From Nocardioides sp. CER19 (GTDB lineage: Bacteria > Actinomycetota > Actinomycetes > Propionibacteriales > Nocardioidaceae), in NCBI RefSeq assembly GCF_029846275.1, contig NZ_JARVWS010000004.1, positions 558,001 through 622,000 of the forward strand: a DNA stretch of 64,000 nt, in the 5' to 3' direction. Position numbers and translations under genes: made by a program. Shown piece by piece: positions 1-64,000 of the stretch. The stretch's first letter is position 1, and every line of letters begins with the position of its first letter. The notes below the pieces were generated by a model. The model worked only from the letters and a program-made list of their open reading frames with translations. It did no database searches and was not told the origin of the DNA.

Positions 1-495
1 GACGATCCAGACGGCGCTGGGCGTGCGACCGAGGTCGCGCAGACCACCGAGGGTCTTCTCCAGCTTGTCCTTCTCGCGCTTCATCTGGAGGAGCTCCTTC
101 TTCGTGCGGCCGGAACCGGCCACGTCGTCGAAGTTGACCTCCTCGAGCTCCTTGAGGCGGTTGATCCGCTGGTGCACCGTCGAGAAGTTGGTGAGCATGC
201 CGCCGAGCCAGCGCTGGTTGACGAAGGGCATGCCGACGCGGGTCGCCTGCTCCTGGATCGCCTCCTGCGCCTGCTTCTTGGTACCGACGAACAGGATGAC
301 GCCGCCCTTGGCGACGGTCTCCTTGATGAAGGCGTAGGAGCGGTCGATGTAGGCCAGCGACTGCTGCAGGTCGATGATGTAGATGCCGTTGCGCTCGGTC
401 ATGATGAAGCGCTTCATCTTCGGGTTCCAGCGACGGGTCTGGTGTCCGAAGTGGACGCCGCTCTCGAGGAGCTGGCGCATGGTCACGACTGCCAT
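1..495 (-). CDS. rpsB: 30S ribosomal protein S2 (3' end outside window)
   Basis: Small-subunit ribosomal protein S2. About 165 codons are visible; the C-terminal part lies beyond base 1. The reading begins [20 protein letters not shown] and continues through [10 protein letters not shown], the typical S2 N-terminus, then [14 protein letters not shown] and the [12 protein letters not shown] block that characterises the family. The start ATG (complement of 493-495) follows an AAGGAGAG ribosome binding site at a normal distance. The next gene on its 5' side is divergent, so rpsB has its own upstream region with two small hairpins. The family assignment is certain; only the 3' end is unseen. Confidence 0.97.
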
Positions 496-888
496 GATGG
501 TTCTCTCCTTGTGGTGGGGCCGCGCTCCGTCGCACCCGTCCTTGCGTCTGTCGAGGACGGGCCGGAGGCGGCTCCGGTCGGTTTTCAGTTGCTGCCCGGT
601 TCGTGTTCAGCCGGGCCCTGACGTCCACGCGCACCCCGACCCGATCGCTCGGGACTGAGGGACGCGCCCACGGGCGGTCGGCGCTCAGGAGTCGAGTGCC
701 GTCGCGGTCTGTGGACGTGCGAAGTCAACCCATACGGGTTGCACGGTCAAGACTAGTCGGCTCACCCCTGCGGGGCGAATCTGCGCAGTGGGCCGGTTGT
801 CGTCCACAAGCGGCCGGCGCGCGGTGGTTCTCCCCAGGTCGTACGGCGACCGATGCGGCCCGGCCCGCAGCCCGGGCATCGTCGGCGC
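496..888. promoter_or_regulatory. Divergent intergenic region, rpsB leader / M23 upstream
   Basis: About 390 bases without a gene between the divergent rpsB and M23 starts. Two short stems are visible: CCGGAG/CTCCGG (562-567 with 572-577, 4-base loop) and GCCCGG/CCGGGC (594-599 with 611-616). On the minus strand they would lie in the rpsB 5' leader. Ribosomal-protein leaders often fold for autoregulation, but I recognise no described S2 leader motif here; that role is inference. No convincing promoter boxes were identified. Confidence 0.35.
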
Positions 889-1524
889 ATGAGGTCGTCC
901 ACCGCCGCCCCGACCCGGCTCCCCGGCTGGCAACTCGTCGTCGTCCTGCTGGTCGGTTCCCTGATGCTCGGCCCATCCCCGGCCAGCGCCACCGGGGAGT
1001 CGGATCCGGTCGGCGTGTGGCCCCTCTCCCCCGTTCCCGACGTGGTCCAGCGGTTCGACCCGCCCTCCGCCCCCTGGGGGCCGGGTCACCGAGGCGTGGA
1101 CCTGCTGGGCCACGTCGGCCAGACCGTGCTCGCCGCGCTGCCCGGCCGCGTGACCTTCGCCGGCGCGCTGGCAGGGCGCGGCGTCGTCGTGGTCGACCAC
1201 GGCCCGACGCGGACCACCTACGAGCCGGTCAGCGCCTCCGTCGGTGTCGGCGACCTCGTCGCGGCCGGTGCCCCGCTCGGCACCCTCACCTCGGTGCAGT
1301 CGCACTGCCTCCCGTCGGCCTGCCTGCACTGGGGGTGGATCCGCAACGTCGACGACGTCTACCTGGACCCACTGCGACTGGTCGGCGCGACGCCGGTCCG
1401 ACTGCTGCCCCTCTGGCGCGACCGGCCCGCCGACGAGGGAGCGCGGTCGGCCGGACGCGCCCTCTCGCCGTACGCCGGGCCGCGGCCCCCGCTCCAGCTG
1501 CTGCGGTTCCCGCGAGGGCTGTAG
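889..1524 (+). CDS. M23/LytM-family cell-wall peptidase-like protein, probably exported
   Basis: About 211 aa with an N-terminal hydrophobic segment (LVVVLLVGSLMLG) ending near an ASA signal-cleavage site, then a LytM/M23 fold. The first metal motif is intact (GHRGVD; H67 and D71 from this start). The second motif reads CLHWGW, so the HxH pair has its first histidine (about H147) but glycine in place of the second, which is the zinc ligand in LytM. I recall similar HWG forms in actinobacterial homologues beside rpsB, so this may be a non-catalytic or altered-metal wall-binding factor rather than an active endopeptidase. An ATG at 853 is an alternative start; neither start has a clear ribosome binding site. 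Confidence 0.85.
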   Translation: MRSSTAAPTRLPGWQLVVVLLVGSLMLGPSPASATGESDPVGVWPLSPVPDVVQRFDPPSAPWGPGHRGVDLLGHVGQTVLAALPGRVTFAGALAGRGVVVVDHGPTRTTYEPVSASVGVGDLVAAGAPLGTLTSVQSHCLPSACLHWGWIRNVDDVYLDPLRLVGATPVRLLPLWRDRPADEGARSAGRALSPYAGPRPPLQLLRFPRGL

Positions 1525-1590
1525 CGCTGCGCCGCGCGTCGGACGTCCTGCGTCCGGGCCGCACGGGCGGCCACCGCGTCGGACGTCGGC

Positions 1591-2517
1591 TCAGGCCCGG
1601 GGGTGCGCCTGCTGGTAGGCGCGGCGCAGGCGGTCGGTGCTCACGTGTGTGTAGAGCTGGGTGGTCGCCAGGGAGGCGTGCCCGAGGAGCTCCTGCACGG
1701 AGCGCAGGTCGGCGCCGCCCTCGAGCAGGTGGGTCGCGGCGGTGTGCCGCAGCCCGTGGGGGCCGATGTCGGGGGCACCCGGGACGTCAGCGATGCGACG
1801 GTGCACGAGGGTGCGGACGGCCCGCTGGTCGATGCGGCGCCCACGTGCACCCAGGAAGAGCGCGGCGCCGGCGCCGTCCGCGACGAGAGCGGGTCGGCCG
1901 CGGACGAGCCAGGCGTCGAGCGCACGGGCAGCAGGGCCGCCGTAGGGCACCGTGCGCTCCTTGCGCCCCTTGCCGAAGACACGGAGCACGTGGCGGTCGC
2001 GGTCGACGTCGTCGATGTCGAGCCCGACGAGCTCGCCGACGCGGGTGCCGGTCGCGTAGAGAAGCTCGAGCATCGCCACGTCCCGCAGCCCGATCGGGCT
2101 GCCGTCGTCGGCCAGCTCGGCGGCTGACCGGATGAGCGCATCGGCCTCGTCGGCGCGGAGGACCGGGGGCAGCGTGCGGTGGGCCCGCGGCGACCCCAGG
2201 CTCGACCCGACGTCGCTCGCGGTCCGCCCGGTGCGGGCCAGCCATGCGGTGAAGACGCGGGCGGCGGTGGCCCGGCGCGCGATGGTGGTGCGGGCACGTC
2301 CGGTCGTCTGCTGCTTGGCGAGCCAGCTCCGCAGGGTGCGCAGGTCGAGCTGGTCGACCGATGTGATCCCGAGCCGATGGGCGTGGTCGAGCAGACCTTC
2401 GATGTCGCCGATGTAGGCGCGGACCGAGTGGGCGGTCAGGTCGCGCTCGGAGCGCAGGTGGCGCTCGTAGTCGGCCAACAGGCGCGCGAAGTCCTCGGGC
2501 AGGTCGGCGTCGTCCAC
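1591..2517 (-). CDS. xerC: Tyrosine recombinase XerC
   Basis: Site-specific tyrosine recombinase, 308 aa, the usual size for Xer proteins that resolve chromosome dimers at dif. It has an N-terminal SAM-like core-binding domain (about 1-115) and a C-terminal catalytic domain with the full set: R159 (TGTRVGEL), K183 (GKGRKER), H254 and R257 (HGLRHTA), H280 (LLGHAS) and nucleophile Y289 (QLYTHV). The GTG start at 2517 gives the expected length; the frame stays open further upstream, but that would run into dprA. It lies 56 bases downstream of dprA in the same orientation and is probably the last gene of the yraN-comM-dprA run. Confidence 0.93.
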
Positions 2518-2573
2518 CGTCCCAGGGTGGACGACGGCGTCGATCCGACCAGCGCGACACGCCCGCCGTCGGG

Positions 2574-3710
2574 TCAGGTCCGGGCGAAGGCGGTGATCCT
2601 CCACCCGGCGCCCGCCTTCTCGGCGAAGCCGTTGCGGGTGAGGTCCGCCAGGTGACGTGCCGTCTCCGCCGCCTCCATGCCCGCGATCCGGGCGATGGAG
2701 TCGAGGCCGGACGGGCGGCCGACCGGCAGTGCGTCGAGCACCTGGAGCTGTCGCACGCTGAGGTGGTCGCGCGGTCTCTCGGGTCCCCGGACGTCGACGG
2801 TGAGGTGGTCGCCGGCGGCTCCGACGGCTTCGAGCACCTCGGCCCCGCTGCTCACCAGCGTTGCGCCACGTCGGATCAGGAGATGGACTCCGGCTGACGT
2901 CAGAGCCGTGACCGGACCGGGCACGCCCATCACCTGGCGGCTCACGCCGTCGGCCCAGCCTGCGGTGTTGAGGGCGCCGCTGCGCGGGGCCGCCTCGACG
3001 ACGACCGTGCCCCGAGTCAGCGCGGCGATGATGCGGTTGCGGGCGAGGAACCGCAGCTTCATCGGGGATGCGCCGGGAGGCGCCTCGGAGACGACCGCCC
3101 CGTGCTCGGCGAGGTGCTCGAGGAGCCGCTCGTGGGCGGCGGGGTAGATCCGGTCGGCGCCACACGCGAGGACGGCGACCGTCGGCCCGCCAGCGGCGAC
3201 CGCGCCGCGGTGGGCGGCCTGGTCGACGCCGAAGGCGGCGCCGGACACGACTGCCCACCTGCTCTTCGCGAGCACGCCGCACATCTCCCGAGTCACGCTG
3301 GTGCCGTAGTCGGTGGCCGAGCGGGAGCCGACGACCGCGACGGAGTCGTCGAGCGAGTCCAGTGTCACCGGCCCGCGTACCCACAGCCCCAGCGGGACTC
3401 CACCGCGCCCCTCGACGATCTCGGGAGCGTGCTCCAGGTCGTCGAGCTGCGTCGGCCACTCGTCGTCGCCCGGGACGACGAAGCGCAGGCCATTCGTCTG
3501 CGCCCGCTCGAGGTCGCGGGCGGGGTCGACCGCGGCCAGTCGGGCCACCGCGTCCTTGCGGTTCCCATCGCGCGAGCCCGTGCGCAACAGGTCCTCTCGA
3601 ACACTCACCGCTCCGCGGGCAGCAACGTCTCGCGCCAGGTCCGGGTCGGCGGGCTCGAACGCCATGGCGAGGGCGACCCTGGCGAGGCGCTCGGCCTCGG
3701 ACGCGCTCAT
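2574..3710 (-). CDS. dprA: DNA-processing protein DprA
   Basis: DprA/Smf family, which loads RecA on incoming single-stranded DNA. 378 aa. The Rossmann-like core shows [13 protein letters not shown], then [17 protein letters not shown], a typical SGxAxGID-type motif, followed by [13 protein letters not shown] and a VVVEA strand. A C-terminal winged-helix-like region (about 310-378) follows, as in full-length DprA. The ATG start overlaps the comM stop by four bases (ATGA), indicating translational coupling. Confidence 0.93.
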
Positions 3711-5332
3711 ACGGCCTGCCTCAGGATCGCGTCCTGCAGCGGTTGACCCAGGCGCAGCCGCAGCGCGACGTCGAGCTCCTCCACCCCGGGCCGCTCGGTG
3801 CCCCACAGATCGGTGATCGTCCAGGCCATCCGATGGACCCGGGTCGCACCGCGCCGGGTCAGGCCACCGCCGAACAGCTGCTGGTCGAGCAGTCGCTCGG
3901 CGGTCTCGCTGAGCGGCCACTCGTGGCGCAGGATGGGCCCCGGGGCCTGGCCGTTGAGCCGCCACGACCGGCCGGCGTAGCGCTCGCGTTGACGCTCCCG
4001 TGCGAGAGCAACCCGCTGCCGCACGGTCGCCGACGTCTCCGGAGCCCGGGCCAGCGGGTCCCTGGCGTCGTCACCGGTCACCGGGCGGACGTGGCGCAGG
4101 ATGTCGATCCGGTCGGCGATCGGGCCGGTGAACTTGGCACGGTAGGCGTTGCGTCGAGCGGGAGTGCAGATGCACCGGTCGCGACCGGCGTCGACGTCGA
4201 AGTCGCCGCACGGACACGGGTTCGCGGCGAGGACCACGATGCCCCGGGCGGGGAAGGTCGCCGACTCCTCACCGCGGGCGATGGTGACCTCGCCGCTCTC
4301 GAGGGGTTGGCGCAGTGCCTCGATGACGTCGGACTGGAACAACGGGAACTCGTCCAAGAACAGCACCCCGTTGTGCGCGCGGCTGATCTCCCCGGGGCGG
4401 ACACGACCGGTGCCGCCGCCGAGCAGGCTCGCCTTGCTGGCGTCGTGGTGCGGCGCGAAGAACGGCGGACGCGACAGCATGGAGTCGGTCGGCTCCAGCG
4501 CGCCCGCCAGGGAGTGGATGGCCGTCAGCTCGAGCGACTCGTCGAGGGTGAGATCAGGCAGGATGCCGGGGATCCGCTCGGCGAGCGTTGTCTTTCCTGC
4601 GCCACGGGGCCCCGAGAGCATCAGGTGGTGGCCCCCGGCGGCGGCGACCTCCAGCCCGAAGCGGGCATCCTGCATGCCGAGCAGGTCGGCGAGATCCTGC
4701 TCGGCCATCCGCTCCTGGCCGCGCCACGCGAGCAGCCGGCTGCCCGACATGGGCGCGACGGGCGGAGCCTCGGGCACCTCCTCGCCGCGAAGCTCGCACA
4801 GCACCTGGGCGAGGGAGCGCACGCCGAAGACGGCGATCCCCGGGACCATGGCGGCCTCACGGCTCTGCGGCTCGGGAACGAAGACGCGCCTGATCCCTCG
4901 GGTCGAGGCGGCCAGCACCATCGGGAGGACCCCGGGCCCGCTGCGCAGGCCACCCGAGAGGGTCAGCTCGCCGATGAACAGCGTCCCGGCAAGCGCACCG
5001 ACGGGCACGACGCCGATCGCTCCCATCGTGGCGACGGCGATGGCGAGGTCGAAGTGGGTCCCACTCTTCGGCAGGTCGGCCGGCGAGAGCAGGATCGTGA
5101 CCCGGCGCGTGCTCGGCCACTCGGCGGTCCGCTCCTCCTCGTCACGGCTCCCGAGCCGCAGCCCGCTGTTGTTGACCGCCATGCGGCAGCGGTCGCGCGC
5201 CTCGTTGAGCGCGACGTCGGGGCGGCCGACGATGGTCGTGCCGACCATCCCACGCGACACGTCGACCTGAACGTCGATGAGGTGTCCGACCGCCCCCTGG
5301 AGAGCGACCGTGCTCGCCGTGGCGACGCCCAT
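3707..5332 (-). CDS. comM: YifB/ComM-family Mg-chelatase-like AAA ATPase
   Basis: ComM-type AAA+ ATPase, 541 aa; in naturally competent bacteria this family acts as a helicase promoting branch migration during recombination. The N-terminal Lon-S16-like/ChlI domain contains the DVSRGMVG and [15 protein letters not shown] blocks. The central AAA module has a Walker [17 protein letters not shown], and a Walker [11 protein letters not shown], and a Mg-chelatase C-terminal domain follows. A cysteine cluster (CPCGDFD...CICTP) is typical. The ATG at 5332 shares one base with the yraN stop (TGATG), and the stop overlaps dprA. Confidence 0.92.
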
Positions 5333-5697
5333 CAGAGGCCTTTCACGTGATCGACGACCGCCGCGCCGCGACCGGGCCGCAGCACGGCCACCAGGTCGAT
5401 CCGGATCTCGGGCGGCCTGAGCCCACGGTCGTCCGCCCACCTCTCGACCAGCCGGCGGAGCCGCTCGAGCTTGTCGAGTCCGACCGCCTCGTGGGGCGTA
5501 CCGCAGGTCGTTCCGCTCCTCGTCTTCACCTCGCACGCGACGAGGACGGACCCGTCGCGGAGGACGAGGTCGAGCTCGCCCTCGTCGCACCGCCAGTTGC
5601 GGTCGAGCAGGACCATCCCCTGCCCCGTCAGGTGCCGCTCCGCCACCGACTCGCCGTAGTACCCGAGCGCAGCGCGGGCTGCCGCTGTTGTCGCCAT
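5332..5697 (-). CDS. YraN/UPF0102-family nuclease-like protein
   Basis: 121-aa UPF0102 (YraN) protein with a predicted restriction-endonuclease-like core; the biological role is not established. The visible motif is the EGELDLVL strand followed by VACEVKTRSG, matching the D...ExK nuclease signature. The start at 5697 is chosen because GGAGG lies eight bases upstream; an ATG at 5727 lacks a ribosome binding site. It opens the minus-strand group yraN-comM-dprA-xerC. Confidence 0.9.
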   Translation of the reverse strand: MATTAAARAALGYYGESVAERHLTGQGMVLLDRNWRCDEGELDLVLRDGSVLVACEVKTRSGTTCGTPHEAVGLDKLERLRRLVERWADDRGLRPPEIRIDLVAVLRPGRGAAVVDHVKGL

Positions 5698-6054
5698 GTC
5701 GCTGACCTCCGAGCCGATCGCTGTCATAGGACGAGCATCGGGGCGCCTTCGGACAGCTGGGGCCTGGTGCTGTCGGCCTGTGGAGAAGGGCGCTCGATGG
5801 CGAGGCTGTGGACGCAAAGTGGCCCGGCAGGGTCCCAGGATCGCCGGTGTCCTCCTATGCTGCGGGCACGACCCGATCGGGAAGACACGCTTTTCACCGC
5901 GACCGGCCGCCGAGGTCCCGGGTCGTCGTAGTCACTCCGGCTCATTCCTCTAGCCCGTTGGAGTGAACTCGACCGCGTCTGCTATGCGGCGAGTCTGAGG
6001 CCCCCCTACGTTTTCCGCCGGGGGCCGACTTCTTTGGGGAGGTGTGCAGCCACG
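5698..6054. promoter_or_regulatory. Divergent intergenic region with hairpin before the Tad-like genes
   Basis: About 357 bases without a convincing gene between yraN and the first TadE gene. The only marked structure is a 7-bp stem GGCCCCC/GGGGGCC (5999-6005 with 6020-6026, 14-base loop) immediately upstream of the GGGGAGG ribosome binding site of the TadE gene. It could be part of a structured 5' leader. I do not recognise it as any known riboswitch. Confidence 0.35.
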
Positions 6055-6645
6055 ATGCGCAGTCATGCGGGCTCACGCGCACGTGGCGTGGTCGCCGCAG
6101 GAGCGGTCGTTCTCAACACCGCCCTCGTCGCGCCGCTCCTCGTGATCATCGTCCTCGGCATCGCCGAGACGGCATTCCTGATGAAGGACAACGTCGCCCT
6201 GAGCTCTCTGGTCCGCGACGGCGGCCACGCCGCCGCGTCCTCGGCCGCGTTGCGCGACGGCGACTCCCCCGCGCTCGGCACGGTGACCGCCGCAGCCATC
6301 GCCCGCGCCGAGTCGTCGCTGTCGAAGGCTGAGATCACCGAGCTCTGGATCTACAAGGCGGACGCAGGCGGCTTTCCTGCGGGCAACCCCGCCAACGACC
6401 ACTTCCGCCGCTGCGAGACGGAGTGCATGGCCTACACGTGGGACGCCGACCGGCAGACGCTCGACTACGTCGGCGGTCAATGGGACGCGGACGACATCGA
6501 CGTCTGTTCCGACGATCTCGGCGTCTACATGAAGGCGAACCACAGCATCCTCACCGGCGTCTTCTCCCAGGGCATCGGCATCAGCAAGCACGAGACCTTC
6601 CACGTCACCTCCGCCTCCGGAAGCTGCCAGATGGTGACCTCGTGA
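6055..6645 (+). CDS. TadE-like pseudopilin protein
   Basis: 196 aa. A short basic N-terminus is followed by GAVVLNTALVAPLLVIIVLGIAE, a TadE-type hydrophobic helix with a glutamate at its far end, as in minor pseudopilins of the Flp/Tad system. The remainder is an extracytoplasmic domain with cysteine pairs (RRCETECM, VCSDD, SGSCQ). The ATG at 6055 lies 12 bases after GGGGAGG; a TTG at 6034 is possible but less likely. It is first of three overlapping genes, with GTGA coupling to the next. No tadA, tadB, tadC or cpaB is present nearby, so its machinery must be encoded elsewhere. Confidence 0.82.
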   Translation: MRSHAGSRARGVVAAGAVVLNTALVAPLLVIIVLGIAETAFLMKDNVALSSLVRDGGHAAASSAALRDGDSPALGTVTAAAIARAESSLSKAEITELWIYKADAGGFPAGNPANDHFRRCETECMAYTWDADRQTLDYVGGQWDADDIDVCSDDLGVYMKANHSILTGVFSQGIGISKHETFHVTSASGSCQMVTS

Positions 6646-7121
6646 CCGCCGTACGCCGACGTCGTCAGTCAGACCGCGGAGCCGTGATCGTGGAGTTCGC
6701 GCTGATCGCGCCGCTCCTGCTGATGCTCGTGTTCGGCATCATCGACTTCGGCTGGATGATCGACCGCAGCAACGTCATCAACAACGTCGCACGCGACGCC
6801 GCCCGATCAGCGAGCCTCGACGGCACCTACTCGGAGATCAACCAGGTCGTGACCGACGAGCTCCACGACATCGGTGTCACCGTCCCGAGTGCTGACGTGA
6901 ACATCAGCATCACGTGCACGAACCCGGCCCCGGCCGCGAACTGCACCGGCGCGGGCGACTACAACGCCAACGCCAAGTCGGGTTCGGCGGTCAAGGTCAC
7001 CATCGCGTACACCCACCACTGGATCACGCCCGTCGGTGCTCTGTGCGGCTTCTTCGGCGGCGGCTCCTGCACCGGCAACACCATCCTGCTGACCCGGACC
7101 TCGGAGATGATCAGGGAATGA
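6642..7121 (+). CDS. TadE-family pseudopilin-like protein
   Basis: 159 aa with a GTG start overlapping the previous stop (GTGA). After a basic start (VRRRRQSDRGA) comes VIVEFALIAPLLLMLVFGII, the canonical TadE segment with the E-F-A-L-x-x-P-L-L signature and processing-like glutamate. The rest is a small exported domain with four cysteines (ITCTNPAP, ANCTGAG, LCGFFGGGSC). It probably partners the preceding TadE-like protein. ATGA overlap leads into the vWA protein. Confidence 0.9.
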   Translation: MTAVRRRRQSDRGAVIVEFALIAPLLLMLVFGIIDFGWMIDRSNVINNVARDAARSASLDGTYSEINQVVTDELHDIGVTVPSADVNISITCTNPAPAANCTGAGDYNANAKSGSAVKVTIAYTHHWITPVGALCGFFGGGSCTGNTILLTRTSEMIRE

Positions 7122-9199
7122 GGCGCTTCTTCTCACGCCCCCGCCGTGAGCGTGGCGCCGTGGCGATCATGGTCGCCGCGCTGGCGATCGTCCTGTTCGG
7201 CGTCGCCGCCCTGGGCGTCGACCTCGCGTCTCAGGTCAACCGCAAGCACCTGCTCAAGAACCAGCTCGATGCCGCCGCGACCGCCGCCGCGTACTACCTG
7301 GACACCGATGCGACCGGGATCAGGGACGCCGCGACCAACGCGATCACCTATTTCGCGAAGAACGGTCAGGGGACCCTGAATCCGAGCCAGATCGACTTTT
7401 GGTGCGTGGTCGGTCGCAAGCTCAACGGCGACGGCACGCCGTTCGTCGTCAGCGGTGGCGGACAGGTGGCCGACTACCAGATCCCGAGCGCCGGCCAGAC
7501 CGCAGGCGTCTGCAACCCCGATCCGGCGTCGGCGACCACGACCTGGAAACAGTCGGAGTACGGCAACCGGGTACGAGCCTGGGACAACTCGCACTACAGC
7601 ATGACCTGCAACAACACCCTGTGCGCCGTTCCTTGCGCCCTGAGCGCCGGGCCAGCCAACAACTGGAGTCCGGGCACGTCGTCGTACAACGGCCTGCCGA
7701 TCACCTGCAACACGATCCGCGTGGGCGCCAGCGCGGACGTGCCGTTCAGCTTCGCACCGGTTCTCGGGATCGACCAGGGATCGACCGGATCCCAGATCGC
7801 CGTCGCTTGCAAGGGCGTGTGCGGCGCGATCGCGCCTAATCCGATGGACGTCGTGATCGTCGCCGACCGCACGCTGTCGATGACGATGAACCCCGAGAAC
7901 CACGACTACCGCGAGGACCTCGCCGACGGCATCAAGGGGATGCTCAAGGTGATGACGCCCGAACAGCAGTACGTCGCCTTCGGCGCCCTCGGCCCGAGCT
8001 ACCTGAAGCGCTCCGAGAGCCCGGAGACGAAAGCCTGCAGCAGCACGGCGCACGGCCTGATCTTTCCAAGCAGTAACGAGACGATCGCTTCGGGTGGCTC
8101 GTGGATCCCGATCCAGTTCCACAAGGACTACAACACCCTGAACGCAGCGGGAGTCCGGACGCTCGACACCACCAACCCGCTCTACAAGGCGATCAGCTGC
8201 CTCAGCACGACGGATCCCCCCACCCGCACCGCGCTGGCGTCACCACTGAAGTCGGCCGCGCGCTACGTGCTGAACAAGCCGGGCGACACCAACAACGTCT
8301 CAGCGATCGGAGGCGCGGGACGGGCGGGCGTTCCGCGCAAGGTGATCATCTTCGAGACCGATGGCCAGCCGTGGGAGAACTTCACGACCGGCGGATCGAC
8401 GAGCCTCGACAACAGCGGCGACATCTTCTCCAACTACAACGACTCTTCGACGCCTCCGGCGACGTCCACCTTCACCGTCGACGGGACGGTTCAGTCCGGT
8501 GCGCCCTCTGGGCTCTCGCCGGCGCCGCCGACGTCCTACACCAACGGCAGCAAATACACCTACACGTACAAGAACAAGTCAGTGACCACCGTGACGGCCA
8601 AGACGACGACGCTCTTCGGAGGCCAGCAGGCCTGCAAGAACTTCCAGGCCGTGGCTGAAGCCGCGAAGGCCGCGGGAGTGCTGCTCATCACCGTCGGCTA
8701 CGCGACGAGCGGTCTGACGTGCAGCAGCTGCAACGCGCAACCGTCGTCGTGCAACTCGCCCCAGACGCCGCAGACGACCCTGACCGGGACACCGTCGAGC
8801 AATGGCTCGGCCTGGGTCAGCGACGTCTCGCCGAGTGCCTGCCGTGACAGCAGCAACGGCAAGGACGGCAGTCAGTCCAAGCCGTACGGCATCCTCACCA
8901 GCTGTAAGCAGAACATCACCGTCACGTACTCGGTGCCGATGAAGCAGAACGGCACGGTCACCGTTCAGCGTGCCGACGACCAGGTCATCACGTCGGTCCT
9001 CGCGAGTGCCGCCTCCCCCCGGGACAACGGTTCGTCCTCCGACTCGAACGGCTGCGGGAGCACGGCGGACATCACTGCGGAGAACGCAGACGGCGACTTC
9101 TTCTTCTGCGCTGCGAAGGGTCAGGACATGGCGCCGATCTTCATCACGGCGCTGAGCCAGGTGAGCAAGGGCGTCAAGCTGATCAACATGCCCCACTGA
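7118..9199 (+). CDS. TadG-like protein with von Willebrand factor A domain
   Basis: 693 aa. The N-terminus (RRERGAVAIMVAALAIVLFG, then VAALGVDL) is the TadG/Flp-assembly helix. About residues 240-620 form a vWA domain: DVVIVADRTLSM is a DxTxS version of the MIDAS motif, and VIIFETDGQPW near residue 413 supplies the later metal-coordinating TD step. The domain carries long Ser/Thr/Gly-rich inserts and cysteine pairs (SSCNAQPSSC), suggesting an oxidised extracellular location. vWA-TadG proteins are considered pilus-tip or surface adhesion factors; that role here is inferred. It ends the three-gene cluster. Confidence 0.85.
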   Translation: MRRFFSRPRRERGAVAIMVAALAIVLFGVAALGVDLASQVNRKHLLKNQLDAAATAAAYYLDTDATGIRDAATNAITYFAKNGQGTLNPSQIDFWCVVGRKLNGDGTPFVVSGGGQVADYQIPSAGQTAGVCNPDPASATTTWKQSEYGNRVRAWDNSHYSMTCNNTLCAVPCALSAGPANNWSPGTSSYNGLPITCNTIRVGASADVPFSFAPVLGIDQGSTGSQIAVACKGVCGAIAPNPMDVVIVADRTLSMTMNPENHDYREDLADGIKGMLKVMTPEQQYVAFGALGPSYLKRSESPETKACSSTAHGLIFPSSNETIASGGSWIPIQFHKDYNTLNAAGVRTLDTTNPLYKAISCLSTTDPPTRTALASPLKSAARYVLNKPGDTNNVSAIGGAGRAGVPRKVIIFETDGQPWENFTTGGSTSLDNSGDIFSNYNDSSTPPATSTFTVDGTVQSGAPSGLSPAPPTSYTNGSKYTYTYKNKSVTTVTAKTTTLFGGQQACKNFQAVAEAAKAAGVLLITVGYATSGLTCSSCNAQPSSCNSPQTPQTTLTGTPSSNGSAWVSDVSPSACRDSSNGKDGSQSKPYGILTSCKQNITVTYSVPMKQNGTVTVQRADDQVITSVLASAASPRDNGSSSDSNGCGSTADITAENADGDFFFCAAKGQDMAPIFITALSQVSKGVKLINMPH

Positions 9200-9231
9200 C
9201 GCACCTCGGGGCGGCCCGACGCCGCTCCGCG

Positions 9232-9287
9232 GTCGAGGAGGCTACTTCGGCGAGTCGATGTCGAGGAGGCTACTTCGGCGGGTCGAT
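9232..9287. repeat. 28-bp tandem duplication at the 3' end of the DUF2469 gene
   Basis: Two adjacent 28-base copies (9232-9259 and 9260-9287) differ at a single base. The right copy contains the last codons and TAG stop (9270-9272) of the DUF2469 gene; the left copy is a displaced duplicate of that coding end lying after the stop. It looks like a recent replication-slippage event. Confidence 0.9.
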
Positions 9288-9575
9288 GTCCGCCGGCTGC
9301 AGCTCCTCGACGTTGACGTCCTTGAACGTCAGCACCTTGACGTTCTTGGCGAACCGCGCCGGGCGGTACATGTCCCACACCCAGCAGTCGCTCATCGAGA
9401 TCTCGAAGAACACGTCGCCGCCCTCGCTGCGCGCCTTCACGTCGACCTGGTTGCAGAGGTAGAAACGACGGTCCGTCTCGACGACGTACTTGAAGATGCC
9501 GACGACGTCGCGGTACTCCCGATAGAGCGTCAGCTCCATCTCGGTCTCGTACTTCTCGAGGTCCTCGGCGCTCAT
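9270..9575 (-). CDS. DUF2469 family protein
   Basis: 101 aa, MSAEDLEKYETEMELTLYRE..., an Actinobacteria-specific family of unknown function that nearly always follows rnhB. The sequence is acidic with many aromatic residues (YRDVVGIFKYVVE, FYLCNQVDV). The ATG overlaps the rnhB stop by four bases, so it is translated with rnhB. The last codons are copied in a tandem duplication just past the stop. The family is recognised; the function is not known. Confidence 0.92.
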   Translation of the reverse strand: MSAEDLEKYETEMELTLYREYRDVVGIFKYVVETDRRFYLCNQVDVKARSEGGDVFFEISMSDCWVWDMYRPARFAKNVKVLTFKDVNVEELQPADIDPPK

Positions 9576-10357
9576 GCAGTCTCCTCCACAGGTCCCTCAC
9601 CAGGTACGACGACGGGCAGGTCAGACTCTAGTCCGGAGGTCACCCCGGGCAGGCTCCAGGACCGTCGGTGGTGGGTGGTCGGGCCGAACCGCGCGAGGGC
9701 GTCGATGTGAGCCGGTGCGGAGTAGCCCTTGTTCTCGAGCCAGCCGTACTCCGGGTGCTCCCCGTCGAGCTCGACCATCAGCGCGTCGCGGGCGGTCTTG
9801 GCGAGGATGCTGGCGGCCGCGACGGCGGCGCAGGTGAGGTCCGCCTTGATGCGCGTGAGCACCGGCGGCAGGTCGATGAGCTCGTCGAGCGCAGGGGCGA
9901 CGGGGAGCGCCGCGGGTGCGACAGGCACGTCGAACAGCGGCACCTCGACCGGCTCGACCAGCGGAGCCGGCGCCGGCGGGGTCAGGTAGTCGTGGTTGCC
10001 GTCGAGGAGCACCTGGTCGGGCACGATCGAGAGCTGGGCGAGCGCGCGGTGACCGGCGAGCCGGAGCGCCGGGATGATGCCGAACTCGTCGATCTCGCCC
10101 GGCGTGGCGTGGCCGACCGCCCAGCAGGCCGCCCAGCGCTGGATCTTAGGCACCAGCCGCTGCCGCGCCTCCGGGGTCAGCAGCTTGCTGTCACGCACGC
10201 CCTGGGGCGCCGTACGCGTCGTCTCGGAGATGACGACGACGCCGATGGTCACCGGTCCGCACAGCGCGCCGCGGCCTACCTCGTCACACGCCGCGAGGTG
10301 GCGCACTCCCCCGCGCAACAGGGTGCGCTCGAACCGGAGCGTCGGGGCGGCACTCAT
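9572..10357 (-). CDS. rnhB: Ribonuclease HII
   Basis: RNase HII, which nicks RNA in RNA-DNA hybrids and single ribonucleotides in DNA. 261 aa. The catalytic residues are all visible: D25 and E26 (ACDEVGRGALCGP), D119 (VLLDGNHDYL) and D173 (KADLTCAAVAAASILAK), followed by the C-terminal KGYSAPAHIDAL block. Between residues about 126 and 165 there is a Pro/Val/Ala-rich insertion (TPPAPAPLVEPVEVPLFDVP...) placed in the loop before the last catalytic strand. The ATG overlaps the lepB stop. Confidence 0.93.
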   Translation of the reverse strand: MSAAPTLRFERTLLRGGVRHLAACDEVGRGALCGPVTIGVVVISETTRTAPQGVRDSKLLTPEARQRLVPKIQRWAACWAVGHATPGEIDEFGIIPALRLAGHRALAQLSIVPDQVLLDGNHDYLTPPAPAPLVEPVEVPLFDVPVAPAALPVAPALDELIDLPPVLTRIKADLTCAAVAAASILAKTARDALMVELDGEHPEYGWLENKGYSAPAHIDALARFGPTTHHRRSWSLPGVTSGLESDLPVVVPGEGPVEETA

Positions 10358-11157
10358 CGCGACGGCACCGCGTCGAAGCTGTCCGGACGGTGCTCGATCC
10401 GGAACTTGCTCGCCGGCCACACCACGGCGCCCACCTTGCCGACGACGAGGTCCTCCGCGACCCACGGCGAGTCGGAGCAGTCGGTCTCGTTGGGCGTGCA
10501 CAGGTGGTAGGAGGAGTCGGCCGAATGGGCCCGGTTGTCGCCCATGACGAACAGCATGCCCTTCGGGACGCGCTGCGTCTTCCAGTGCTTCACGCCCGGC
10601 ATCGGCCCGTAGCAGACCCCCGAGCTCCCGGGGGCGCATCCGGTCGCCGCCGGCCGGGCGTACGCCGACTCGTCGACCGGCTTGCCGTTCACGAGCAGCC
10701 TCCCCTGCTGGTCGCAGCACTCCACGACGTCGCCCGGTACCCCGATCACGCGCTTCACCAGGTGGCCGCCGGACGGATAGAGCCCCACCTTCGTCAGCAG
10801 CTGCGTCACGGGGTTGGACGCCTCGGAGACGTCCTCCGGGCCGAGCCAGCCACCCGGGTCCTTGAACACGACGACGTCGCCCCGCTGCGGCGTCCCGCCG
10901 AACCAGTACGACGGCTTCTCGACGAGGATCCGGTCGTTCTTGACCAGCCCCGGCTCCATCGACTCCGACGGGATGTAGAACGCCTGGACGAAGAGCGCCT
11001 TGATGAGGATGGCGAGGATCAGCGCCCCCGCCAGGAGCAGGATCGTCTCCTGCCAGACCGGCAGGTGCGGGTGGCGTGCCGACCCCCCAGACGCCGAGGA
11101 CCGCGACCCTCCTCCGTCCGGTTCGACGGTGGAGATGTCGCGGTCCTCGTAAGTCAC
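10354..11157 (-). CDS. lepB: Signal peptidase I
   Basis: Type I signal peptidase, 267 aa, cleaving Sec/Tat signal peptides on the outer membrane face. A cytoplasmic Ser/Gly-rich N-terminus precedes one transmembrane helix (ILLLAGALILAILIKALFV). The serine nucleophile lies in YIPSESMEP and the general-base lysine in LVKRVIGVPGD; box E MGDNRAHSADS is present. A Cys-containing insertion (GCAPGSSGVC, CTPNETDC) may form disulfides. The start is GTG at 11157. It follows rplS by 36 bases that contain two inverted repeats, and overlaps rnhB (ATGA). Confidence 0.93.
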   Translation of the reverse strand: MTYEDRDISTVEPDGGGSRSSASGGSARHPHLPVWQETILLLAGALILAILIKALFVQAFYIPSESMEPGLVKNDRILVEKPSYWFGGTPQRGDVVVFKDPGGWLGPEDVSEASNPVTQLLTKVGLYPSGGHLVKRVIGVPGDVVECCDQQGRLLVNGKPVDESAYARPAATGCAPGSSGVCYGPMPGVKHWKTQRVPKGMLFVMGDNRAHSADSSYHLCTPNETDCSDSPWVAEDLVVGKVGAVVWPASKFRIEHRPDSFDAVPSR

Positions 11158-11162
11158 GCGCA

Positions 11163-11192
11163 GAGTCTAAGGAGACTCCGGCCCGGGGCCGG
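11163..11192 (-). terminator. Intercistronic inverted repeats between rplS and lepB
   Basis: Within the 36 bases between rplS and lepB are two perfect short stems: CCGGCC/GGCCGG (11178-11183 with 11187-11192) and GAGTCT/AGACTC (11163-11168 with 11173-11178). On the minus strand the GC-rich stem comes first and the second follows directly, just before the lepB start. There is no long U tract, so partial termination or mRNA processing is more likely than a full stop. Confidence 0.4.
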
Positions 11193-11193
11193 A

Positions 11194-11544
11194 TCAGGCC
11201 TCGCGGCGCTCCTTGATCTTCGCCTTCTTGCCGCGCAGGTTGCGCAGGTAGTAGAGCTTCGCCCGGCGGACGTCACCGCGGGTGACGACCTCGAGGGTCT
11301 CGAAGATCGGGGAGTGCAGCGGGAAGGTGCGCTCGACGCCGACGCCGAAGGAGACCTTGCGGACGGTGAAGGTGCGACCGACGCCCGAGCCGTGGACGCG
11401 GATGACGACACCCTGGAAGACCTGGATACGGGACCGGTTGCCCTCGACGACCTTGACGTGCACCTTGACGGTGTCGCCGGCGCGGAAGTCCGGAACGTCG
11501 GTTCGCTTGTTGGTGTTGCCGATCTCGGCAAGCACGTTGGTCAT
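11194..11544 (-). CDS. rplS: 50S ribosomal protein L19
   Basis: Ribosomal protein L19 at the 30S-50S interface, 116 aa. The diagnostic blocks are present: [42 protein letters not shown] and [23 protein letters not shown] start with a GGAGAG site. It is separated from trmD by about 190 bases, so it may have its own promoter although it keeps the usual trmD-rplS order. Confidence 0.97.
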
Positions 11545-11735
11545 GATCTCTCCTCGCAGATGCCACAGGTCAGCCGCGGTCTGGGAACTTGCTCTTCAGG
11601 TGGGGGCCTCGCCATGCTGGCCGGCGGCGTGCGGTTCCCCCTGTGGCAGGAGCCCGACGCGGACCCTCCGCTCGATCTTGCTCGGAGCGGTCCTTCGGCC
11701 GACGAAGACCAAGCGAAGAGTCTGCCACAGTCGCG

Positions 11736-12908
11736 TCAGGAGCCAGAAATCCGTCGCCGCTTCGTGAGAACCACCGCGCCCGGCGGCGCCTCCAGGTCCG
11801 GCCGCAGCCGGAACCCGGCCTTCTTGTACATCCGCTGGTTCTCGGCGCTGGCCACCCCCGTGAACAGCGCGTACGACGTCGCGGCCGGTGCGGCGACCGC
11901 CTGGATGTGCTCGAGCAGGACCCGGCCGAGGCCGCGGCCCTGCACGTCGGGCGCCACCATCAGCCGCCCGATGTCCCAGGCCTCGCCGTCGAGGCGCCCA
12001 CGGACCGCCCCGACCAGCCGCCCGGCCACGCGGACGACGTAGTTGTCCCAGACGCGCAGCGACTCCTCGACGTCGGCGAGCGACTCGTGGAGCGCCGGGA
12101 TGTCGAGCGAGTCGTTGGTCAGTGCCTCCTGGACCCAGCAGGCGCGCTGCAGGGTGAGGATCTCGCCGGCGTCGCCGCGGGTGGCGGGCACGATCTCCCA
12201 CTCGCTGCCGGCGGCGCTGGCGTGCAGCAGGTCGGGCCGGCGCTCCGCGGTGCGGCGCAGCCGCTGCTCGTGGCGCCAGGCGGCGATCCGCGCGTGGTCA
12301 CCGGAGAGGAGCACCGGCGGGACGTCGTACCCCTGCCAGGACGCGGGCTTGGTGTAGACGGGGTACTCCAGCAGCCCCGTCCCCTCGCCCGAGTGGGACT
12401 CCTCGACGAGGGACTCCGCATTGCCCATGAAGCCGGGCAGCAGCCGCACGACCGCCTCGGTGATGGCGAGCGCCGCCACCTCTCCCCCGTTGAGGACGTA
12501 GTCGCCGATGCTGATCTCCCGCACCTCGGCGACCTCGCGCGCGCGGTCGAGGACCCGCTGGTCGATCCCCTCGTAGCGCCCGCAGGCGAAGACGATCCGG
12601 TCGCGGGTGGCCAGATCGCTCGCGAGCGCCTGCGTGAAGGGCTCGCCGCTGGGCGTGGTGAAGACGACCGTCACACCCTCGCCGACGCCGAGCTCCTCGA
12701 ACGCCTCCCCGAACGGCTCGGGCTTCATGACCATGCCCGCCCCACCGCCGTAGGGCGTGTCGTCGACGGTGCGGTGCCGGTCGTGCGTCCAGCTCCGCAG
12801 GTCGTGGACGTGCACCTCGAGGAGTCCACTGTCGATCGCCTTGCCGGGCAGGCTCAGCGAGAGCGGCGCGAGGTAGTCGGGGAAGATCGTGAGGTAGTCG
12901 AGCCTCAC
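11736..12908 (-). CDS. trmD: tRNA (guanine-N1)-methyltransferase TrmD fused to a GNAT acetyltransferase domain
   Basis: 390 aa, much longer than stand-alone TrmD (about 230-260). Residues 1 to about 233 are TrmD, which methylates G37 of tRNA to prevent frameshifting: [26 protein letters not shown] and [15 protein letters not shown] form the knotted SAM site. Residues about 238-385 form a GNAT fold: the acetyl-CoA loop is [18 protein letters not shown] and the end is [20 protein letters not shown]. The frame is continuous across the junction (near 12200), with no stop or start between. The substrate of the acetyltransferase is unknown. The ATG overlaps the rimM stop. Confidence 0.93.
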
Positions 12909-13465
12909 TCGTCCTCCTCCGGCAGCGGCGCGATGAGGCCCGGGCGGTCGTCGATGACGACCCTCTGCCCGGCGAGGTCGACGACCGGGACGAGCGCCTT
13001 GACGAACGGCACCAGCGCCTCGCGGCGGTCGGTCGTACGGATGGTCAGCAGGTCCTGGGCGCCGCCGTGGACGAGCCCGGTGACCTCGCCGAGGTGCGCG
13101 CCGTCCGTGCCGTACGCCGCCAGGCCGACCAGCTGGTGGTCGTAGTACTCGTCCGGGTCGTCGGGCGTCGCGTCGGCGGGGATGTCGACGTAGAGCAGCA
13201 CGCCGCGCGCGGCCTCGGCGGCGTCGCGGCCGTCGAGCTCAGCGAAGAGCAGGTGGAGGATCCCCTGGTGCCAGCGGCTCCCCTCGACGGTGAGCGTGCG
13301 CTCCCCGAACGCCGACCCCTTGGGCGGCACCGCCCGCAGCGTCGTACCGTCCGCGAAGCGGCGCTCCGGCTCGTCGGTGCGCACGTCGATCGTCACGTGA
13401 CCGCGGATGCCGTGCGGCTTGCCGATGCGGCCGACCAGGACCTCGATGGACTCCACGGGCGACAT
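12905..13465 (-). CDS. rimM: Ribosome maturation factor RimM
   Basis: RimM, 186 aa, assists 30S head maturation by binding S19. The N-terminal beta-barrel begins [20 protein letters not shown], typical of the family; the C-terminal PRC-barrel includes [10 protein letters not shown] and [17 protein letters not shown]. It ends in an acidic tail (PLPEEDE). ATG at 13465 is preferred; TTG at 13480 is possible. The stop overlaps trmD by four bases. The usual upstream partners rpsP and khpA are separated by inserted genes and a terminator. Confidence 0.95.
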
Positions 13466-13551
13466 TGTTCCGCACGTCAAGGGTCTCTCGACCCTGGGCC
13501 ACGCTGCCCGCCGCCGCTAACGTCGGCAGGGACCACTCGAGGAGGCGGCGG

Positions 13552-13980
13552 ATGGACGACGACAGCCCGGTCCGGGAGCTCACGCTCGACGAGTGCTGGG
13601 ACTTCCTGGCGACGCAGGAGCTCGGGCGGCTGGCGTTCCGGCTGACCGACGACGTCCACCTGGTGCCGGTGAACTACGCGGTGGACGGCAGGACCCTCCT
13701 GTTCCGCACCGCCCCGGGCACCAAGCTCGTCGGCGTCGAGCTGGGCGGGTCCGTCGCCTTCGAGGTCGACGAGGTGGACGGCGAGACCGCGCGCAGCGTC
13801 GTCATCCGCGGCCGGGCCAGGCGCCTCGAGGAGCCCGACGAGTACCGGGCCGACAACATCGCGCTCCACGTCTGGGTCGACACGCCGAAGTACTTCGTCG
13901 TCGAGCTGGCCCCCGACGAGATCACCGGCCGCGAGTTCAGCCTGCACCGGCCCTGGCGGCGCATCCGCCCGGCGGATTGA
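13552..13980 (+). CDS. Pyridoxamine 5'-phosphate oxidase-like FMN-binding split-barrel protein
   Basis: 142 aa. The fold is suggested by LTLDECWDFLATQELGRLAF, then LVPVNYAVDGRTLLFRTAPG and SVAFEVDEVD, the pattern of the pyridoxamine-oxidase-like family (often MSMEG-type PPOX proteins) that binds FMN, F420 or haem. The substrate cannot be told from sequence. ATG at 13552 follows GGAGG by seven bases. It is divergent from rimM and lies inside the normally contiguous rpsP-rimM block. Confidence 0.82.
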   Translation: MDDDSPVRELTLDECWDFLATQELGRLAFRLTDDVHLVPVNYAVDGRTLLFRTAPGTKLVGVELGGSVAFEVDEVDGETARSVVIRGRARRLEEPDEYRADNIALHVWVDTPKYFVVELAPDEITGREFSLHRPWRRIRPAD

Positions 13981-14165
13981 CGCCCTGCCACTTCCGGCAC
14001 CGGCAGCGGCACGAGGCCGCGCACCGCGCGGACGCCGCCGGCCTGCGCTCCTGGGTCGCCGGCGCCAGGTACCACGTCGTCCAGGTCATCGCCGCGCACA
14101 CCGTCGGTCGCGGCTACCGCCTGGACCGCGACGGCGACGTCAGCGCCCGCTGAGCGGCTCCGCCG

Positions 14166-14999
14166 TCAGGACTCCCCTGCCGCGTACGTCGAGCACACCA
14201 GCTCGCGCAGCCGCTCGGCGTCCGCACGCTCGTGGGCGTGGAGCAGGCCGAACGTGAAGCCGCTCACGCCCGCCGGGACGCCGCTCACCAGCCGTCGAAG
14301 CGTCGCCTCGGCGACCACGGCGTCCTGGAGGTCGCCGAGGATCCGCTGGATCCCCTTGAACCGCTTCCGCTGCTTCTTGCCGTGCCCCAGCGGGCGTAGC
14401 AGCTCGCCGGCGTAGCGCGCCCGCTTGGCGGCCTTGCGCGCGCGGTGCAGGTCGTCGTCGGCTCGGGACGCGCAGGCCTCCTCCAGCCGGCGCTCGGCCT
14501 TCCGCGCGGCCTTGCGGGCCCGCTTGCGCAGCCGGCGGGCGTCCGCCTCGTCGACCGGTGGCTCGCGGCGCCAGGTCTGCAGCAGGTCCTGGACCGCCTG
14601 GTAGCGCTCCGAGGTCATCGCCTTCGCCAGCTCCTCCTCGGCATGGACCTGCTCCGCCAGGAGGGTGCCGTCGATGCGGGACGTGACCGGGCCGAGGACC
14701 TGGTCGGCCGGCAGGTCGGCCAGCGCGGCGGAGAACCTCGACCGCTGCACCTGCCGGTCGCGCACCTCGCCGAGCCGGCCGGCGTACCAGCGCAGCTCCT
14801 CGTCGGCCTCCGCGACGTCGGCCGGCGCGAGGCGGAGCAGCGGGGCGAAGACCCGGACGGTGCTGCGCAGCCGGCGGGCGGCGACGCGGGTCGCGTGGAT
14901 CGCCTCGGCGTCGGGGAGACGGGCGGCTCCGGTGAGGACCGCGTCGGCCTGGTCGCGCAGGTAGGCGGTGAGCGGATCGTCGGACTGGTCAGTCGTCAT
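14166..14999 (-). CDS. CHAD domain protein
   Basis: 277 aa composed of a CHAD (conserved histidine alpha-helical) domain: IHATRVAARRLRSTVRVFAPLL near the N-terminus and HRARKAAKRARYAGELLRPL later are the two conserved His/Arg/Lys helices. CHAD proteins bind inorganic polyphosphate and often accompany polyphosphate granules or CYTH enzymes; no CYTH domain is present here. The middle is very basic (RRLRKRARKAARKAERR). It sits between rimM and the rpsP-khpA terminator, interrupting the canonical gene order. Confidence 0.88.
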   Translation of the reverse strand: MTTDQSDDPLTAYLRDQADAVLTGAARLPDAEAIHATRVAARRLRSTVRVFAPLLRLAPADVAEADEELRWYAGRLGEVRDRQVQRSRFSAALADLPADQVLGPVTSRIDGTLLAEQVHAEEELAKAMTSERYQAVQDLLQTWRREPPVDEADARRLRKRARKAARKAERRLEEACASRADDDLHRARKAAKRARYAGELLRPLGHGKKQRKRFKGIQRILGDLQDAVVAEATLRRLVSGVPAGVSGFTFGLLHAHERADAERLRELVCSTYAAGES

Positions 15000-15044
15000 G
15001 CGGCCTCCTCCACCGAGCAGACCTCCACGGTAGCCGGGGAAGCA

Positions 15045-15081
15045 GAACGGGCGTCATCCCGAGGTGGGATGACGCCCGTTC
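15045..15081 (-). terminator. Strong hairpin after khpA
   Basis: A perfect 16-bp stem (15045-15060 with 15066-15081) encloses a 5-base loop, located 17 bases beyond the khpA stop. On the minus strand it is followed by TGCTTCC. It should terminate the rpsP-khpA transcript and so isolate it from the CHAD gene and from rimM-trmD. Confidence 0.85.
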
Positions 15082-15098
15082 CGAGCGTGTGCTCGACC

Positions 15099-15338
15099 TC
15101 AGCGGCGGTCGACGTCGACGAAGTCGATCCGCGCGCCGTTCTTGCCCGCGAGGGCCCCGATCACCGTGCGGAACGCGGAAGCCGTGCGGCCGCCGCGGCC
15201 GATCACCTTGCCGAGGTCGTCGGGGTGGACCCGGACCTCGAGGATCGACCCGCGCCGCAGCTGCTTGTCACGCACCACGACATCGTCGGGGTGGTCGACC
15301 ACGCCGCGGACGAGGTGCTCGAGCGCCTCGGCGAGCAT
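15099..15338 (-). CDS. khpA: KH-domain RNA-binding protein KhpA
   Basis: 79-aa single KH-domain protein of the YlqC/KhpA family, an RNA-binding partner of Jag/KhpB in Gram-positive bacteria. The GXXG RNA-gripping loop is visible in GKVIGRGGRTASAFRTVI, with the C-terminal strand ARIDFVDVDRR. ATG starts two bases after the rpsP stop, so the two genes are co-translated. It ends before a strong hairpin. Confidence 0.94.
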   Translation of the reverse strand: MLAEALEHLVRGVVDHPDDVVVRDKQLRRGSILEVRVHPDDLGKVIGRGGRTASAFRTVIGALAGKNGARIDFVDVDRR

Positions 15339-15340
15339 GA

Positions 15341-15826
15341 TCAGGCCCCAGAAGTGGGCTCAGCGGCGGGCGCCTCGGCCTCAGCCGGGGCGTCCTCGGC
15401 GGGAGCCTCGGCGGCCGGGGCCTCCTCGGCCTTCTTCTCGGTCTTCTTCGACGCCTTGGTCACGGCCTCGGAGGTCGGGGCGGAGTGAGCCTCGGCGAGC
15501 GCCTTGTTGAAGAGCTCGAGCTTGTCCGGCTTCGGAGCGGCGACCTTGAGGGTGCCCTCGGTGCCCGGGAGGCCCTTGAACTTCTGCCAGTCACCGGTCA
15601 CCTTGAGGATCGCCTCGACGGCCTCGGTCGGCTGGGCGCCGACGCCGAGCCAGTACTGCGCGCGCTCGGAGACCACCGCGATGAAGGACGGGTCCTCCTT
15701 GGGGTGGTACTTGCCGATCTCCTCGAGCACCCGGCCGTCGCGCTTCTTGCGCGAGTCGACGACGACGATGCGGTACTGCGGGACCCGGATCTTGCCCAGG
15801 CGCTTCAAACGGATCTTGACGGCCAC
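15341..15826 (-). CDS. rpsP: 30S ribosomal protein S16
   Basis: Ribosomal protein S16, 161 aa from a GTG start with AAGGA upstream. The core [20 protein letters not shown] and [19 protein letters not shown] is followed by a typical [16 protein letters not shown] block. After about residue 110 there is an Ala/Glu/Pro/Lys-rich low-complexity tail ([20 protein letters not shown]), common in actinobacterial S16 but absent from E. coli S16. Confidence 0.96.
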
Positions 15827-15996
15827 GTCTGTGGTATTCCTTCGGAATTCGTGTGTGGGTGAGGATCGCGCGACCAGGTGGGGAACACCGACGCCCGCTC
15901 CTCGGCGGACGCTGCACGGCCGGTGAGAGGGGCCGCCCGTACAGGACTCGACGGGCAAGTCTGCCAGAGGTGCCGCCGCGGGTCGAAATCCGACCG

Positions 15997-17070
15997 CTAC
16001 CCGACCAGCGTCCCGCGCAGCACGACGGCCGCCGGCCTGGCCAGCACCGTGAGGTCCGCGAGCGGGTCGGCATCGTAGACGATGAAGTCGGCCTCGCTGC
16101 CCTCCGCCAGGTCGGGCGTGAAGCCGAGCCACTCGCGCGCCCGCCAGGACGCGGCGCCGAGCGCGACGTCGGCGGGCAGGCCGATGCGGTGCAGTGCGAC
16201 GACCTCCTCGTGGAGGACACCGTGGCGCTGGTTGCCGGCCCCGTCGGAGCCGGCGAAGAGCGGCACCCCGGCGTCGTACGCGCTCATGAGCGTCTCGCGG
16301 CGCCGCGCGTAGAGGTCGGTCATCGTCGAGGCGTAGGTGGGGAACTTCGGTTCCGCGGCGGCGGCCAGCCCCGGGAAGATCTCGGTCTGGACGACGGTCG
16401 GCACCAGCGCCGTGCCGCGCTCGGCCATCGCGTCGACGAGATCGGGCGTGAGGCCGGTGCCGTGCTCGATGCAGTCGATGCCGGCCTCGATGAGGCCGGG
16501 CAGCACGTCGCGGCCGAAGCAGTGGGCGGTGACCTTCGCGCCCGCGTCGTGGGCGATCTTGACCGCCTCGGCGAAGTCCTCGGCCGAGAACGACGGCGTC
16601 AGGTCGCCGACCTCGCGGTCGATCCAGTCCCCGACGAGCTTGACCCAACCGTCGCCGCGGCGGGCCTGCTGGGCGATGGCGGCCGCCAGGTCGGCGGGCT
16701 CGACCTCGTCGGCGAAGTTGCGCATGTAGCGGCGCGTGCGGGCGACGTGCCGGCCCGCCCTGATCAGGCGCGGCAGGTCGTCGCGCTCCTGGATCCAGCG
16801 GGTGTCGGCCGGCGTACCGCAGTCACGGACGAGCAGGGCGCCACCGTCACGGTCGGCGATCGCCTGCTGCTCGGTCTCCTCCTTGCTGACCTCGCCGTCG
16901 TTGCCGAGACCGAGGTGGCAGTGCGCGTCGACGAGGCCAGGCACGATCCAGCCGCTCGCGATCGTCTCGGCCCCCGCCTGGTGCTCGTAGGTGACCCGGC
17001 CCTCGACGACGAAGAGGTCGTGGACCTCGCCGCCGGGAAGGACCGGGCCGTGGAACCGGAGCGCCGTCAT
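15997..17070 (-). CDS. Amidohydrolase family metal-dependent hydrolase
   Basis: 357-aa amidohydrolase of the imidazolonepropionase-like/prolidase group. The metal ligands follow the family order: HxH in DAHCHLG, a lysine in WVKLVGDW that may be carbamylated, histidines in VTAHCFG and CIEHGTG, and an aspartate in [11 protein letters not shown]-terminal composite beta-sandwich strand follows ([15 protein letters not shown]). The substrate is unknown. ATG at 17070 is chosen; GTG at 17079 is also possible. No signal peptide, so cytoplasmic. It is monocistronic on the minus strand, separated from the GH3 gene by a hairpin. Confidence 0.88.
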
Positions 17071-17091
17071 GTGCGGCACGTTACCGGTCGG

Positions 17092-17144
17092 CCGAGGCGT
17101 CGTACGGGCCCCTCCCAGGGGCGGTCACCCGCACGACGCCTCGG
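17092..17144 (-). terminator. Hairpin downstream of the GH3 gene
   Basis: A perfect 12-bp outer stem CCGAGGCGTCGT/ACGACGCCTCGG (17092-17103 with 17133-17144) encloses a 29-base loop that itself contains a GCCCC/GGGGC pairing. It starts six bases beyond the GH3 stop and probably ends that transcript. Confidence 0.7.
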
Positions 17145-17149
17145 TCTCG

Positions 17150-19234
17150 TCACCGCCGTCGGGTGGTCAGCCCCCAGCCGAACGGGTAGAGCGGGTCGTA
17201 GTTCGCGTCACCCACGTTGATCGGCTCCTGGTCGAGCGTGCGCGGCCAGGTGACCGGCAGCTTGCCGGTGAAGGCACGGGTGCCGAACAGGTCGTCCGCC
17301 ACGCCTGCGCCCTCGCTACCGGGCAGCCACGAGGCGACGATCGCGTCGGCCTCGGCGACCACCTCGGGCGGCAGGATGATCGGCCGTCCGGACACCACGA
17401 GCACGGTGCAGCTGGCGGCCTGCGAGCAGACCTTGTCGATCGCCGTACGGTCCGCGGCGGAGAGCTGCATCGTCTGCGGCTGCCGCGGCACGCCGTGGTC
17501 GCCGGGGTCGTAGGCCCACTGGGGACCGCCGACGTCACCGAAGCCCTCGGCGTACGGCGTCTCGCCGACCACCACCACACCGGCCGCGTTCGACGGCACC
17601 GCCGCCGAGGCGTCGGCACTGTAGGTCGCACCCGGGGCGTACTGCTTGATGCCGTCGAGGATGGTCGTGCCGGGGATGACGTTGGTCGACCCGCCTTGCC
17701 AGGTCAGCGTCCAGCCGCCGGCCTGGTTGCCGATGTTGTTGGCGTTGCTGCCGGCGACGTAGACCGGCCGGTCGGCGCGCGCGTGCAGGGGCAGGGTGCG
17801 GCTCGAGTTCTTGAGCAGCACCTGCGACTCGGCCGCGGCCCGTCGGGCGAGCGCGTGGTGCGCCGCGTCGCCGACGGTCGACTGCAGCGACCGGTCGGTG
17901 AACGGGTGCTCGAACAGCCCGAGGTTGAACTTCGCCGTCAGGATCCGGCTCACCGCGTCGTCGATGCGGCTGATCGGCACCTGGCCGGAGTTCACCAGCC
18001 CGGTCAGCGTCGGGATGAACACGTCCCAGCCGTTCGGGTTGTTGGGCGCCTGGATCGGCTCCATGAACATGTCGACGCCTGCGAGCACCGACGTCTTCAC
18101 CTGGGCGGTGTAGTCGCCCGGCAGCTGCCGGATCGCCCGCCAGTCGCTGATGACGAAGCCGTCGAAGTGCTGCTGTCCCTTGAGCCAGCCGGTGATGAGC
18201 TCACGGTTGGCGTGCATCTTGACCGCGCCGTCCTGCCCGTCGGTGAGACCGTCGGTGAAGTCGACGCTGGAGAACGACGGCATGACCGAGCCGACGTGGT
18301 GCCGCTTGATCGCCGGCTTGTAGACCGACAGCGCGTACTTCTCGAACTCGGCGCGGGTCACGTGGTCGACGCCCTGGTCGATCGGGTAGGCCCCGGTGCC
18401 GGCCTTGCTGGCGTCGTAGGTCGTCAGCCCGTCGCCCGCGAAGTGCTTGGCGGTCGCGAGGACGTGGTCGCGCTGGTCGAGCTGGCCCGGGTGACCCTGG
18501 AGGCCGTCGATCACGGTCTCCATCGACTCCACGAGCTTCGGGTCCTCACCGAAGGACTCGTAGGTGCGGCCCCACCGGTCGTCACGCGCGACGCAGATGC
18601 ACGGCGCGAAGACCCACGGGACGCCGGACGCGCGCGTCTCGATGGCCGTGACGTGGCCGATCTTCTCGACCAGCTTGGGGTCCCGGGTGGCACCGAGCCC
18701 GATGTTGTGCGGGAAGACGGTGGCGCCCTGCATGTTGCCGTGACCGTGGACCGAGTCGACCCCGTAGATCATCGGGATCCCGAGACGGGTGGCGAGCGCC
18801 GCCCGCTGGTAGCGGTCGACCATGTCGGCCCAGCCCGCCGCGTTGTTCTGCGCGGGCGTCGAGCCGCCCCCGGAGAGGATGCTGCCGAGACCGTAGGTCG
18901 TGATGAGCGAGGGGTTGGCGTCGATGTCGATCCGCTCGGCCTGCGTCATCTGGCCGATCTTCTCGGCGAGGGTCATCCGGCCGAGCAGGTCGGCGACGCG
19001 CGTCTTCGTGGACAGCTTCGGGTTGAGGTACGCCGGCCCGTGGCTGTGCTGGCTGTGATGGCTGTGGTGGCCGTACCGGTCGTGCCGGGTCGCATGGTGC
19101 GCGTCGGCCGTCGGGGTGGCGAGGAAGGCGAGGCCGAGGGTGGCCGCGGTCGTGGCGCTCAGGACCGCCAGCCGGGTCTTGCGAGACCGTCGGCGACCGA
19201 TGGGGCGATGGTGGGATTGCTGCAGAGACAGCAC
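17150..19234 (-). CDS. Secreted glycoside hydrolase family 3 beta-glucosidase/beta-glucanase
   Basis: 694 aa from a GTG preceded by GGAGGAGG. A long basic n-region and hydrophobic core (LAVLSATTAATLGLAFLA) end at a TADA-type cleavage site, so the enzyme is exported. A His-rich stretch follows (HHATRHDRYGHHSHHSQHSHG), then the GH3 barrel: KHFAGDG substrate-binding motif and GFVISDW with nucleophile D364. The C-terminal sandwich domain includes LLKNSSRTLPL and LPGSEGAGVADDLFG. The layout resembles plant-type exo-beta-1,3/1,4-glucanases. Whether the His run binds metal is unknown. It cleaves terminal glucose from beta-glucans or glucosides. Confidence 0.92.
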   Translation of the reverse strand: MLSLQQSHHRPIGRRRSRKTRLAVLSATTAATLGLAFLATPTADAHHATRHDRYGHHSHHSQHSHGPAYLNPKLSTKTRVADLLGRMTLAEKIGQMTQAERIDIDANPSLITTYGLGSILSGGGSTPAQNNAAGWADMVDRYQRAALATRLGIPMIYGVDSVHGHGNMQGATVFPHNIGLGATRDPKLVEKIGHVTAIETRASGVPWVFAPCICVARDDRWGRTYESFGEDPKLVESMETVIDGLQGHPGQLDQRDHVLATAKHFAGDGLTTYDASKAGTGAYPIDQGVDHVTRAEFEKYALSVYKPAIKRHHVGSVMPSFSSVDFTDGLTDGQDGAVKMHANRELITGWLKGQQHFDGFVISDWRAIRQLPGDYTAQVKTSVLAGVDMFMEPIQAPNNPNGWDVFIPTLTGLVNSGQVPISRIDDAVSRILTAKFNLGLFEHPFTDRSLQSTVGDAAHHALARRAAAESQVLLKNSSRTLPLHARADRPVYVAGSNANNIGNQAGGWTLTWQGGSTNVIPGTTILDGIKQYAPGATYSADASAAVPSNAAGVVVVGETPYAEGFGDVGGPQWAYDPGDHGVPRQPQTMQLSAADRTAIDKVCSQAASCTVLVVSGRPIILPPEVVAEADAIVASWLPGSEGAGVADDLFGTRAFTGKLPVTWPRTLDQEPINVGDANYDPLYPFGWGLTTRRR

Positions 19235-19380
19235 GTGAGCCTCCTCCCGGGATGTCCCGACGCCTCGGCTCAGAGACGCGGGGCGCGACGACCGCGCGCG
19301 ACCCACTTTGTTGCGTACGTCACATTCCGGTCAACCGTTACGCGTCCGTAACTTGGGAGCGCTCCGACGGTGGTCGGACC

Positions 19381-19746
19381 TCAGAGCCGGTCGAGCAGCC
19401 ACGTCGGGCTGAGCGTCGCGGCGAAGCCGGAGACGTTGGCCTGGAGGGCCCGGTCGGCGGTCACGACGGCGACCCGCTGGCCCCGGTCGGCCGCACTGCG
19501 GGCCTCGGCCACGATCGCCGAGTCGCCGTCGCGGGCTGCGTGCACGGTGCGGACATGGGCGTCGCGGCCGGCCTTGGCGCCGGACTTCGCCTGCCCCTCG
19601 AGGACGAGTACGACGACGTCGTACTCGATGTCGGCGACGAGCAGGGCTTCGTGCAGTCGGCGAGCCGCGCCCGCGCGGTCCTTCCACCACCCGTCGGGGC
19701 GTGCCCCGACGACGTTGGCCGCATCGACGACGAGGACGCTGGACAC
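19381..19746 (-). CDS. NYN/PIN-like domain protein (putative RNase)
   Basis: 121 aa beginning VSSVLVVDAANVVGARPDGWWKDR, an N-terminal strand with the conserved aspartate and asparagine of NYN/YacP-like PIN-fold domains. It continues with EYDVVVLVLEGQAK and RVAVVTADRAL, giving further acidic residues expected at a metal-dependent ribonuclease site. Function is inferred from the fold only. The GTG start at 19746 is favoured because a longer reading would overlap the divergent PPOX start at 19793. Confidence 0.75.
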   Translation of the reverse strand: MSSVLVVDAANVVGARPDGWWKDRAGAARRLHEALLVADIEYDVVVLVLEGQAKSGAKAGRDAHVRTVHAARDGDSAIVAEARSAADRGQRVAVVTADRALQANVSGFAATLSPTWLLDRL

Positions 19747-19792
19747 GTCATCGACCCTAGCCGCGCGGGGTGCGGCGGACGACGATGGGGGC

Positions 19793-20155
19793 ATGAGGTT
19801 CACCGACGCCCAGCTGGCCTACCTGCGCTCACAGTTGCTGGGCCGGCTCGCGACGGTCGGCCCCGACGGCGGGCCGCAGAACAACCCGGTCGGCTACCGG
19901 GTCGACGACCAGCACCGGATCGTCATCGGAGGCGCCCGGATGGGCGCGTCGCGGAAGTTCCGGAATGTCCAGCGACACCCGCAGGTGGCGTTCGTGGTCG
20001 ACGACCTGGCCTCGGTGAAGCCGTGGCGGCCGCGGATGCTCGAGATCCGCGGTACCGCAGAGGCGCTCACCGACGCCGAACCGTTCGGGCCGGGCTACTC
20101 CCCCGAGCTCATCCGCATCACGCCGGAGAAGGTGTTCGCCTTCGGACTGGAGTGA
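19793..20155 (+). CDS. PPOX class F420-dependent oxidoreductase-like protein
   Basis: 120 aa, MRFTDAQLAYLRSQLLGRLAT followed by GPQNNPVGYRVDD and KFRNVQRHPQVAFVVDD. These are hallmarks of the small split-barrel PPOX/F420-dependent family common in Actinobacteria, including mycobacterial members annotated as F420-binding. The physiological substrate is not known. It is divergent from the NYN gene and convergent with ffh. Confidence 0.85.
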   Translation: MRFTDAQLAYLRSQLLGRLATVGPDGGPQNNPVGYRVDDQHRIVIGGARMGASRKFRNVQRHPQVAFVVDDLASVKPWRPRMLEIRGTAEALTDAEPFGPGYSPELIRITPEKVFAFGLE

Positions 20156-20172
20156 GGCTGTGTCGGCCACGT

Positions 20173-20250
20173 GTCACCGTGACCGTCGGGGCCACGGGTG
20201 ACCGTTCGGAGGTGTCACTCTCTTCCCAAGAGGTCACGGTGACCGTTCGG
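20173..20250. repeat. Three copies of GTGACCGT(T)CGG between convergent genes
   Basis: The element occurs at 20179-20189 (GTGACCGTCGG), 20198-20209 and 20239-20250 (GTGACCGTTCGG); the first and third are extended upstream to near-palindromes TCACCGTGACC and TCACGGTGACC. The cluster lies between the ends of the PPOX gene and ffh. No function is evident; it could be a protein-binding site or degenerate repeat. Confidence 0.55.
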
Positions 20251-20306
20251 CGAGCGACCAACCGATCCGACGCACCCAACCGTCGGCCGCTCACCGCGGG
20301 CCGGTG

Positions 20307-21869
20307 TCACTTGAGGTACTTGGAGAAGTCCTTCGGAAGGTTGAGCTGCGCGGCGGCCGCCTCGTAGTCGACCTCCTCGCCCCCGGGGTTGCCGAAGGGG
20401 TTCGCGGCGGCGGGCTTCTTCTCGGACTCCGCCTTGGCCTGGGCGGCCGCCTTCGCCGGGTTGCCGGACTTGCGGGCGCCCTTGCCCTTCTTCTGCTTGG
20501 CCTGCTGCTTGGCCCCGGCGCGCTTGCCGAACGCCGCACCGGGAGCGCCGGGCATGCCGGGCATACCGCCGCCGGAGGCGAGCTGGCGCATCATCTTCGC
20601 GGCCTCGCCGAAGCGGTCGATGAGCTGGTTGACGTCGGAGACGGCGCGGCCCGAGCCCTTCGCGATGCGGGAGCGGCGGGAGCCGTCGATGATCTTGGGG
20701 TTGGCCCGCTCGGCAGCGGTCATCGACTGGATGATCGCCTGGATCCGGTCGATCTCGCGCTCGTCGAAGTTGGCGAGCTGCTCGCGGAACTGGCCCATGC
20801 CGGGCAGCATCCCCATCAGCTTCGACATCGAGCCGAGCTTGCGCAGCTGCTGCATCTGCTGGAGGAAGTCGTCGAGGGTGAAGTCGCCGGTCGCGACCTT
20901 CTCCGCCGCCTTGGCCGCTTGCTCGGCGTCGAACGCCTTCTCCGCCTGCTCGATCAGGGTGAGCATGTCGCCCATGTCGAGGATCCGGCCGGCCATCCGG
21001 TCGGGGTGGAAGAGGTCGAAGTCGGTCATCTTCTCGCCGTTGGAGGCGAACATGACCGGCTTGCCGGTGAGGCTGACGATCGAGAGGGCGGCACCACCAC
21101 GCGCATCGCCGTCGAGCTTGGTGAGGACCACGCCGTCGTACCCGACGCCGTCGAGGAAGGCCTGCGCGGTGGTGACCGCGTCCTGACCGATCATCGCGTC
21201 GACGACGAAGAGGACCTCGTCGGGCTCGATCGCGTCGCGGATGTCGGCCGCCTGCTTCATCATCTCGGCGTCGATGCCGAGCCGGCCGGCGGTGTCGACG
21301 ATGACGACGTCGTGGAGGGTGCGCTTGGCCTCGTCGATGCTCTGCCGCGCGACCGCCACCGGGTCACCGACGCCGTTGCCGGGCTCGGGGGCGAAGACGG
21401 GTACGCCGACCCGCTCGCCGTTGACCTGGAGCTGGTTGACGGCGTTCGGCCGCTGCAGGTCGCAGGCGACGAGGAGCGGCGACTTGCCCTGCTCCTTGAG
21501 CCAGCGGGCGAGCTTGGCGGCGAGGGTCGTCTTGCCGGCGCCCTGGAGGCCGGCGAGCATGATGACGGTCGGGCCGGTCTTCGCGTAGCGCAGCCGGCGC
21601 GTCTCGCCACCGAGGATCGTGATGAGCTCGTCGTTGACGATCTTGACGACCTGCTGGGCCGGGTTGAGCGCCTGGGAGACCTCGGCGCCGCGGGCGCGCT
21701 CCTTGACGGCAGCGACGAACTCGCGGACGACCGGCAGGGCGACATCCGCCTCCAGCAGCGCGATGCGGATCTCGCGCGCGGTGGCGTCGATGTCGGCCTC
21801 GGAGAGCCGGCCCTTGCCTCGCAGGTTCTTGAAGGTGTCGGCGAGCCGGTCGGAGAGCGTGGCGAACAA
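20307..21869 (-). CDS. ffh: Signal recognition particle protein Ffh
   Basis: SRP54/Ffh, 520 aa, GTPase that binds 4.5S RNA and signal sequences. N domain 1-85; G domain with [15 protein letters not shown] (P loop), VDTAGRLGID and TKLDGDARGG; the M domain has the methionine-rich helices LQQMQQLRKLGSMSKLMGMLPGM and SRRSRIAKGSG for RNA binding. The C-terminus is a Lys/Ala/Pro-rich extension (KKGKGARKSGNPAKAAAQ...). The start is TTG at 21869 with AGGA upstream; no ATG or GTG fits. Confidence 0.96.
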   Translation of the reverse strand: MFATLSDRLADTFKNLRGKGRLSEADIDATAREIRIALLEADVALPVVREFVAAVKERARGAEVSQALNPAQQVVKIVNDELITILGGETRRLRYAKTGPTVIMLAGLQGAGKTTLAAKLARWLKEQGKSPLLVACDLQRPNAVNQLQVNGERVGVPVFAPEPGNGVGDPVAVARQSIDEAKRTLHDVVIVDTAGRLGIDAEMMKQAADIRDAIEPDEVLFVVDAMIGQDAVTTAQAFLDGVGYDGVVLTKLDGDARGGAALSIVSLTGKPVMFASNGEKMTDFDLFHPDRMAGRILDMGDMLTLIEQAEKAFDAEQAAKAAEKVATGDFTLDDFLQQMQQLRKLGSMSKLMGMLPGMGQFREQLANFDEREIDRIQAIIQSMTAAERANPKIIDGSRRSRIAKGSGRAVSDVNQLIDRFGEAAKMMRQLASGGGMPGMPGAPGAAFGKRAGAKQQAKQKKGKGARKSGNPAKAAAQAKAESEKKPAAANPFGNPGGEEVDYEAAAAQLNLPKDFSKYLK

Positions 21870-22014
21870 GTTCTGGTCCTCAGGATCAGTCGGGTGGATC
21901 GACGCCCAAGCCTAACCGGCGGTCATGGTCATCGAGGTATGCAGGCGAGTGCACACTGCCCACGCGGAGTTCCGCACGGGAGGTGAGGGCTGGGCTGCAT
22001 ACCTCGACGAGCAG

Positions 22015-24234
22015 TCACAGCAGCTCCCCCGACAGTGCCGCCCGGACCGCGTGCGCAGCCTGCGCGGCCCGCTGGTCGCTGAGTACGCCGGCCGACGACT
22101 CCTGCACGTAGAACACGTCGACGGCCTGCGGCCCGAGCGTGTCGACGTGCGCCGACCGGACCGTGACGTCGAGCCGAGCGAGGGCGGCGCAGACGAGGTA
22201 GACGACGCCGGGCCGGTCGGTGGCGCGGACCTCCAGCACGGTCGCCTGCGTCGACGCCTCTGGGCGTACGGCGACACTCGGGGCGAGCGTCGAGCTGTCG
22301 GCCGGTCGCAGCCGGCTCGCCGGGTCGACCCGGCGCTCGGCGATCGCGGTGAGGCGCTCCCGGAGCACCGCGGGGTCGAGGCCCTCCTCGTCGAGCTCCC
22401 AGACGGAGACGCCGTAGGCGTCCTGGGCCCAGGCCCGCGCCGCCCGGACCCGGAGCCGCTGCACGGCGAACGTCGCGGCGATGTCGGCCAGCAGGCCGAC
22501 CCGGTCCGGGGCGATGACCGTGACCCGCGTCCCGTCGGCCACCGGCTCGACGTCGAGCGAGGCCCCACCGGCGCGGACCTGCGGAGGGACGGGCACGTCC
22601 TCGGTGACGATCGCCGGCAGCGCGGTCCCGGTGTCGAGTGCGACCCGCGCCCGGCGGGCGAGGTCGAGCACGAGCGAGGCGCGCCAGGACGACCACGCCT
22701 TCGGGCTGGTGGCCCGGGCATCGGCCTGGGTCAGGGCGGCGAGCAGGTCCAGCGCCGCCGGGTCGGTGACGACCGAGGTGATCGCCTCGACGGTGCCCGG
22801 GTCGTCGGGATCGCGGGTCGTCGCGACGGAGGCGAGCAGCAGGTGCCAGCGCACCAGGGTCTCGACCAGCTCCACGGCGTCCGGCTCGAAGCCCATCCGG
22901 GTCGCGACCTCCCGCGCGATGGGCGCACCGGCGACGCTGTGCTCGGTGAGGCTGCCCTTGCCGATGTCGTGCAGCAGCGCGGCGACCATGAGCACGTCGG
23001 GCCGGGCGACCGTGCGGATGAGCGCCGCCGCCTCGATGCAGGTCTCCACCACGTGCCGATCGACGGTGAAGCGGTGGATCGCCGAGGCGTGCGGGAGCAG
23101 CCGGATCCGCTCCCACTCGGGCAGCAGCCGGTCGACCGCGCCGGTCTCGTCGAGGGTCTCCCACACCGCCCTCAGCCCGTGGCCGGCGGCGAGGAGGCGC
23201 ACGAACAGCCGGCGGGCCTCCGCCGGCCACGGCACCGGCAGGGGCGCGCCCTCCTGGGCGAGCCGCGCGACGGTGGCCGGCGCGAGCACGACGTCCTGCT
23301 CGGCGGCCAGGGCCGCGGCCCGCAGGAACAGCAGCGGGTCCTCGGCCGGCCGGGCGCCGGGGGCGAGCACGACCTCGCCACCCGACAGCGCGACGCCCGG
23401 GCCGAGCGGGGTCAGGTCGGGCCGGCGCGGCCGCACCCGGGTCGGGCGGTCGATCAGCGCGTCGACCCGCCGCCAGGTCAGCCGCGAGAGGTGGGTGATC
23501 CGACGCCCGATCCGACGCACGTGCACCTGGGCGGCGCGCTCGTCCGGCAGGCCGAGCCGCTCGGCCAGCTCCGCCCACATCTCGGGCCCCACGCGGTCGG
23601 TGGCCCGCCCTGCGAGGTCGTGCACGTGGTCGCGCACGTCGAGCAGCTCCTGCCGACGCGGCTCGAGGTCGGTGTGCGGCACGTCGACCAGCCACGTCGC
23701 CACCAGCGCCTTGAGGATCGTCGCGTCCCGCAAGCCCCCGGCCGCCTCCTTGAGGTCCGGCACGCTTGCGTGTGCCAGCTCGCCGAGCAGCTCGTGGCGC
23801 TGCATGACCAGACGCCGGAGCTCCGGCAGCCGCGTGCGGGCGTGCCGGCGCCAGTGGGCGAGCATCGTGGTGCGCAGCCGCAGGGTCAGGTTGGGGTCCC
23901 CCGCCAGGTGACGGACGTCGAGCAGCCCGAGCGCGACCCGCACGTCGCCGTCGGCCGCCGAGACCATCTCGGGCAGCGACCGCAGCGAGTGGTCGAGGTC
24001 CGCCCCGGAGTCCCACAGCGGGTACCAGACCTTCGTCGGCGTCTCCCCCAGGTCGACGCCCTCGTCGTGCACGAGGACCACGTCGAGGTCCGAGTACGGC
24101 GCCAGCTCGCCGCGGCCGAAGCCGCCGACCGCGACGAGCGCCGCTCCCTGCGTCGGACCGGCCGAGGCGTCGTACGCCTCCACGCAGAGACCGTCCGCCG
24201 CTGCGGTCCGTCGGGCTCGCTCGGCGGCGGTCAC
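22015..24234 (-). CDS. glnD: [Protein-PII] uridylyl/adenylyltransferase GlnD
   Basis: 739-aa bifunctional nitrogen-sensing nucleotidyltransferase; in Actinobacteria the family adenylylates PII. The nucleotidyltransferase motif is GGFGRGELAPYSDLDVVLVHD. The HD phosphohydrolase domain shows HRFTVDRHVVETC and ALLHDIGKGSLTEHS. Two ACT domains at the C-terminus (VIAPDRVGLLADI and VRATDRPGVVYLV) bind glutamine. The N-terminus is shorter than in enterobacterial GlnD. GTG at 24234 lies 25 bases past the glnB stop in a small repeated tract, indicating coupling with glnB. Confidence 0.93.
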   Translation of the reverse strand: MTAAERARRTAAADGLCVEAYDASAGPTQGAALVAVGGFGRGELAPYSDLDVVLVHDEGVDLGETPTKVWYPLWDSGADLDHSLRSLPEMVSAADGDVRVALGLLDVRHLAGDPNLTLRLRTTMLAHWRRHARTRLPELRRLVMQRHELLGELAHASVPDLKEAAGGLRDATILKALVATWLVDVPHTDLEPRRQELLDVRDHVHDLAGRATDRVGPEMWAELAERLGLPDERAAQVHVRRIGRRITHLSRLTWRRVDALIDRPTRVRPRRPDLTPLGPGVALSGGEVVLAPGARPAEDPLLFLRAAALAAEQDVVLAPATVARLAQEGAPLPVPWPAEARRLFVRLLAAGHGLRAVWETLDETGAVDRLLPEWERIRLLPHASAIHRFTVDRHVVETCIEAAALIRTVARPDVLMVAALLHDIGKGSLTEHSVAGAPIAREVATRMGFEPDAVELVETLVRWHLLLASVATTRDPDDPGTVEAITSVVTDPAALDLLAALTQADARATSPKAWSSWRASLVLDLARRARVALDTGTALPAIVTEDVPVPPQVRAGGASLDVEPVADGTRVTVIAPDRVGLLADIAATFAVQRLRVRAARAWAQDAYGVSVWELDEEGLDPAVLRERLTAIAERRVDPASRLRPADSSTLAPSVAVRPEASTQATVLEVRATDRPGVVYLVCAALARLDVTVRSAHVDTLGPQAVDVFYVQESSAGVLSDQRAAQAAHAVRAALSGELL

Positions 24235-24259
24235 GGGGTGGCGGTCACAGGGGTGGCGG

Positions 24260-26328
<2,069 letters not shown>

Positions 26329-26435
26329 AGAACCTCCAGAAGACATTCCGACGGCGAGTGCTCGGTCGTGTCCGGCCCCTCGCCCTACCTGTCGATCACG
26401 TTCGTCCGCCGAGGTTTCGACGCGCGCCGCCACGT

Positions 26436-26451
26436 GTTGCGTGCGTGTAAC
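26436..26451 (-). promoter_or_regulatory. Putative GlnR binding site upstream of amtB
   Basis: On the minus strand the site reads GTTAC-ACGCAC-GCAAC, matching the actinobacterial GlnR consensus gTnAC-n6-GaAAC except for one base. An extra GAAAC half-site lies closer to the gene (complement of 26414-26418). Position, about 108 bases before the amtB start, fits an activator site. Assignment is by pattern only. Confidence 0.6.
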
Positions 26452-26563
26452 AGAATCCGCGATCGGGTGACGCGGGCATTACGGCCCTCGTCCGTCGGGC
26501 CGTCCGCCGCGGCTCGACTACGCTGCACGGCGCACCGTCGGACCGACGTCGGACCAAGGAGAG

Positions 26564-27538
26564 ATGCGCGTGACCCGGTTGGCCGTGATGGCGCACTTCG
26601 ACGTCAGCGGTGAGGTGCGGCCGCACGTGCGGCGGCAGGTCGAGCACCTCCGCCGGGCGTTCGACGAGCTGGTCGTGGTCTCCACCGCGAAGCTCACCGA
26701 CGCCTCCCGCGCGTGGCTCACCGCCCGGAGCACGCTGCTCGAGCGGGACAACGAGGGCTACGACTTCGGCTCCTACAAGGCCGGGCTCGACGCCGCCCGG
26801 CAGGACCTGTCGACGTACGACGACGTGGTGGTGTGCAACGACAGCTTCGTCGGGCCGCTGGTGGACTGGGCGCAGATCCTGTCGACGATGGCCGCGCGGG
26901 GCTGTGACTTCTGGGGACTGACGGAGTCGCGCCAGCACGTCAGGCACGTCCAGAGCTACTGCCTCGGCTTCCGCTCCACGGCGCTCGCCTCGCCCGCGTT
27001 CCGGAGGTTCTGGGACGACTTCGAGCCGACCTCGGACCGTGAGCAGGTCATCCAGCGCTACGAGCTCGGCCTGTCCCGGCGACTCCGCAAGGCCGGACTG
27101 AAGCAGGCTGCTTACTTCACCGAGACCGACGGCGACAGGCGCACCGCTCGGCGGCGGATGGCCTGGTGGGCGCTGCAGCGCGAGCCCGCGCCCCGGACGC
27201 GGGCCCAGTGGGCGGCGTGGCGCGAGCGCACGCGTCGGCCGTGGAACCCGACCGTCGTGCTCGCCGACCGTGCGCTCGACGGCGCCCGGCTGCCCCTCGT
27301 GAAGGTCGAGACCATCCGTCACGACCTGCACCGACTGGGCTCGGGCCGGCTGCTCGCTGCCTGCGAGGCCGCCTACCCGGACGACTTCGCGGGGGTGCGG
27401 GACTTCCTCGAGGACACCGCGGCCGCCTACGCCATGCGGCCGGGCGACGTGCTGCACCTCCCGCCGGTGCCGCTGCGCTGGGCCGGGCGCCTCGTCCGCT
27501 ACCGGACCCGCGCGCGGGCGCGGGCGGCCCGAAGGTAG
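26564..27538 (+). CDS. RgpF-like (rhamnan synthesis F) glycan protein
   Basis: 324 aa resembling rhamnan-synthesis-F/RgpF family proteins used in surface polysaccharide assembly: RLAVMAHFDVSGEVRPHVRRQ, then ERDNEGYDFGSYKAGLDAA, VVVCNDSFVGPL and CDFWGLTES, the characteristic block order of this family. Enzymatic activity is not proven for the family; glycosyltransferase-like function is assumed. It is divergent from amtB and begins a glycan-gene block. The stop codon lies in a 10-bp tandem repeat. Confidence 0.82.
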   Translation: MRVTRLAVMAHFDVSGEVRPHVRRQVEHLRRAFDELVVVSTAKLTDASRAWLTARSTLLERDNEGYDFGSYKAGLDAARQDLSTYDDVVVCNDSFVGPLVDWAQILSTMAARGCDFWGLTESRQHVRHVQSYCLGFRSTALASPAFRRFWDDFEPTSDREQVIQRYELGLSRRLRKAGLKQAAYFTETDGDRRTARRRMAWWALQREPAPRTRAQWAAWRERTRRPWNPTVVLADRALDGARLPLVKVETIRHDLHRLGSGRLLAACEAAYPDDFAGVRDFLEDTAAAYAMRPGDVLHLPPVPLRWAGRLVRYRTRARARAARR

Positions 27539-27570
27539 CCCCCGGTAGCCGCCGGTAGCCCCCGGTAGAT
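27534..27570. repeat. 10-bp tandem repeat around the RgpF-like stop codon
   Basis: About 3.7 copies of a 10-base unit (C/G)CCGGTAGCC occupy 27534-27570; the first unit contains the TAG stop of the preceding gene. The next gene starts at 27580, so copy number sets the intergenic spacing. Confidence 0.85.
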
Positions 27571-27579
27571 TGTCGTCTC

Positions 27580-28599
27580 GTGCCCGAGCATGCCGTCGAC
27601 ATCGACATCTCCGACCCGAACACCAGCCACGCCCAGGTCATCGACCTGATCGGTCATGACAAGCGGGTCCTCGACGTCGGGTGCTCGACCGGTGAGCTCG
27701 GCCGCGTCCTCGCCACGCGTGGCTGCCGCGTCATCGGCCTGGAGGTCGACGCCGCGGCGGCCGCCGTCGCCGAGCAGCACCTGGAGCGAGTCGTCGTCGC
27801 CGACGTGGACAGCACTCCGCTCTCGGAGCGCTTCGAGGCCGCCGGCTTCGACGTCGTCGTCTTCTCCGACGTGCTCGAGCACCTCGCCGACCCTCACGCC
27901 GCCCTCACCGAGGCGGCCCGGCTGCTGGGACCGAACGGCAGGATCGTCGTCTCGGTCCCCAACGTCTCGCACGGCTCGGTCCGGCTGGCGCTGCTGCAGG
28001 ACCGACCCGACGCGGGCCCGGGTCTGCTCGACGGCGACCGCGTGCGCCTCTTCACGCGGCAGCGCCTCGTCGACCTGCTCGCCGGCGCCGGTCTCGTCCT
28101 CGACGACCTCCGGGGGACGCTCGCCGACCCGCTGGACGCCGGCGTCGCGCTCGACCCGCACGATCTGCCGGTCGGCGCCGCCGAGTGGGTGCGCGGTCGG
28201 CCCGACGCCCTGGTGCGGGGCTTCCAGTGCGCGGCCCGGCCGGCCGGCGACGGCGAAGCCGCCGTACCGGAGCTCGTCCCTGCCGTGCCGGCCGCGGCGG
28301 TGCCGGCCCCGGCGGTGCCGGCCGCCGAGGCCCTGACCGCGGAGTCCGAGCAGGCGGCGCGGCAGGCTCTGGTCGAGCGCGACCGCGTCGTCGGGCTGGA
28401 GGCGAGCCTGGCCACCGCCACGGAGCGGATCGCCGCGATGGAGGACGAGCTCGGGAGCCTGCGCGCCCGCGACGAGCGCCAGAAGGACGAGATCGGACGG
28501 CTCCGCAAGCGGGTCGGGGCGCTCGAGCACGACCTCGCCGCGGCCCCTCGGGGTGTCGCCGGTCTCCTGCGGGACGTCTACCGCAAGATCCGCCGCTGA
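27580..28599 (+). CDS. Class I SAM methyltransferase with C-terminal coiled coil
   Basis: 339 aa, GTG start. Residues about 20-170 form a methyltransferase: motif I VLDVGCSTGELGRVL, the acidic strand end GLEVDAAA, motif FDVVVFSDVLEHL and LLGPNGRIVVSVPN. An Ala/Val/Pro-rich linker (VPAVPAAAVPAPAVPA) follows, then a heptad-like helix (ERIAAMEDELGSLRARDERQKDEIGRLRKRV). Similar methyltransferases modify sugars in O-antigen or rhamnan clusters; the acceptor is unknown. The 3' end overlaps the convergent glycosyltransferase gene by 22 bases. Confidence 0.85.
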   Translation: MPEHAVDIDISDPNTSHAQVIDLIGHDKRVLDVGCSTGELGRVLATRGCRVIGLEVDAAAAAVAEQHLERVVVADVDSTPLSERFEAAGFDVVVFSDVLEHLADPHAALTEAARLLGPNGRIVVSVPNVSHGSVRLALLQDRPDAGPGLLDGDRVRLFTRQRLVDLLAGAGLVLDDLRGTLADPLDAGVALDPHDLPVGAAEWVRGRPDALVRGFQCAARPAGDGEAAVPELVPAVPAAAVPAPAVPAAEALTAESEQAARQALVERDRVVGLEASLATATERIAAMEDELGSLRARDERQKDEIGRLRKRVGALEHDLAAAPRGVAGLLRDVYRKIRR

Positions 28600-30218
28600 T
28601 CGGCGCGCTTCGCCTTGCGGTTCAGTGCCGCTCGGCGGAGCCGCTCGCGGCGCTGCCGCACCCGGTTCGCCAGCCGCGTCCTCAGGCCGCCGCGCTTCCG
28701 CAGGGTCCGGACATTGTTGACGAAGCGCTCGCGCTTGTCGGAGTCGCCCCACCTGGCCTCGATCGTGGCCATCTCCCAGTCGCTGACGCTGCCGTCGCGA
28801 GTGACCGACTCGAAGTGGTGGAGCACGACGTCGTGCAGCCAGAGCAGGCGGAGTCCGTCGCGGCGCAGCTTGAAGCAGAGGTCGACGTCGTTGTAGTTGG
28901 ACGGGAGCGACTCGGAGAAGCCGCCGACGGCCCAGTAGTCGCTGCGCCGCACGGCGAGGCAGGCGCCGGTGAGCGCCGACACCTCACGGTTGACCCAGAG
29001 CTCGCCGAGCGCACCCGGGGAGTCCGCGGGCTCGCGGTAGTAGGCGTGGTAGACGCTCGGGCCGTAGCGCACCCCGGCGTGCTGGATGCGCCCGTCCTCG
29101 AAGAGCAGCTTGGCGCCGGTCGCACCGACCTCGGGCTCCCGGAGCGGCGCGACCAGGCGGTCGAGCACGTCGGTGCCGCTCGCCTGCACGTCGTCGTTGA
29201 GGAAGACGAGGACGTCGCCCGTGGCCTTGATGGCACCGACGTTGCACTTCGCGGCGAAGTTGAACTTCTCGTGGAAGGGCACGAGCTGCAGGGTCACGCC
29301 GGGGATCGCGCGCAGCTCGTCGAGCACCGCGGGCGGCGTCGGGTCGTCGTAGACGACGACGAACTCGACCGCATGCCTCCTGCTGCTCTCCGCCATGGAG
29401 CGCACCGTCTCGGTCACCAGCGTCCGCGGCTCGCCCCAGATCCGCGCGCGCGTGCCGATCGTCGGGATGATGACGCTGACCGTGGTCGTCGCGTCAGGTC
29501 GGCGGTCCACCTGGACCAGCTCGGGCAGCTTGCCGGGGCCAGCGGTCGCCTCGATCCCTGACCGGTCGAGATGCTGCTGCACGACGCCGATCCGGGCCTC
29601 ACGTGCGGCGGTCGCCGCGGCGACCCCGTCCGTGGCAGGGACCGGTGTCTCACAGAGGATGTACGGCACGCGCGCGACCCGGTCGGTGTGCTCGCTGATG
29701 CGCAGGTGGAGGTCGTAGAGCCCGAGGTCGTCGGTCGCCCCGAGACCGCCGGCGCTCGCGAGGGTGGAGCGGCGGACGACCGTCAACCGGCCGAGATAGT
29801 CCTGGTGCCGCAGCCGCTCCGGGGACCACTCCGGCCGCCGGTGGACGGCCCGTCGCTCGCCGGCCTCGTCGATCATCCCCTCGTCGCCGTAGACGACGTC
29901 GTAGCCGTCCGTCGCCAGAGCCGCGCCGATCCGCTCCAACGCCCGAGAGTGCAGCCGGTCGTGCTGCCCGAGCACGGCGACGTACTCGCCGTGGGCCGCT
30001 GCGGCGAGCCCGGCGCCGTTCGCCGCCTCGACGACCCGGACGCGCGGCTCGGCAGCGGTCAGCTCCGCCAGACGCTCGCGCACCCAGGGGGTGTCCTGGG
30101 GGTCGGCGAGGAGCCACTCCCAGTCCCCGGCCTGCGGCAGCACGGCCCTCACCGTGCGCTCGAACGCGTCCCGGCTCGGATGGTCCAGAACGGTGAGCAG
30201 GGAGAGCTGGGGCGGCAT
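28578..30218 (-). CDS. GT2-family glycosyltransferase, two-domain
   Basis: 546 aa. The N-terminal half (about 1-235) looks like a degenerate GT2 fold (GEYVAVLGQHDRLH, VVYGDEGMIDEAG). The second half is a clear GT2 domain: SVIIPTIGTRARIW, NVGAIKATGDVLVFLNDDVQ (the NDD takes the place of DxD), VSALTGACLAVRRSDYWAVGGF and YNDVDLCFKLRRDGL. It is similar to rhamnosyl/O-antigen transferases. ATG at 30218 follows AGGGTGA; GTG at 30227 is possible. The C-terminus is strongly basic (RQRRERLRRAALNRKAKR). It lies 27 bases after the 1069-aa transferase and is probably co-transcribed. Confidence 0.88.
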   Translation of the reverse strand: MPPQLSLLTVLDHPSRDAFERTVRAVLPQAGDWEWLLADPQDTPWVRERLAELTAAEPRVRVVEAANGAGLAAAAHGEYVAVLGQHDRLHSRALERIGAALATDGYDVVYGDEGMIDEAGERRAVHRRPEWSPERLRHQDYLGRLTVVRRSTLASAGGLGATDDLGLYDLHLRISEHTDRVARVPYILCETPVPATDGVAAATAAREARIGVVQQHLDRSGIEATAGPGKLPELVQVDRRPDATTTVSVIIPTIGTRARIWGEPRTLVTETVRSMAESSRRHAVEFVVVYDDPTPPAVLDELRAIPGVTLQLVPFHEKFNFAAKCNVGAIKATGDVLVFLNDDVQASGTDVLDRLVAPLREPEVGATGAKLLFEDGRIQHAGVRYGPSVYHAYYREPADSPGALGELWVNREVSALTGACLAVRRSDYWAVGGFSESLPSNYNDVDLCFKLRRDGLRLLWLHDVVLHHFESVTRDGSVSDWEMATIEARWGDSDKRERFVNNVRTLRKRGGLRTRLANRVRQRRERLRRAALNRKAKRADQRRILR

Positions 30219-30245
30219 GGGCGTCACCCTAGAGGAGCGTCCACG

Positions 30246-33200
30246 TCAGCCCGGGAGCCCCCGGCGCCGGCGTACGTCGCGCGCGACCTCGATCAACCGG
30301 TCGGCCCGCGCCCCGAACGAGTGCTCCTCGCCGACACGGGATGCGACCTCGATCCGGGCGGCGTCGTCGCCGAACACCTCGTCGCCGGCCTCGGCCAGGC
30401 GGTGCAGGTCGGCGACGCCGCGGTAGATCTGCACCGCGTCGCCGAAGATCTCCCGGAGCGCGTCGGCGCCACCGGCGACCTCGTCGGTGATGACCCGGGC
30501 ACCGCACGCGACCGCGTCGAAGAGCCGGTTGGAGAGGAAGCCGTCGCGGGCCATGTCCTCCCAGTGGTCGTTGAGCACGACCCCTGCGGAGCGGTAGGCC
30601 TGGGCCAGGTGCTCGTTGTCGATGTAGTCCCCCGCGATCAGCTCGGAGGGGACGAACTGGGCCCACTTCGTGCCGTAGATCTTGAGGGGCAGGCCCGCGT
30701 CGACGGCGTCGCGCACGACCGGCCGGTTGACGTTGCGGGAGTTGCCGACGAAGAGCACGTCGTGGCCCGTCCCCGGGACGCCGCGGTCGGGGTGGAAGCG
30801 GACCGGGTCGGTGGCCTGGAGCAGCGGCTCGACCGGCACGCCCCAGACCGCGGACCGCTCGTGCGACCACGTGGTGCTGGCCGCGAACACGTGGTCGTAG
30901 GCGGCCAGCTCGGCTCGGGTGACCATGTCGGGGTGGCTGATGACCCACGCGAGCGTGGGGAACTCCGGGGTGACGCGGAGGGCGCGCAGTCCGCGCAGCA
31001 CCAGGGCGACGTCGTCGTGGCGACCACTCGCCCGCTCGAACTCCTCGCGGTGGTCGATCACGACCTCCTGGCCCCTGGCCCGCAGCGCGTCGGCCAGGGC
31101 GCGTGCGAAGTGCGTGTCGCCCCAGGTCTCGCCCACCTCGCCGGCGGGGGCCGCGTGCTTGATCGCCCAGCGCATCGAGCCGGGCCGCTCGTTCACCTGC
31201 AGTCGCGCCGTCCTCACCAGCACCGGCTCGGGCACCCCGAGCCGGCGGCCGGCCGGGCCGCTCGCGTGGCGCACCTCGTGGCCGACGACCGTGAAGCCGC
31301 AGGACGCCCACATGCGGACGTCGTCACGCGGCTCGTCCACGCCGCGCCACCGGTCGAGGTAGACGTCGCGGTTGACCAGGTGCCGGGCGAACCGCCCGGG
31401 GGTGCGGGACTCGTGGTGGACGACGCGGACGTCGGAGACGACCCGGAAGTGGCCGGGCCGCAGGGCACGCAGCCGGTGGCAGAGGTCGATGTCCTCCATG
31501 CCGTTGGTGAAGACGGGGTCGAACGCGCGGGTGGCCACCGCGTCGTCGTACCTCATCACCAAGGCGGCACCCGTGAGCGCGTTGAGCTCCAGGGCGTCGA
31601 CGCCTCGCGCGTCCTCGACCGGGAAGCCCTGCAGCAGCGGGTGCGGCAGGCCCCCCGTCGTCGGGTGGACGACGCCGGCGCACTGGACCGCGCCGCTCGG
31701 GTAGAGCAGCAGCGGCTGCACCGCGAGGACGTCGGGTTGGTGGAGGGCCTTCACGAGCGGCGGCAGCCAGTCGGCGGGAACCGTCGTGTCGTTGTTGAGG
31801 AACACCACGGTGGCGCCGGTCGCGTGCGCCAGCGCCAGGTCGTTGCCGAGCGAGAAGCCGAGGTTGACCGGAGTACGCAACAGCACGATCTCCGGAAATC
31901 GCTCGCGGAGAGCGTCGAGCGCGGGCGACACCCGCGCCGACGAGCCGTTGTCCCAGACCAGGCACTCGACCCGGACGCCGCCCACGCCGTCGGAGGCCAT
32001 CACCGACTCGACCGCGGCGGTCGTCAGCACGGAGTCGTCGTAGGTCGGGATGATGACCGACACGACGTCGCTCTCCTGCCGACGTCCCTCGAGCGCCGAC
32101 CAGTCGACGAGCTGGCGACCCAGGGAGACGTCCTTCCACGAGTCGAGGAACTCGTGGTCCACGAGCGGCCGGTCGGCGGCCGGTGCCTTCAGCAGCGCGG
32201 CCGGGTTCTCGACCGTCCGTCGGACGCCCGGCCATCCGACGTGCGACCACCGGGCCGGACCGAGCCGCAGCTGCACGAGCAGGTCGAACAGCCACGCGCC
32301 CCGGAGGGTGAGGTCGACGTCGGGAAGGGCGCTGCGGCGCACCAGCACGCGGGCCGGGTCGACCAGGACGCGCCCGGGCACCAGCTCGGCGGGTACGTCG
32401 ACGGCGTACCCGCGCGCGGCGGGGCTGGCGTCCACCAGGTCGTCGACGACCACGTCGGCCGTCTCGGCTGCGGCCGCGGCGGTCAGGATGCGGAGCCGGT
32501 CGGGCTCCCACACGTCGCCGGCCTGGAGCCAGGCGACGAAGTCGATGTCGGGGCCCATGCCGGGGCCCATGTCGGGGCCGGTGTCGGGGCCCGTGTCGGA
32601 GCCCCTGTCGAGGCCGGCGAGCGCCTGCTGGAGCGCGTCGCCGAACGAGGCGCCGCTCACCACGCGGGTGCGGCCGGGCAGGCGCGCCTCCAGCATCTCC
32701 GCGAGGGCCGGCAGTCGGCCGAGGTCGACGGCAACGACGGTCGTCGCGGCGCGCGACTGGGCGGCCAGCGAGTCGAGGGTCTCCGCGAGCCGCTTCTCGT
32801 CGCTGCCGGGGTCGAGCACGACCGCCACGGTGGCCTGGGGCGCGGATGCCGCCCGCCAGCGCTCCGCGACGCGTCCCGCCTCGGCCGTGTCGTAGCCCTC
32901 CTGCCACTCCGTCGGTACGACCGCCGCGCGGGCGTGCCACTCGGCGGTGCGAGCCCGCACCCAGTCGCGCAGGTCGATGCCGGCCGGCAGCCAGTCGTTG
33001 GGCCGGTCGATGCCGCCCCGGCTGCAGTAGTGGCCGGTCGGGCCGTCGGGATGCTCGGTCGCGTCGGGGTTGCGCTCGACGTATCCGGCGGTGTCGAAGA
33101 GCGGGTGCGTGGAGAACTCGAACAGCCTCCGCCGCAGCAGCAGCTCGAGCGGGTCGCCCGCACCCAGCCGCTCGCGGCGCCCCGGGGCGAACTGGCGCCG

Positions 33201-33455
33201 GATGTAGTCGGGGTCCACGAGCGGGTGGGGCATCAGGCCCCGGCCGAGGCCCTCGTCGAGGTAGTGCCGCACCGCGGCGGCGCGGTCGGCGAACCGGGTG
33301 GCGCCGCCGACCTGGCCGGCGTACCACTCCTCGTCGAAGAGCTGGGAGCGCACGAGGCGGTCGACGCGCGGGTCCGGCGCCTCGTGGATCACGGGGCGGC
33401 CCAGTGCCCGCTTGACGCGGTTCTTGACGCGGGACCTGAGTCCGGCTGCGCTCAC
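30246..33455 (-). CDS. Multi-domain glycosyltransferase (N-module + GT2 + CgeB-like GT-B)
   Basis: 1069 aa. Residues about 35-130 hold a sugar-transferase-associated module (FDEEWYAGQVG, HYLDEGLGRGLMPHPLVDPDY, repeated as HPLFDTAGYVERNPDA). A Gly-Pro-Asp repeat lies near 283-302. A GT2 domain spans about 455-690 (SVIIPTYDDS, NLGFSLGNDLALAHATGATVVFLNNDT, NGMEDIDLCHRLRAL). The C-terminal 310 residues form a CgeB/DUF3880-like GT-B domain (LAWVISHPDMVTRAELA, HDVLFVGNSRNVNRPVV, FLSNRLFDAVACGARVITDE). Two catalytic domains in one chain suggest processive or two-step glycan assembly. GTG at 33455 follows GGAGGA; TTG at 33458 is possible. Confidence 0.87.
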   Translation of the reverse strand: MSAAGLRSRVKNRVKRALGRPVIHEAPDPRVDRLVRSQLFDEEWYAGQVGGATRFADRAAAVRHYLDEGLGRGLMPHPLVDPDYIRRQFAPGRRERLGAGDPLELLLRRRLFEFSTHPLFDTAGYVERNPDATEHPDGPTGHYCSRGGIDRPNDWLPAGIDLRDWVRARTAEWHARAAVVPTEWQEGYDTAEAGRVAERWRAASAPQATVAVVLDPGSDEKRLAETLDSLAAQSRAATTVVAVDLGRLPALAEMLEARLPGRTRVVSGASFGDALQQALAGLDRGSDTGPDTGPDMGPGMGPDIDFVAWLQAGDVWEPDRLRILTAAAAAETADVVVDDLVDASPAARGYAVDVPAELVPGRVLVDPARVLVRRSALPDVDLTLRGAWLFDLLVQLRLGPARWSHVGWPGVRRTVENPAALLKAPAADRPLVDHEFLDSWKDVSLGRQLVDWSALEGRRQESDVVSVIIPTYDDSVLTTAAVESVMASDGVGGVRVECLVWDNGSSARVSPALDALRERFPEIVLLRTPVNLGFSLGNDLALAHATGATVVFLNNDTTVPADWLPPLVKALHQPDVLAVQPLLLYPSGAVQCAGVVHPTTGGLPHPLLQGFPVEDARGVDALELNALTGAALVMRYDDAVATRAFDPVFTNGMEDIDLCHRLRALRPGHFRVVSDVRVVHHESRTPGRFARHLVNRDVYLDRWRGVDEPRDDVRMWASCGFTVVGHEVRHASGPAGRRLGVPEPVLVRTARLQVNERPGSMRWAIKHAAPAGEVGETWGDTHFARALADALRARGQEVVIDHREEFERASGRHDDVALVLRGLRALRVTPEFPTLAWVISHPDMVTRAELAAYDHVFAASTTWSHERSAVWGVPVEPLLQATDPVRFHPDRGVPGTGHDVLFVGNSRNVNRPVVRDAVDAGLPLKIYGTKWAQFVPSELIAGDYIDNEHLAQAYRSAGVVLNDHWEDMARDGFLSNRLFDAVACGARVITDEVAGGADALREIFGDAVQIYRGVADLHRLAEAGDEVFGDDAARIEVASRVGEEHSFGARADRLIEVARDVRRRRGLPG
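32547..32615 (-). repeat. 12-bp in-frame minisatellite inside the 1069-aa glycosyltransferase
   Basis: About 5.7 units of 12 bases, consensus GTCGGGGCCCAT on the plus strand, with substitutions between units. In the protein it reads as four-residue units GPD(T/M/I) in a linker before the GT2 region, so gain or loss of a unit keeps the frame. Confidence 0.92.
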
Positions 33456-33469
33456 CAACGAACTCCTCC

Positions 33470-34621
33470 TCAGCCGAGCAGGGCGTCGACGAACGCCTCG
33501 GGGCTGAAGGGCGCGAGGTCGTCCGGGCCCTCGCCCAGCCCGACCAGCTTCACGGGGACGCCGAGCTCGCGCTGGACCTGGACGACGATGCCGCCCTTCG
33601 CCGAGCCGTCGAGCTTGGTGAGGACGATGCCGGTGACGTCGACGACCTCGCTGAAGACGCGGGCCTGGATGAGGCCGTTCTGGCCGGTGGTGGCGTCGAG
33701 GACCAGCAGCACCTCGGTGACGGGCGCCTGCTTCTCGATGACGCGCTTGACCTTGCCGAGCTCGTCCATGAGGCCCTGCTTGTTCTGGAGCCTGCCGGCG
33801 GTGTCCACCACCACCGTCGCGACGCCGCGGTCGACGCCCTCCTTGACGGCGTCGAACCCGACGCTGGCGGGGTCGGCGCCCTCCGGGCCGCGGACGACCT
33901 CCACGCCGACGCGCTCGCCCCAGGTGACCAGCTGCTCGACCGCTGCCGCGCGGAACGTGTCGGCCGCGCCGAGGACGACGGTGCGGTCCTCCGAGACGAG
34001 GATGCGGGCGAGCTTGCCGACGGTCGTCGTCTTGCCGGTGCCGTTGACGCCGACGACCAGCACGACGCCGGGCTGCCCGTCCTGTCCGGTGACCTGCAGC
34101 CTGCGGTCCATCGTCGGGTCGACCAGCGTGACGAGCTCCTCGCGGAGCACCGACCGTACGTCGGCCGAGGCGCCGCCCTCCACGCGCAGCCGCGTGCGGA
34201 GACGGTCGACGAGCTCCTGCGTCGGTCGTACGCCGATGTCGGCGGTGAGGAGGACGTCCTCGATGTCCTCCCAGGTCTGCTCGTCGAGGCGGTCGCGGCT
34301 GAGCAGCGCGAGCAGCCCCTTGCCGAGGCCGCTCTGCGAGCCGGCCAGCCGCTGCCGGAGCCGGACCAACCGCGAGGCGGTGCCTTCGGGCTTCTCGACC
34401 GTCGGCGGGGCCGCAGGCGCGGGAGGCGCCTCCTCGACCACCTCACCAGGCCGCTCGCCCGGCCGCTCGACCTGCGGCTCGGTCGGCGGTGCCGGGGCCG
34501 GCGGCACCGTCGGCGCAGCGCGCCCGGCCCGGCGTCGGGTGGAGGTGACGAGACCGGCGCCCGCCAGCGCGAGGGCCACGACGGCGACGACGACGATGAG
34601 CAGGATGAGTTCAAGCCCCAT
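33470..34621 (-). CDS. ftsY: Signal recognition particle receptor FtsY
   Basis: SRP receptor GTPase, 383 aa. It begins with an unusual hydrophobic N-terminal helix (LELILLIVVVAVVALALAGAGL), giving membrane anchoring as in several actinobacterial FtsY, then an acidic Pro/Glu linker. The NG domain has GVNGTGKTTTVGKLA, VVDTAGRLQNKQ, TKLDGSAKGG and the terminal GEGPDDLAPF. ATG at 34621 has a weak GGA site; ATG at 34630 would add three residues. It partners Ffh encoded at 20-22 kb. Glycan genes flank it on both sides. Confidence 0.95.
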   Translation of the reverse strand: MGLELILLIVVVAVVALALAGAGLVTSTRRRAGRAAPTVPPAPAPPTEPQVERPGERPGEVVEEAPPAPAAPPTVEKPEGTASRLVRLRQRLAGSQSGLGKGLLALLSRDRLDEQTWEDIEDVLLTADIGVRPTQELVDRLRTRLRVEGGASADVRSVLREELVTLVDPTMDRRLQVTGQDGQPGVVLVVGVNGTGKTTTVGKLARILVSEDRTVVLGAADTFRAAAVEQLVTWGERVGVEVVRGPEGADPASVGFDAVKEGVDRGVATVVVDTAGRLQNKQGLMDELGKVKRVIEKQAPVTEVLLVLDATTGQNGLIQARVFSEVVDVTGIVLTKLDGSAKGGIVVQVQRELGVPVKLVGLGEGPDDLAPFSPEAFVDALLG

Positions 34622-34708
34622 GAGCGTCATCCAACCATCGGCGCGGCCCCTGCCACGAACCCACCCTCACCGGCGGCGACGCTCGGCGGCCGGTTGTCGA
34701 CGGGTCGG

Positions 34709-34912
34709 TCAGGCGGAGGCGTCCCGGTGGGGCGACCAGTCGTGGCCGTCCTCCGGCTCCAGCGTGGGCAGCCGGTCGGCGGCGGTGTTCATGGCCTCGC
34801 CGAGCCAGGGCGCGACGGGCAGCTCCTCACCGCGGTGCGGAAAGGCGGCATAGGCCAGAACGAGTCCGGCGACGGCCACGATGACGAGCATCGTGATCAG
34901 GATGAAAAGCAC
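34709..34912 (-). CDS. Small single-pass membrane protein, unknown function
   Basis: 67 aa from GTG with GGAGGG seven bases upstream. One N-terminal helix (LFILITMLVIVAVAGLVLAYAAF) is followed by about 40 polar residues (HRGEELPVAPWLGEAMNTAADRL...). Codon usage and ribosome binding site support a real gene. It lies between ftsY and a glycan methyltransferase; no domain is recognised. Confidence 0.7.
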   Translation of the reverse strand: MLFILITMLVIVAVAGLVLAYAAFPHRGEELPVAPWLGEAMNTAADRLPTLEPEDGHDWSPHRDASA

Positions 34913-35004
34913 GGCGATCCCTCCGAGCAGGTGGTCGAGCGTGCCTACGAGACTGCCACACGGTCCCTGCCCGATCCGGAACCACCCGGTTCGCGTGTCT
35001 CTCC

Positions 35005-35961
35005 TCAGCCGGCGACGCCTCGCCCGGCGCCGTCCCGCCCACCGAGGCGGCGGGCGGCGCGGACGGCCCGGCCTGTGGCGCGGCGCGCCGTCCGGCGTGC
35101 CGCGCCCACCACGCCGCCGCGCTCCAGCTCCGCGACGCGAGCGCGCAGCTGCTCCACCTGGGCCCGTGCCTTCACGAGACGCCTGTGCTGCGTGGCGAGC
35201 TCCTCGAGCAGCGCGTCCATGGCGCCGGTCAGCGGCGTGGGGAGAGGTTCGTCACGGTCGGGCACCGTGGCGTCGGGGTCGCGGCGGACGATCCAGACCG
35301 TCTCGTCCGGTGACAGCCTGAGCCACGCGGACATCTCCCCACCCAGCAGCGATCGGGGCGTCACCCGCCGCAGCCCGAGGCCTGCCTCGACGAGGCGGTC
35401 CTCGAAGTCGTCGCCGTAGTAGCGCACGTGATCGTCCTGCCCGAAGCGGCGGATCCGCTCCGCGGGGTCCGTGACCGACGGGTCCTCGTCCGTCACGGTG
35501 CCGGGCCGGAACGGGACCTGGAGGATGCCGAGTCCTCCGGGGCTGAGCACCCGGGTGATCTCGCGCATCGCCGCCCGGTCGTCGGGGACGTGCTCGAGCA
35601 CGTGGTAGCAGGTCAGGAGGTCGACGGACCCGTCCGCCAGAGGCAGCTCGGTGAGGCTGCCGAGCACGTCGACGAGCCGGTTGTCGGCGCCGAGGTCGAG
35701 ACGCACCGTCCGTCGCGCACCGAGGCCCGCGAGCAGCGGCGTGACCTGGGGCGACGGCGCGACGTCCAGCACCAGGTCGATGTCGCCGAGCATGGGCCGC
35801 AGGACGTCCAGCAGCACCGCCAGGAACCGGTGACGCTCCAGGCTGACGCACCGCGGGCAGGCCGCGTTGGGCCGCCCGCCGGGACCTGGTCTGAACTCGC
35901 GGCGGACCACCGACCCGCAGGCCGCGCAGTAGCGGCGGGGGTAAGCCTGGATGGCCGTCAT
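35005..35961 (-). CDS. Zinc-ribbon SAM methyltransferase with C-terminal coiled coil
   Basis: 318 aa. An N-terminal zinc ribbon (YCAACG...CPRC, residues about 11-38) precedes a class I methyltransferase: DLVLDVAPSPQVTPLL as motif I, SVDLLTCYHVLEHVPDD and LSPGGLGILQVPF. The tail is a helical segment (TQHRRLVKARAQVEQLRARVAELE) ending in a very basic run. Its ATG overlaps the stop of the 874-aa glycosyltransferase (ATGA), so it probably methylates a sugar added by that enzyme. Confidence 0.85.
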   Translation of the reverse strand: MTAIQAYPRRYCAACGSVVRREFRPGPGGRPNAACPRCVSLERHRFLAVLLDVLRPMLGDIDLVLDVAPSPQVTPLLAGLGARRTVRLDLGADNRLVDVLGSLTELPLADGSVDLLTCYHVLEHVPDDRAAMREITRVLSPGGLGILQVPFRPGTVTDEDPSVTDPAERIRRFGQDDHVRYYGDDFEDRLVEAGLGLRRVTPRSLLGGEMSAWLRLSPDETVWIVRRDPDATVPDRDEPLPTPLTGAMDALLEELATQHRRLVKARAQVEQLRARVAELERGGVVGAARRTARRATGRAVRAARRLGGRDGAGRGVAG

Positions 35962-38582
35962 CTGCTGATAGCACTCCCTCCTAGGTCGTCGACCGCCTCG
36001 AGCAGCGACGACAGCTCGGCCTCGCCCGGGTCCGGGGGAAGCACGTGGACGCGGACGCCCAGCATCTCGGCGAGCTCGCCGGCTCGCTCCGGCGTCGGGG
36101 CGGCGACCACGTCGAAGCCGCCGGTCTCGCGCGCCGGCAGACCAGCGGCGCCGAGGACCCACAGCACGTTGACGCGCCCGGGCTCGGGGTCGACCCGGTC
36201 GTCGAGACGGACGGCGACGGCGACGTCGGCGTCGCGGCCGGCGGACCCGTGGTGCGCCTCGAGCCGTACGACGGCCGCCGCGTGCCCGTGGGCGCGGAGC
36301 CGCTCGGCCAGGCGCTCGCAGACGCCGCTCAGCTCGGCCGCGTCGCCCTCCGGACCGGCCGGTACCGGACTGTTGAGGCTCCACCGCAGCGGGCCACCGC
36401 GACCCTCGGCCGTCCTGCGCCGGACGAGCACCGGAACGGGCGCGGGACACGCGGCACCGTCGAGGCCGATCCCGACCATGTCCAGGCCCAGCGCGTCGAG
36501 GACGGCGGTCCCGGCCACCGGCAGCCGCCCGCGCCAGCGCTCGAGGAACAGCCGGCGGTTGGGCGTGACCCATCGCCAGGGGCCGCGGTTCGGGTCCGGC
36601 TCCGACTGGCTCGCCACGGAGCGGGGCTCGAGCACGAAGCTGCCGATCCCCCGGTCGCGGGCGCGCAGGCACAGGTCGACGTCGTCCAGCAGGGCGACGT
36701 ACCGCGGGTCCAGGCCGCCGAGGTCCACGTAGTCGCGGGCGTCGAGCATGAGCGCCGCCGCCGACACGGCGGGCAGCGTCACGGACCCCAGCGCGGCCGC
36801 GTCCTCGCGGGGATGCCCCTGCGCCGCGGCGACCGGCAGGGCATCAGCGACGGGGAACAGGAAGCCGGCGCTGCTGATCGTGTCGTCGGGCCCGAGGACC
36901 AGGGACTGGACGCCGACAACGCCGTCGTCCGACAGCCGGTCGAGCAGCGGCCCCCGCCAGCCGGGCCGCAGCACGCAGTCGTGGGCCAGCAGCATCACCG
37001 TGTCGCCTGTGGACCGGACGACGCCGACGTTGTGGGCCGTCGCGGAGTGCAGCCGCCGGGGCAGCCGCTCGATCCGCACTCCCGGAACGCCCAGCAGACC
37101 GGCCTGCAGAGCCAGCGACGGTGCGGCCGGCAGCCCGTCGTCGACGACGACCACCTCGACGTCGTCGCCGTCCGCATCCAGCACGGCCGACCACGCGGCC
37201 GCGATCGTCTTCGAGACGTCGACCTTCGCGGCGATCACCACCGACGTGCGCCCGGTGACCCGGTCGGCGAGTCCGCGCGCCGCCTCGTCCCAGTCGACCC
37301 AGGCCTTGCCGAGGACCGCGAACTGCCAGTTGTCGGGCTCACGCAGGGTGATGCGATCGGGGTCGGGGTGGTCGTCGCGGTCGTCGTAGTCGCAGCCCAG
37401 GAACGGCAGCAGCCGCGGCACCTCGACCTCCGCCACCCGGAGCACGTAGTCGTGGTCGACCCAGCGGCGCAGCTCCGTGTCGAAGCCGCCCACCTGCCGC
37501 GCGACGTCGCTCGAGAGCATGAGGACGTTGAGGTCGATGTGGTTGTGGACGAGGAGGTGCTCGCGATCGCCGTCGTAGGCGCGGTACTGCAGCCCGGCGG
37601 GCGACTGCATGCTGACGCCGGCGTATGCCGCCGACAGGCCCTTCGCGGCCATCGCCCGCACCATCGTGCTGAGGTAGAGCGGCCGCCAGGTGTTGTCGGA
37701 GTCCAGGAAGGCGACGTAGCGGCCCCGGGCGCTGTCCAGGCCCGCGTTGCGCGCCTGCGAGACCCCGCCGTGCGGCGCCTCGACGACGACGATGCGGGCA
37801 TCGTCGGCCGCCAGCTCGCGCAGGACCGCCACGGTGTCGTCGGTCGAGCCGTCGTCGACGACCACGAGCTCCCACGCGTCGAGGTCCTGCGCCTGCACGG
37901 ACGCCACGGCCTCGCGGACGCGATGGGCACGGTTCCAGACCGGCATCACGACCGAGACCAGCGGCGGCGCGTCGTCGGGCAGCGGCTCGCGCTCCACCGC
38001 GGCCAGCCACGCGGACTCCGCGGCCACGTCCCAGCTGTCGGTCGTCCGAGGCTCGTCGAGGCGCCGCTGCGCCGCCAGGTCCTGGGCGTGCGCGATCAGG
38101 GCCGCCCGGGCGGCGCCCCACGTCACCTGCTGCCGCGCGTCGGCGGTCGGCAGCTCCTGCTCCGCCCGCAGCCCGGCCAACCACGCGCGCACCTGCGGCC
38201 AGGCCCCCGGGCGGTCCGGGCTGCTCGTCCCCGACGACACGACCTGCGCCGGGTCGAACAGCGCGCTCCACGGGCGGGCGAGCCCCTCGTCGCTGCGCAG
38301 GTGGTCGAGCGCGCGGCGCAGCTGGCCCCCGTGCCACCCGCGCCGGATCGGCACCGGCAGCAGGGCGACGTCGATCAGGGGATGCGGCGACAGGCCGAGC
38401 GCCATGCCGGTGCCGTGCAGGTGCCGGGCGGCGTCCTCTGGAGAGCCGAAGGAGCGGCCCGCCTGCGCGGCGTAGTAGTCGACGTCGAGCAGTCCGTCGT
38501 CGAGCAGGCTCTGCCAGGGGCCGCCGGGTCGCGGTCCCGGCTGGCGGACGTCGTTCGCCTGGGTTCGCTTCCGGGACCACAC
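35958..38582 (-). CDS. Tandem GT2 glycosyltransferase with truncated GT-B-like tail
   Basis: About 874 aa. An N-terminal module (LDVDYYAAQAG, HLHGTGMALGLSPHPLIDVA) matches that of the 1069-aa protein. The first GT2 domain is complete: SVVMPVWNRAHRVREAV, VVVDDGSTDDT and RYVAFLDSDNTW. The second (TSVVIAAKVDVSKTI, VVVVDDGLPAAP) ends with YVALLDDVDLCLRARDRG. The last 150 residues (LRWSLNSPVPAG, VNVLWVLGAAGLPARET, FDVVAAPTPERAGEL) resemble only the N-lobe of the CgeB-like domain. GTG at 38582 has AGGA upstream; GTG at 38627 would add 15 residues but lies 19 bases from the divergent gene. Confidence 0.85.
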   Translation of the reverse strand: MWSRKRTQANDVRQPGPRPGGPWQSLLDDGLLDVDYYAAQAGRSFGSPEDAARHLHGTGMALGLSPHPLIDVALLPVPIRRGWHGGQLRRALDHLRSDEGLARPWSALFDPAQVVSSGTSSPDRPGAWPQVRAWLAGLRAEQELPTADARQQVTWGAARAALIAHAQDLAAQRRLDEPRTTDSWDVAAESAWLAAVEREPLPDDAPPLVSVVMPVWNRAHRVREAVASVQAQDLDAWELVVVDDGSTDDTVAVLRELAADDARIVVVEAPHGGVSQARNAGLDSARGRYVAFLDSDNTWRPLYLSTMVRAMAAKGLSAAYAGVSMQSPAGLQYRAYDGDREHLLVHNHIDLNVLMLSSDVARQVGGFDTELRRWVDHDYVLRVAEVEVPRLLPFLGCDYDDRDDHPDPDRITLREPDNWQFAVLGKAWVDWDEAARGLADRVTGRTSVVIAAKVDVSKTIAAAWSAVLDADGDDVEVVVVDDGLPAAPSLALQAGLLGVPGVRIERLPRRLHSATAHNVGVVRSTGDTVMLLAHDCVLRPGWRGPLLDRLSDDGVVGVQSLVLGPDDTISSAGFLFPVADALPVAAAQGHPREDAAALGSVTLPAVSAAALMLDARDYVDLGGLDPRYVALLDDVDLCLRARDRGIGSFVLEPRSVASQSEPDPNRGPWRWVTPNRRLFLERWRGRLPVAGTAVLDALGLDMVGIGLDGAACPAPVPVLVRRRTAEGRGGPLRWSLNSPVPAGPEGDAAELSGVCERLAERLRAHGHAAAVVRLEAHHGSAGRDADVAVAVRLDDRVDPEPGRVNVLWVLGAAGLPARETGGFDVVAAPTPERAGELAEMLGVRVHVLPPDPGEAELSSLLEAVDDLGGSAISR

Positions 38583-38645
38583 GCGCCAGGATCCTAGACG
38601 ACGTCGCCCCTCCCCTGTCGCCCCCACGTCCGCTACCGTCCAGCA

Positions 38646-39467
38646 ATGACGACGTCGAGCACGTCAGGTGTCCAGGTACCGCTGCCGCCGATGCGATTGC
38701 GGCTCATGATGGACGACGACGAGTCGTTCCTGCGCAGCGGCCAGGGACTCGTCCGCATCCTCCGCGGCTACGGGTTCGCCGACGACGACGCCCTCCTCGA
38801 CGTCGGCTGCGGCGTCGGTCGCCTCCCGATCGCGCTGCTCGCGACCACGTCCTTCCGGGGCCACTACCGAGGCTTCGACGTCTCCCGCAGGCATGTCCGC
38901 TGGGCGAAGCGGAGCCTGACGCCGATCGCGCCGGACATGACGTTCCGCCACCTCGACGTCCGCAACGACCGCTACAACCCCGAGGGCGCGATCGCCGCGG
39001 CCGAGGCCCGCTTCCCCGCGAGGACCGAGGGCTACGACGTGGCGTGCCTGTTCAGCGTGTTCACCCACATGTACCGGGGCGACACGCAGCTCTACCTGCA
39101 CGAGCTCCACCGGGTGCTCAAGCCGGGTGGCCGGGTCGTCGCGAGCTGGTTCCTCTACGACGACGCGACCTACGAGTCGGCGGTCGAAGGTGCTTTCCCC
39201 ATGGTCCACCGGCTCGACGAGCACACGATCTACCACGAGGCCGAGGACCCGCTCCGCGCGATCGCGTTCCACGAGGACGAGGTGCGCGAGATGATCGCCG
39301 CGGCGGGTCTCGAGATCGAGCGGGTCGACTACGGGCACTGGTCACGGGACCGCAACGGCGAGCAGTTCCAGGACCACCTGCTGCTTCGGCGGCCCGAGCT
39401 CACGACCGCGCAGCGGCTGCGGCGCCGGGCCGGCTCCCTCAAGCGGCGCGTGCTCGGCCGCGGCTGA
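38646..39467 (+). CDS. Class I SAM methyltransferase
   Basis: 273 aa, ATG start. Motif I ALLDVGCGVGRLPIALL, a SAM-ribose acidic position in GFDVSRRHVRWAK, then YDVACLFSVFTHM and VLKPGGRVVASWFLY. The C-terminus is basic (RRRAGSLKRRVLGRG). No acceptor can be named; the context of glycan genes suggests a sugar or lipid carrier. It is divergent from the 874-aa transferase and converges on smc, with a 12-bp tandem repeat filling the space between. Confidence 0.85.
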   Translation: MTTSSTSGVQVPLPPMRLRLMMDDDESFLRSGQGLVRILRGYGFADDDALLDVGCGVGRLPIALLATTSFRGHYRGFDVSRRHVRWAKRSLTPIAPDMTFRHLDVRNDRYNPEGAIAAAEARFPARTEGYDVACLFSVFTHMYRGDTQLYLHELHRVLKPGGRVVASWFLYDDATYESAVEGAFPMVHRLDEHTIYHEAEDPLRAIAFHEDEVREMIAAAGLEIERVDYGHWSRDRNGEQFQDHLLLRRPELTTAQRLRRRAGSLKRRVLGRG

Positions 39468-39479
39468 GGCGACCGACCA

Positions 39480-39539
39480 GCGACCGGTCAGCCGACAAGT
39501 CAGCCGACAAGTCAGCCGACCGGTCAGGCGACCGCTCAG
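39480..39539. repeat. 12-bp tandem repeat between a methyltransferase and smc
   Basis: Five units of 12 bases, consensus (C/G)CGAC(A/C)(A/G)GTCAG, run from 39480 to 39539. The second and third are identical. The smc stop codon (39536-39538) is formed by the last unit, so slippage could alter only the 3' untranslated spacing or the terminal codons of smc. Confidence 0.92.
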
Positions 39540-42500
39540 GCCGGCTCCGCCTCGCGGAGCCGCTGCGAGATGACGGTCGAGACGCCATCGCCGCGCATCG
39601 TGACGCCGTAGAGCGCGTCGCCGACCTCCATGGTCCGCTTCTGGTGGGTGATGACGAGGAGCTGGGAGCTCTCCCGCAGCTCCTCGTAGATCTCCAGGAG
39701 GCGACCCAGGTTGGTGTCGTCGAGCGCCGCCTCCACCTCGTCGAGGATGTAGAACGGGCTCGGCCTGGCCTTGAACAGCGCCACGAGGAACGCGACCGCG
39801 ACCAACGACCGCTCACCGCCCGAGAGCAGCGAGAGCCGCTTGACCTTCTTGCCCGGCGGCCGCGCCTCGACCTCGACTCCCGTCGCCAGCATGTCGGACG
39901 GGTCGGTGAGGATCAGCCGACCCTCGCCGCCCGGGAACAGCCGCTCGAAGACGTGGTCGAAGGCGCGCTCGACGTCGGCGTACGCCTCCGTGAAGACCTG
40001 CTCCACACGGGCGTCGACCTCCTTGACGATGTCGAGGAGGTCGCGTCGGGTGGTGCGCAGGTCCTCGAGCTGCTCGGTGAGGAACTGGTGCCGCTCCTCC
40101 ATCGCCGAGAACTCCTCGAGCGCCAGGGGGTTGACCCGGCCCAGCTGGGCGAGCGCCCGCTCGGCCGTGCGCAGACGCTTGGCCTGCTCCTCGCGGACGT
40201 AGGGCACGAACCGGGTCTCGGAGTCGTCCGACTCCCCGTCGGTCGAGCCGGTCGAGACCACGGGCACCGGCTGGTCGGGGCCGTAGTCGGCCGCGAGCGA
40301 GTCGGCGTCGAGGCCGAGCTCGGCCAGCGCCTTCTCCTCCAGCTGCTCGATCCTCATCCGCTGCTGGGCGCGCGCCATCTCGTCCCGGTGGACCGAGCTG
40401 ACCAGCTCCTCCAGCTCGGTGCCGAGCTGTCGCAGCGTCGCACGTACGCCGAGCAGCTCCTGCTCCCGCCCGCTGCGGGCCTGCTCGACGGCGGTCCGCG
40501 CGTCGGCGGCGCGCGCGATCGACGCCTCGAGCCTGACCAGCACGTGCCCGACGGCCACGCCGACGGCCTCGGCGGCACGGCCCTCGCGGAGCAGGCGCTC
40601 GCGCCGCTCGGCGGCCTTCGCCCGCGCCTCGCGCTCGGCGGCGGCCGCACGGAGCAGACCGTCGGCACGGCCGTGGATGGCGCGCGCCCGCTCCTCGGAG
40701 GTGCGCAGCGCCAGGCGTGCGTCCGTCTCCGCCTGGCGGGCCTCGCGCGCGGCCTCGGCGAGCCGGTCGCGGTCGTCGGTGTCGGGCTCCTCCTCGCCGC
40801 TGTCCTCGGCGTTGGCCAGCCTCGCCTCGAGCTCGGCGAGGCCGGCGACGGCCTGCTCGCGCGACTCCAGCGCCTGCTCGATCGACCGGCCGAGCCGCTC
40901 CGCCTCGCCGCGCGCGGCCCGCGCCTGGGCGCCGTACTGGCCGAGCTCCTCGGCGACGGCTGCCAGGGTCGCGTCGGACTCGTGCAGCTTGGCGAGCGCG
41001 ACGTCCACGCGCTTGTGGGCGTCGAGCCGCTCGGCCTCCAACCGGGAGGTCTCGAACGTCAGCCGCTCCGAGGCGGCGACGGCCTCGGCGAGCTGCGTGG
41101 TCGCCTCGTCGACGGCGGCCTGGATCTCGATGAGGCTCTGCTGCGCGCTCGAGCCGCCGGACGCGAAGTGCGCACCCAGCAGGTCACCGTCGCGCGTCAC
41201 GGCGGTGACGTCGCGGTGGTCGGCGACCAGCGCGCGGGCGGCGGCGAGGTCGTCGACGACGGCGACCCTGACGAGCAGCCGGGCGAGAGCCGGGCGCAGC
41301 GTGTCGGCGCACTCGATCACGTCGATCGCCCACGTGGCTCCCCCGCCGAGCGTCGGCCAGTCGCGGGCCTCCGCCGGCGCGCCGCCGAGCAGCATCCCGG
41401 CCCGGCCGAGGTCCTCCGACTTCAGGAGCTCGATGGCGTCCAGGGCGGCCTCGGCGCCGGTCACGGCCACGGCGTCGGCGGCGCCGCCGAGCGCGGCGGC
41501 GACCGCCGTCTCGTAGCTCGCCTTCACGCTGAGCACGGCGGCGAGCGAGCCGACCAGCCCCGAGACCCGGTCACCGGCGGCGAGGAGAGCGCCGGCGCCG
41601 TCCTTGCGGGCGAGCCCGAGCTCGAGGGCGTCCTTGCGGGCACCCAGCGCGCTGCGCTCACGGTCCGCCTGGGCCGCCTCCTCGCGCAGCTTGGCGAGCC
41701 GCTCCTCGACGTCGTCGAGCAGGGCCGACGCCGCCTCGTGCTCGGCGTCGAGACCCTCCTCGCCCGCGTCAAGGCCGGCGACCTTGGTCTCCAGGGCCGT
41801 GAAGTCGCGTTGCGCGCGGTCGGCGCGGGCGGTCGCCTCCTCGCGGGCGAGGGTCAGCCGGCCGACCTCCTCGTCGGCGGCCGCGGCGCGGGACCGCAGG
41901 GCGTTGACCTGACCGTGCAGGCGCGCGAGCCCCTCGCGCCGGTCGGCGGCCGCCCGGTGCAGGGAGGCGATGCGGCGGTCCTCCTCGGCCGCGGCGTCCT
42001 CGGCGGCCTTGCGGGCGTTGACCGCGCCCTCGAGCGCAGTGCGGTGCGCCTGGACCTCCGCGTCGATGGCGCGCTCCTGCTCGCGGACGCGCTCGGCCTC
42101 GGCCTCCAGCTGCTGCGGGTCGCGGCCGTGCTCGACCTCGGGGACCGACCCGGCGTTGCGCACGCGCTCGGCCGCCAGCGACTGTGTCCCCCGCAGCCGC
42201 TCGCGCAGGCCGTTGAGGGCGAACCACGTCTCCTGGGCCTTCGCCAGCGCGGGCAGGTCCTCCCGCAGGGCGGCCTCGAGCGCGGCCTCGTTCTCGCGCG
42301 CGGTCGCGACCGCCTGCTCGACCTCGCCGCGACGCGCGAGCAACACCGACTCGTCGGCCAGCTCCTGCTCCAGCGACGTACGCGCGGTGACGAGGTCGTC
42401 GGCGAGCAGCCGTGCCTTCGCGTCGCGTACGTCGGCCTGGACGGTCTGCGCCTGGCGGGCGACCTCGGCCTGCCGGCCGAGCGGCTTGAGCTGGCGCCGG

Positions 42501-43093
42501 ATCTCGGTGAGCAGGTCGTTGAGACGGTTGAGGTTGCCCTCGGTGGAGTCGAGCTTCCGGAGCGCCTTCTCCTTGCGCTTGCGGTGCTTGAGGACGCCGG
42601 CCGCCTCCTCGATGAAGCCGCGGCGCTCCTCGGGGGTCGCGTGCAGGATCTGGTCGAGCTGGCCCTGGCCGACGATGACGTGCATCTCCCGGCCGATGCC
42701 CGAGTCGCTGAGCAGCTCCTGCACGTCGAGGAGGCGACAGGTCTGCCCGTTGATGGCGTACTCGGACCCGCCGGAGCGGAACATCGTGCGGCTGATCGTC
42801 ACCTCGGCGTACTCGATCGGGAGCGCGCCGTCGGTGTTGTCGATCGTGAGGACGACCTCGGCGCGGCCGAGCGGCGGGCGGCCGGAGGTGCCGGCGAAGA
42901 TGACGTCGTCCATCTTGCCGCCGCGCAGGCTCTTCGCACTCGCCTCGCCCATCACCCACGCGAGCGCGTCGACGACGTTGGACTTGCCCGAGCCGTTCGG
43001 ACCGACGATGCAGGTGATGCCCGGCTCGAGCTGGAGCGTCGTGGCGGAGGCGAAGGACTTGAACCCCTTCAGGGTCAGGCTCTTCAGGTACAC
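39536..43093 (-). CDS. smc: Chromosome segregation ATPase SMC
   Basis: SMC condensin subunit, 1185 aa. The N-terminal head has VYLKSLTLKGFKSFA and the Walker A GPNGSGKSNVVDAL; a Q-loop follows in VGQGQLDQIL. Two long coiled coils flank a hinge near the middle (VSGLVGSLAAVLSVKASYETAVAAALGGAADAVAV region). The C-terminal head contains LSLLSGGERSLVAVAFL (signature) and the Walker B FYILDEVEAALDD. GTG at 43093 follows GGGAG and gives the usual start; TTG at 43105 is possible. scpA and scpB are not in the window. It lies between glycan genes and an efflux module. Confidence 0.96.
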   Translation of the reverse strand: MYLKSLTLKGFKSFASATTLQLEPGITCIVGPNGSGKSNVVDALAWVMGEASAKSLRGGKMDDVIFAGTSGRPPLGRAEVVLTIDNTDGALPIEYAEVTISRTMFRSGGSEYAINGQTCRLLDVQELLSDSGIGREMHVIVGQGQLDQILHATPEERRGFIEEAAGVLKHRKRKEKALRKLDSTEGNLNRLNDLLTEIRRQLKPLGRQAEVARQAQTVQADVRDAKARLLADDLVTARTSLEQELADESVLLARRGEVEQAVATARENEAALEAALREDLPALAKAQETWFALNGLRERLRGTQSLAAERVRNAGSVPEVEHGRDPQQLEAEAERVREQERAIDAEVQAHRTALEGAVNARKAAEDAAAEEDRRIASLHRAAADRREGLARLHGQVNALRSRAAAADEEVGRLTLAREEATARADRAQRDFTALETKVAGLDAGEEGLDAEHEAASALLDDVEERLAKLREEAAQADRERSALGARKDALELGLARKDGAGALLAAGDRVSGLVGSLAAVLSVKASYETAVAAALGGAADAVAVTGAEAALDAIELLKSEDLGRAGMLLGGAPAEARDWPTLGGGATWAIDVIECADTLRPALARLLVRVAVVDDLAAARALVADHRDVTAVTRDGDLLGAHFASGGSSAQQSLIEIQAAVDEATTQLAEAVAASERLTFETSRLEAERLDAHKRVDVALAKLHESDATLAAVAEELGQYGAQARAARGEAERLGRSIEQALESREQAVAGLAELEARLANAEDSGEEEPDTDDRDRLAEAAREARQAETDARLALRTSEERARAIHGRADGLLRAAAAEREARAKAAERRERLLREGRAAEAVGVAVGHVLVRLEASIARAADARTAVEQARSGREQELLGVRATLRQLGTELEELVSSVHRDEMARAQQRMRIEQLEEKALAELGLDADSLAADYGPDQPVPVVSTGSTDGESDDSETRFVPYVREEQAKRLRTAERALAQLGRVNPLALEEFSAMEERHQFLTEQLEDLRTTRRDLLDIVKEVDARVEQVFTEAYADVERAFDHVFERLFPGGEGRLILTDPSDMLATGVEVEARPPGKKVKRLSLLSGGERSLVAVAFLVALFKARPSPFYILDEVEAALDDTNLGRLLEIYEELRESSQLLVITHQKRTMEVGDALYGVTMRGDGVSTVISQRLREAEPA

Positions 43094-43214
43094 GCGGGCT
43101 CCCAACTGGTACGGCGGACGTCGCGCAGCGGTCCCGTCGGGACTGCCGAGGTGCTGCGCGGGGGAAGCTCAGCGAGTCTCACCCTACCTGCGGCGACCGG
43201 CGATCCCTGGGAGG

Positions 43215-43961
43215 TCACGCCTCCCGACGCGCGAGGGCCTTGAGGCCCTCCACCATGATGTCGACAGCGAACCCGACCCGGTCGTCGGCATCCCCGGTGG
43301 TCATCACGCTCGCCAGGCTGCGCAGCAGCGGGAACTCGTCAGCGGGCAGTGAGGCGAAGACGTCGTGGACGGCGGCCACCATGTCCTCCTCGCGCAACGG
43401 CTCGCCGCCCTCGCCCGCCGCAGCCGCGCGAGCACGCCAGACGTCCTCCTCGATCGCGACCGCGCCCATGTAGAGGGCGAACATGTCGCAGGCCCAGGCG
43501 GCGAGCTGGTCAGGGATCCCGCCTGCCCGACAGAGCGCCATGACGCCCTCGGCGTTGCGCATCGCTCCCGGCGAGGTCGGGATCATGCCGAGCGTCGCGC
43601 GGGCGACCCCCGGGTGGGCGCGGTAGACGGTGAGCATGTCCAGGAGCGACTGCTTGAGCTGCTCGTCCCAGCGCTCGGGATCGGGCTCGGGGATCGGGAA
43701 GTCGCCGGCGACGCGGTCGATGAGGAGCTGGTCGAGCTCGTCCTTGTTGGCGACGTGGGCGTAGAGCGAGGCAGGGCCGGTGCCGAGGTCCTTGGCGATC
43801 GAGCGCATCGAGACCGCCTCGTAGCCCCGCTCCTTCATCTGGGCGAGGGCGACGTCGACGATCCGCTCGCGACTGAGCCGCTGCCTCGGCGCGGCGTCGT
43901 CACCCGCCGCGTTCACGCGCACCCGCACAGGGCCGAGGTGGAAGACCTTCTCCGTCGCCAT
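43215..43961 (-). CDS. TetR-family transcriptional repressor
   Basis: 248 aa. The helix-turn-helix is in residues about 28-76 (RERIVDVALAQMKERGYEAVSMRSIAKDLG, then TGPASLYAHVANKDEL). The C-terminal ligand domain (about 85-245) has the TetR-C-like helical composition. It is transcribed divergently from the MFS efflux gene, and three palindromes lie between them, as expected for a repressor controlling itself and the pump. The inducer is unknown. Confidence 0.92.
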   Translation of the reverse strand: MATEKVFHLGPVRVRVNAAGDDAAPRQRLSRERIVDVALAQMKERGYEAVSMRSIAKDLGTGPASLYAHVANKDELDQLLIDRVAGDFPIPEPDPERWDEQLKQSLLDMLTVYRAHPGVARATLGMIPTSPGAMRNAEGVMALCRAGGIPDQLAAWACDMFALYMGAVAIEEDVWRARAAAAGEGGEPLREEDMVAAVHDVFASLPADEFPLLRSLASVMTTGDADDRVGFAVDIMVEGLKALARREA

Positions 43962-43984
43962 GGCCCCACCCTAATCGATTGACA

Positions 43985-44035
43985 CGAACACCGTTCGCTA
44001 GTAGAACACCGTTCGTTGAGAACGAACAGTGTTCG
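43985..44035. promoter_or_regulatory. Three palindromic operators between tetR and the MFS gene
   Basis: Three copies of the dyad CGAAC-NNN-GTTCG: 43985-43997 (spacer ACC), 44003-44015 (first base A instead of C, spacer ACC) and 44023-44035 (spacer AGT). Centre-to-centre spacing is 18 and 20 bases. The spacing and location are those of TetR-family operators; the regulator is inferred to be the divergent TetR gene product. Confidence 0.85.
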
Positions 44036-44054
44036 ATTCCTAGGAGACCCGCTC

Positions 44055-45491
44055 ATGTCCACCGCTCCCCTCGAGGCCGTCGGCACGCCCGCACCGACGG
44101 CCTACCGCTACCGCTGGCTCGTCATGACGGTTGTGATCATCGCCGACGTCATGGACCTCATCGACGGCACCGTCGCCCAGCTCGCCGGGCCGTCCATCCG
44201 CCGCGACATCGGCGGCTCCGAGACCACGTTGCAGTGGATCCTCGCGGCGTACACGCTCGCGTTCGCCGTGGGGCTCATCACCTCGGCCCGCCTCGGCGAC
44301 ATCGTCGGCCGGCGCCCGATGTTCATCATCGGCATGGCCGGCTTCGCCGTCTCCTCGCTCGCGTGCGGCCTGGCGCCGAACGCCGACGCGCTCATCGCGT
44401 TCCGCGTCCTGCAGGGCCTCTTCGGCGCGACGATGATCCCGCAGGGCCTGGCGATGGTGAAGCAGTCCTTCCCGCCCGAGGAACTGCAGAAGGCGTTCAT
44501 CCCGTTCGGGCCGATCATGGGCCTGTCCGCCGTGCTCGGGCCGATCCTGGGCGGCTTCCTCATCGACGCCGACATCGCCGGCACCGGCTGGCGCGCGATC
44601 TTCCTCATCAACGTGCCGATCGGGATCGTCGGCGCCGTCCTCTCCTGGCGCTACCTGCCCCAGGTCCCGAAGGTGCCGGGCGCGCGCCTCGACCCGCTCG
44701 GCTCGCTACTCATCACCGTCGGTTGCGCCGGCCTCATCTACGCGCTCGTGCAGGGGCGCGAGCTCGGCTGGCCCGTCTGGCTGTACGGCGTCATCGTGGC
44801 CTCGCTCGCGGTGTTCGTGGTCTTCGTGTGGAGCGAGCAGCGCAGCTCCCACCCGATCATCGAGCCGACCCTCTTCACACACCGCGGCTTCGTCGCGGGG
44901 GTCGTCTTCCTCAGCACGTTCTTCGTGTCGATGGTCGGGCTCGGCCTCGTGATGAGCCTGTTCATGCAGCTCGGCCTCGGCTTCTCCGCGCAGCACGCGG
45001 CGATCGCCCAGACGCCGTACGCGCTGGGTATGTCGATCGGGGCCGTGCTCTCCGGCGCCCTGCTGGGACCGAAGCTCGGCCGGCACGTGCTCCACCTCGG
45101 CCTGGCGATCACGATCGCCGGCGTGGCGTGGTTCGGGCTGGTCGCCGGTGGTCTCGAGCACGGCGCGAGCGCGTGGCACCTCGCGGGTCCGTTCCTGGTG
45201 GCCGGTCTGGGCAGCGGCCTCATCTTCGCGCCGCTCTTCGACCTGATCCTCGCCGACCTCGGCGACAACGAGGTGGGGTCGGGCTCCGGACTGCTCAACG
45301 CCGTCCAGCAGTTCTCGGGTGCGCTCGGCGTCGCCGTGCTCGGCACGCTGTTCTTCCACCTGCTCCCCGCCCACGGCTTCTCGCTGTCGACCCGGTGGGT
45401 GACGTGGGCGACCCTGGCCTGCTACGCCGTCAGCTTCCTCACCGCGTTCCTGCTGCCCCTCAAGGCACGCGAGGACGCGACGGCGCACTGA
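44055..45491 (+). CDS. DHA2-family MFS efflux transporter
   Basis: 478 aa, about 14 transmembrane helices, of the drug:H+ antiporter-2 (EmrB/QacA-like) type. Motifs: DLIDGTVAQLAGPSI near helix 1, ARLGDIVGRRPMF (motif A), RVLQGLFGATMIPQGL (motif B) and GLSAVLGPILGGFL (motif C). ATG at 44055 with AGGAG upstream. Controlled in all likelihood by the adjacent TetR protein. The exported compound cannot be predicted. It converges with the isochorismatase gene, with only six bases between their stops. Confidence 0.93.
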   Translation: MSTAPLEAVGTPAPTAYRYRWLVMTVVIIADVMDLIDGTVAQLAGPSIRRDIGGSETTLQWILAAYTLAFAVGLITSARLGDIVGRRPMFIIGMAGFAVSSLACGLAPNADALIAFRVLQGLFGATMIPQGLAMVKQSFPPEELQKAFIPFGPIMGLSAVLGPILGGFLIDADIAGTGWRAIFLINVPIGIVGAVLSWRYLPQVPKVPGARLDPLGSLLITVGCAGLIYALVQGRELGWPVWLYGVIVASLAVFVVFVWSEQRSSHPIIEPTLFTHRGFVAGVVFLSTFFVSMVGLGLVMSLFMQLGLGFSAQHAAIAQTPYALGMSIGAVLSGALLGPKLGRHVLHLGLAITIAGVAWFGLVAGGLEHGASAWHLAGPFLVAGLGSGLIFAPLFDLILADLGDNEVGSGSGLLNAVQQFSGALGVAVLGTLFFHLLPAHGFSLSTRWVTWATLACYAVSFLTAFLLPLKAREDATAH

Positions 45492-45497
45492 GCCCGG

Positions 45498-46046
45498 TCA
45501 GCCCAGCCGCCCCACGAGCTCGTCGACCGTCGTGACCTGCACCAGCGGGGCGTAGAGCGACATCGCGTCGAGCGCCCGCTGGTGGTCCTTCGGACTGGCG
45601 CCGGCGCAGGCATCCGCCACCACCGTGACGCGGATGCCTGCGTCGGCCGCGGGCAGCGCGGTGGAGAGCACGCAGCAGTCCGTCGACACCCCGGTCAGCA
45701 CGAGCTCGGCGGCACCGTCCGTCGCGGCGACGAGCTCGGGCCCCCACTTCCCGAAGGTCGTGCGGGTGACCACCGGGTGCCCGCCGGCGTCGAACTCCTC
45801 GGTCAGGTCGTAGAGCCGATCGTCCGGCGGGACCAGCGCGAAAGGCCACTCCTCGAAGTACGGCACCCACGCCCCGGTCGGGGTCTCGGGGGCGACGTAC
45901 CGCGTGAACACCACCCGCTCGCCGAAGTGCGGCAGCAGCCGCCGGATCCCGGCGCTCGCGTTGGGGTAGTCGGGCGAGGCCCATGGACTCCCGGCAGCGA
46001 AGACGTGCTGCATGTCGATGACGACGAGCCAGGGCTCCGCCGTCAT
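45498..46046 (-). CDS. Isochorismatase-like cysteine hydrolase
   Basis: 182 aa with the catalytic triad of the isochorismatase/nicotinamidase superfamily: D11 (VVIDMQHVF), K100 (TTFGKWGPEL) and C125 (VSTDCCVLSTA). Family members hydrolyse amides and carbamates such as nicotinamide, ureidoacrylate or N-carbamoylsarcosine. The ATG overlaps the stop of an NCS1-type permease, so the permease probably imports the substrate. Specificity is unresolved. Confidence 0.9.
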   Translation of the reverse strand: MTAEPWLVVIDMQHVFAAGSPWASPDYPNASAGIRRLLPHFGERVVFTRYVAPETPTGAWVPYFEEWPFALVPPDDRLYDLTEEFDAGGHPVVTRTTFGKWGPELVAATDGAAELVLTGVSTDCCVLSTALPAADAGIRVTVVADACAGASPKDHQRALDAMSLYAPLVQVTTVDELVGRLG

Positions 46047-47569
46047 CGCTGCTCGGCATTCGGCTCGGCATTCGGCTCGGCATTCGGCTCGGTTCTCGGC
46101 ACGGTGCTCTCCTCGGCCGGCGGCGTCAGCAGCCAGGTACCCAGGCCGCCGAGGAACCCGATGACCAGCGAGACGAGGACGCCCAGGTTGGCGAAGGCCC
46201 ACTGGCCGTCGCGCCCACCCAGCGGGCCGAGCAGGTAGCCCTGCCAGTCGAGCCAGCCGGCGTAGGTGTTGGTGACGAGGCCCCAGCCCACGATCGTCCC
46301 GATCACCAGCGCCCCCACCGAGATCCAGCGGATGCTGCCGTAGCGGCCGGTCGGCGTGTAGAGGTCGGCCTCGACGTACGGGCGCCGCCGCAGCGCGACG
46401 TCGGCGAGGAAGACCCCGCACCACGCCGCGACCGGCACGCCCAGGGTGATGAGGAAGCCCTGGAAGGTGTAGATGAAGGTGCCCGAGCCGAAGACGATGT
46501 AGATCGCGCCCAGCAGCATGATCACGCCGTCGATCGCCGCCGCGACGTAGCGCGGGACGGGCAGGCCGACGGAGAGGAGCGCGAGGCCCGAGGAGTAGAT
46601 GTCGAGCGCCGCGCCGCCGACGAGCCCCAGCACCGCGACCAGCGCGAACGGCACGAGGAACCAGGTGGGCAGCAGGGTAGCCAGCGCCCCGATGGGGTCG
46701 GCGCCGATCGCCTTGCTCAGGTCGGTGGACGATCCCGCCAGCAGCAGGCCGAACACCAGCAGCACGACCGGTGCCAGCGCCGAGCCGAACGTCGTCCAGA
46801 AGACGATGCCGCTCCCGGAGGCGCTCCGGGGCAGGTAGCGGGAGTAGTCGGCCGCCGCGTTGACCCAGCCGAGGCCGAAACCGGTCATCATGAAGACGAA
46901 CCCGCCGATGACGGCGGGAGCGTTCCCGGAGGGCAGCGCCGAGACGGCGTGCCAGTGGATGTTGTCGAGGACCAGCAGGAAGTAGACGACGGTCAGCACC
47001 CCGGTGACCCAGGTGATGACGACCTGCAGCCGCATCACGATCCCGAACCCGAAGACACCGGCGGCGATGACCACCGCCACCACGACGAGCAGGACGACGA
47101 CCTGCGTCGGGTGCCCGTGGCTCCAGCCGAGCTCGCCGAACACCGTCGACGTGGCCAGGACCGCCAGCGAGACGAGGACGGTCTCCCAGCCGACCGTCAG
47201 CACCCAGGAGACGAGCGCGGGCAGCCGGTTGCCGTTGACGCCGAACGACGCGCGGCTCAGCACCATCGTCGGCGCCGAGCCGCGGCGCCCGGCCAGAGAG
47301 ACGAAGCCGCACAGGAGGAACGAGACGATGATCCCGACGACCCCGACGACCACCGCCTGCCAGAACGACACGCCGAAGGCCAGGAGGTAGGAGCCGTAGC
47401 CGAGGCCGAGCACCGACACGTTCGCCCCGAACCAGGGCCAGAACAGGGCGCGGGGCGTGCCGCGCCGCTCCCCCTCCGGGATCGGGTTGAGGGCGTTGAG
47501 CTCGACGGCGAGGCCCGCGGGTACGGCGGACGGTGCATCGGGCGCGACGGGCCCTGTCGTGGACGTCAT
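46043..47569 (-). CDS. NCS1-family nucleobase/cation symporter-type permease
   Basis: 508 aa, about 12 membrane helices, of the purine-cytosine permease (NCS1) family: RALFWPWFGANVSVLGLGYG near helix 1, SRASFGVNGNRLPALVSW and a GFGLGWVNAAADYSRYLP block that is the family fingerprint. The extreme C-terminus has a repeated NAEP motif encoded by a 12-bp tandem repeat. It is coupled to the isochorismatase-type hydrolase. The likely substrate is a nucleobase-like or hydantoin-like compound; this is inference. Confidence 0.9.
   Translation of the reverse strand: MTSTTGPVAPDAPSAVPAGLAVELNALNPIPEGERRGTPRALFWPWFGANVSVLGLGYGSYLLAFGVSFWQAVVVGVVGIIVSFLLCGFVSLAGRRGSAPTMVLSRASFGVNGNRLPALVSWVLTVGWETVLVSLAVLATSTVFGELGWSHGHPTQVVVLLVVVAVVIAAGVFGFGIVMRLQVVITWVTGVLTVVYFLLVLDNIHWHAVSALPSGNAPAVIGGFVFMMTGFGLGWVNAAADYSRYLPRSASGSGIVFWTTFGSALAPVVLLVFGLLLAGSSTDLSKAIGADPIGALATLLPTWFLVPFALVAVLGLVGGAALDIYSSGLALLSVGLPVPRYVAAAIDGVIMLLGAIYIVFGSGTFIYTFQGFLITLGVPVAAWCGVFLADVALRRRPYVEADLYTPTGRYGSIRWISVGALVIGTIVGWGLVTNTYAGWLDWQGYLLGPLGGRDGQWAFANLGVLVSLVIGFLGGLGTWLLTPPAEESTVPRTEPNAEPNAEPNAEQR
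46052..46099 (-). repeat. 12-bp tandem repeat at the permease C-terminus
   Basis: Three exact copies of CTCGGCATTCGG (46052-46063, 46064-46075, 46076-46087) plus a degenerate fourth (46088-46099). They encode the NAEP tetrapeptide repeats at the end of the NCS1 permease and sit just outside the start codon of the overlapping hydrolase gene. Confidence 0.95.
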
Positions 47570-47829
47570 GTCGCGATCTTCACGGGTCGGCGTGCGATTG
47601 TCACCGACATTCGCACGACCGACGTCGAGCCGTCGGCGCCAGCGTCGCCGGAGGGCCGCGGAGAGCCTCCGCAGCGGCGCGGTGACCCGCCACGACGTGG
47701 AGCCACGAGGGCGCCCAGCTCGCGCTCGGTGGGTGGTGCCGTGGTCCGCCCCACGCACCGCACTCGATCACACCCGGCGGCCTGGGCGCGTCGACGCGCG
47801 CCGTCCGCCGGGAGGTCGGCCACCCGCCG
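47570..47829. other. Gene-free interval upstream of the NCS1 permease
   Basis: 260 bases between the permease start and the small coiled-coil gene end. The only notable feature is a CCCGCC/GGCGGG pairing over the coiled-coil stop region (about 47823-47838). No promoter, riboswitch or conserved open frame could be supported. Confidence 0.3.
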
Positions 47830-48027
47830 TCAGGCGGGCTGCATCTCCTTGATGGAGGACTCCAGCAGCTCGGTGTGGGCCTCCACCAGGGCGTCGTTCT
47901 CGCTCTTCAGCGTGAGGACGAGCTGCTCGAGCTCCTGCACGCGCGCACGCAGCCGAGCGTTCTCGGCTGTGAGATGGTGCGGCGTCCGCAGGTCGCTGTG
48001 CATGTAGCCGATCAGCGCCTTGGCCAT
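47830..48027 (-). CDS. Small coiled-coil protein, actinobacterial type
   Basis: 65 aa, MAKALIGYMHSDLRTPHHLTAE, then a heptad-rich helix (ARLRARVQELEQLVLTLKSENDALVEAHTEL). It resembles small conserved actinobacterial proteins that begin MAKAL(L/I)G and are mostly coiled coil; function unknown. An exact palindrome GGAACGTTCC covers 48030-48039, two bases before the start and over the ribosome binding site, possibly for regulation. Confidence 0.75.
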   Translation of the reverse strand: MAKALIGYMHSDLRTPHHLTAENARLRARVQELEQLVLTLKSENDALVEAHTELLESSIKEMQPA

Positions 48028-48106
48028 GAGGAACGTTCCTTCGTTGGATCGCCAGTCAGCCCGCGGCCCGGGCCGTCTACCAGAGTCCCACTGTTGACCT
48101 GCAGGG

Positions 48107-49963
48107 TCAAACCTCGGCGAGCGGCCGCACCGGGTCCCCGGCGAGCTGGGCGAAGGCCGTCGCCAGGTCCACCGTCCAGCCGTCCGGGTGCAGCACGAGC
48201 TCGCGCGGACCCACCGGGTCGTCGACGGAGTCCAGGGACACGTGGCCGCAGGTCTCCGGGCCGACACCGACCTCCGCCATGCACGCGAGCAGCACGGCCA
48301 ACGCGTCCTCCGCGTCCTCAGGCCGGACCGTCAGGCTCAGCCCGACCGCGCTCGAGGCGGCCGTGAGCTCGACCATCCGGCGCGTCCACTCCCGGTCCTC
48401 TGCCCACTCCGGATGAGCACGCAGGCGCAGCCGCACGGCCTCGTCCGGGGCGACGGCCACCAGCCAGGCGCGCAGCACGGCCGCCTGGAGCTCCGGCGGG
48501 GCCATCACGCCGTGCGGCGCGACCAGGGCACGTGACAGCGGCGGCTCGGCGACCGCACCCTGCGTGAACTCGAGCAGCTCCGCGACGTACGCCGGGTCGA
48601 GCAGCGTCTCGCCCAGCTCGTCGACGGAGGCCGGGGCCACCGAGCGGGCGGCCTCGTACACCTCGCCGAGGGCGGCGAGCCAACCGTCCCCGCGGTGCGC
48701 GCGGAGGACGGCGTTGCGCGTGCGGATTCCACGCCGACGGCGCTCCTTCGGGCGGTGGACCATCGACCGCAGCTCCTCGACGAGCGCGGCGACGTCGGGG
48801 ACGCGGTGCGCGGGGTCCTCCAGACCCGGCGACTGCGAGGCCCAGACCTCGCTGTAGCGGGCGGTCTCCTGCAGGCACAGCACCGGCAGACCGGACGCCG
48901 CCGCCTCGAGCACCGCCGTACCGCCCGAGACCGGGTAGGAGTCGAGGTAGACGTCCGCCGCGGCGAAGAGCCGGCCGAGCTCGTCGACGCGACCCAGCGG
49001 CACCAGCCTGCCCGGGTAGCGCGCCGCCAGGGCGGGCCAGGGCTCGGCGTCGCCGGGGCCGACGACGAGGACCACGAGCTCGGGCACGGCGGCGAGCACC
49101 TTGTCGAGGACCTCGGCGAAGCTGACGCCGAACATCGGCGAGAGCTTCGCGGTGGTGCCCACGCACACCGCGACCGGCGTGTCCGGACCGAGCCGCATGG
49201 CGGTCCGGACCGGCCCACGATCGTTCGGTCCGGCCGGGGGCTCCACCGGCAGCGGCAGCAGCCGGAGCCGGTCCTGCGGCACTCCGCGGCTCTCGACGCA
49301 CAGTCGAGCGCCCGTCGCGCGGTGGTTGACCACCACGTCGCTGACGGACAGGCCGAGCCAGTAGGCGTGGTCGACGTGGTTCTGGGTCACGATCGGCGGC
49401 CGGACGGGACCGAGCTGTGCGGCGGCGAGCGCCACGACGTCGTAGGGGTGGGTGTGCAGGACGACGGTGTCGGCACGGGCCATGAGCCCCGCCAGGGCAC
49501 GGGCGCGGTCGAGGAGGGTGTCCCCCGGGCGCGCCACCACGTGGACGGTTCCACCGCTGGCGGCCACGGCGGCCGGCAGCGCCGGCGGGAGCTCGGCGCG
49601 CAGCGGTGCGGTGATCGCGACGTCGGCGGGCCGCCCGTCGCGCTCGATCCAGCGCCAGGCGAGTCGCGAGTGGCCGCCGAGGTGGTAGGCCTCCGTCAGC
49701 ACGTGCAGGACCCGGCCGGTGCCGCGTTCGCCGCCGACCTCCGGCGCCGGGGCGTCGCCACGCACGGCGCGCGCGACCAGCCCCTCGAGGCGCGGGTCAG
49801 CGAGGCGCCCGACGGGCATCATCCAGGCCAGGTGCGCCGCCGTCGTGGCGACGTGCAGCACGCCCTCGGCGTCGCCGGCGGCGAGTCGCTCCTCGGCCAC
49901 ACCGACCAGGGCGTCGTACGCGCGTCGGTTGGCGGCCAGGGCCCGGTCCGTGTGACCGCTCAT
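48107..49963 (-). CDS. GT-B fold glycosyltransferase
   Basis: 618 aa. An N-terminal helical region (about 1-70) is followed by a GT-B core: AVCVGTTAKLSPMFGVSFAEV, LVVLVVGPGDAEPWPALA, VPLGRVDELGRLFAAADVYLDSYPVSGGTAVLEAAASGLPV. The last pattern places a Gly-rich donor-site loop and GxxxxEAAASGLPV, as in group 1/O-GlcNAc-transferase-like enzymes. A C-terminal domain of about 170 residues is not recognised. It is the last gene of a five-gene overlapping operon; its ATG overlaps the preceding methyltransferase stop. Confidence 0.85.
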   Translation of the reverse strand: MSGHTDRALAANRRAYDALVGVAEERLAAGDAEGVLHVATTAAHLAWMMPVGRLADPRLEGLVARAVRGDAPAPEVGGERGTGRVLHVLTEAYHLGGHSRLAWRWIERDGRPADVAITAPLRAELPPALPAAVAASGGTVHVVARPGDTLLDRARALAGLMARADTVVLHTHPYDVVALAAAQLGPVRPPIVTQNHVDHAYWLGLSVSDVVVNHRATGARLCVESRGVPQDRLRLLPLPVEPPAGPNDRGPVRTAMRLGPDTPVAVCVGTTAKLSPMFGVSFAEVLDKVLAAVPELVVLVVGPGDAEPWPALAARYPGRLVPLGRVDELGRLFAAADVYLDSYPVSGGTAVLEAAASGLPVLCLQETARYSEVWASQSPGLEDPAHRVPDVAALVEELRSMVHRPKERRRRGIRTRNAVLRAHRGDGWLAALGEVYEAARSVAPASVDELGETLLDPAYVAELLEFTQGAVAEPPLSRALVAPHGVMAPPELQAAVLRAWLVAVAPDEAVRLRLRAHPEWAEDREWTRRMVELTAASSAVGLSLTVRPEDAEDALAVLLACMAEVGVGPETCGHVSLDSVDDPVGPRELVLHPDGWTVDLATAFAQLAGDPVRPLAEV

Positions 49964-50733
49964 CGCGGGTCCCCCGCGATGGCACGCACGCCGATGTTCG
50001 CCAGCATCTCCGGCGGGATCTCCGGGCTGATGTCGATGAGGGCCGCCACGAGCTCGGCCGGCCAGTCCAGCATCATCGAGTTCGGCACCGTCTTGAGCTG
50101 GTAGCCGAACCGCTCGGTCACGGTGAAGCCCGCCTCGGCCAGGTCGGCGCCCAGCCGCTCGAAGTCGTAGACGCGGAGGTGGCCGACCAGCCCGTCCCGG
50201 GCGCTCAGGGTGTCGAGCGCGGGCTGCAGGCCCATCCGGACGGCCAGCCGGCGGTGCAGCGACTCGGCGTTGGGGACCACGACGACCAGCGCGCCGCCCG
50301 GGCGCAGCCAGCCGTGGATCTGACGGAACATCGCGACCGGGTCGCTGACGTGCTCGGCGATGTGCAGCGCGAGGATCGCGTCGTAGGGCTCGTCGGGCGT
50401 GAAGTCCTCGAACATCGCGGTGTGCACGACGAGGCCCTGGGCACCGTGCCGCGCGCGGGCCTCCTCGGCGAGCCGGGGCGAGCCCTCGACGACCTCGATG
50501 TCCACGCCGCGGGAGAGCAGCTCCCCGGTGACCAGACCGGTGCCGAACCCCATCTCGAGGACGCGGCGGGCGCCGCGCAGCGCCTCGAGCGTGCGGCCGA
50601 GCGAGCGCTCCTGGCCCATCTCCTCGATGTCGACGTCGGCGACCTCCCCGTTGAGGTAGTACTCCTCCGCGTAGCGGTCGAGGTCGTCGGGCGTCAGCGC
50701 CTGGGCGGCGCCCGCCTCCTGGGTCGTCGTCAT
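49960..50733 (-). CDS. Class I SAM methyltransferase
   Basis: 257 aa. Motif I RRVLEMGFGTGLVTGELL, motif II DIEVVEGSPRLA, AILALHIAEHVSDP and LRPGGALVVVVPN. The C-terminal region YQLKTVPNSMMLDWPAEL resembles extra segments in methyltransferases acting on polysaccharide or lipid-linked sugars. It overlaps both neighbours by ATGA, so its product is made together with the FAD protein and the GT-B transferase. Confidence 0.87.
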   Translation of the reverse strand: MTTTQEAGAAQALTPDDLDRYAEEYYLNGEVADVDIEEMGQERSLGRTLEALRGARRVLEMGFGTGLVTGELLSRGVDIEVVEGSPRLAEEARARHGAQGLVVHTAMFEDFTPDEPYDAILALHIAEHVSDPVAMFRQIHGWLRPGGALVVVVPNAESLHRRLAVRMGLQPALDTLSARDGLVGHLRVYDFERLGADLAEAGFTVTERFGYQLKTVPNSMMLDWPAELVAALIDISPEIPPEMLANIGVRAIAGDPR

Positions 50734-52103
50734 GCGTCACTCGCCTCCGCTGTCCTGAGTCCTTGGATGATCTGCTCGCCGAGCGCGTCGGCGCCGAAGC
50801 CGGTGGCGGCGCCGATGACGTCGCACGCGAGGCCCTGCTGGGCGAGGACCGCCGCGGCAGCCTCGAAGTCGGCGGCGTTCCGCGCCGTGGGAAGCGCGAA
50901 GGACCGCACGGCGGCACCGCGCAGCACGTCCACCTGCGCACCCGGGCGGACGAGCCCGAGGCTGCCGAGCCCGCGGAGCGCGGTCGACGCGATGTCGTCC
51001 TCGGGGGTGTCGTGACGCAGCTCGACGGTCAGCACGGTGCGTCCCGCGGGCGCGGAGCCTCCGGTGGAGACCCGCAGCACCGGTATGTCGGCGTCGACGA
51101 CGTTGAGCAGCGAGGGCACCTCGACGAGCTCGTCGGTCGCGACCTCCAGCCAGCAGACGACGGTGCGGGCGCGCTCGGGCCGGTAGTCGGCGCCGACGGC
51201 CGCGAAGAGCTGCTCCGCGGCCACCCCGACCACCGGACGGTCCGTCTCGACGACGGCGCCGTCGTCGAACGCGAGGAAGGTCCGGCCGTGTGCCGCCGGG
51301 CGGGCGGTCTCGAGCCGCCCGACGCGCTCCGTGGCGATGCCGACTGCCTCGAGCCTGGCGACGAGAGCGGTGACGACCTCGCCGGCGCCACCGTCTCGGA
51401 CCGTGTGGAACGGCCGCCGGGGCTGGAAGCCCACCTCCGCGGCGCCAGCCGCCTCCGCGAGGGTTCGGGGCCAGAACAGCGGCAGCCAGATCTTGCGTCG
51501 CAGCGAGGCCGGCACGGCGGCGGTGCCACCCTCGACGAGCTTGTCCGCGACCGGCTGCATCAAGAGCCGGTGGAACGTCTTGCCGTGGTTGCGCAGCGAG
51601 GCCTCGAGCAGTGACATGTCGTCGGTGAGGTCCTCGCCGAGCACGCCGGCCGGACCGTGCTCCGCCGCGCAGGCCGCCGCCTCGGCGGCGATGGCCGCCC
51701 GTGTTCCCGTGTCGAGCGCGTCGCGCAGCGCCGTGGCGTCGGTCGTGAAGTAGAGGTCGTCGACGATCGACCGGTCGACGAGCATCCGCGGACGGTCGGC
51801 CTCGACGAGCCTGTCCCCCACCAGGTCGGCGACGTAGTCGGCGATCAGGCGGACGTAGGGCCGGTGGCCGATGACCCCGGGGACGTAGTCGACCAGCGGC
51901 GGCGGAGCGCCGACACCCTCGTAGTCCAGCTCGAGGAGGCGGACGCCGAGCTCGAGCACCCGACCGTCCTGGCGCAGCGACGCGAAACCCCCTCCCACAG
52001 GGCCCGGCGGCACCAGCAGCCGGACGCTGTTGCCCCGCGCCGCGAGCCGCTCGGCGGCCACGAGCGCGGCGACGGACGAGCCGACGACGACGCGGTCAGC
52101 CAC
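50730..52103 (-). CDS. FAD/NAD(P)-binding amine-oxidase or UGM-like protein
   Basis: 457 aa with an N-terminal dinucleotide fold VVVGSSVAALVAAERLAARG followed by GGGFASLRQDGRVLELGVRLLELD. The GxGxxG is altered to GSSVAA. The overall shape recalls UDP-galactopyranose mutase or protoporphyrinogen-oxidase-like flavoproteins, but no diagnostic active-site residue was identified. It may act on a nucleotide-sugar or lipid-linked sugar. GTG at 52103 begins inside the previous methyltransferase (eight-base overlap). Confidence 0.7.
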   Translation of the reverse strand: MADRVVVGSSVAALVAAERLAARGNSVRLLVPPGPVGGGFASLRQDGRVLELGVRLLELDYEGVGAPPPLVDYVPGVIGHRPYVRLIADYVADLVGDRLVEADRPRMLVDRSIVDDLYFTTDATALRDALDTGTRAAIAAEAAACAAEHGPAGVLGEDLTDDMSLLEASLRNHGKTFHRLLMQPVADKLVEGGTAAVPASLRRKIWLPLFWPRTLAEAAGAAEVGFQPRRPFHTVRDGGAGEVVTALVARLEAVGIATERVGRLETARPAAHGRTFLAFDDGAVVETDRPVVGVAAEQLFAAVGADYRPERARTVVCWLEVATDELVEVPSLLNVVDADIPVLRVSTGGSAPAGRTVLTVELRHDTPEDDIASTALRGLGSLGLVRPGAQVDVLRGAAVRSFALPTARNAADFEAAAAVLAQQGLACDVIGAATGFGADALGEQIIQGLRTAEASDA

Positions 52104-52821
52104 GGCCGAGCACCAGGTAGTTCATCGCGCAGGCGTCCGGGTAGTGCCGCGCCGCCGCGATGAAGCCCTCGACGACCTGCTCGGGAAGCTGCTCCATCAG
52201 GTGGTTCGGCAGCGGCTTGAGCATGACGCCCTCCCGGGCGATCACGTCCAGGCCGGCATCGCGGGCCAGACCCGTGAGGTCCTCCACGGTCCACAGACCC
52301 CTGGTCCCCCACTGCCGCCCGCGGTCGGACACCTCGACCAGCGAGTCGATCAGGCCGAGCTCGACGGCGCAGACGCGGTGGATCGAGAGCGGGTTCTGGA
52401 GCGAGACGTGCACGCGGCCGCCGTCCCCGAGTCGCGCTGCGGCCCGACGCAGGAACTCCAGCGGGTCGGCCAGCTCGTGCAGCACGTTGGTCGCCAGCAC
52501 GTGGTCGAACGACTCGCCCACGGTGGCGAGGTCGTCCAGGTCGGCGGTCACGAAGGTCGCCGCCGGCAGCTCACGGGCGCGGGCGCGCTCGAGGAAGGCC
52601 GCCGACCGGTCGAGCCCGACCCAGCGCCCCGGGGCGCTGGCGGCCATGATCTCGGCGCTCATCAGGCCGGTGCCGCAGCCGAGCTCGAGCACGGTGTCGC
52701 CCGGCTCGACCCAGGTGGCGATGCGCCGCCCCGTGGCGATCGTGTAGTGCCGGTCGAAGTCGGCGTCCGGGTCATAGGTGTCGCTGTAGTCCCGACCCTC
52801 GGTGGACGGCAGGCTGGTCAT
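52096..52821 (-). CDS. Class I SAM methyltransferase
   Basis: 241 aa. Motif I DTVLELGCGTGLMSAEI, acidic ribose contact WVGLDRSAAF, FDHVLATNVLHELADP and RLGDGGRVHVSLQNP. It is distinct from the other methyltransferase of the same operon, so two different methyl groups may be added. The ATG overlaps the GNAT gene stop, and its 3' end overlaps the FAD protein. Confidence 0.87.
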   Translation of the reverse strand: MTSLPSTEGRDYSDTYDPDADFDRHYTIATGRRIATWVEPGDTVLELGCGTGLMSAEIMAASAPGRWVGLDRSAAFLERARARELPAATFVTADLDDLATVGESFDHVLATNVLHELADPLEFLRRAAARLGDGGRVHVSLQNPLSIHRVCAVELGLIDSLVEVSDRGRQWGTRGLWTVEDLTGLARDAGLDVIAREGVMLKPLPNHLMEQLPEQVVEGFIAAARHYPDACAMNYLVLGRG

Positions 52822-53810
52822 GACATCTCCCGGACGACGGTGAACCGCGGCTCGACGGTGGCGAGGACGCTGCGCTTGAAGCGGGTCAGCCCGACGTTGG
52901 GCCGCAGCCGCCCGTCCTCGTCTTCGTCGGGCTCGTTCGAGATGGCCAGGTCGAGCAGCGCCACGCCCTCCTGCACGGCCCGCTCCACCAGGTCGTGGGC
53001 CAGCGTGACCATCGGCGAGCGCGGCAGGTCGTGCGGCCCGTCGCCCCAGGCGACCACCAGGTCACGCCCGGCGGCGACGCGGTAGACCAGGGCAGCAGCG
53101 ACGGGGATGTGGCCGTGGCAGAGCTCGAACATGCGCACGGCGGGCGCCAGCGCCCGCCAGGCGGAGACGACGTAGTCCTGGGAGAGGGCGAGGCGGCGTC
53201 CCTTGGCGGCCCGGTTGGCCGCCAGCAGGTCGTAGCCGCGGCGCACGCCCTCGACGTCGGTGGCCTCCCGCAGCCACAGGTCCTCGGCCGCCAGCCGCCG
53301 CAGCGCCTTGCGGGTGACCGGTCGCAGCTCGTCGACGTAGTCCCCGACGCTGCGCCAGCGCTCGACGCGGATCGCCTGGTTGAGCTCGGTCCGTACGACG
53401 CGGAAGCCGGCGTTGAGGAGGAAGAACTGGAGCAGTCCCTCGTTGGCCGAGCTGCTCGCCGGGGGCAGCTTGACCGTGATCCGGCGGACGCCGGCGGACT
53501 CGAGCTCGCGGACGGAGCCGTCGACCACGGCTTGGACGGTCTCGGCGGTCGCGTGGGTGTCGACGAGGTCGAGGCCGCCGAACGGTGCACTGAACCCCGA
53601 GACGAGCTCGTCGCCGGTCCGCATCCCGGCCAGGCCGCCCAGGAGGCGGCCGTCGTCGTCCCGGACCTCGATGCCGACGATCTGCTGGCCCGGTCGTCGG
53701 TTGAGCCGGTGGAACTGCGCCCTGTTGAAGAGGGAGCGCCACGCGTCGGAGTCCACGGCCACGGCCGGCGGAGCGGCGGTGGTGTCGAGCGCGAGCGCGG
53801 TGAGGGTCAC
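52818..53810 (-). CDS. GNAT/FemAB-like acyltransferase
   Basis: 330 aa with the appearance of a FemAB/GNAT-type acyltransferase: VGIEVRDDDGRLLGGLAGM, then a core with RAAKGRRLALSQDYVVSAWRAL and IPVAAALVYRVAAGRDLVVAWGDG, ending NVGLTRFKRSVLATVEPRFTV. The pattern (GG..FK near the end) is typical of lipid-II/aminoacyl or sugar-acylating transferases. In an amino-sugar locus it might acylate the 3-amino group. GTG at 53810 with AAGGGGA upstream. It is the first gene of the minus-strand operon, 71 bases from the divergent fdtA-like gene. Confidence 0.78.
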   Translation of the reverse strand: MTLTALALDTTAAPPAVAVDSDAWRSLFNRAQFHRLNRRPGQQIVGIEVRDDDGRLLGGLAGMRTGDELVSGFSAPFGGLDLVDTHATAETVQAVVDGSVRELESAGVRRITVKLPPASSSANEGLLQFFLLNAGFRVVRTELNQAIRVERWRSVGDYVDELRPVTRKALRRLAAEDLWLREATDVEGVRRGYDLLAANRAAKGRRLALSQDYVVSAWRALAPAVRMFELCHGHIPVAAALVYRVAAGRDLVVAWGDGPHDLPRSPMVTLAHDLVERAVQEGVALLDLAISNEPDEDEDGRLRPNVGLTRFKRSVLATVEPRFTVVREMS

Positions 53811-53881
53811 GGCGTCCCCTTCGGCGTACGTGATCGGCACCTGAGCCTTATCCGCGGGCGCGGCCTGCCGATGGAGGCAGC

Positions 53882-54361
53882 ATGAGGACGCTGGAGAACC
53901 CTGGCGCAACCACCGTCGCCGCCCCCTCGACACCGCTCACGCGCTCCCACGTGGCGGGCCTGCCGGTCATCGGCGACCCGCGGGGCAACCTCACGTTCAT
54001 CGAGTCCGGGCTGAGCGTCCCGTTCGAGATCCGCCGCGTCTACTACCTCTACGACGTGCCGGGCGGCGCCCACCGCGGGGGGCACGCGCACCGCGACCTC
54101 CACCAGTTCATCATCGCGATGTCGGGCAGCTTCGACATCCACCTCGACGACGGCTTCGAGCAGCGTTCCCACCACCTCAACCGGTCCTACCAGGGGCTCT
54201 ACGTCCCCCCGATGATCTGGCGCGAGATCGACAACTTCTCGTCGGGCTCGGTCTGCATGGTGCTCGCCTCCGAGCACTTCGACGAGGCCGACTACTACCG
54301 CGACTACGCCGAGTTCGTCGCCGACGCCGTGCCCGCCCCCGCGCCGCGGACCGGCGCGTGA
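53882..54361 (+). CDS. FdtA/QdtA-like dTDP-sugar 3,4-ketoisomerase
   Basis: 159-aa cupin-fold protein of the WxcM/FdtA family, which isomerises dTDP-4-keto-6-deoxyglucose to the 3-keto sugar. Key features: DPRGNLTFIE, IRRVYYLYDVPGGAHRGGHAH and the cupin segment SFDIHLDDGFEQ, then YQGLYVPPMIWREIDNFS. Its GTGA coupling to an aminotransferase gives the two-step route to dTDP-3-amino-3,6-dideoxyhexose. Whether the product is the galacto or gluco form (Fuc3N or Qui3N) cannot be told. Confidence 0.88.
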   Translation: MRTLENPGATTVAAPSTPLTRSHVAGLPVIGDPRGNLTFIESGLSVPFEIRRVYYLYDVPGGAHRGGHAHRDLHQFIIAMSGSFDIHLDDGFEQRSHHLNRSYQGLYVPPMIWREIDNFSSGSVCMVLASEHFDEADYYRDYAEFVADAVPAPAPRTGA

Positions 54362-55479
54362 CAGCCACCGCCGAGCGGGCCGGCGTCCCGTTCCTCGATC
54401 TCGCGGGGCTGCACGAGTCGCTCGAGGAGTCCCTGGTCGCGGCGGTGCGCCGGACGATCCGCGCCAACCAGCTGGTCCGCGGACCGGAGGGCGAGGCGTT
54501 CGAGGACGAGTTCGCCGCCTACTGCGGCGCTCGTCACGGCGTCGGCGTCGGCAACGGCCTCGACGCGCTCAGCCTCGGCTTGCGGGCCCTCGGCGTCCAG
54601 CCGGGCGACGAGGTCATCGTGCCCGGCCACACCTTCGTGGCCACCTGGCTGGCGGTCAGCGCGGTCGGGGCGACCCCGATCGCCGCCGACGTCGATCCGA
54701 GCACCGCCCAGCTGGACCCGGCGGCCGTGGAGGCGGCCGTCGGACCGCGTACGGCGGCCGTCCTCGCCGTCCACCTCTACGGGGCGCCCGCGCCCATGAC
54801 TGCGCTCCGGCGGATCGCTGACGCCCATGGCCTGGCGCTGGTCGAGGACGCGGCGCAGGCCCACGGCGCCCGGCTCGACGGCGTCCGCGTCGGCTCGCTC
54901 GGCGACGTGGCGGCCTTCAGCTTCTACCCCGGCAAGAACCTCGGCGCCCTCGGCGACGGCGGCATGGTCGTCACCGGCCGCGCGGACGTCGCGGACCGGG
55001 TCAGGGTCCTGGCCAACTACGGCGCGCGGGTCAAGTACGACCACGAGGTCCGTGGCGTGAACTCGCGCCTCGACGAGGTCCAGGCGGCCGTCCTCCGGGT
55101 CAAGCTGCCGCTGCTGGACGGCTGGAACGCCCACCGGCGCCACCTCTCAGCACGCTACGCCGCACGTCTCGCCGATCAGCCCGGGATCGCGCTCCTGGCG
55201 GTCGACCCGTCGGCCGAGCCGGTCCACCACCTCTACCCGGTGCGGCTCACCGATCGTGACGCCGTGGCCGCCCGGCTCACCGAGCGCGGCATCGGCGTCG
55301 GCATCCACTACCCCGTCCCGCCGCACCGCTCCCCGGCGTACGGCGACCTCACGCAGGTCCCGTCGCTGCCGCACAGCGAGGCCTGGGCCGCCACCGAGCT
55401 GAGCCTGCCGATCGGTCCGACCATGTCGGACGCGGACGTCGACCTCGTGGCCGACGAGCTCCTCGCGGCGGTCGGGTAG
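54358..55479 (+). CDS. FdtB/QdtB-like DegT/DnrJ/EryC1 family sugar aminotransferase
   Basis: 373-aa PLP-dependent DegT/DnrJ/EryC1/StrS aminotransferase. The catalytic lysine is in SFYPGKNLGALGDGG; other blocks are VPFLDLAGLHE, GVGVGNGLDALSLGLRAL, VEDAAQAHGA and GVNSRLDEVQAAVLRVKL. It would convert the dTDP-3-keto-6-deoxyhexose made by the overlapping gene to the 3-amino sugar. GTG start overlaps the previous stop (GTGA). It converges on mutM, with eight bases between the two genes. Confidence 0.9.
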   Translation: MTATAERAGVPFLDLAGLHESLEESLVAAVRRTIRANQLVRGPEGEAFEDEFAAYCGARHGVGVGNGLDALSLGLRALGVQPGDEVIVPGHTFVATWLAVSAVGATPIAADVDPSTAQLDPAAVEAAVGPRTAAVLAVHLYGAPAPMTALRRIADAHGLALVEDAAQAHGARLDGVRVGSLGDVAAFSFYPGKNLGALGDGGMVVTGRADVADRVRVLANYGARVKYDHEVRGVNSRLDEVQAAVLRVKLPLLDGWNAHRRHLSARYAARLADQPGIALLAVDPSAEPVHHLYPVRLTDRDAVAARLTERGIGVGIHYPVPPHRSPAYGDLTQVPSLPHSEAWAATELSLPIGPTMSDADVDLVADELLAAVG

Positions 55480-55487
55480 CGCGGAGG

Positions 55488-56453
55488 TCAGGAACGGGTC
55501 GCGATGCGGCGTCGCGGCGCCGGCTGGCACACCGGGCAGAAGTACGACGACCGGTTCATGAACGTCGCCCGCCGCATCGGCGTACCGCAGCGCCGGCACG
55601 GCTCGTCCTCGCGGCCGTAGGCGTTGAGCGAGCGGTCGAAGTAGCCGGACTCGCCGTTGACGTTGACGTAGAGCGCGTCGAACGACGTCCCGCCCTGCCC
55701 GAGGGCCTCCCCCAGCACGTCGCCGACGTGGCCGAGCAGCTCGCGCAGGACCGGGCCGGTCAGCCGGTTCCCGGGCCGCTCCCCGTGGAGCCGCGAGCGC
55801 CAGAGCGCCTCGTCGGCGTAGATGTTGCCGACGCCGGAGATCACGGTCTGGTCGAGGAGGAGGCGCTTGATGCCGCTCGAGGACCGCCGGACCCGGCGTA
55901 CGAAGGCCTCGGCGTCGAACTCCGGGTCGATCGGGTCGCGCGCGATGTGGGCGATCTCCGGCGGCAGCTCGGCTCCCCCGGCACTCACGGCGAGGCCGCC
56001 GAACATCCGCTGATCCACGAACCGCAGCTCGAGCGGGGTCTCGATACGCTCGCTGGCGCTCGCTACTCGACCAACCAGAAGGCCTTCGCTGGTCGAGTAG
56101 CCGGAGCCGCTAGGCGGAGGCGTGTCGAGACCAGGCTCGCCGAAGGACAGGCCGAAGCGGACGCGCAGGTGCCGCTCGTCGGGCGAGCCGGGCGGCTGGA
56201 CGAGCAGCTGGCCGCTCATGCCGAGGTGGCCGAGGATGGCGTTGCCGTCGTCGAGCGGGAGCCAGAGGTACTTGCCGCGGCGCCGCGCGGCGGTGATGGT
56301 GCGGCCGCGCAGCTCGGCCACGAAGCCGGTGGGGCCGGTCGGGTGCCGGCGCACGGGGCGCGAGTGCAGGACGTCGACCTGCGTGATGGTGGCGCCGACG
56401 ACGTGGCGCTCGAGGCCGGCGCGGACGACCTCGACCTCGGGGAGCTCCGGCAC
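55488..56453 (-). CDS. mutM: Formamidopyrimidine-DNA glycosylase Fpg/MutM with in-frame palindromic insert
   Basis: Base-excision glycosylase/AP lyase for 8-oxoguanine, 321 aa from GTG. It has the N-terminal [13 protein letters not shown] with catalytic Pro2/Glu3, [20 protein letters not shown], the helix-two-turn-helix region [20 protein letters not shown], and the zinc finger CRRCG...CPVC. Residues 108-139 are encoded by a 96-bp palindromic repeat element that interrupts the beta-hairpin joining [12 protein letters not shown] and [13 protein letters not shown]. Without these 32 residues the length is the normal 289. Reading frame, catalytic and DNA-binding motifs are intact, so it is probably functional. 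Two bases separate it from the rnc stop. Confidence 0.93.
56037..56132. repeat. 96-bp palindromic repeat element inside mutM
   Basis: The ends are imperfect inverted repeats GGTCTCGATACGC (56037-56049) and GCGTGTCGAGACC (56120-56132), one mismatch. Inner arms CTACTCGACCA (56063-56073) and TGGTCGAGTAG (56090-56100) pair perfectly around the palindrome GAAGGCCTTC (56078-56087). The element is exactly 32 codons in the mutM frame without a stop. Its sequence resembles dispersed palindromic repeats I recall from Nocardioides-like genomes; membership should be confirmed by comparison. Confidence 0.9.
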
Positions 56454-56455
56454 GG

Positions 56456-57274
56456 CTACGAAGCCGGAGGCGCGGCGGGAAGGGCGGCGTCGATCTCGCC
56501 GTACGCCGTCTCGGCGGCCGCCTGCTCGGCCTCCTTCTTCGACCGCCCGACGCCGTTGCCGTAGAGCCGGTCGCCGACCTTCACCTGGGCGGTGAAGGTC
56601 TTCATGTGGTCGGGGCCCTCGTCGGCGATGACGTACTCGGGCACGCCGAGGCTCCGCTCGGCGGCGAGCTCCTGCAGGGACGTCTTCCAGTCCAGCCCGG
56701 CGCCGAGCGCCGAGGCGGCGTCGATGAGCGGGTCGAAGAGCCGGTGGACGAGCGTCGCGGAGGTCTCGATGCCCCCGGAGAGGTGGACCGCTCCGATGAC
56801 GGCCTCGACGGTGTCGGAGACGATCGAGGCCTTCTCGCGGCCACCGGTGGCTTCCTCGCCACGGCCGAGCTTGATGTGGCGGCCGAGCCCGATCGCCCGG
56901 CCGACCTGGGCGAGCGCCCGGGCGTTGACGACGGCGGCGCGCAGCTTGGCGAGCCGGCCCTCGGACAGGTCCGGGTGCTTCAGGTAGAGCGTCTCGGTGA
57001 CGATGACGCCGAGCACCGAGTCACCCAGGAACTCCAGCCGCTCGTTGGTCGGCAGGCCGCCGTGCTCGTAGGCGTAGGAGCGGTGGGTGAGAGCGCGCTC
57101 GAGGAGCTCGGGGTCCAACGTGGGATCCCCGAGCGCCTCGCGCAGCTCCGGATAGTCCGCGTAGGCGGTCAGTGGACCAGGCCTGTCGACTGGGTCAGAG
57201 GACCTGGCGACGGTCGGCGCGAGCGCCGTACTGGCCGCACTCGCCGCACGCGCGGTGCGGGAGGTGCTTGGCAC
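56456..57274 (-). CDS. rnc: Ribonuclease III (start uncertain)
   Basis: RNase III, double-strand RNA endonuclease. The catalytic domain has [31 protein letters not shown] (signature ERLEFLGDS) and later [13 protein letters not shown]; the dsRNA-binding domain includes [16 protein letters not shown] and [12 protein letters not shown]. The GTG at 57274 used here lies inside rpmF and gives an 80-base overlap. Downstream there is no in-frame ATG, GTG or TTG before the conserved region except TTG near 57121, inside homologous sequence; a CTG at 57172 would give the usual length of 238 aa. Identity is secure; the start is not. Confidence 0.92.
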
Positions 57275-57380
57275 CGCACGCCGGGTTGGCGCAGGTGACC
57301 AGGGTCGGCGCCACGGCCTTCCAGGCCGAGCGACGGTGGCGCGTGTTGCTGCGCGACATCTTCCGCTTCGGGACAGCCAC
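57195..57380 (-). CDS. rpmF: 50S ribosomal protein L32
   Basis: 61-aa L32 with [22 protein letters not shown] and four cysteines in the CANPAC and CGEC zinc-binding arrangement, so it is the zinc-containing form. GTG start with GGAGAG upstream. It is preceded by the DUF177 gene, the usual partner, and followed by rnc. The rnc frame as given overlaps its 3' end. Confidence 0.96.
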
Positions 57381-57485
57381 TTTTCTCTCCTCTAACTGCG
57401 TACAAAAAAGTCGTCTGCCCGCCAGCCGCGGTGACGCGGCGGGTCAGGCAACCTGGCAATCCTACGAGACCCGCAGGCCCCAGTG

Positions 57486-58043
57486 TTATTCCTGAGCGTC
57501 CTTGAGCCCGGACAGGCCCGCCCACCGCGGGTCGATCGCCGCCTCGTGGCTGTGGTCGGGGTCGTCGGCCAGCCGCGCACCGCACTCGGGGCACAGGCCC
57601 GGGCAGTCGTCCTGGCACAGCGGCTGGAAGGGCAGGGCGAGGACGACCGCGTCGCGGAGCACCGGCTCGAGGTCGAGCAGGTCGCCGTCGAGCATGCTGA
57701 CGTCGTCATCGCCCTCCTCCTCGACCGAGGCCGCGTCACGGGTGTCGTCGTAGAGGTAGAGCTCCTGGAAGGTCACGTCGACCTCGTCGGTGATCGGCTC
57801 GAGGCATCGCACGCACTCGCCCTCGAGTGCGGCGTGCGCCTCGCCCGTGACGAGTACGCCGTCCATGACGGCCTCGAGGCGCAGGTCGAGCTCGACCGGC
57901 GTACCGGCGGGGACGCTGAGGACTTCGATACCGAGGTCGGCCGGTGCGGGGGCGCTCCGGGTGAGCTCTCGCTGCGATCCGGGGCGGCGGCCGAGGTCGC
58001 GGGTGTCCAGGACGAGGGGAGCTCGAGGGTCCAGGCTGGTCAC
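57486..58043 (-). CDS. DUF177/YceD family protein
   Basis: 185-aa DUF177 protein upstream of rpmF. YceD-type proteins affect 23S rRNA processing in some bacteria. The sequence begins with LDPRAPLVLDTRDLGRRPGS; a conserved cysteine-containing block (GECVRCLEPITDEVDVTF) lies in the middle, and CQDDCPGLCPECGARL near the C-terminus could bind zinc. GTG at 58043 chosen; GTG at 58052 is also possible. Confidence 0.87.
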   Translation of the reverse strand: MTSLDPRAPLVLDTRDLGRRPGSQRELTRSAPAPADLGIEVLSVPAGTPVELDLRLEAVMDGVLVTGEAHAALEGECVRCLEPITDEVDVTFQELYLYDDTRDAASVEEEGDDDVSMLDGDLLDLEPVLRDAVVLALPFQPLCQDDCPGLCPECGARLADDPDHSHEAAIDPRWAGLSGLKDAQE

Positions 58044-58239
58044 GGGGATCACTTCCGGCGTCGAGCAGTGCACATACAGATCACGGCGATGCTAGCCGCC
58101 CTCCGGGCGAGGACAAAGCCGATGCCCGCCCGACGCCCGGGCCGATGTCCGGCCGGGCCGATGTCCGCCCGTCGAGGCCGCCCCTCGCGTGCCCAGCCAG
58201 CAACTAGGGTGCTCGGGCAGACGAGAACAGAGGTGATGT

Positions 58240-61041
58240 GTGGCCAGGGACAAGCGCGCCGACCGACTGACGACTCTCGCGGGCGCGATCCTCGCCGTCG
58301 GTTTCCTGGCCGTGATCCTCGGCCCTGCGCTCCTCGGCCGGGGCGTCCTGCTCGACGTCGGCCTCCTGACCCGCTACCTCCCGTTCGGGGCCGGCGGCGT
58401 GCACACGGGGGCCATCTGGTGCCGGAGCGACACCATCGACGGCGTCCTGCCCGCGCTCGCGCAGATCCGGGCGGGCGTCCACAGCGGCGACCTCCCGACG
58501 TGGGCGCCGTGGGAGACGGGCGGCGCCCCGCTCGCGTCGCAGCCGCAGAACAACTTCCTGAACCCGACGATCTGGCCGTACCTGCTGCTGCCGATCTGGC
58601 TGGCACCGGCGTTCTCGACGCTGCTGCAGATGGTCGCGGGCATCGTCGGGATGGTCGCCTTCCTCGGGCGCTGGGGCGTCTCCCGGGGCGCCGCGCTCGT
58701 CGCCGGCGTCGCGTTCGTCGCCTCGGGCTTCATGATCATGTGGCACGGCTGGCCGCACGTCGCCGTCGCCTGCTTCATCCCGGCCCTGTTCTGGGCGGTG
58801 GAGCGATCCGTCGCCCAGCCGTCGCCGCGCAGCATCGCGTGGCTAGGGCTGGTGATCGCCTGCATGCTCCTGGGCGGCTTCCCGTCCGTGACGCTCTACG
58901 CGCTCACCGGTGCCGCCGTCTACGCGCTCGCGCGACTGGTCGCCGAGGGTCGTCGCCGCGGCGTACGGCACGCCGTGCTGGGCGCGCTCACCTCGGGAGC
59001 CGGGGTGGTGCTCGGCGCGCTGCTGTCGGCCGTGCAGATGCTCCCGTTCGTCCGGGAGCTCGGGACCGTCGGCCTCGACACCCGCGACTTCAGCAACTCC
59101 CACCTCCCGGCCTCGTCCCTCCTCACGACGCTGGCACCCGGCGCATTCGGCACGTGCACCGACGGCCACATGTTCGGCGAGCGGAACGCGGTCGAGATGA
59201 TCGCGTTCGCGGGTGCCGCCGTGCTCGTCCTCGCCGTGTTCGCGTTGGTCGCCCGGCCCCGCACCGACACGCCGTCACGTCCCCGCTGGATCCTGGCCGC
59301 GATCCTGGTCGTGGCGGGAGCCGCGATCTGGACCGGAGGCATCGCCTTCGACGTGCTGAAGCATCTGCCCTACTTCAAGAGCAACATGATCGGCCGGGCC
59401 ACCTCGTTGACCGGCTTCCTGCTGGCCGCCCTCGCCGGTTTCGGGCTCGACCGCCTCCTGCACCCGTCGACGCCGCCCGACGAGGAACGAACGGCCGAGG
59501 ACGCAGTGGCGGACGGACGGCGCCGTCACCTCCGGGTGGTCGGCGCAGTGGTCGGCGCAGTGGTCGTCGTCGCCGCGGGCCTCGTCGCCTGGTGGGCCTG
59601 GGCCGAGGCCCGCACGGCCGCCCGCGAGGCCCACTCGCTCGGCGCGTTGATGCAGGCGGTCCACCTCCCGCTGGTGGCACTGGCCCTCGCGATCGTCGGC
59701 GTCGTCGCGGCGGCCCTCCTGCGGGGCCGGCTGCGGCTGCTCGTCACGGCGTGCGTGGCCGTGCTGCTCGTCGCGCAGAGCACCGCCTTCGCCCACCGGG
59801 AGCTGCCTCTGAGCTCGCGGGACGACTTCTACCCCATCACCGACACCCACCGCTTCCTGCAGGACAACCTGGACGGCTACCGCTACGCCGCCCAGGGCAG
59901 GGAGATGTATGTGGCGACGTCGGACTACTACCGGCTCCGCACGCCCGTGGGACACCAGTTCACCCAGCCGGGCTGGGCCGACCTGATCAAGACCGTCGAC
60001 CCGGACGCCATGCCGACGCCGACGTTCAGCATGTTCAACCGCCTGCCCGACGCGGGCGGCAACCCGATCCTCGACCAGCTCTCGGTGCGCTACTGGGTGA
60101 CCGACCCGTCCTACGTTCCGGGGCGCTCCGTGGCGAGCGACGGCGCCGACGCCACGGGGCCGGAGGTCACCCTCGACGCCGGGGCCGTCGCGCACTGCAC
60201 CGTGCCGGGCGGCGCGATCGCCGGCGTGCAGGTCGAGCTCACCGCCGACCACCCGGTCAACACCTACCGCGCCGCCCGCCTGCACGTCCGGGTCAGCGAC
60301 GCCGAGGGCACCACGAAGGGTGCCCGGGCGATCGCGACGCGACTCCGGTCCGGCCCGCAGCGGGTCGCGCTCGAGTCCAGCCCGCCGGAGACCGACAGCC
60401 CCCGTCGCGTCGACGTCTGGTTCACGGGTCTGCGCACCCCGGTCAGCCTCGCCGGGACCGCTGCAGGCGGGATCAGCTGCGAGGCGGTCCGGCCCTCCCA
60501 GCACATGACGCTCGTCCAGGCGACCCCCGGCGCGAACGTGTACGAGAGGCCGAACGCGCTCCCCCGCATCCGGTGGGCGAGCCGGAGCGAGATCGTGACC
60601 GACCGGCTCGAGCGCCTCAAGCGGATGGCGGCCGGGCTTCCCCGCGACACGGTCCTGCTCGAGCAGGAGGACGCGCAGGCCGCCACCGGGGCTCCGGCCG
60701 ACGTCCACGTGGTCGCCGACGACCCGGAGCGGATCAGCGCCGACGTCAAGGCCTCCGGGCTCGGCTACCTCGTCGTCGGTGACGCCATCGTGCGGGCCGG
60801 CTGGACGGCGTACGTCGACGGACGAGCGACCCCGATCCTGCAGGCCAACCACGCCTTCGGGGCCGTGGCCGTGCCGGCGGGCGAGCACCGCGTCGAGCTC
60901 CGCTACACGGCTCCCGGCCTCCGGACGGGCATGATCATCAGCATCATCGCCCTGCTGCTCACCCTCGCGCTCCTCCTCGTGCCGGCACTGGTCTCGACCC
61001 GATCTCGCGCACGAGCGGCGGCGCGCCGCCGCGAGCAGTAG
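58240..61041 (+). CDS. YfhO-type multi-pass membrane protein (first of two)
   Basis: 933 aa with about a dozen hydrophobic helices over residues 10-580 followed by an extracytoplasmic C-terminal domain. It starts VARDKRADRLTT with AGGTGA upstream. Blocks IWCRSDTIDGVLPALAQI, PTWAPWETGGAPLASQPQN and a C-terminal YLVVGDAIVRAGWTAYVDG are typical of YfhO-like GT-C proteins that transfer sugars from polyprenyl-phosphate carriers to wall polymers. Its target is unknown. It is followed 12 bases later by a paralogue and then by a GT2 gene. Confidence 0.85.
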   Translation: MARDKRADRLTTLAGAILAVGFLAVILGPALLGRGVLLDVGLLTRYLPFGAGGVHTGAIWCRSDTIDGVLPALAQIRAGVHSGDLPTWAPWETGGAPLASQPQNNFLNPTIWPYLLLPIWLAPAFSTLLQMVAGIVGMVAFLGRWGVSRGAALVAGVAFVASGFMIMWHGWPHVAVACFIPALFWAVERSVAQPSPRSIAWLGLVIACMLLGGFPSVTLYALTGAAVYALARLVAEGRRRGVRHAVLGALTSGAGVVLGALLSAVQMLPFVRELGTVGLDTRDFSNSHLPASSLLTTLAPGAFGTCTDGHMFGERNAVEMIAFAGAAVLVLAVFALVARPRTDTPSRPRWILAAILVVAGAAIWTGGIAFDVLKHLPYFKSNMIGRATSLTGFLLAALAGFGLDRLLHPSTPPDEERTAEDAVADGRRRHLRVVGAVVGAVVVVAAGLVAWWAWAEARTAAREAHSLGALMQAVHLPLVALALAIVGVVAAALLRGRLRLLVTACVAVLLVAQSTAFAHRELPLSSRDDFYPITDTHRFLQDNLDGYRYAAQGREMYVATSDYYRLRTPVGHQFTQPGWADLIKTVDPDAMPTPTFSMFNRLPDAGGNPILDQLSVRYWVTDPSYVPGRSVASDGADATGPEVTLDAGAVAHCTVPGGAIAGVQVELTADHPVNTYRAARLHVRVSDAEGTTKGARAIATRLRSGPQRVALESSPPETDSPRRVDVWFTGLRTPVSLAGTAAGGISCEAVRPSQHMTLVQATPGANVYERPNALPRIRWASRSEIVTDRLERLKRMAAGLPRDTVLLEQEDAQAATGAPADVHVVADDPERISADVKASGLGYLVVGDAIVRAGWTAYVDGRATPILQANHAFGAVAVPAGEHRVELRYTAPGLRTGMIISIIALLLTLALLLVPALVSTRSRARAAARRREQ

Positions 61042-61053
61042 ACGGGCGCCGGC

Positions 61054-63813
61054 ATGCGACCAGCAGAACGTGTCTCCCAGGTCGTCGTCGGTCTCCTCGC
61101 GGCGGCGTACGTCGCCATCACGCTCGGGCCGGCGCTGCTCGGACGGGGCGTGCTCGCGGACGTGGGCCTCCTCACCCAGTTCCCGCCGTTCAACAGCGAC
61201 CACGTCTCGACGAATGCGATCTGGTGCCGCTCCGACACGATCGACGGCGTCCTGCCCGCCATGGCCCAGATCCGGGACGGGCTCGCGCACGGGGAGATCG
61301 CGACCTGGACGCCGTTCGAGGCCGGGGGCGCCCCGCTGGCCGCCATGCCGCAGAACAACGTCCTCAACCCGACGGTCTGGCCGTTCCTCCTCCTGCCGAC
61401 GTGGTACGCCCCGGCGCTCGCCGCGCTGCTGCGGACCGTCGTGGCGGTCGTGGGCATGGTGGCGTTCCTCGGCCGGTTCGGGGTGAGCCGTGCCGCCGGC
61501 GCCGTCGCGGGCCTCGCCTTCGCGGCGTCGGGCTTCATGGTGATGTGGAACAACTGGCCGCACGTCGTCGTCGGCTCCTTCATCCCGCTGCTGTTCTGGG
61601 CGGTCGACCGGGCCGCGACCCAGCCGTCGCCGCGGAGCGTGGCGTGGCTGGGGCTCGTCGTGGGGTGTCTGCTCCTGGGCGGGTTCCCCGCCGTCGCGAT
61701 GTTCGCGCTGACAGCCGCGGGCGTCTTCGCCGTTGCCCGCCTGGTCGTGGTGCAGCGTCCGCACGGCACCGGCGCGGCGGCGCGGGGCGCGCTGGTGGCG
61801 GGGCTGGGGGTCGTGCTCGGCGGCGCCCTCTCGGCGGTCCAGCTGCTGCCGTTCGTCAGTGACATCGGCGACGTCGCCCTCGGGAGCCGCGACTTCGTCG
61901 GCGCGCACCTGCCGTGGGTGCACTTCGTGACGACGGTGGCGCCCGGGACGTTCGGGACCTGCGCGGGAGGCGAGCGCTTCGGCGCGAAGAGCGTCATCGA
62001 GGCGACCGTCTTCGCCGGCGCCGCGGTGGTGGTCCTGGCGCTCTACGCCGTCACGGCCCGTCCGTCCCGCGGCTGGCGCGCCCCGCGCTGGGCGCTGGCC
62101 GGGATCCTCCTCGTCGCGCTGCTCGCGGTCTGGCAGGGCGGGGTCGTGCTGTGGCTGCTGCAGAAGCTGCCGTTCTACTCGAGCAACTCGATCGGACGGG
62201 CGACGTCGGTCACCGGCTTCCTCCTCGCCGCGCTCGCGGGGGTCGGGCTCGACCGGCTCCTCAGGGCCGGCAGCCCGTCCGACGACCCGTCGCCTCGACG
62301 GCGCGCGGGTCTCCGCGGTCGGCGCTGGCAGCTCTACGTCGTGGTCGTCGCCGCGGCGGCCGTCGGCCTCGCCTGGTCGGCGTGGTCCACCGCTCGGGCC
62401 CTCGCGGTCGACCAGGGCATCACCGACCTCTTCGACGACGCGCTCCGCCTGCCGGCCGTGCTGCTGGCCCTCGCGGTGGTCGCGCTGGTCGCCGCGATCT
62501 GCGCCCCGCCCGCGGTGAGACCGATCGCGGCGCTGGGCCTCGCCGCGCTCGTCGTCGCGCAGAGCACCGTGTTCGCGCACACGATGCTGCCGCTCAGCTC
62601 GCGCACCGACTTCTACCCGGAGACGCCGACGCACCGGTTCCTCCAGACCCACCTCGGTCACGAGCGCTACGCCTCCTCGGCGACCGTCCTCTACCCGGCG
62701 ACCTCCGACTTCTACGGGCTGCGCACCCCGGTGGGACACGAGTTCACCCGCCCGACGTGGCGCGAGCTCCTCGAGGACGTCGACCCCCACGCGATGGTGA
62801 CGCGCACCTACAGCGTCTTCCACCGGGTGACCGGGGTCGCCGACCAGCCGGTGCTGGACGCGCTCGCGGTGCGCTACTGGGTCACCGACCCGGGTGCGGT
62901 GTCCGGCACGGTGGTGCACCTCCCGGGCACCAGGTCGCGGGCCACGCTCGCCGCCTCCCCCGACGCCCACGTCTCCTGCGAGGTTCCCGCCGGGCGCCTC
63001 CGCGGGGTCGTGGTCACCCTGCCCACAGGTCTCCCGCTCCCCACCGGCGAGGTCGCACGCGTGCACGTGCGGCTGCACGGCGCGTCGGGAGTGGTCGACG
63101 GGGCGCGGGCGATCCCTCGAGCGCTCGGCCGCGGCCCGATGCGGGTCGCGCTGCCCGCCGACCTCGACCTCCCTGCCCGTGGCCGGGCGGAGCTGTGGTT
63201 CACCGGCGTGGCCACGCCGGTCGAGCTCGGGGGCACCCGCGACGGGTCGGTCCGCTGCGGGGTCATCCGCCCGGACGACGGCCTGCGGCTCGTCGACGCG
63301 GCGCCCGGCGCGCTGGTGTACGAGCGGCCGCACCCGCTTCCCCGCATCAGGTGGGCCGGCACGAGCCGGGTCGTCGCCGACCCGGCCGATCGGCTGCGCG
63401 AGCTCGCGGCCGGCGTACCGCGGGGGATGGTGCTCCTCGACAGCGACCGCACACCGCCGGCGAGCGGCGGCTCCGCCCGGGTCGACGTCGTCCAGGACGA
63501 CCCGGGACGGATCACCGCCGACGTCACCGCCCGCGGCGCCGGCTACCTCGTCGTCGCCGACGCCATCGCCCGCAACGGCTGGACGGCGTCGGTCGACGGT
63601 GAGCCCGCCGCCCTCGTCCCCGGCGACCACGGCATGGCCGCCGTCCCGGTGCCGGACGGGACGCACCGTGTCGCCCTCCGCTACCGGGCGCCCGGACTGC
63701 GCGTCGGGTCCGTCATCAGCGGCGTGGCCGCCGTCGTCACCGTGGTCCTGTTCGTCGTCGGCGGCAGGCGCCGCCGTGTCCGCCCCGCCGACCCGGTCGG
63801 GCCGGCCGATTAG
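61054..63813 (+). CDS. YfhO-type multi-pass membrane protein (second, paralogue)
   Basis: 919 aa, clearly alignable with its neighbour from start to end: GVLADVGLLTQFPPFN, IWCRSDTIDGVLPAMAQI, a hydrophobic core with FASGFMVMWNNWPHVVV-like blocks, VGHEFTRPTWRELLEDVDP, and C-terminal GAGYLVVADAIARNGWTASVDG. It retains the loops in which GT-C enzymes place acidic catalytic residues. The pair presumably arose by tandem duplication; divergence is greater in the extracytoplasmic part, suggesting different acceptors. Confidence 0.85.
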   Translation: MRPAERVSQVVVGLLAAAYVAITLGPALLGRGVLADVGLLTQFPPFNSDHVSTNAIWCRSDTIDGVLPAMAQIRDGLAHGEIATWTPFEAGGAPLAAMPQNNVLNPTVWPFLLLPTWYAPALAALLRTVVAVVGMVAFLGRFGVSRAAGAVAGLAFAASGFMVMWNNWPHVVVGSFIPLLFWAVDRAATQPSPRSVAWLGLVVGCLLLGGFPAVAMFALTAAGVFAVARLVVVQRPHGTGAAARGALVAGLGVVLGGALSAVQLLPFVSDIGDVALGSRDFVGAHLPWVHFVTTVAPGTFGTCAGGERFGAKSVIEATVFAGAAVVVLALYAVTARPSRGWRAPRWALAGILLVALLAVWQGGVVLWLLQKLPFYSSNSIGRATSVTGFLLAALAGVGLDRLLRAGSPSDDPSPRRRAGLRGRRWQLYVVVVAAAAVGLAWSAWSTARALAVDQGITDLFDDALRLPAVLLALAVVALVAAICAPPAVRPIAALGLAALVVAQSTVFAHTMLPLSSRTDFYPETPTHRFLQTHLGHERYASSATVLYPATSDFYGLRTPVGHEFTRPTWRELLEDVDPHAMVTRTYSVFHRVTGVADQPVLDALAVRYWVTDPGAVSGTVVHLPGTRSRATLAASPDAHVSCEVPAGRLRGVVVTLPTGLPLPTGEVARVHVRLHGASGVVDGARAIPRALGRGPMRVALPADLDLPARGRAELWFTGVATPVELGGTRDGSVRCGVIRPDDGLRLVDAAPGALVYERPHPLPRIRWAGTSRVVADPADRLRELAAGVPRGMVLLDSDRTPPASGGSARVDVVQDDPGRITADVTARGAGYLVVADAIARNGWTASVDGEPAALVPGDHGMAAVPVPDGTHRVALRYRAPGLRVGSVISGVAAVVTVVLFVVGGRRRRVRPADPVGPAD

Positions 63814-63852
63814 TATCGACCCAACCTCCGCCCCCACCAGAACGAGGACTCC

Positions 63853-64000
63853 GTGCGTCTTGTCGTCCAGATCCCCTGCTTGAACGAGGAAGAGACCCTT
63901 CCCGCGGTCCTGGAGTCGATCCCGACCCAGATCCCGGGCATCGACGACATCATCGTGCTCGTCGTCGACGACGGGTGCACGGACCGGACGGTCGAGGTCG
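63853..64000 (+). CDS. GT2 polyprenyl-phosphate-sugar synthase-like protein (5' part)
   Basis: First 49 codons of a gene cut by the window end. GTG at 63853 with GAGG upstream. The sequence VRLVVQIPCLNEEETLPAVL followed by IDDIIVLVVDDGCTDRTVEV shows the GT2 nucleotide-binding motif and VVDDG. The N-terminus resembles DPM1/CsbB-like enzymes that build polyprenyl-phosphate sugars, which would supply donors to the YfhO-type proteins. The incomplete length prevents closer assignment. Confidence 0.82.
   Translation, partial: MRLVVQIPCLNEEETLPAVLESIPTQIPGIDDIIVLVVDDGCTDRTVEV

Follow-up and report, generated by a model that had tools for sequence, protein, structure and literature searches.

The mutM (fpg) gene of Nocardioides sp. 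CER19 carries a 96-bp palindromic stretch. Very probably this is one copy of a mobile-type hairpin repeat that is dispersed in the genome; it would have entered the gene in frame and be tolerated and translated there. The movement of the repeat and the activity of the resulting MutM we infer. On our best reading of the corresponding loops in related species, the tip of one β-hairpin of MutM would be a recurrent landing site for translated repeats of mobile type. The window referred to below is the whole stretch of genomic DNA that was analysed, 64,000 nucleotides in length.

Results

A two-unit palindrome within the mutM reading frame

The gene and the parts of the element, in window coordinates, are:

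55488..56453, reverse strand: mutM (fpg) coding sequence, GTG start, stop included, 321 residues
56037..56132, reverse strand: 96-bp palindromic repeat, full two-unit copy, encoding MutM residues 108-139
56090..56132, reverse strand: first unit in the coding direction, GGTCTCGA...CTACTCGACCA, reading as 14 residues; edges deduced from half-length copies
56074..56089, reverse strand: 16-nt spacer between the two inverted units, holding the palindrome AAGGCCTT, from reading the sequence
56037..56073, reverse strand: second unit, TGGTCGAGTAGCGAGCGCCAGCGAGCGTATCGAGACC, reading as 12 residues; many blast matches to query positions 67-103
56001..56012, reverse strand: codons Q148-R149-M150-F151 of MutM, computed by hand from the start of the coding sequence

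On the coding strand (56132-56037), the element begins with GGTCTCGA and ends with TCGAGACC, and its 96 bp form 32 codons without a stop. An earlier note on this DNA had placed it at 56037-56132, in frame and at residues 108-139, which a check of the sequence and its ORFs showed to be exact. The inverted ends and nested palindromes described there correspond to two pairs of arms, an outer pair of 20 nt (56030-56049 and 56120-56139; 85% complementary) and a nested pair of 19 nt (56055-56073 and 56090-56108; 84% complementary). The predicted fold of the 110-nt strand around the element has an energy of -65.5 kcal/mol, compared with a mean of -42.3 (sd 3.55) for shuffled sequences (z = -6.5); none of 200 shuffles was as low. 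The core TGGTCGAGTAG occurs twice in the window, both times inside the element, against 0.01 matches expected.

The Fpg catalytic and zinc motifs, which the same note had called intact, were indeed recovered. All three Fpg domains of Pfam are present in the insert-bearing MutM, and the positions that are invariant in an alignment of 70 MutM proteins include P2, E3, K61, R149, F151 and Cys 286, 306 and 309, with Cys 289 in a nearly invariant column.

An AlphaFold2 model of the protein, a check that the earlier note had proposed, had a mean pLDDT of 91.5, with values below 50 for residues 118-130. Strands 96-103 and 141-147 flank the insert, which is modelled as a disordered loop at the tip of a β-hairpin. 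The best Foldseek match was 1r2y, MutM bound to 8-oxoG DNA. In a sequence alignment with the solved MutM 1l1t, which we take to be the G. stearothermophilus protein, the insert sits between that protein's residues 102 and 105, and R112 and F114 have their counterparts in R149 and F151. This alignment places the insert at the tip of a hairpin whose other end holds the DNA-probing residues. Going by the titles of the structures, R112 and F114 are mutated in several solved MutM-DNA complexes.

Dispersed copies and their in-frame positions

A search for copies was performed on the source assembly (4.69 Mb, 4 contigs), as the earlier note had suggested. It gave at least 78 blast matches with E <= 0.01 (40 of 86 candidates scored); those in 48 loci of the source genome were merged, which left at least 49 places. 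The genomic copies are 72-90% identical to the mutM element. Many of the 49 places are half-length copies of the second unit, the commonest single-unit copy genome-wide.

A place was scored as intragenic if one frame was open through the copy, with at least 40 codons and a coding-type third-position GC content on each side. By this definition, 17 of the 49 places hold in-frame intragenic copies, spread over 14 ORFs. A named family could be assigned to 13 of these: an AccD-AccA fusion, GH3, a double ECF-type ABC ATPase, acyl-CoA oxidase, NuoG, HrpA, isoleucyl-tRNA synthetase (IleRS), hydantoinase A, the error-prone DNA polymerase DnaE2, a FAD-dependent oxidoreductase, CobN, a CobI-CobJ fusion and MutM. 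The family search returned no named family for the ORF of locus L130, which has two adjacent copies. The inserts lie between domains in AccD-AccA, the ABC-ABC protein, CobI-CobJ and acyl-CoA oxidase; in most of the other insert-bearing ORFs, the family match continues on both sides of the insert.

Three of the in-frame copies lie in CobN (C3:479762, 480502 and 481556; L239). In the CobI-CobJ linker (L007:1414-1587) and the AccD-AccA linker (L022:1419-1579), the half unit is amplified in tandem in three-base steps, encoding repeats such as DASSGGRVASAS. Outside genes, C4:114327-115064 (L013) holds a dense array of copies in either orientation, at least five in number. No transposase lies beside this cluster among the listed ORFs of L013, which read as RelA-like and DUF349-like, and this candidate source was rejected.

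Relatives of the insert-bearing genes provided two clean empty sites. IleRS of the nearest relative (genome G006) lacks exactly 36 bp where the insert lies, and 87 bp are absent at one site in CobN of G051; a second CobN site shows a 63-bp gap with further change, and the third is not clean. At these two sites no target duplication could be made out (relatives 85-88% identical). Where DnaE2 of the source genome (L015) has its insert, DnaE2 of G006 has a related one of different unit content (C20:46326-46413). An exact empty site is missing for mutM, because G006 also carries a half copy in this gene.

All 17 in-frame inserts use the phase aligned to GGT, 15 of them in sense (GLDT...) and two in the same phase on the other strand. 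Individual copies have two to six open frames; if these were equally likely, the chance that all 16 independent places fall in this phase would be 10^-5.5. G, S, T, A and E are abundant in the phase in use, and the unused phases hold W and many R. This we read as selection for nearly harmless peptides.

Up to eight repeat types at one hairpin tip

A MutM match was found in 98 of 98 sampled Nocardioides genomes, and the loop could be read by pattern in 95 of them (G026, G064 and G062 were left out). Loops of 21-27 residues are present in 71 of the 95, and the other 24 measure 29-59 residues. G006 has a half-length version of the insert. This comparison of relatives had also been proposed in the earlier note, which named as counter-evidence the same 32 residues in distant MutM proteins free of DNA repeats; no such case was seen. 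Among the named loci, the loop was read in 47 of 80, giving 45 loops of 21-27 residues, one of 37 (a Marmoricola MAG, L148) and one misparsed as 14.

Repeat-like DNA occurs in 11 of the 95 loops, at the same hairpin tip. Grouped by reading the sequences, it falls into eight types:

Type A: the source genome (G000), with a half copy in G006
Type B: G070, two tandem units
Type C: G094
Type D: G005
Type E: G049
Type F: G041, G055 and G091
Type G: G096
Type H: G051

No link to a repeat was made for the remaining 13 long loops. Types other than A use other reading phases, and type B would meet TGA in the GGT phase.

The dispersal of the other types was assessed with a joined loop query against nine carrier genomes, the matches listed being lower bounds. 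Among these, places beyond the loop number at least 10 for B (G070), more than 30 for C (G094), at least 20 for E (G049) and at least 14 for H (G051). Dispersal is weaker for D (at least two further places in G005) and F (at least one in G041), and type G has no further place in G096 among the matches listed. Clear dispersal within the carrier's own genome is seen for five of the eight types. The intragenic test was applied to 21 loci of these types (L249-L269), of which 18 were usable, L249, L261 and L269 being dropped with cut flanks. As one of the 18 loci outside MutM is intragenic, in-frame insertion of these types is uncommon outside MutM.

In a MutM tree of 95 rows, calculated with the loop left out, the carriers are scattered. 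The type C carrier G094 groups with G092 and G035 (25 residues), the type E carrier G049 with G060 (23 residues), and the type D carrier G005 with G093 (22 residues), the second support value of this last grouping being weak. Of the type F carriers, G041 groups with G008 (25 residues) and G091 with G047 (25 residues). The type H carrier G051 groups with G025, whose 27-residue loop keeps a related left part that may be the remnant of a deletion. G070, G055 and G096 sit in unresolved forks. The eight groups require a minimum of seven changes on this tree.

The three type F carriers belong to a single supported clade of 20 rows, 17 of which have no insert. Their loops may go back to one old insertion with losses, to transfer or to repeated entry; since all three histories fit, F was counted as at most one event. 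The mutM genes of G041, G055 and G091 (L036, L048 and L058) have a common 39-bp insert with the same join, and their nearest relatives are without it.

Proposed tolerance of the tip and competing explanations

Six Pfam-named genes of the mutM neighbourhood served as controls: Smc, an MFS transporter, RNase III, a CoaD-like cytidylyltransferase, RecG and a FakA-like DAK2 protein. Insertions of at least nine residues number 20 in Smc, 17 in the FakA-like protein, five in RecG and none in the MFS transporter, RNase III and the CoaD-like protein. MutM has 18, all of them at core positions 107-113. No repeat-like peptides were found among the insertions of the six control genes (56 to 98 rows in each alignment). 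At the DNA level, types A-H served as queries against the 98 mutM loci (1.06 Mb) and gave 14 places, 11 in mutM (eight being the query itself and three not) and three elsewhere; this control is biased towards mutM because its queries came from MutM loops. None of the three places elsewhere in the 98 loci is intragenic.

The recurrence in MutM might reflect insertion that is directed to this site in the DNA, or to genes of repair and replication, rather than tolerance alone. This would account for the eight sequence types at one tip with none in the six control genes, for the further copy in DnaE2 of the source genome and for the one join common to the three F-type loops; published intragenic REPs, too, are often located in repair genes according to the accessible text of PMC3733652. 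However, the tip also takes insertions that are not repeats, which shows that it tolerates growth in general. The joins of the non-F types lie at different codons, no shared target word is visible, and the queries of the DNA search were drawn from the loops themselves. Overall, we regard directed insertion as unlikely.

Entry of repeats into a tolerant tip, the reading we prefer, must also be weighed against an adaptive insertion, in which the loop or the RNA hairpin would be kept for a new property of MutM or its mRNA, such as partner binding, mRNA stability or expression control. The repeated occupation of one site in several lineages and the strong predicted RNA hairpin are consistent with such a role, yet the insert sequences differ between species, with few or no common residues, they are modelled as disordered, and most species have no insert, which makes this explanation improbable.

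Ordinary growth of a low-complexity, variable loop that is palindromic by chance draws on the 13 of 24 long MutM loops (at least 29 residues) whose sequence was not linked to a repeat, and which indicate that the tip also grows by other means. Applied to the 96-bp insert, it is nevertheless very improbable in view of the dispersed copies, the fold z-score and the repeats of other types at the same place in other species; low-complexity drift as the origin was rejected in view of the genome-wide copies. That mutM is a pseudogene or the insert an assembly artefact, for which we found no supporting point, is scarcely credible: the frame is open, third-position GC is of coding type on either side of the insert, the catalytic and zinc residues are conserved, and mutM of the independent genome G006 has a related half copy.

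Repeat shell and search for a mobilising enzyme

The repeat has a shell, GGTYGAGNAG...TCGARACC, enclosing a free inner hairpin, and this shell reaches high copy number in a second actinobacterial family. The pattern GGT[CT][GT]AGNAG...TCGA[GA]ACC retrieved 43 distinct single-unit sequences from 273 loci (1.66 Mb). The fourth base and its partner are C/G in 32 of these units and T/A in 11; mixed pairs, which the pattern allows, do not occur, and kinship may explain part of this. The exact C/G form of the shell has a match in 120 of 296 genomes of the class, with counts of at least nine (both strands) found in these 296 genomes only in the family of the window and one other. Genome G295 (family f37) has 170 + 179 exact matches with many different, perfectly paired inner hairpins; the reversed-pattern control gave at most one match per strand. 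Units of the second family have a short, perfect inner hairpin that varies in sequence with its pairing kept (12 units folded). The one to four matches in other families resemble chance hits within genes. Within the genus, 56 of 98 genomes have blast matches to the window element and 14 of 98 to the 31-residue consensus peptide.

The REP transposase family PF01797 was found in none of the 98 genus genomes (control positive in 5 of 14 genomes), and a RAYT-driven REP was rejected on this result. Phage and plasmid records matching the element were searched for and none was found, and carriage on a phage or plasmid was likewise rejected.

Discussion

In our proposed scenario, two units of about 37-43 bp in inverted order would have entered the mutM coding sequence in frame. 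The insert would have been kept because its stop-free reading phase yields a flexible, hydrophilic peptide, and because it entered at a β-hairpin tip tolerant of extra residues. The family is also present in frame in 13 other ORFs of the source genome, and other types have entered the same MutM tip in other Nocardioides lineages. The copies probably move by means of an agent acting in trans, and MutM presumably stays active with the loop at little cost.

The likeness to Rickettsia repeats that the earlier note had drawn holds as an analogy of behaviour, namely stop-free, in-frame copies in conserved genes. In the accessible parts of the literature cited here, RPEs are 105-146 bp long and lie in frame in conserved genes, one insert-bearing enzyme being active (PMC2229807), and orthologues may differ in the RPE group inserted near a given place (PMC3767692). 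As in RPEs, a palindrome of about 100 bp with many copies is stop-free and in frame in conserved genes (PMC2229807, PMC10969869 and PMC3767692, each in part). The copies are found in unrelated conserved genes (17 places, 14 ORFs), and orthologues without the insert exist for MutM, IleRS and one CobN site. Unlike RPEs, the repeat resides in a high-GC, free-living actinobacterial host and has the shell GGTYGAGNAG...TCGARACC with a free inner hairpin.

REPs inside genes, many of them genes for DNA synthesis and repair, have been described, including different REPs at about the same recB site in two Xanthomonas species (PMC3733652, accessible text). Our element resembles the GTAG/CGTC-tagged REPs of that paper in its hairpin units of 20-40 bp, which occur singly or as inverted dimers and in some cases lie in frame within genes (PMC3733652, same portion of text). 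It differs in its foot, GAGNAG with N being T, G or C (GTAG, GGAG, GCAG) in MutM loop types A-D, and in that the 98 genus genomes hold no RAYT-type gene. Twelve actinobacterial names were looked for in the accessible part of PMC3733652, and none is mentioned there. Inverted pairs of short hairpins at many genomic places are shared with REPINs and BIMEs, as far as the available text of PMC2817692 and PMC3116915 describes them, whereas the cognate PF01797 tyrosine transposase of the REPIN/RAYT system is absent from the 98 genus genomes. Bacterial MITEs, as described in review passages, likewise have terminal inverted repeats, a length of about 100 bp, no gene of their own and in-frame fusions. 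The listed full-length copies have MITE-like terminal inverted repeats, GGTCTCGA...TCGAGACC; at the two clean empty sites, in relatives of 85-88% identity, no target duplication could be made out.

Since the papers on RPEs and intragenic REPs report like cases, the kind of event is already known. Among the open-access titles and abstracts listed by our searches, none describes repeats of this kind in Nocardioides, or MutM inserts. What is new is the lineage in which they occur, the superfamily to which the repeat belongs, how many genes of a single actinobacterial genome are hit, and the entry of up to eight types into one loop. A bolder conclusion is that these repeats form an undescribed actinobacterial superfamily of translated hairpin repeats with the shell constant and the inner stem free, spread without a REP transposase and with a phase fitted to protein, whose repeated entry at the MutM tip is linked to DNA repair or replication genes beyond mere tolerance; we consider this conclusion, taken as a whole, doubtful.

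Most descriptions of coding palindromic repeats come from Rickettsia and some other proteobacteria. The same behaviour is now seen in free-living, high-GC actinobacteria, in 14 genes of one genome. MutM would provide a rare natural experiment, in which one loop has received independent repeats and close relatives are without them. It allows one to ask directly if inserts of this kind are neutral, and if repair genes are targeted more often or are only more forgiving. The MutM hairpin tip may also offer a permissive tagging site in a well-studied enzyme.
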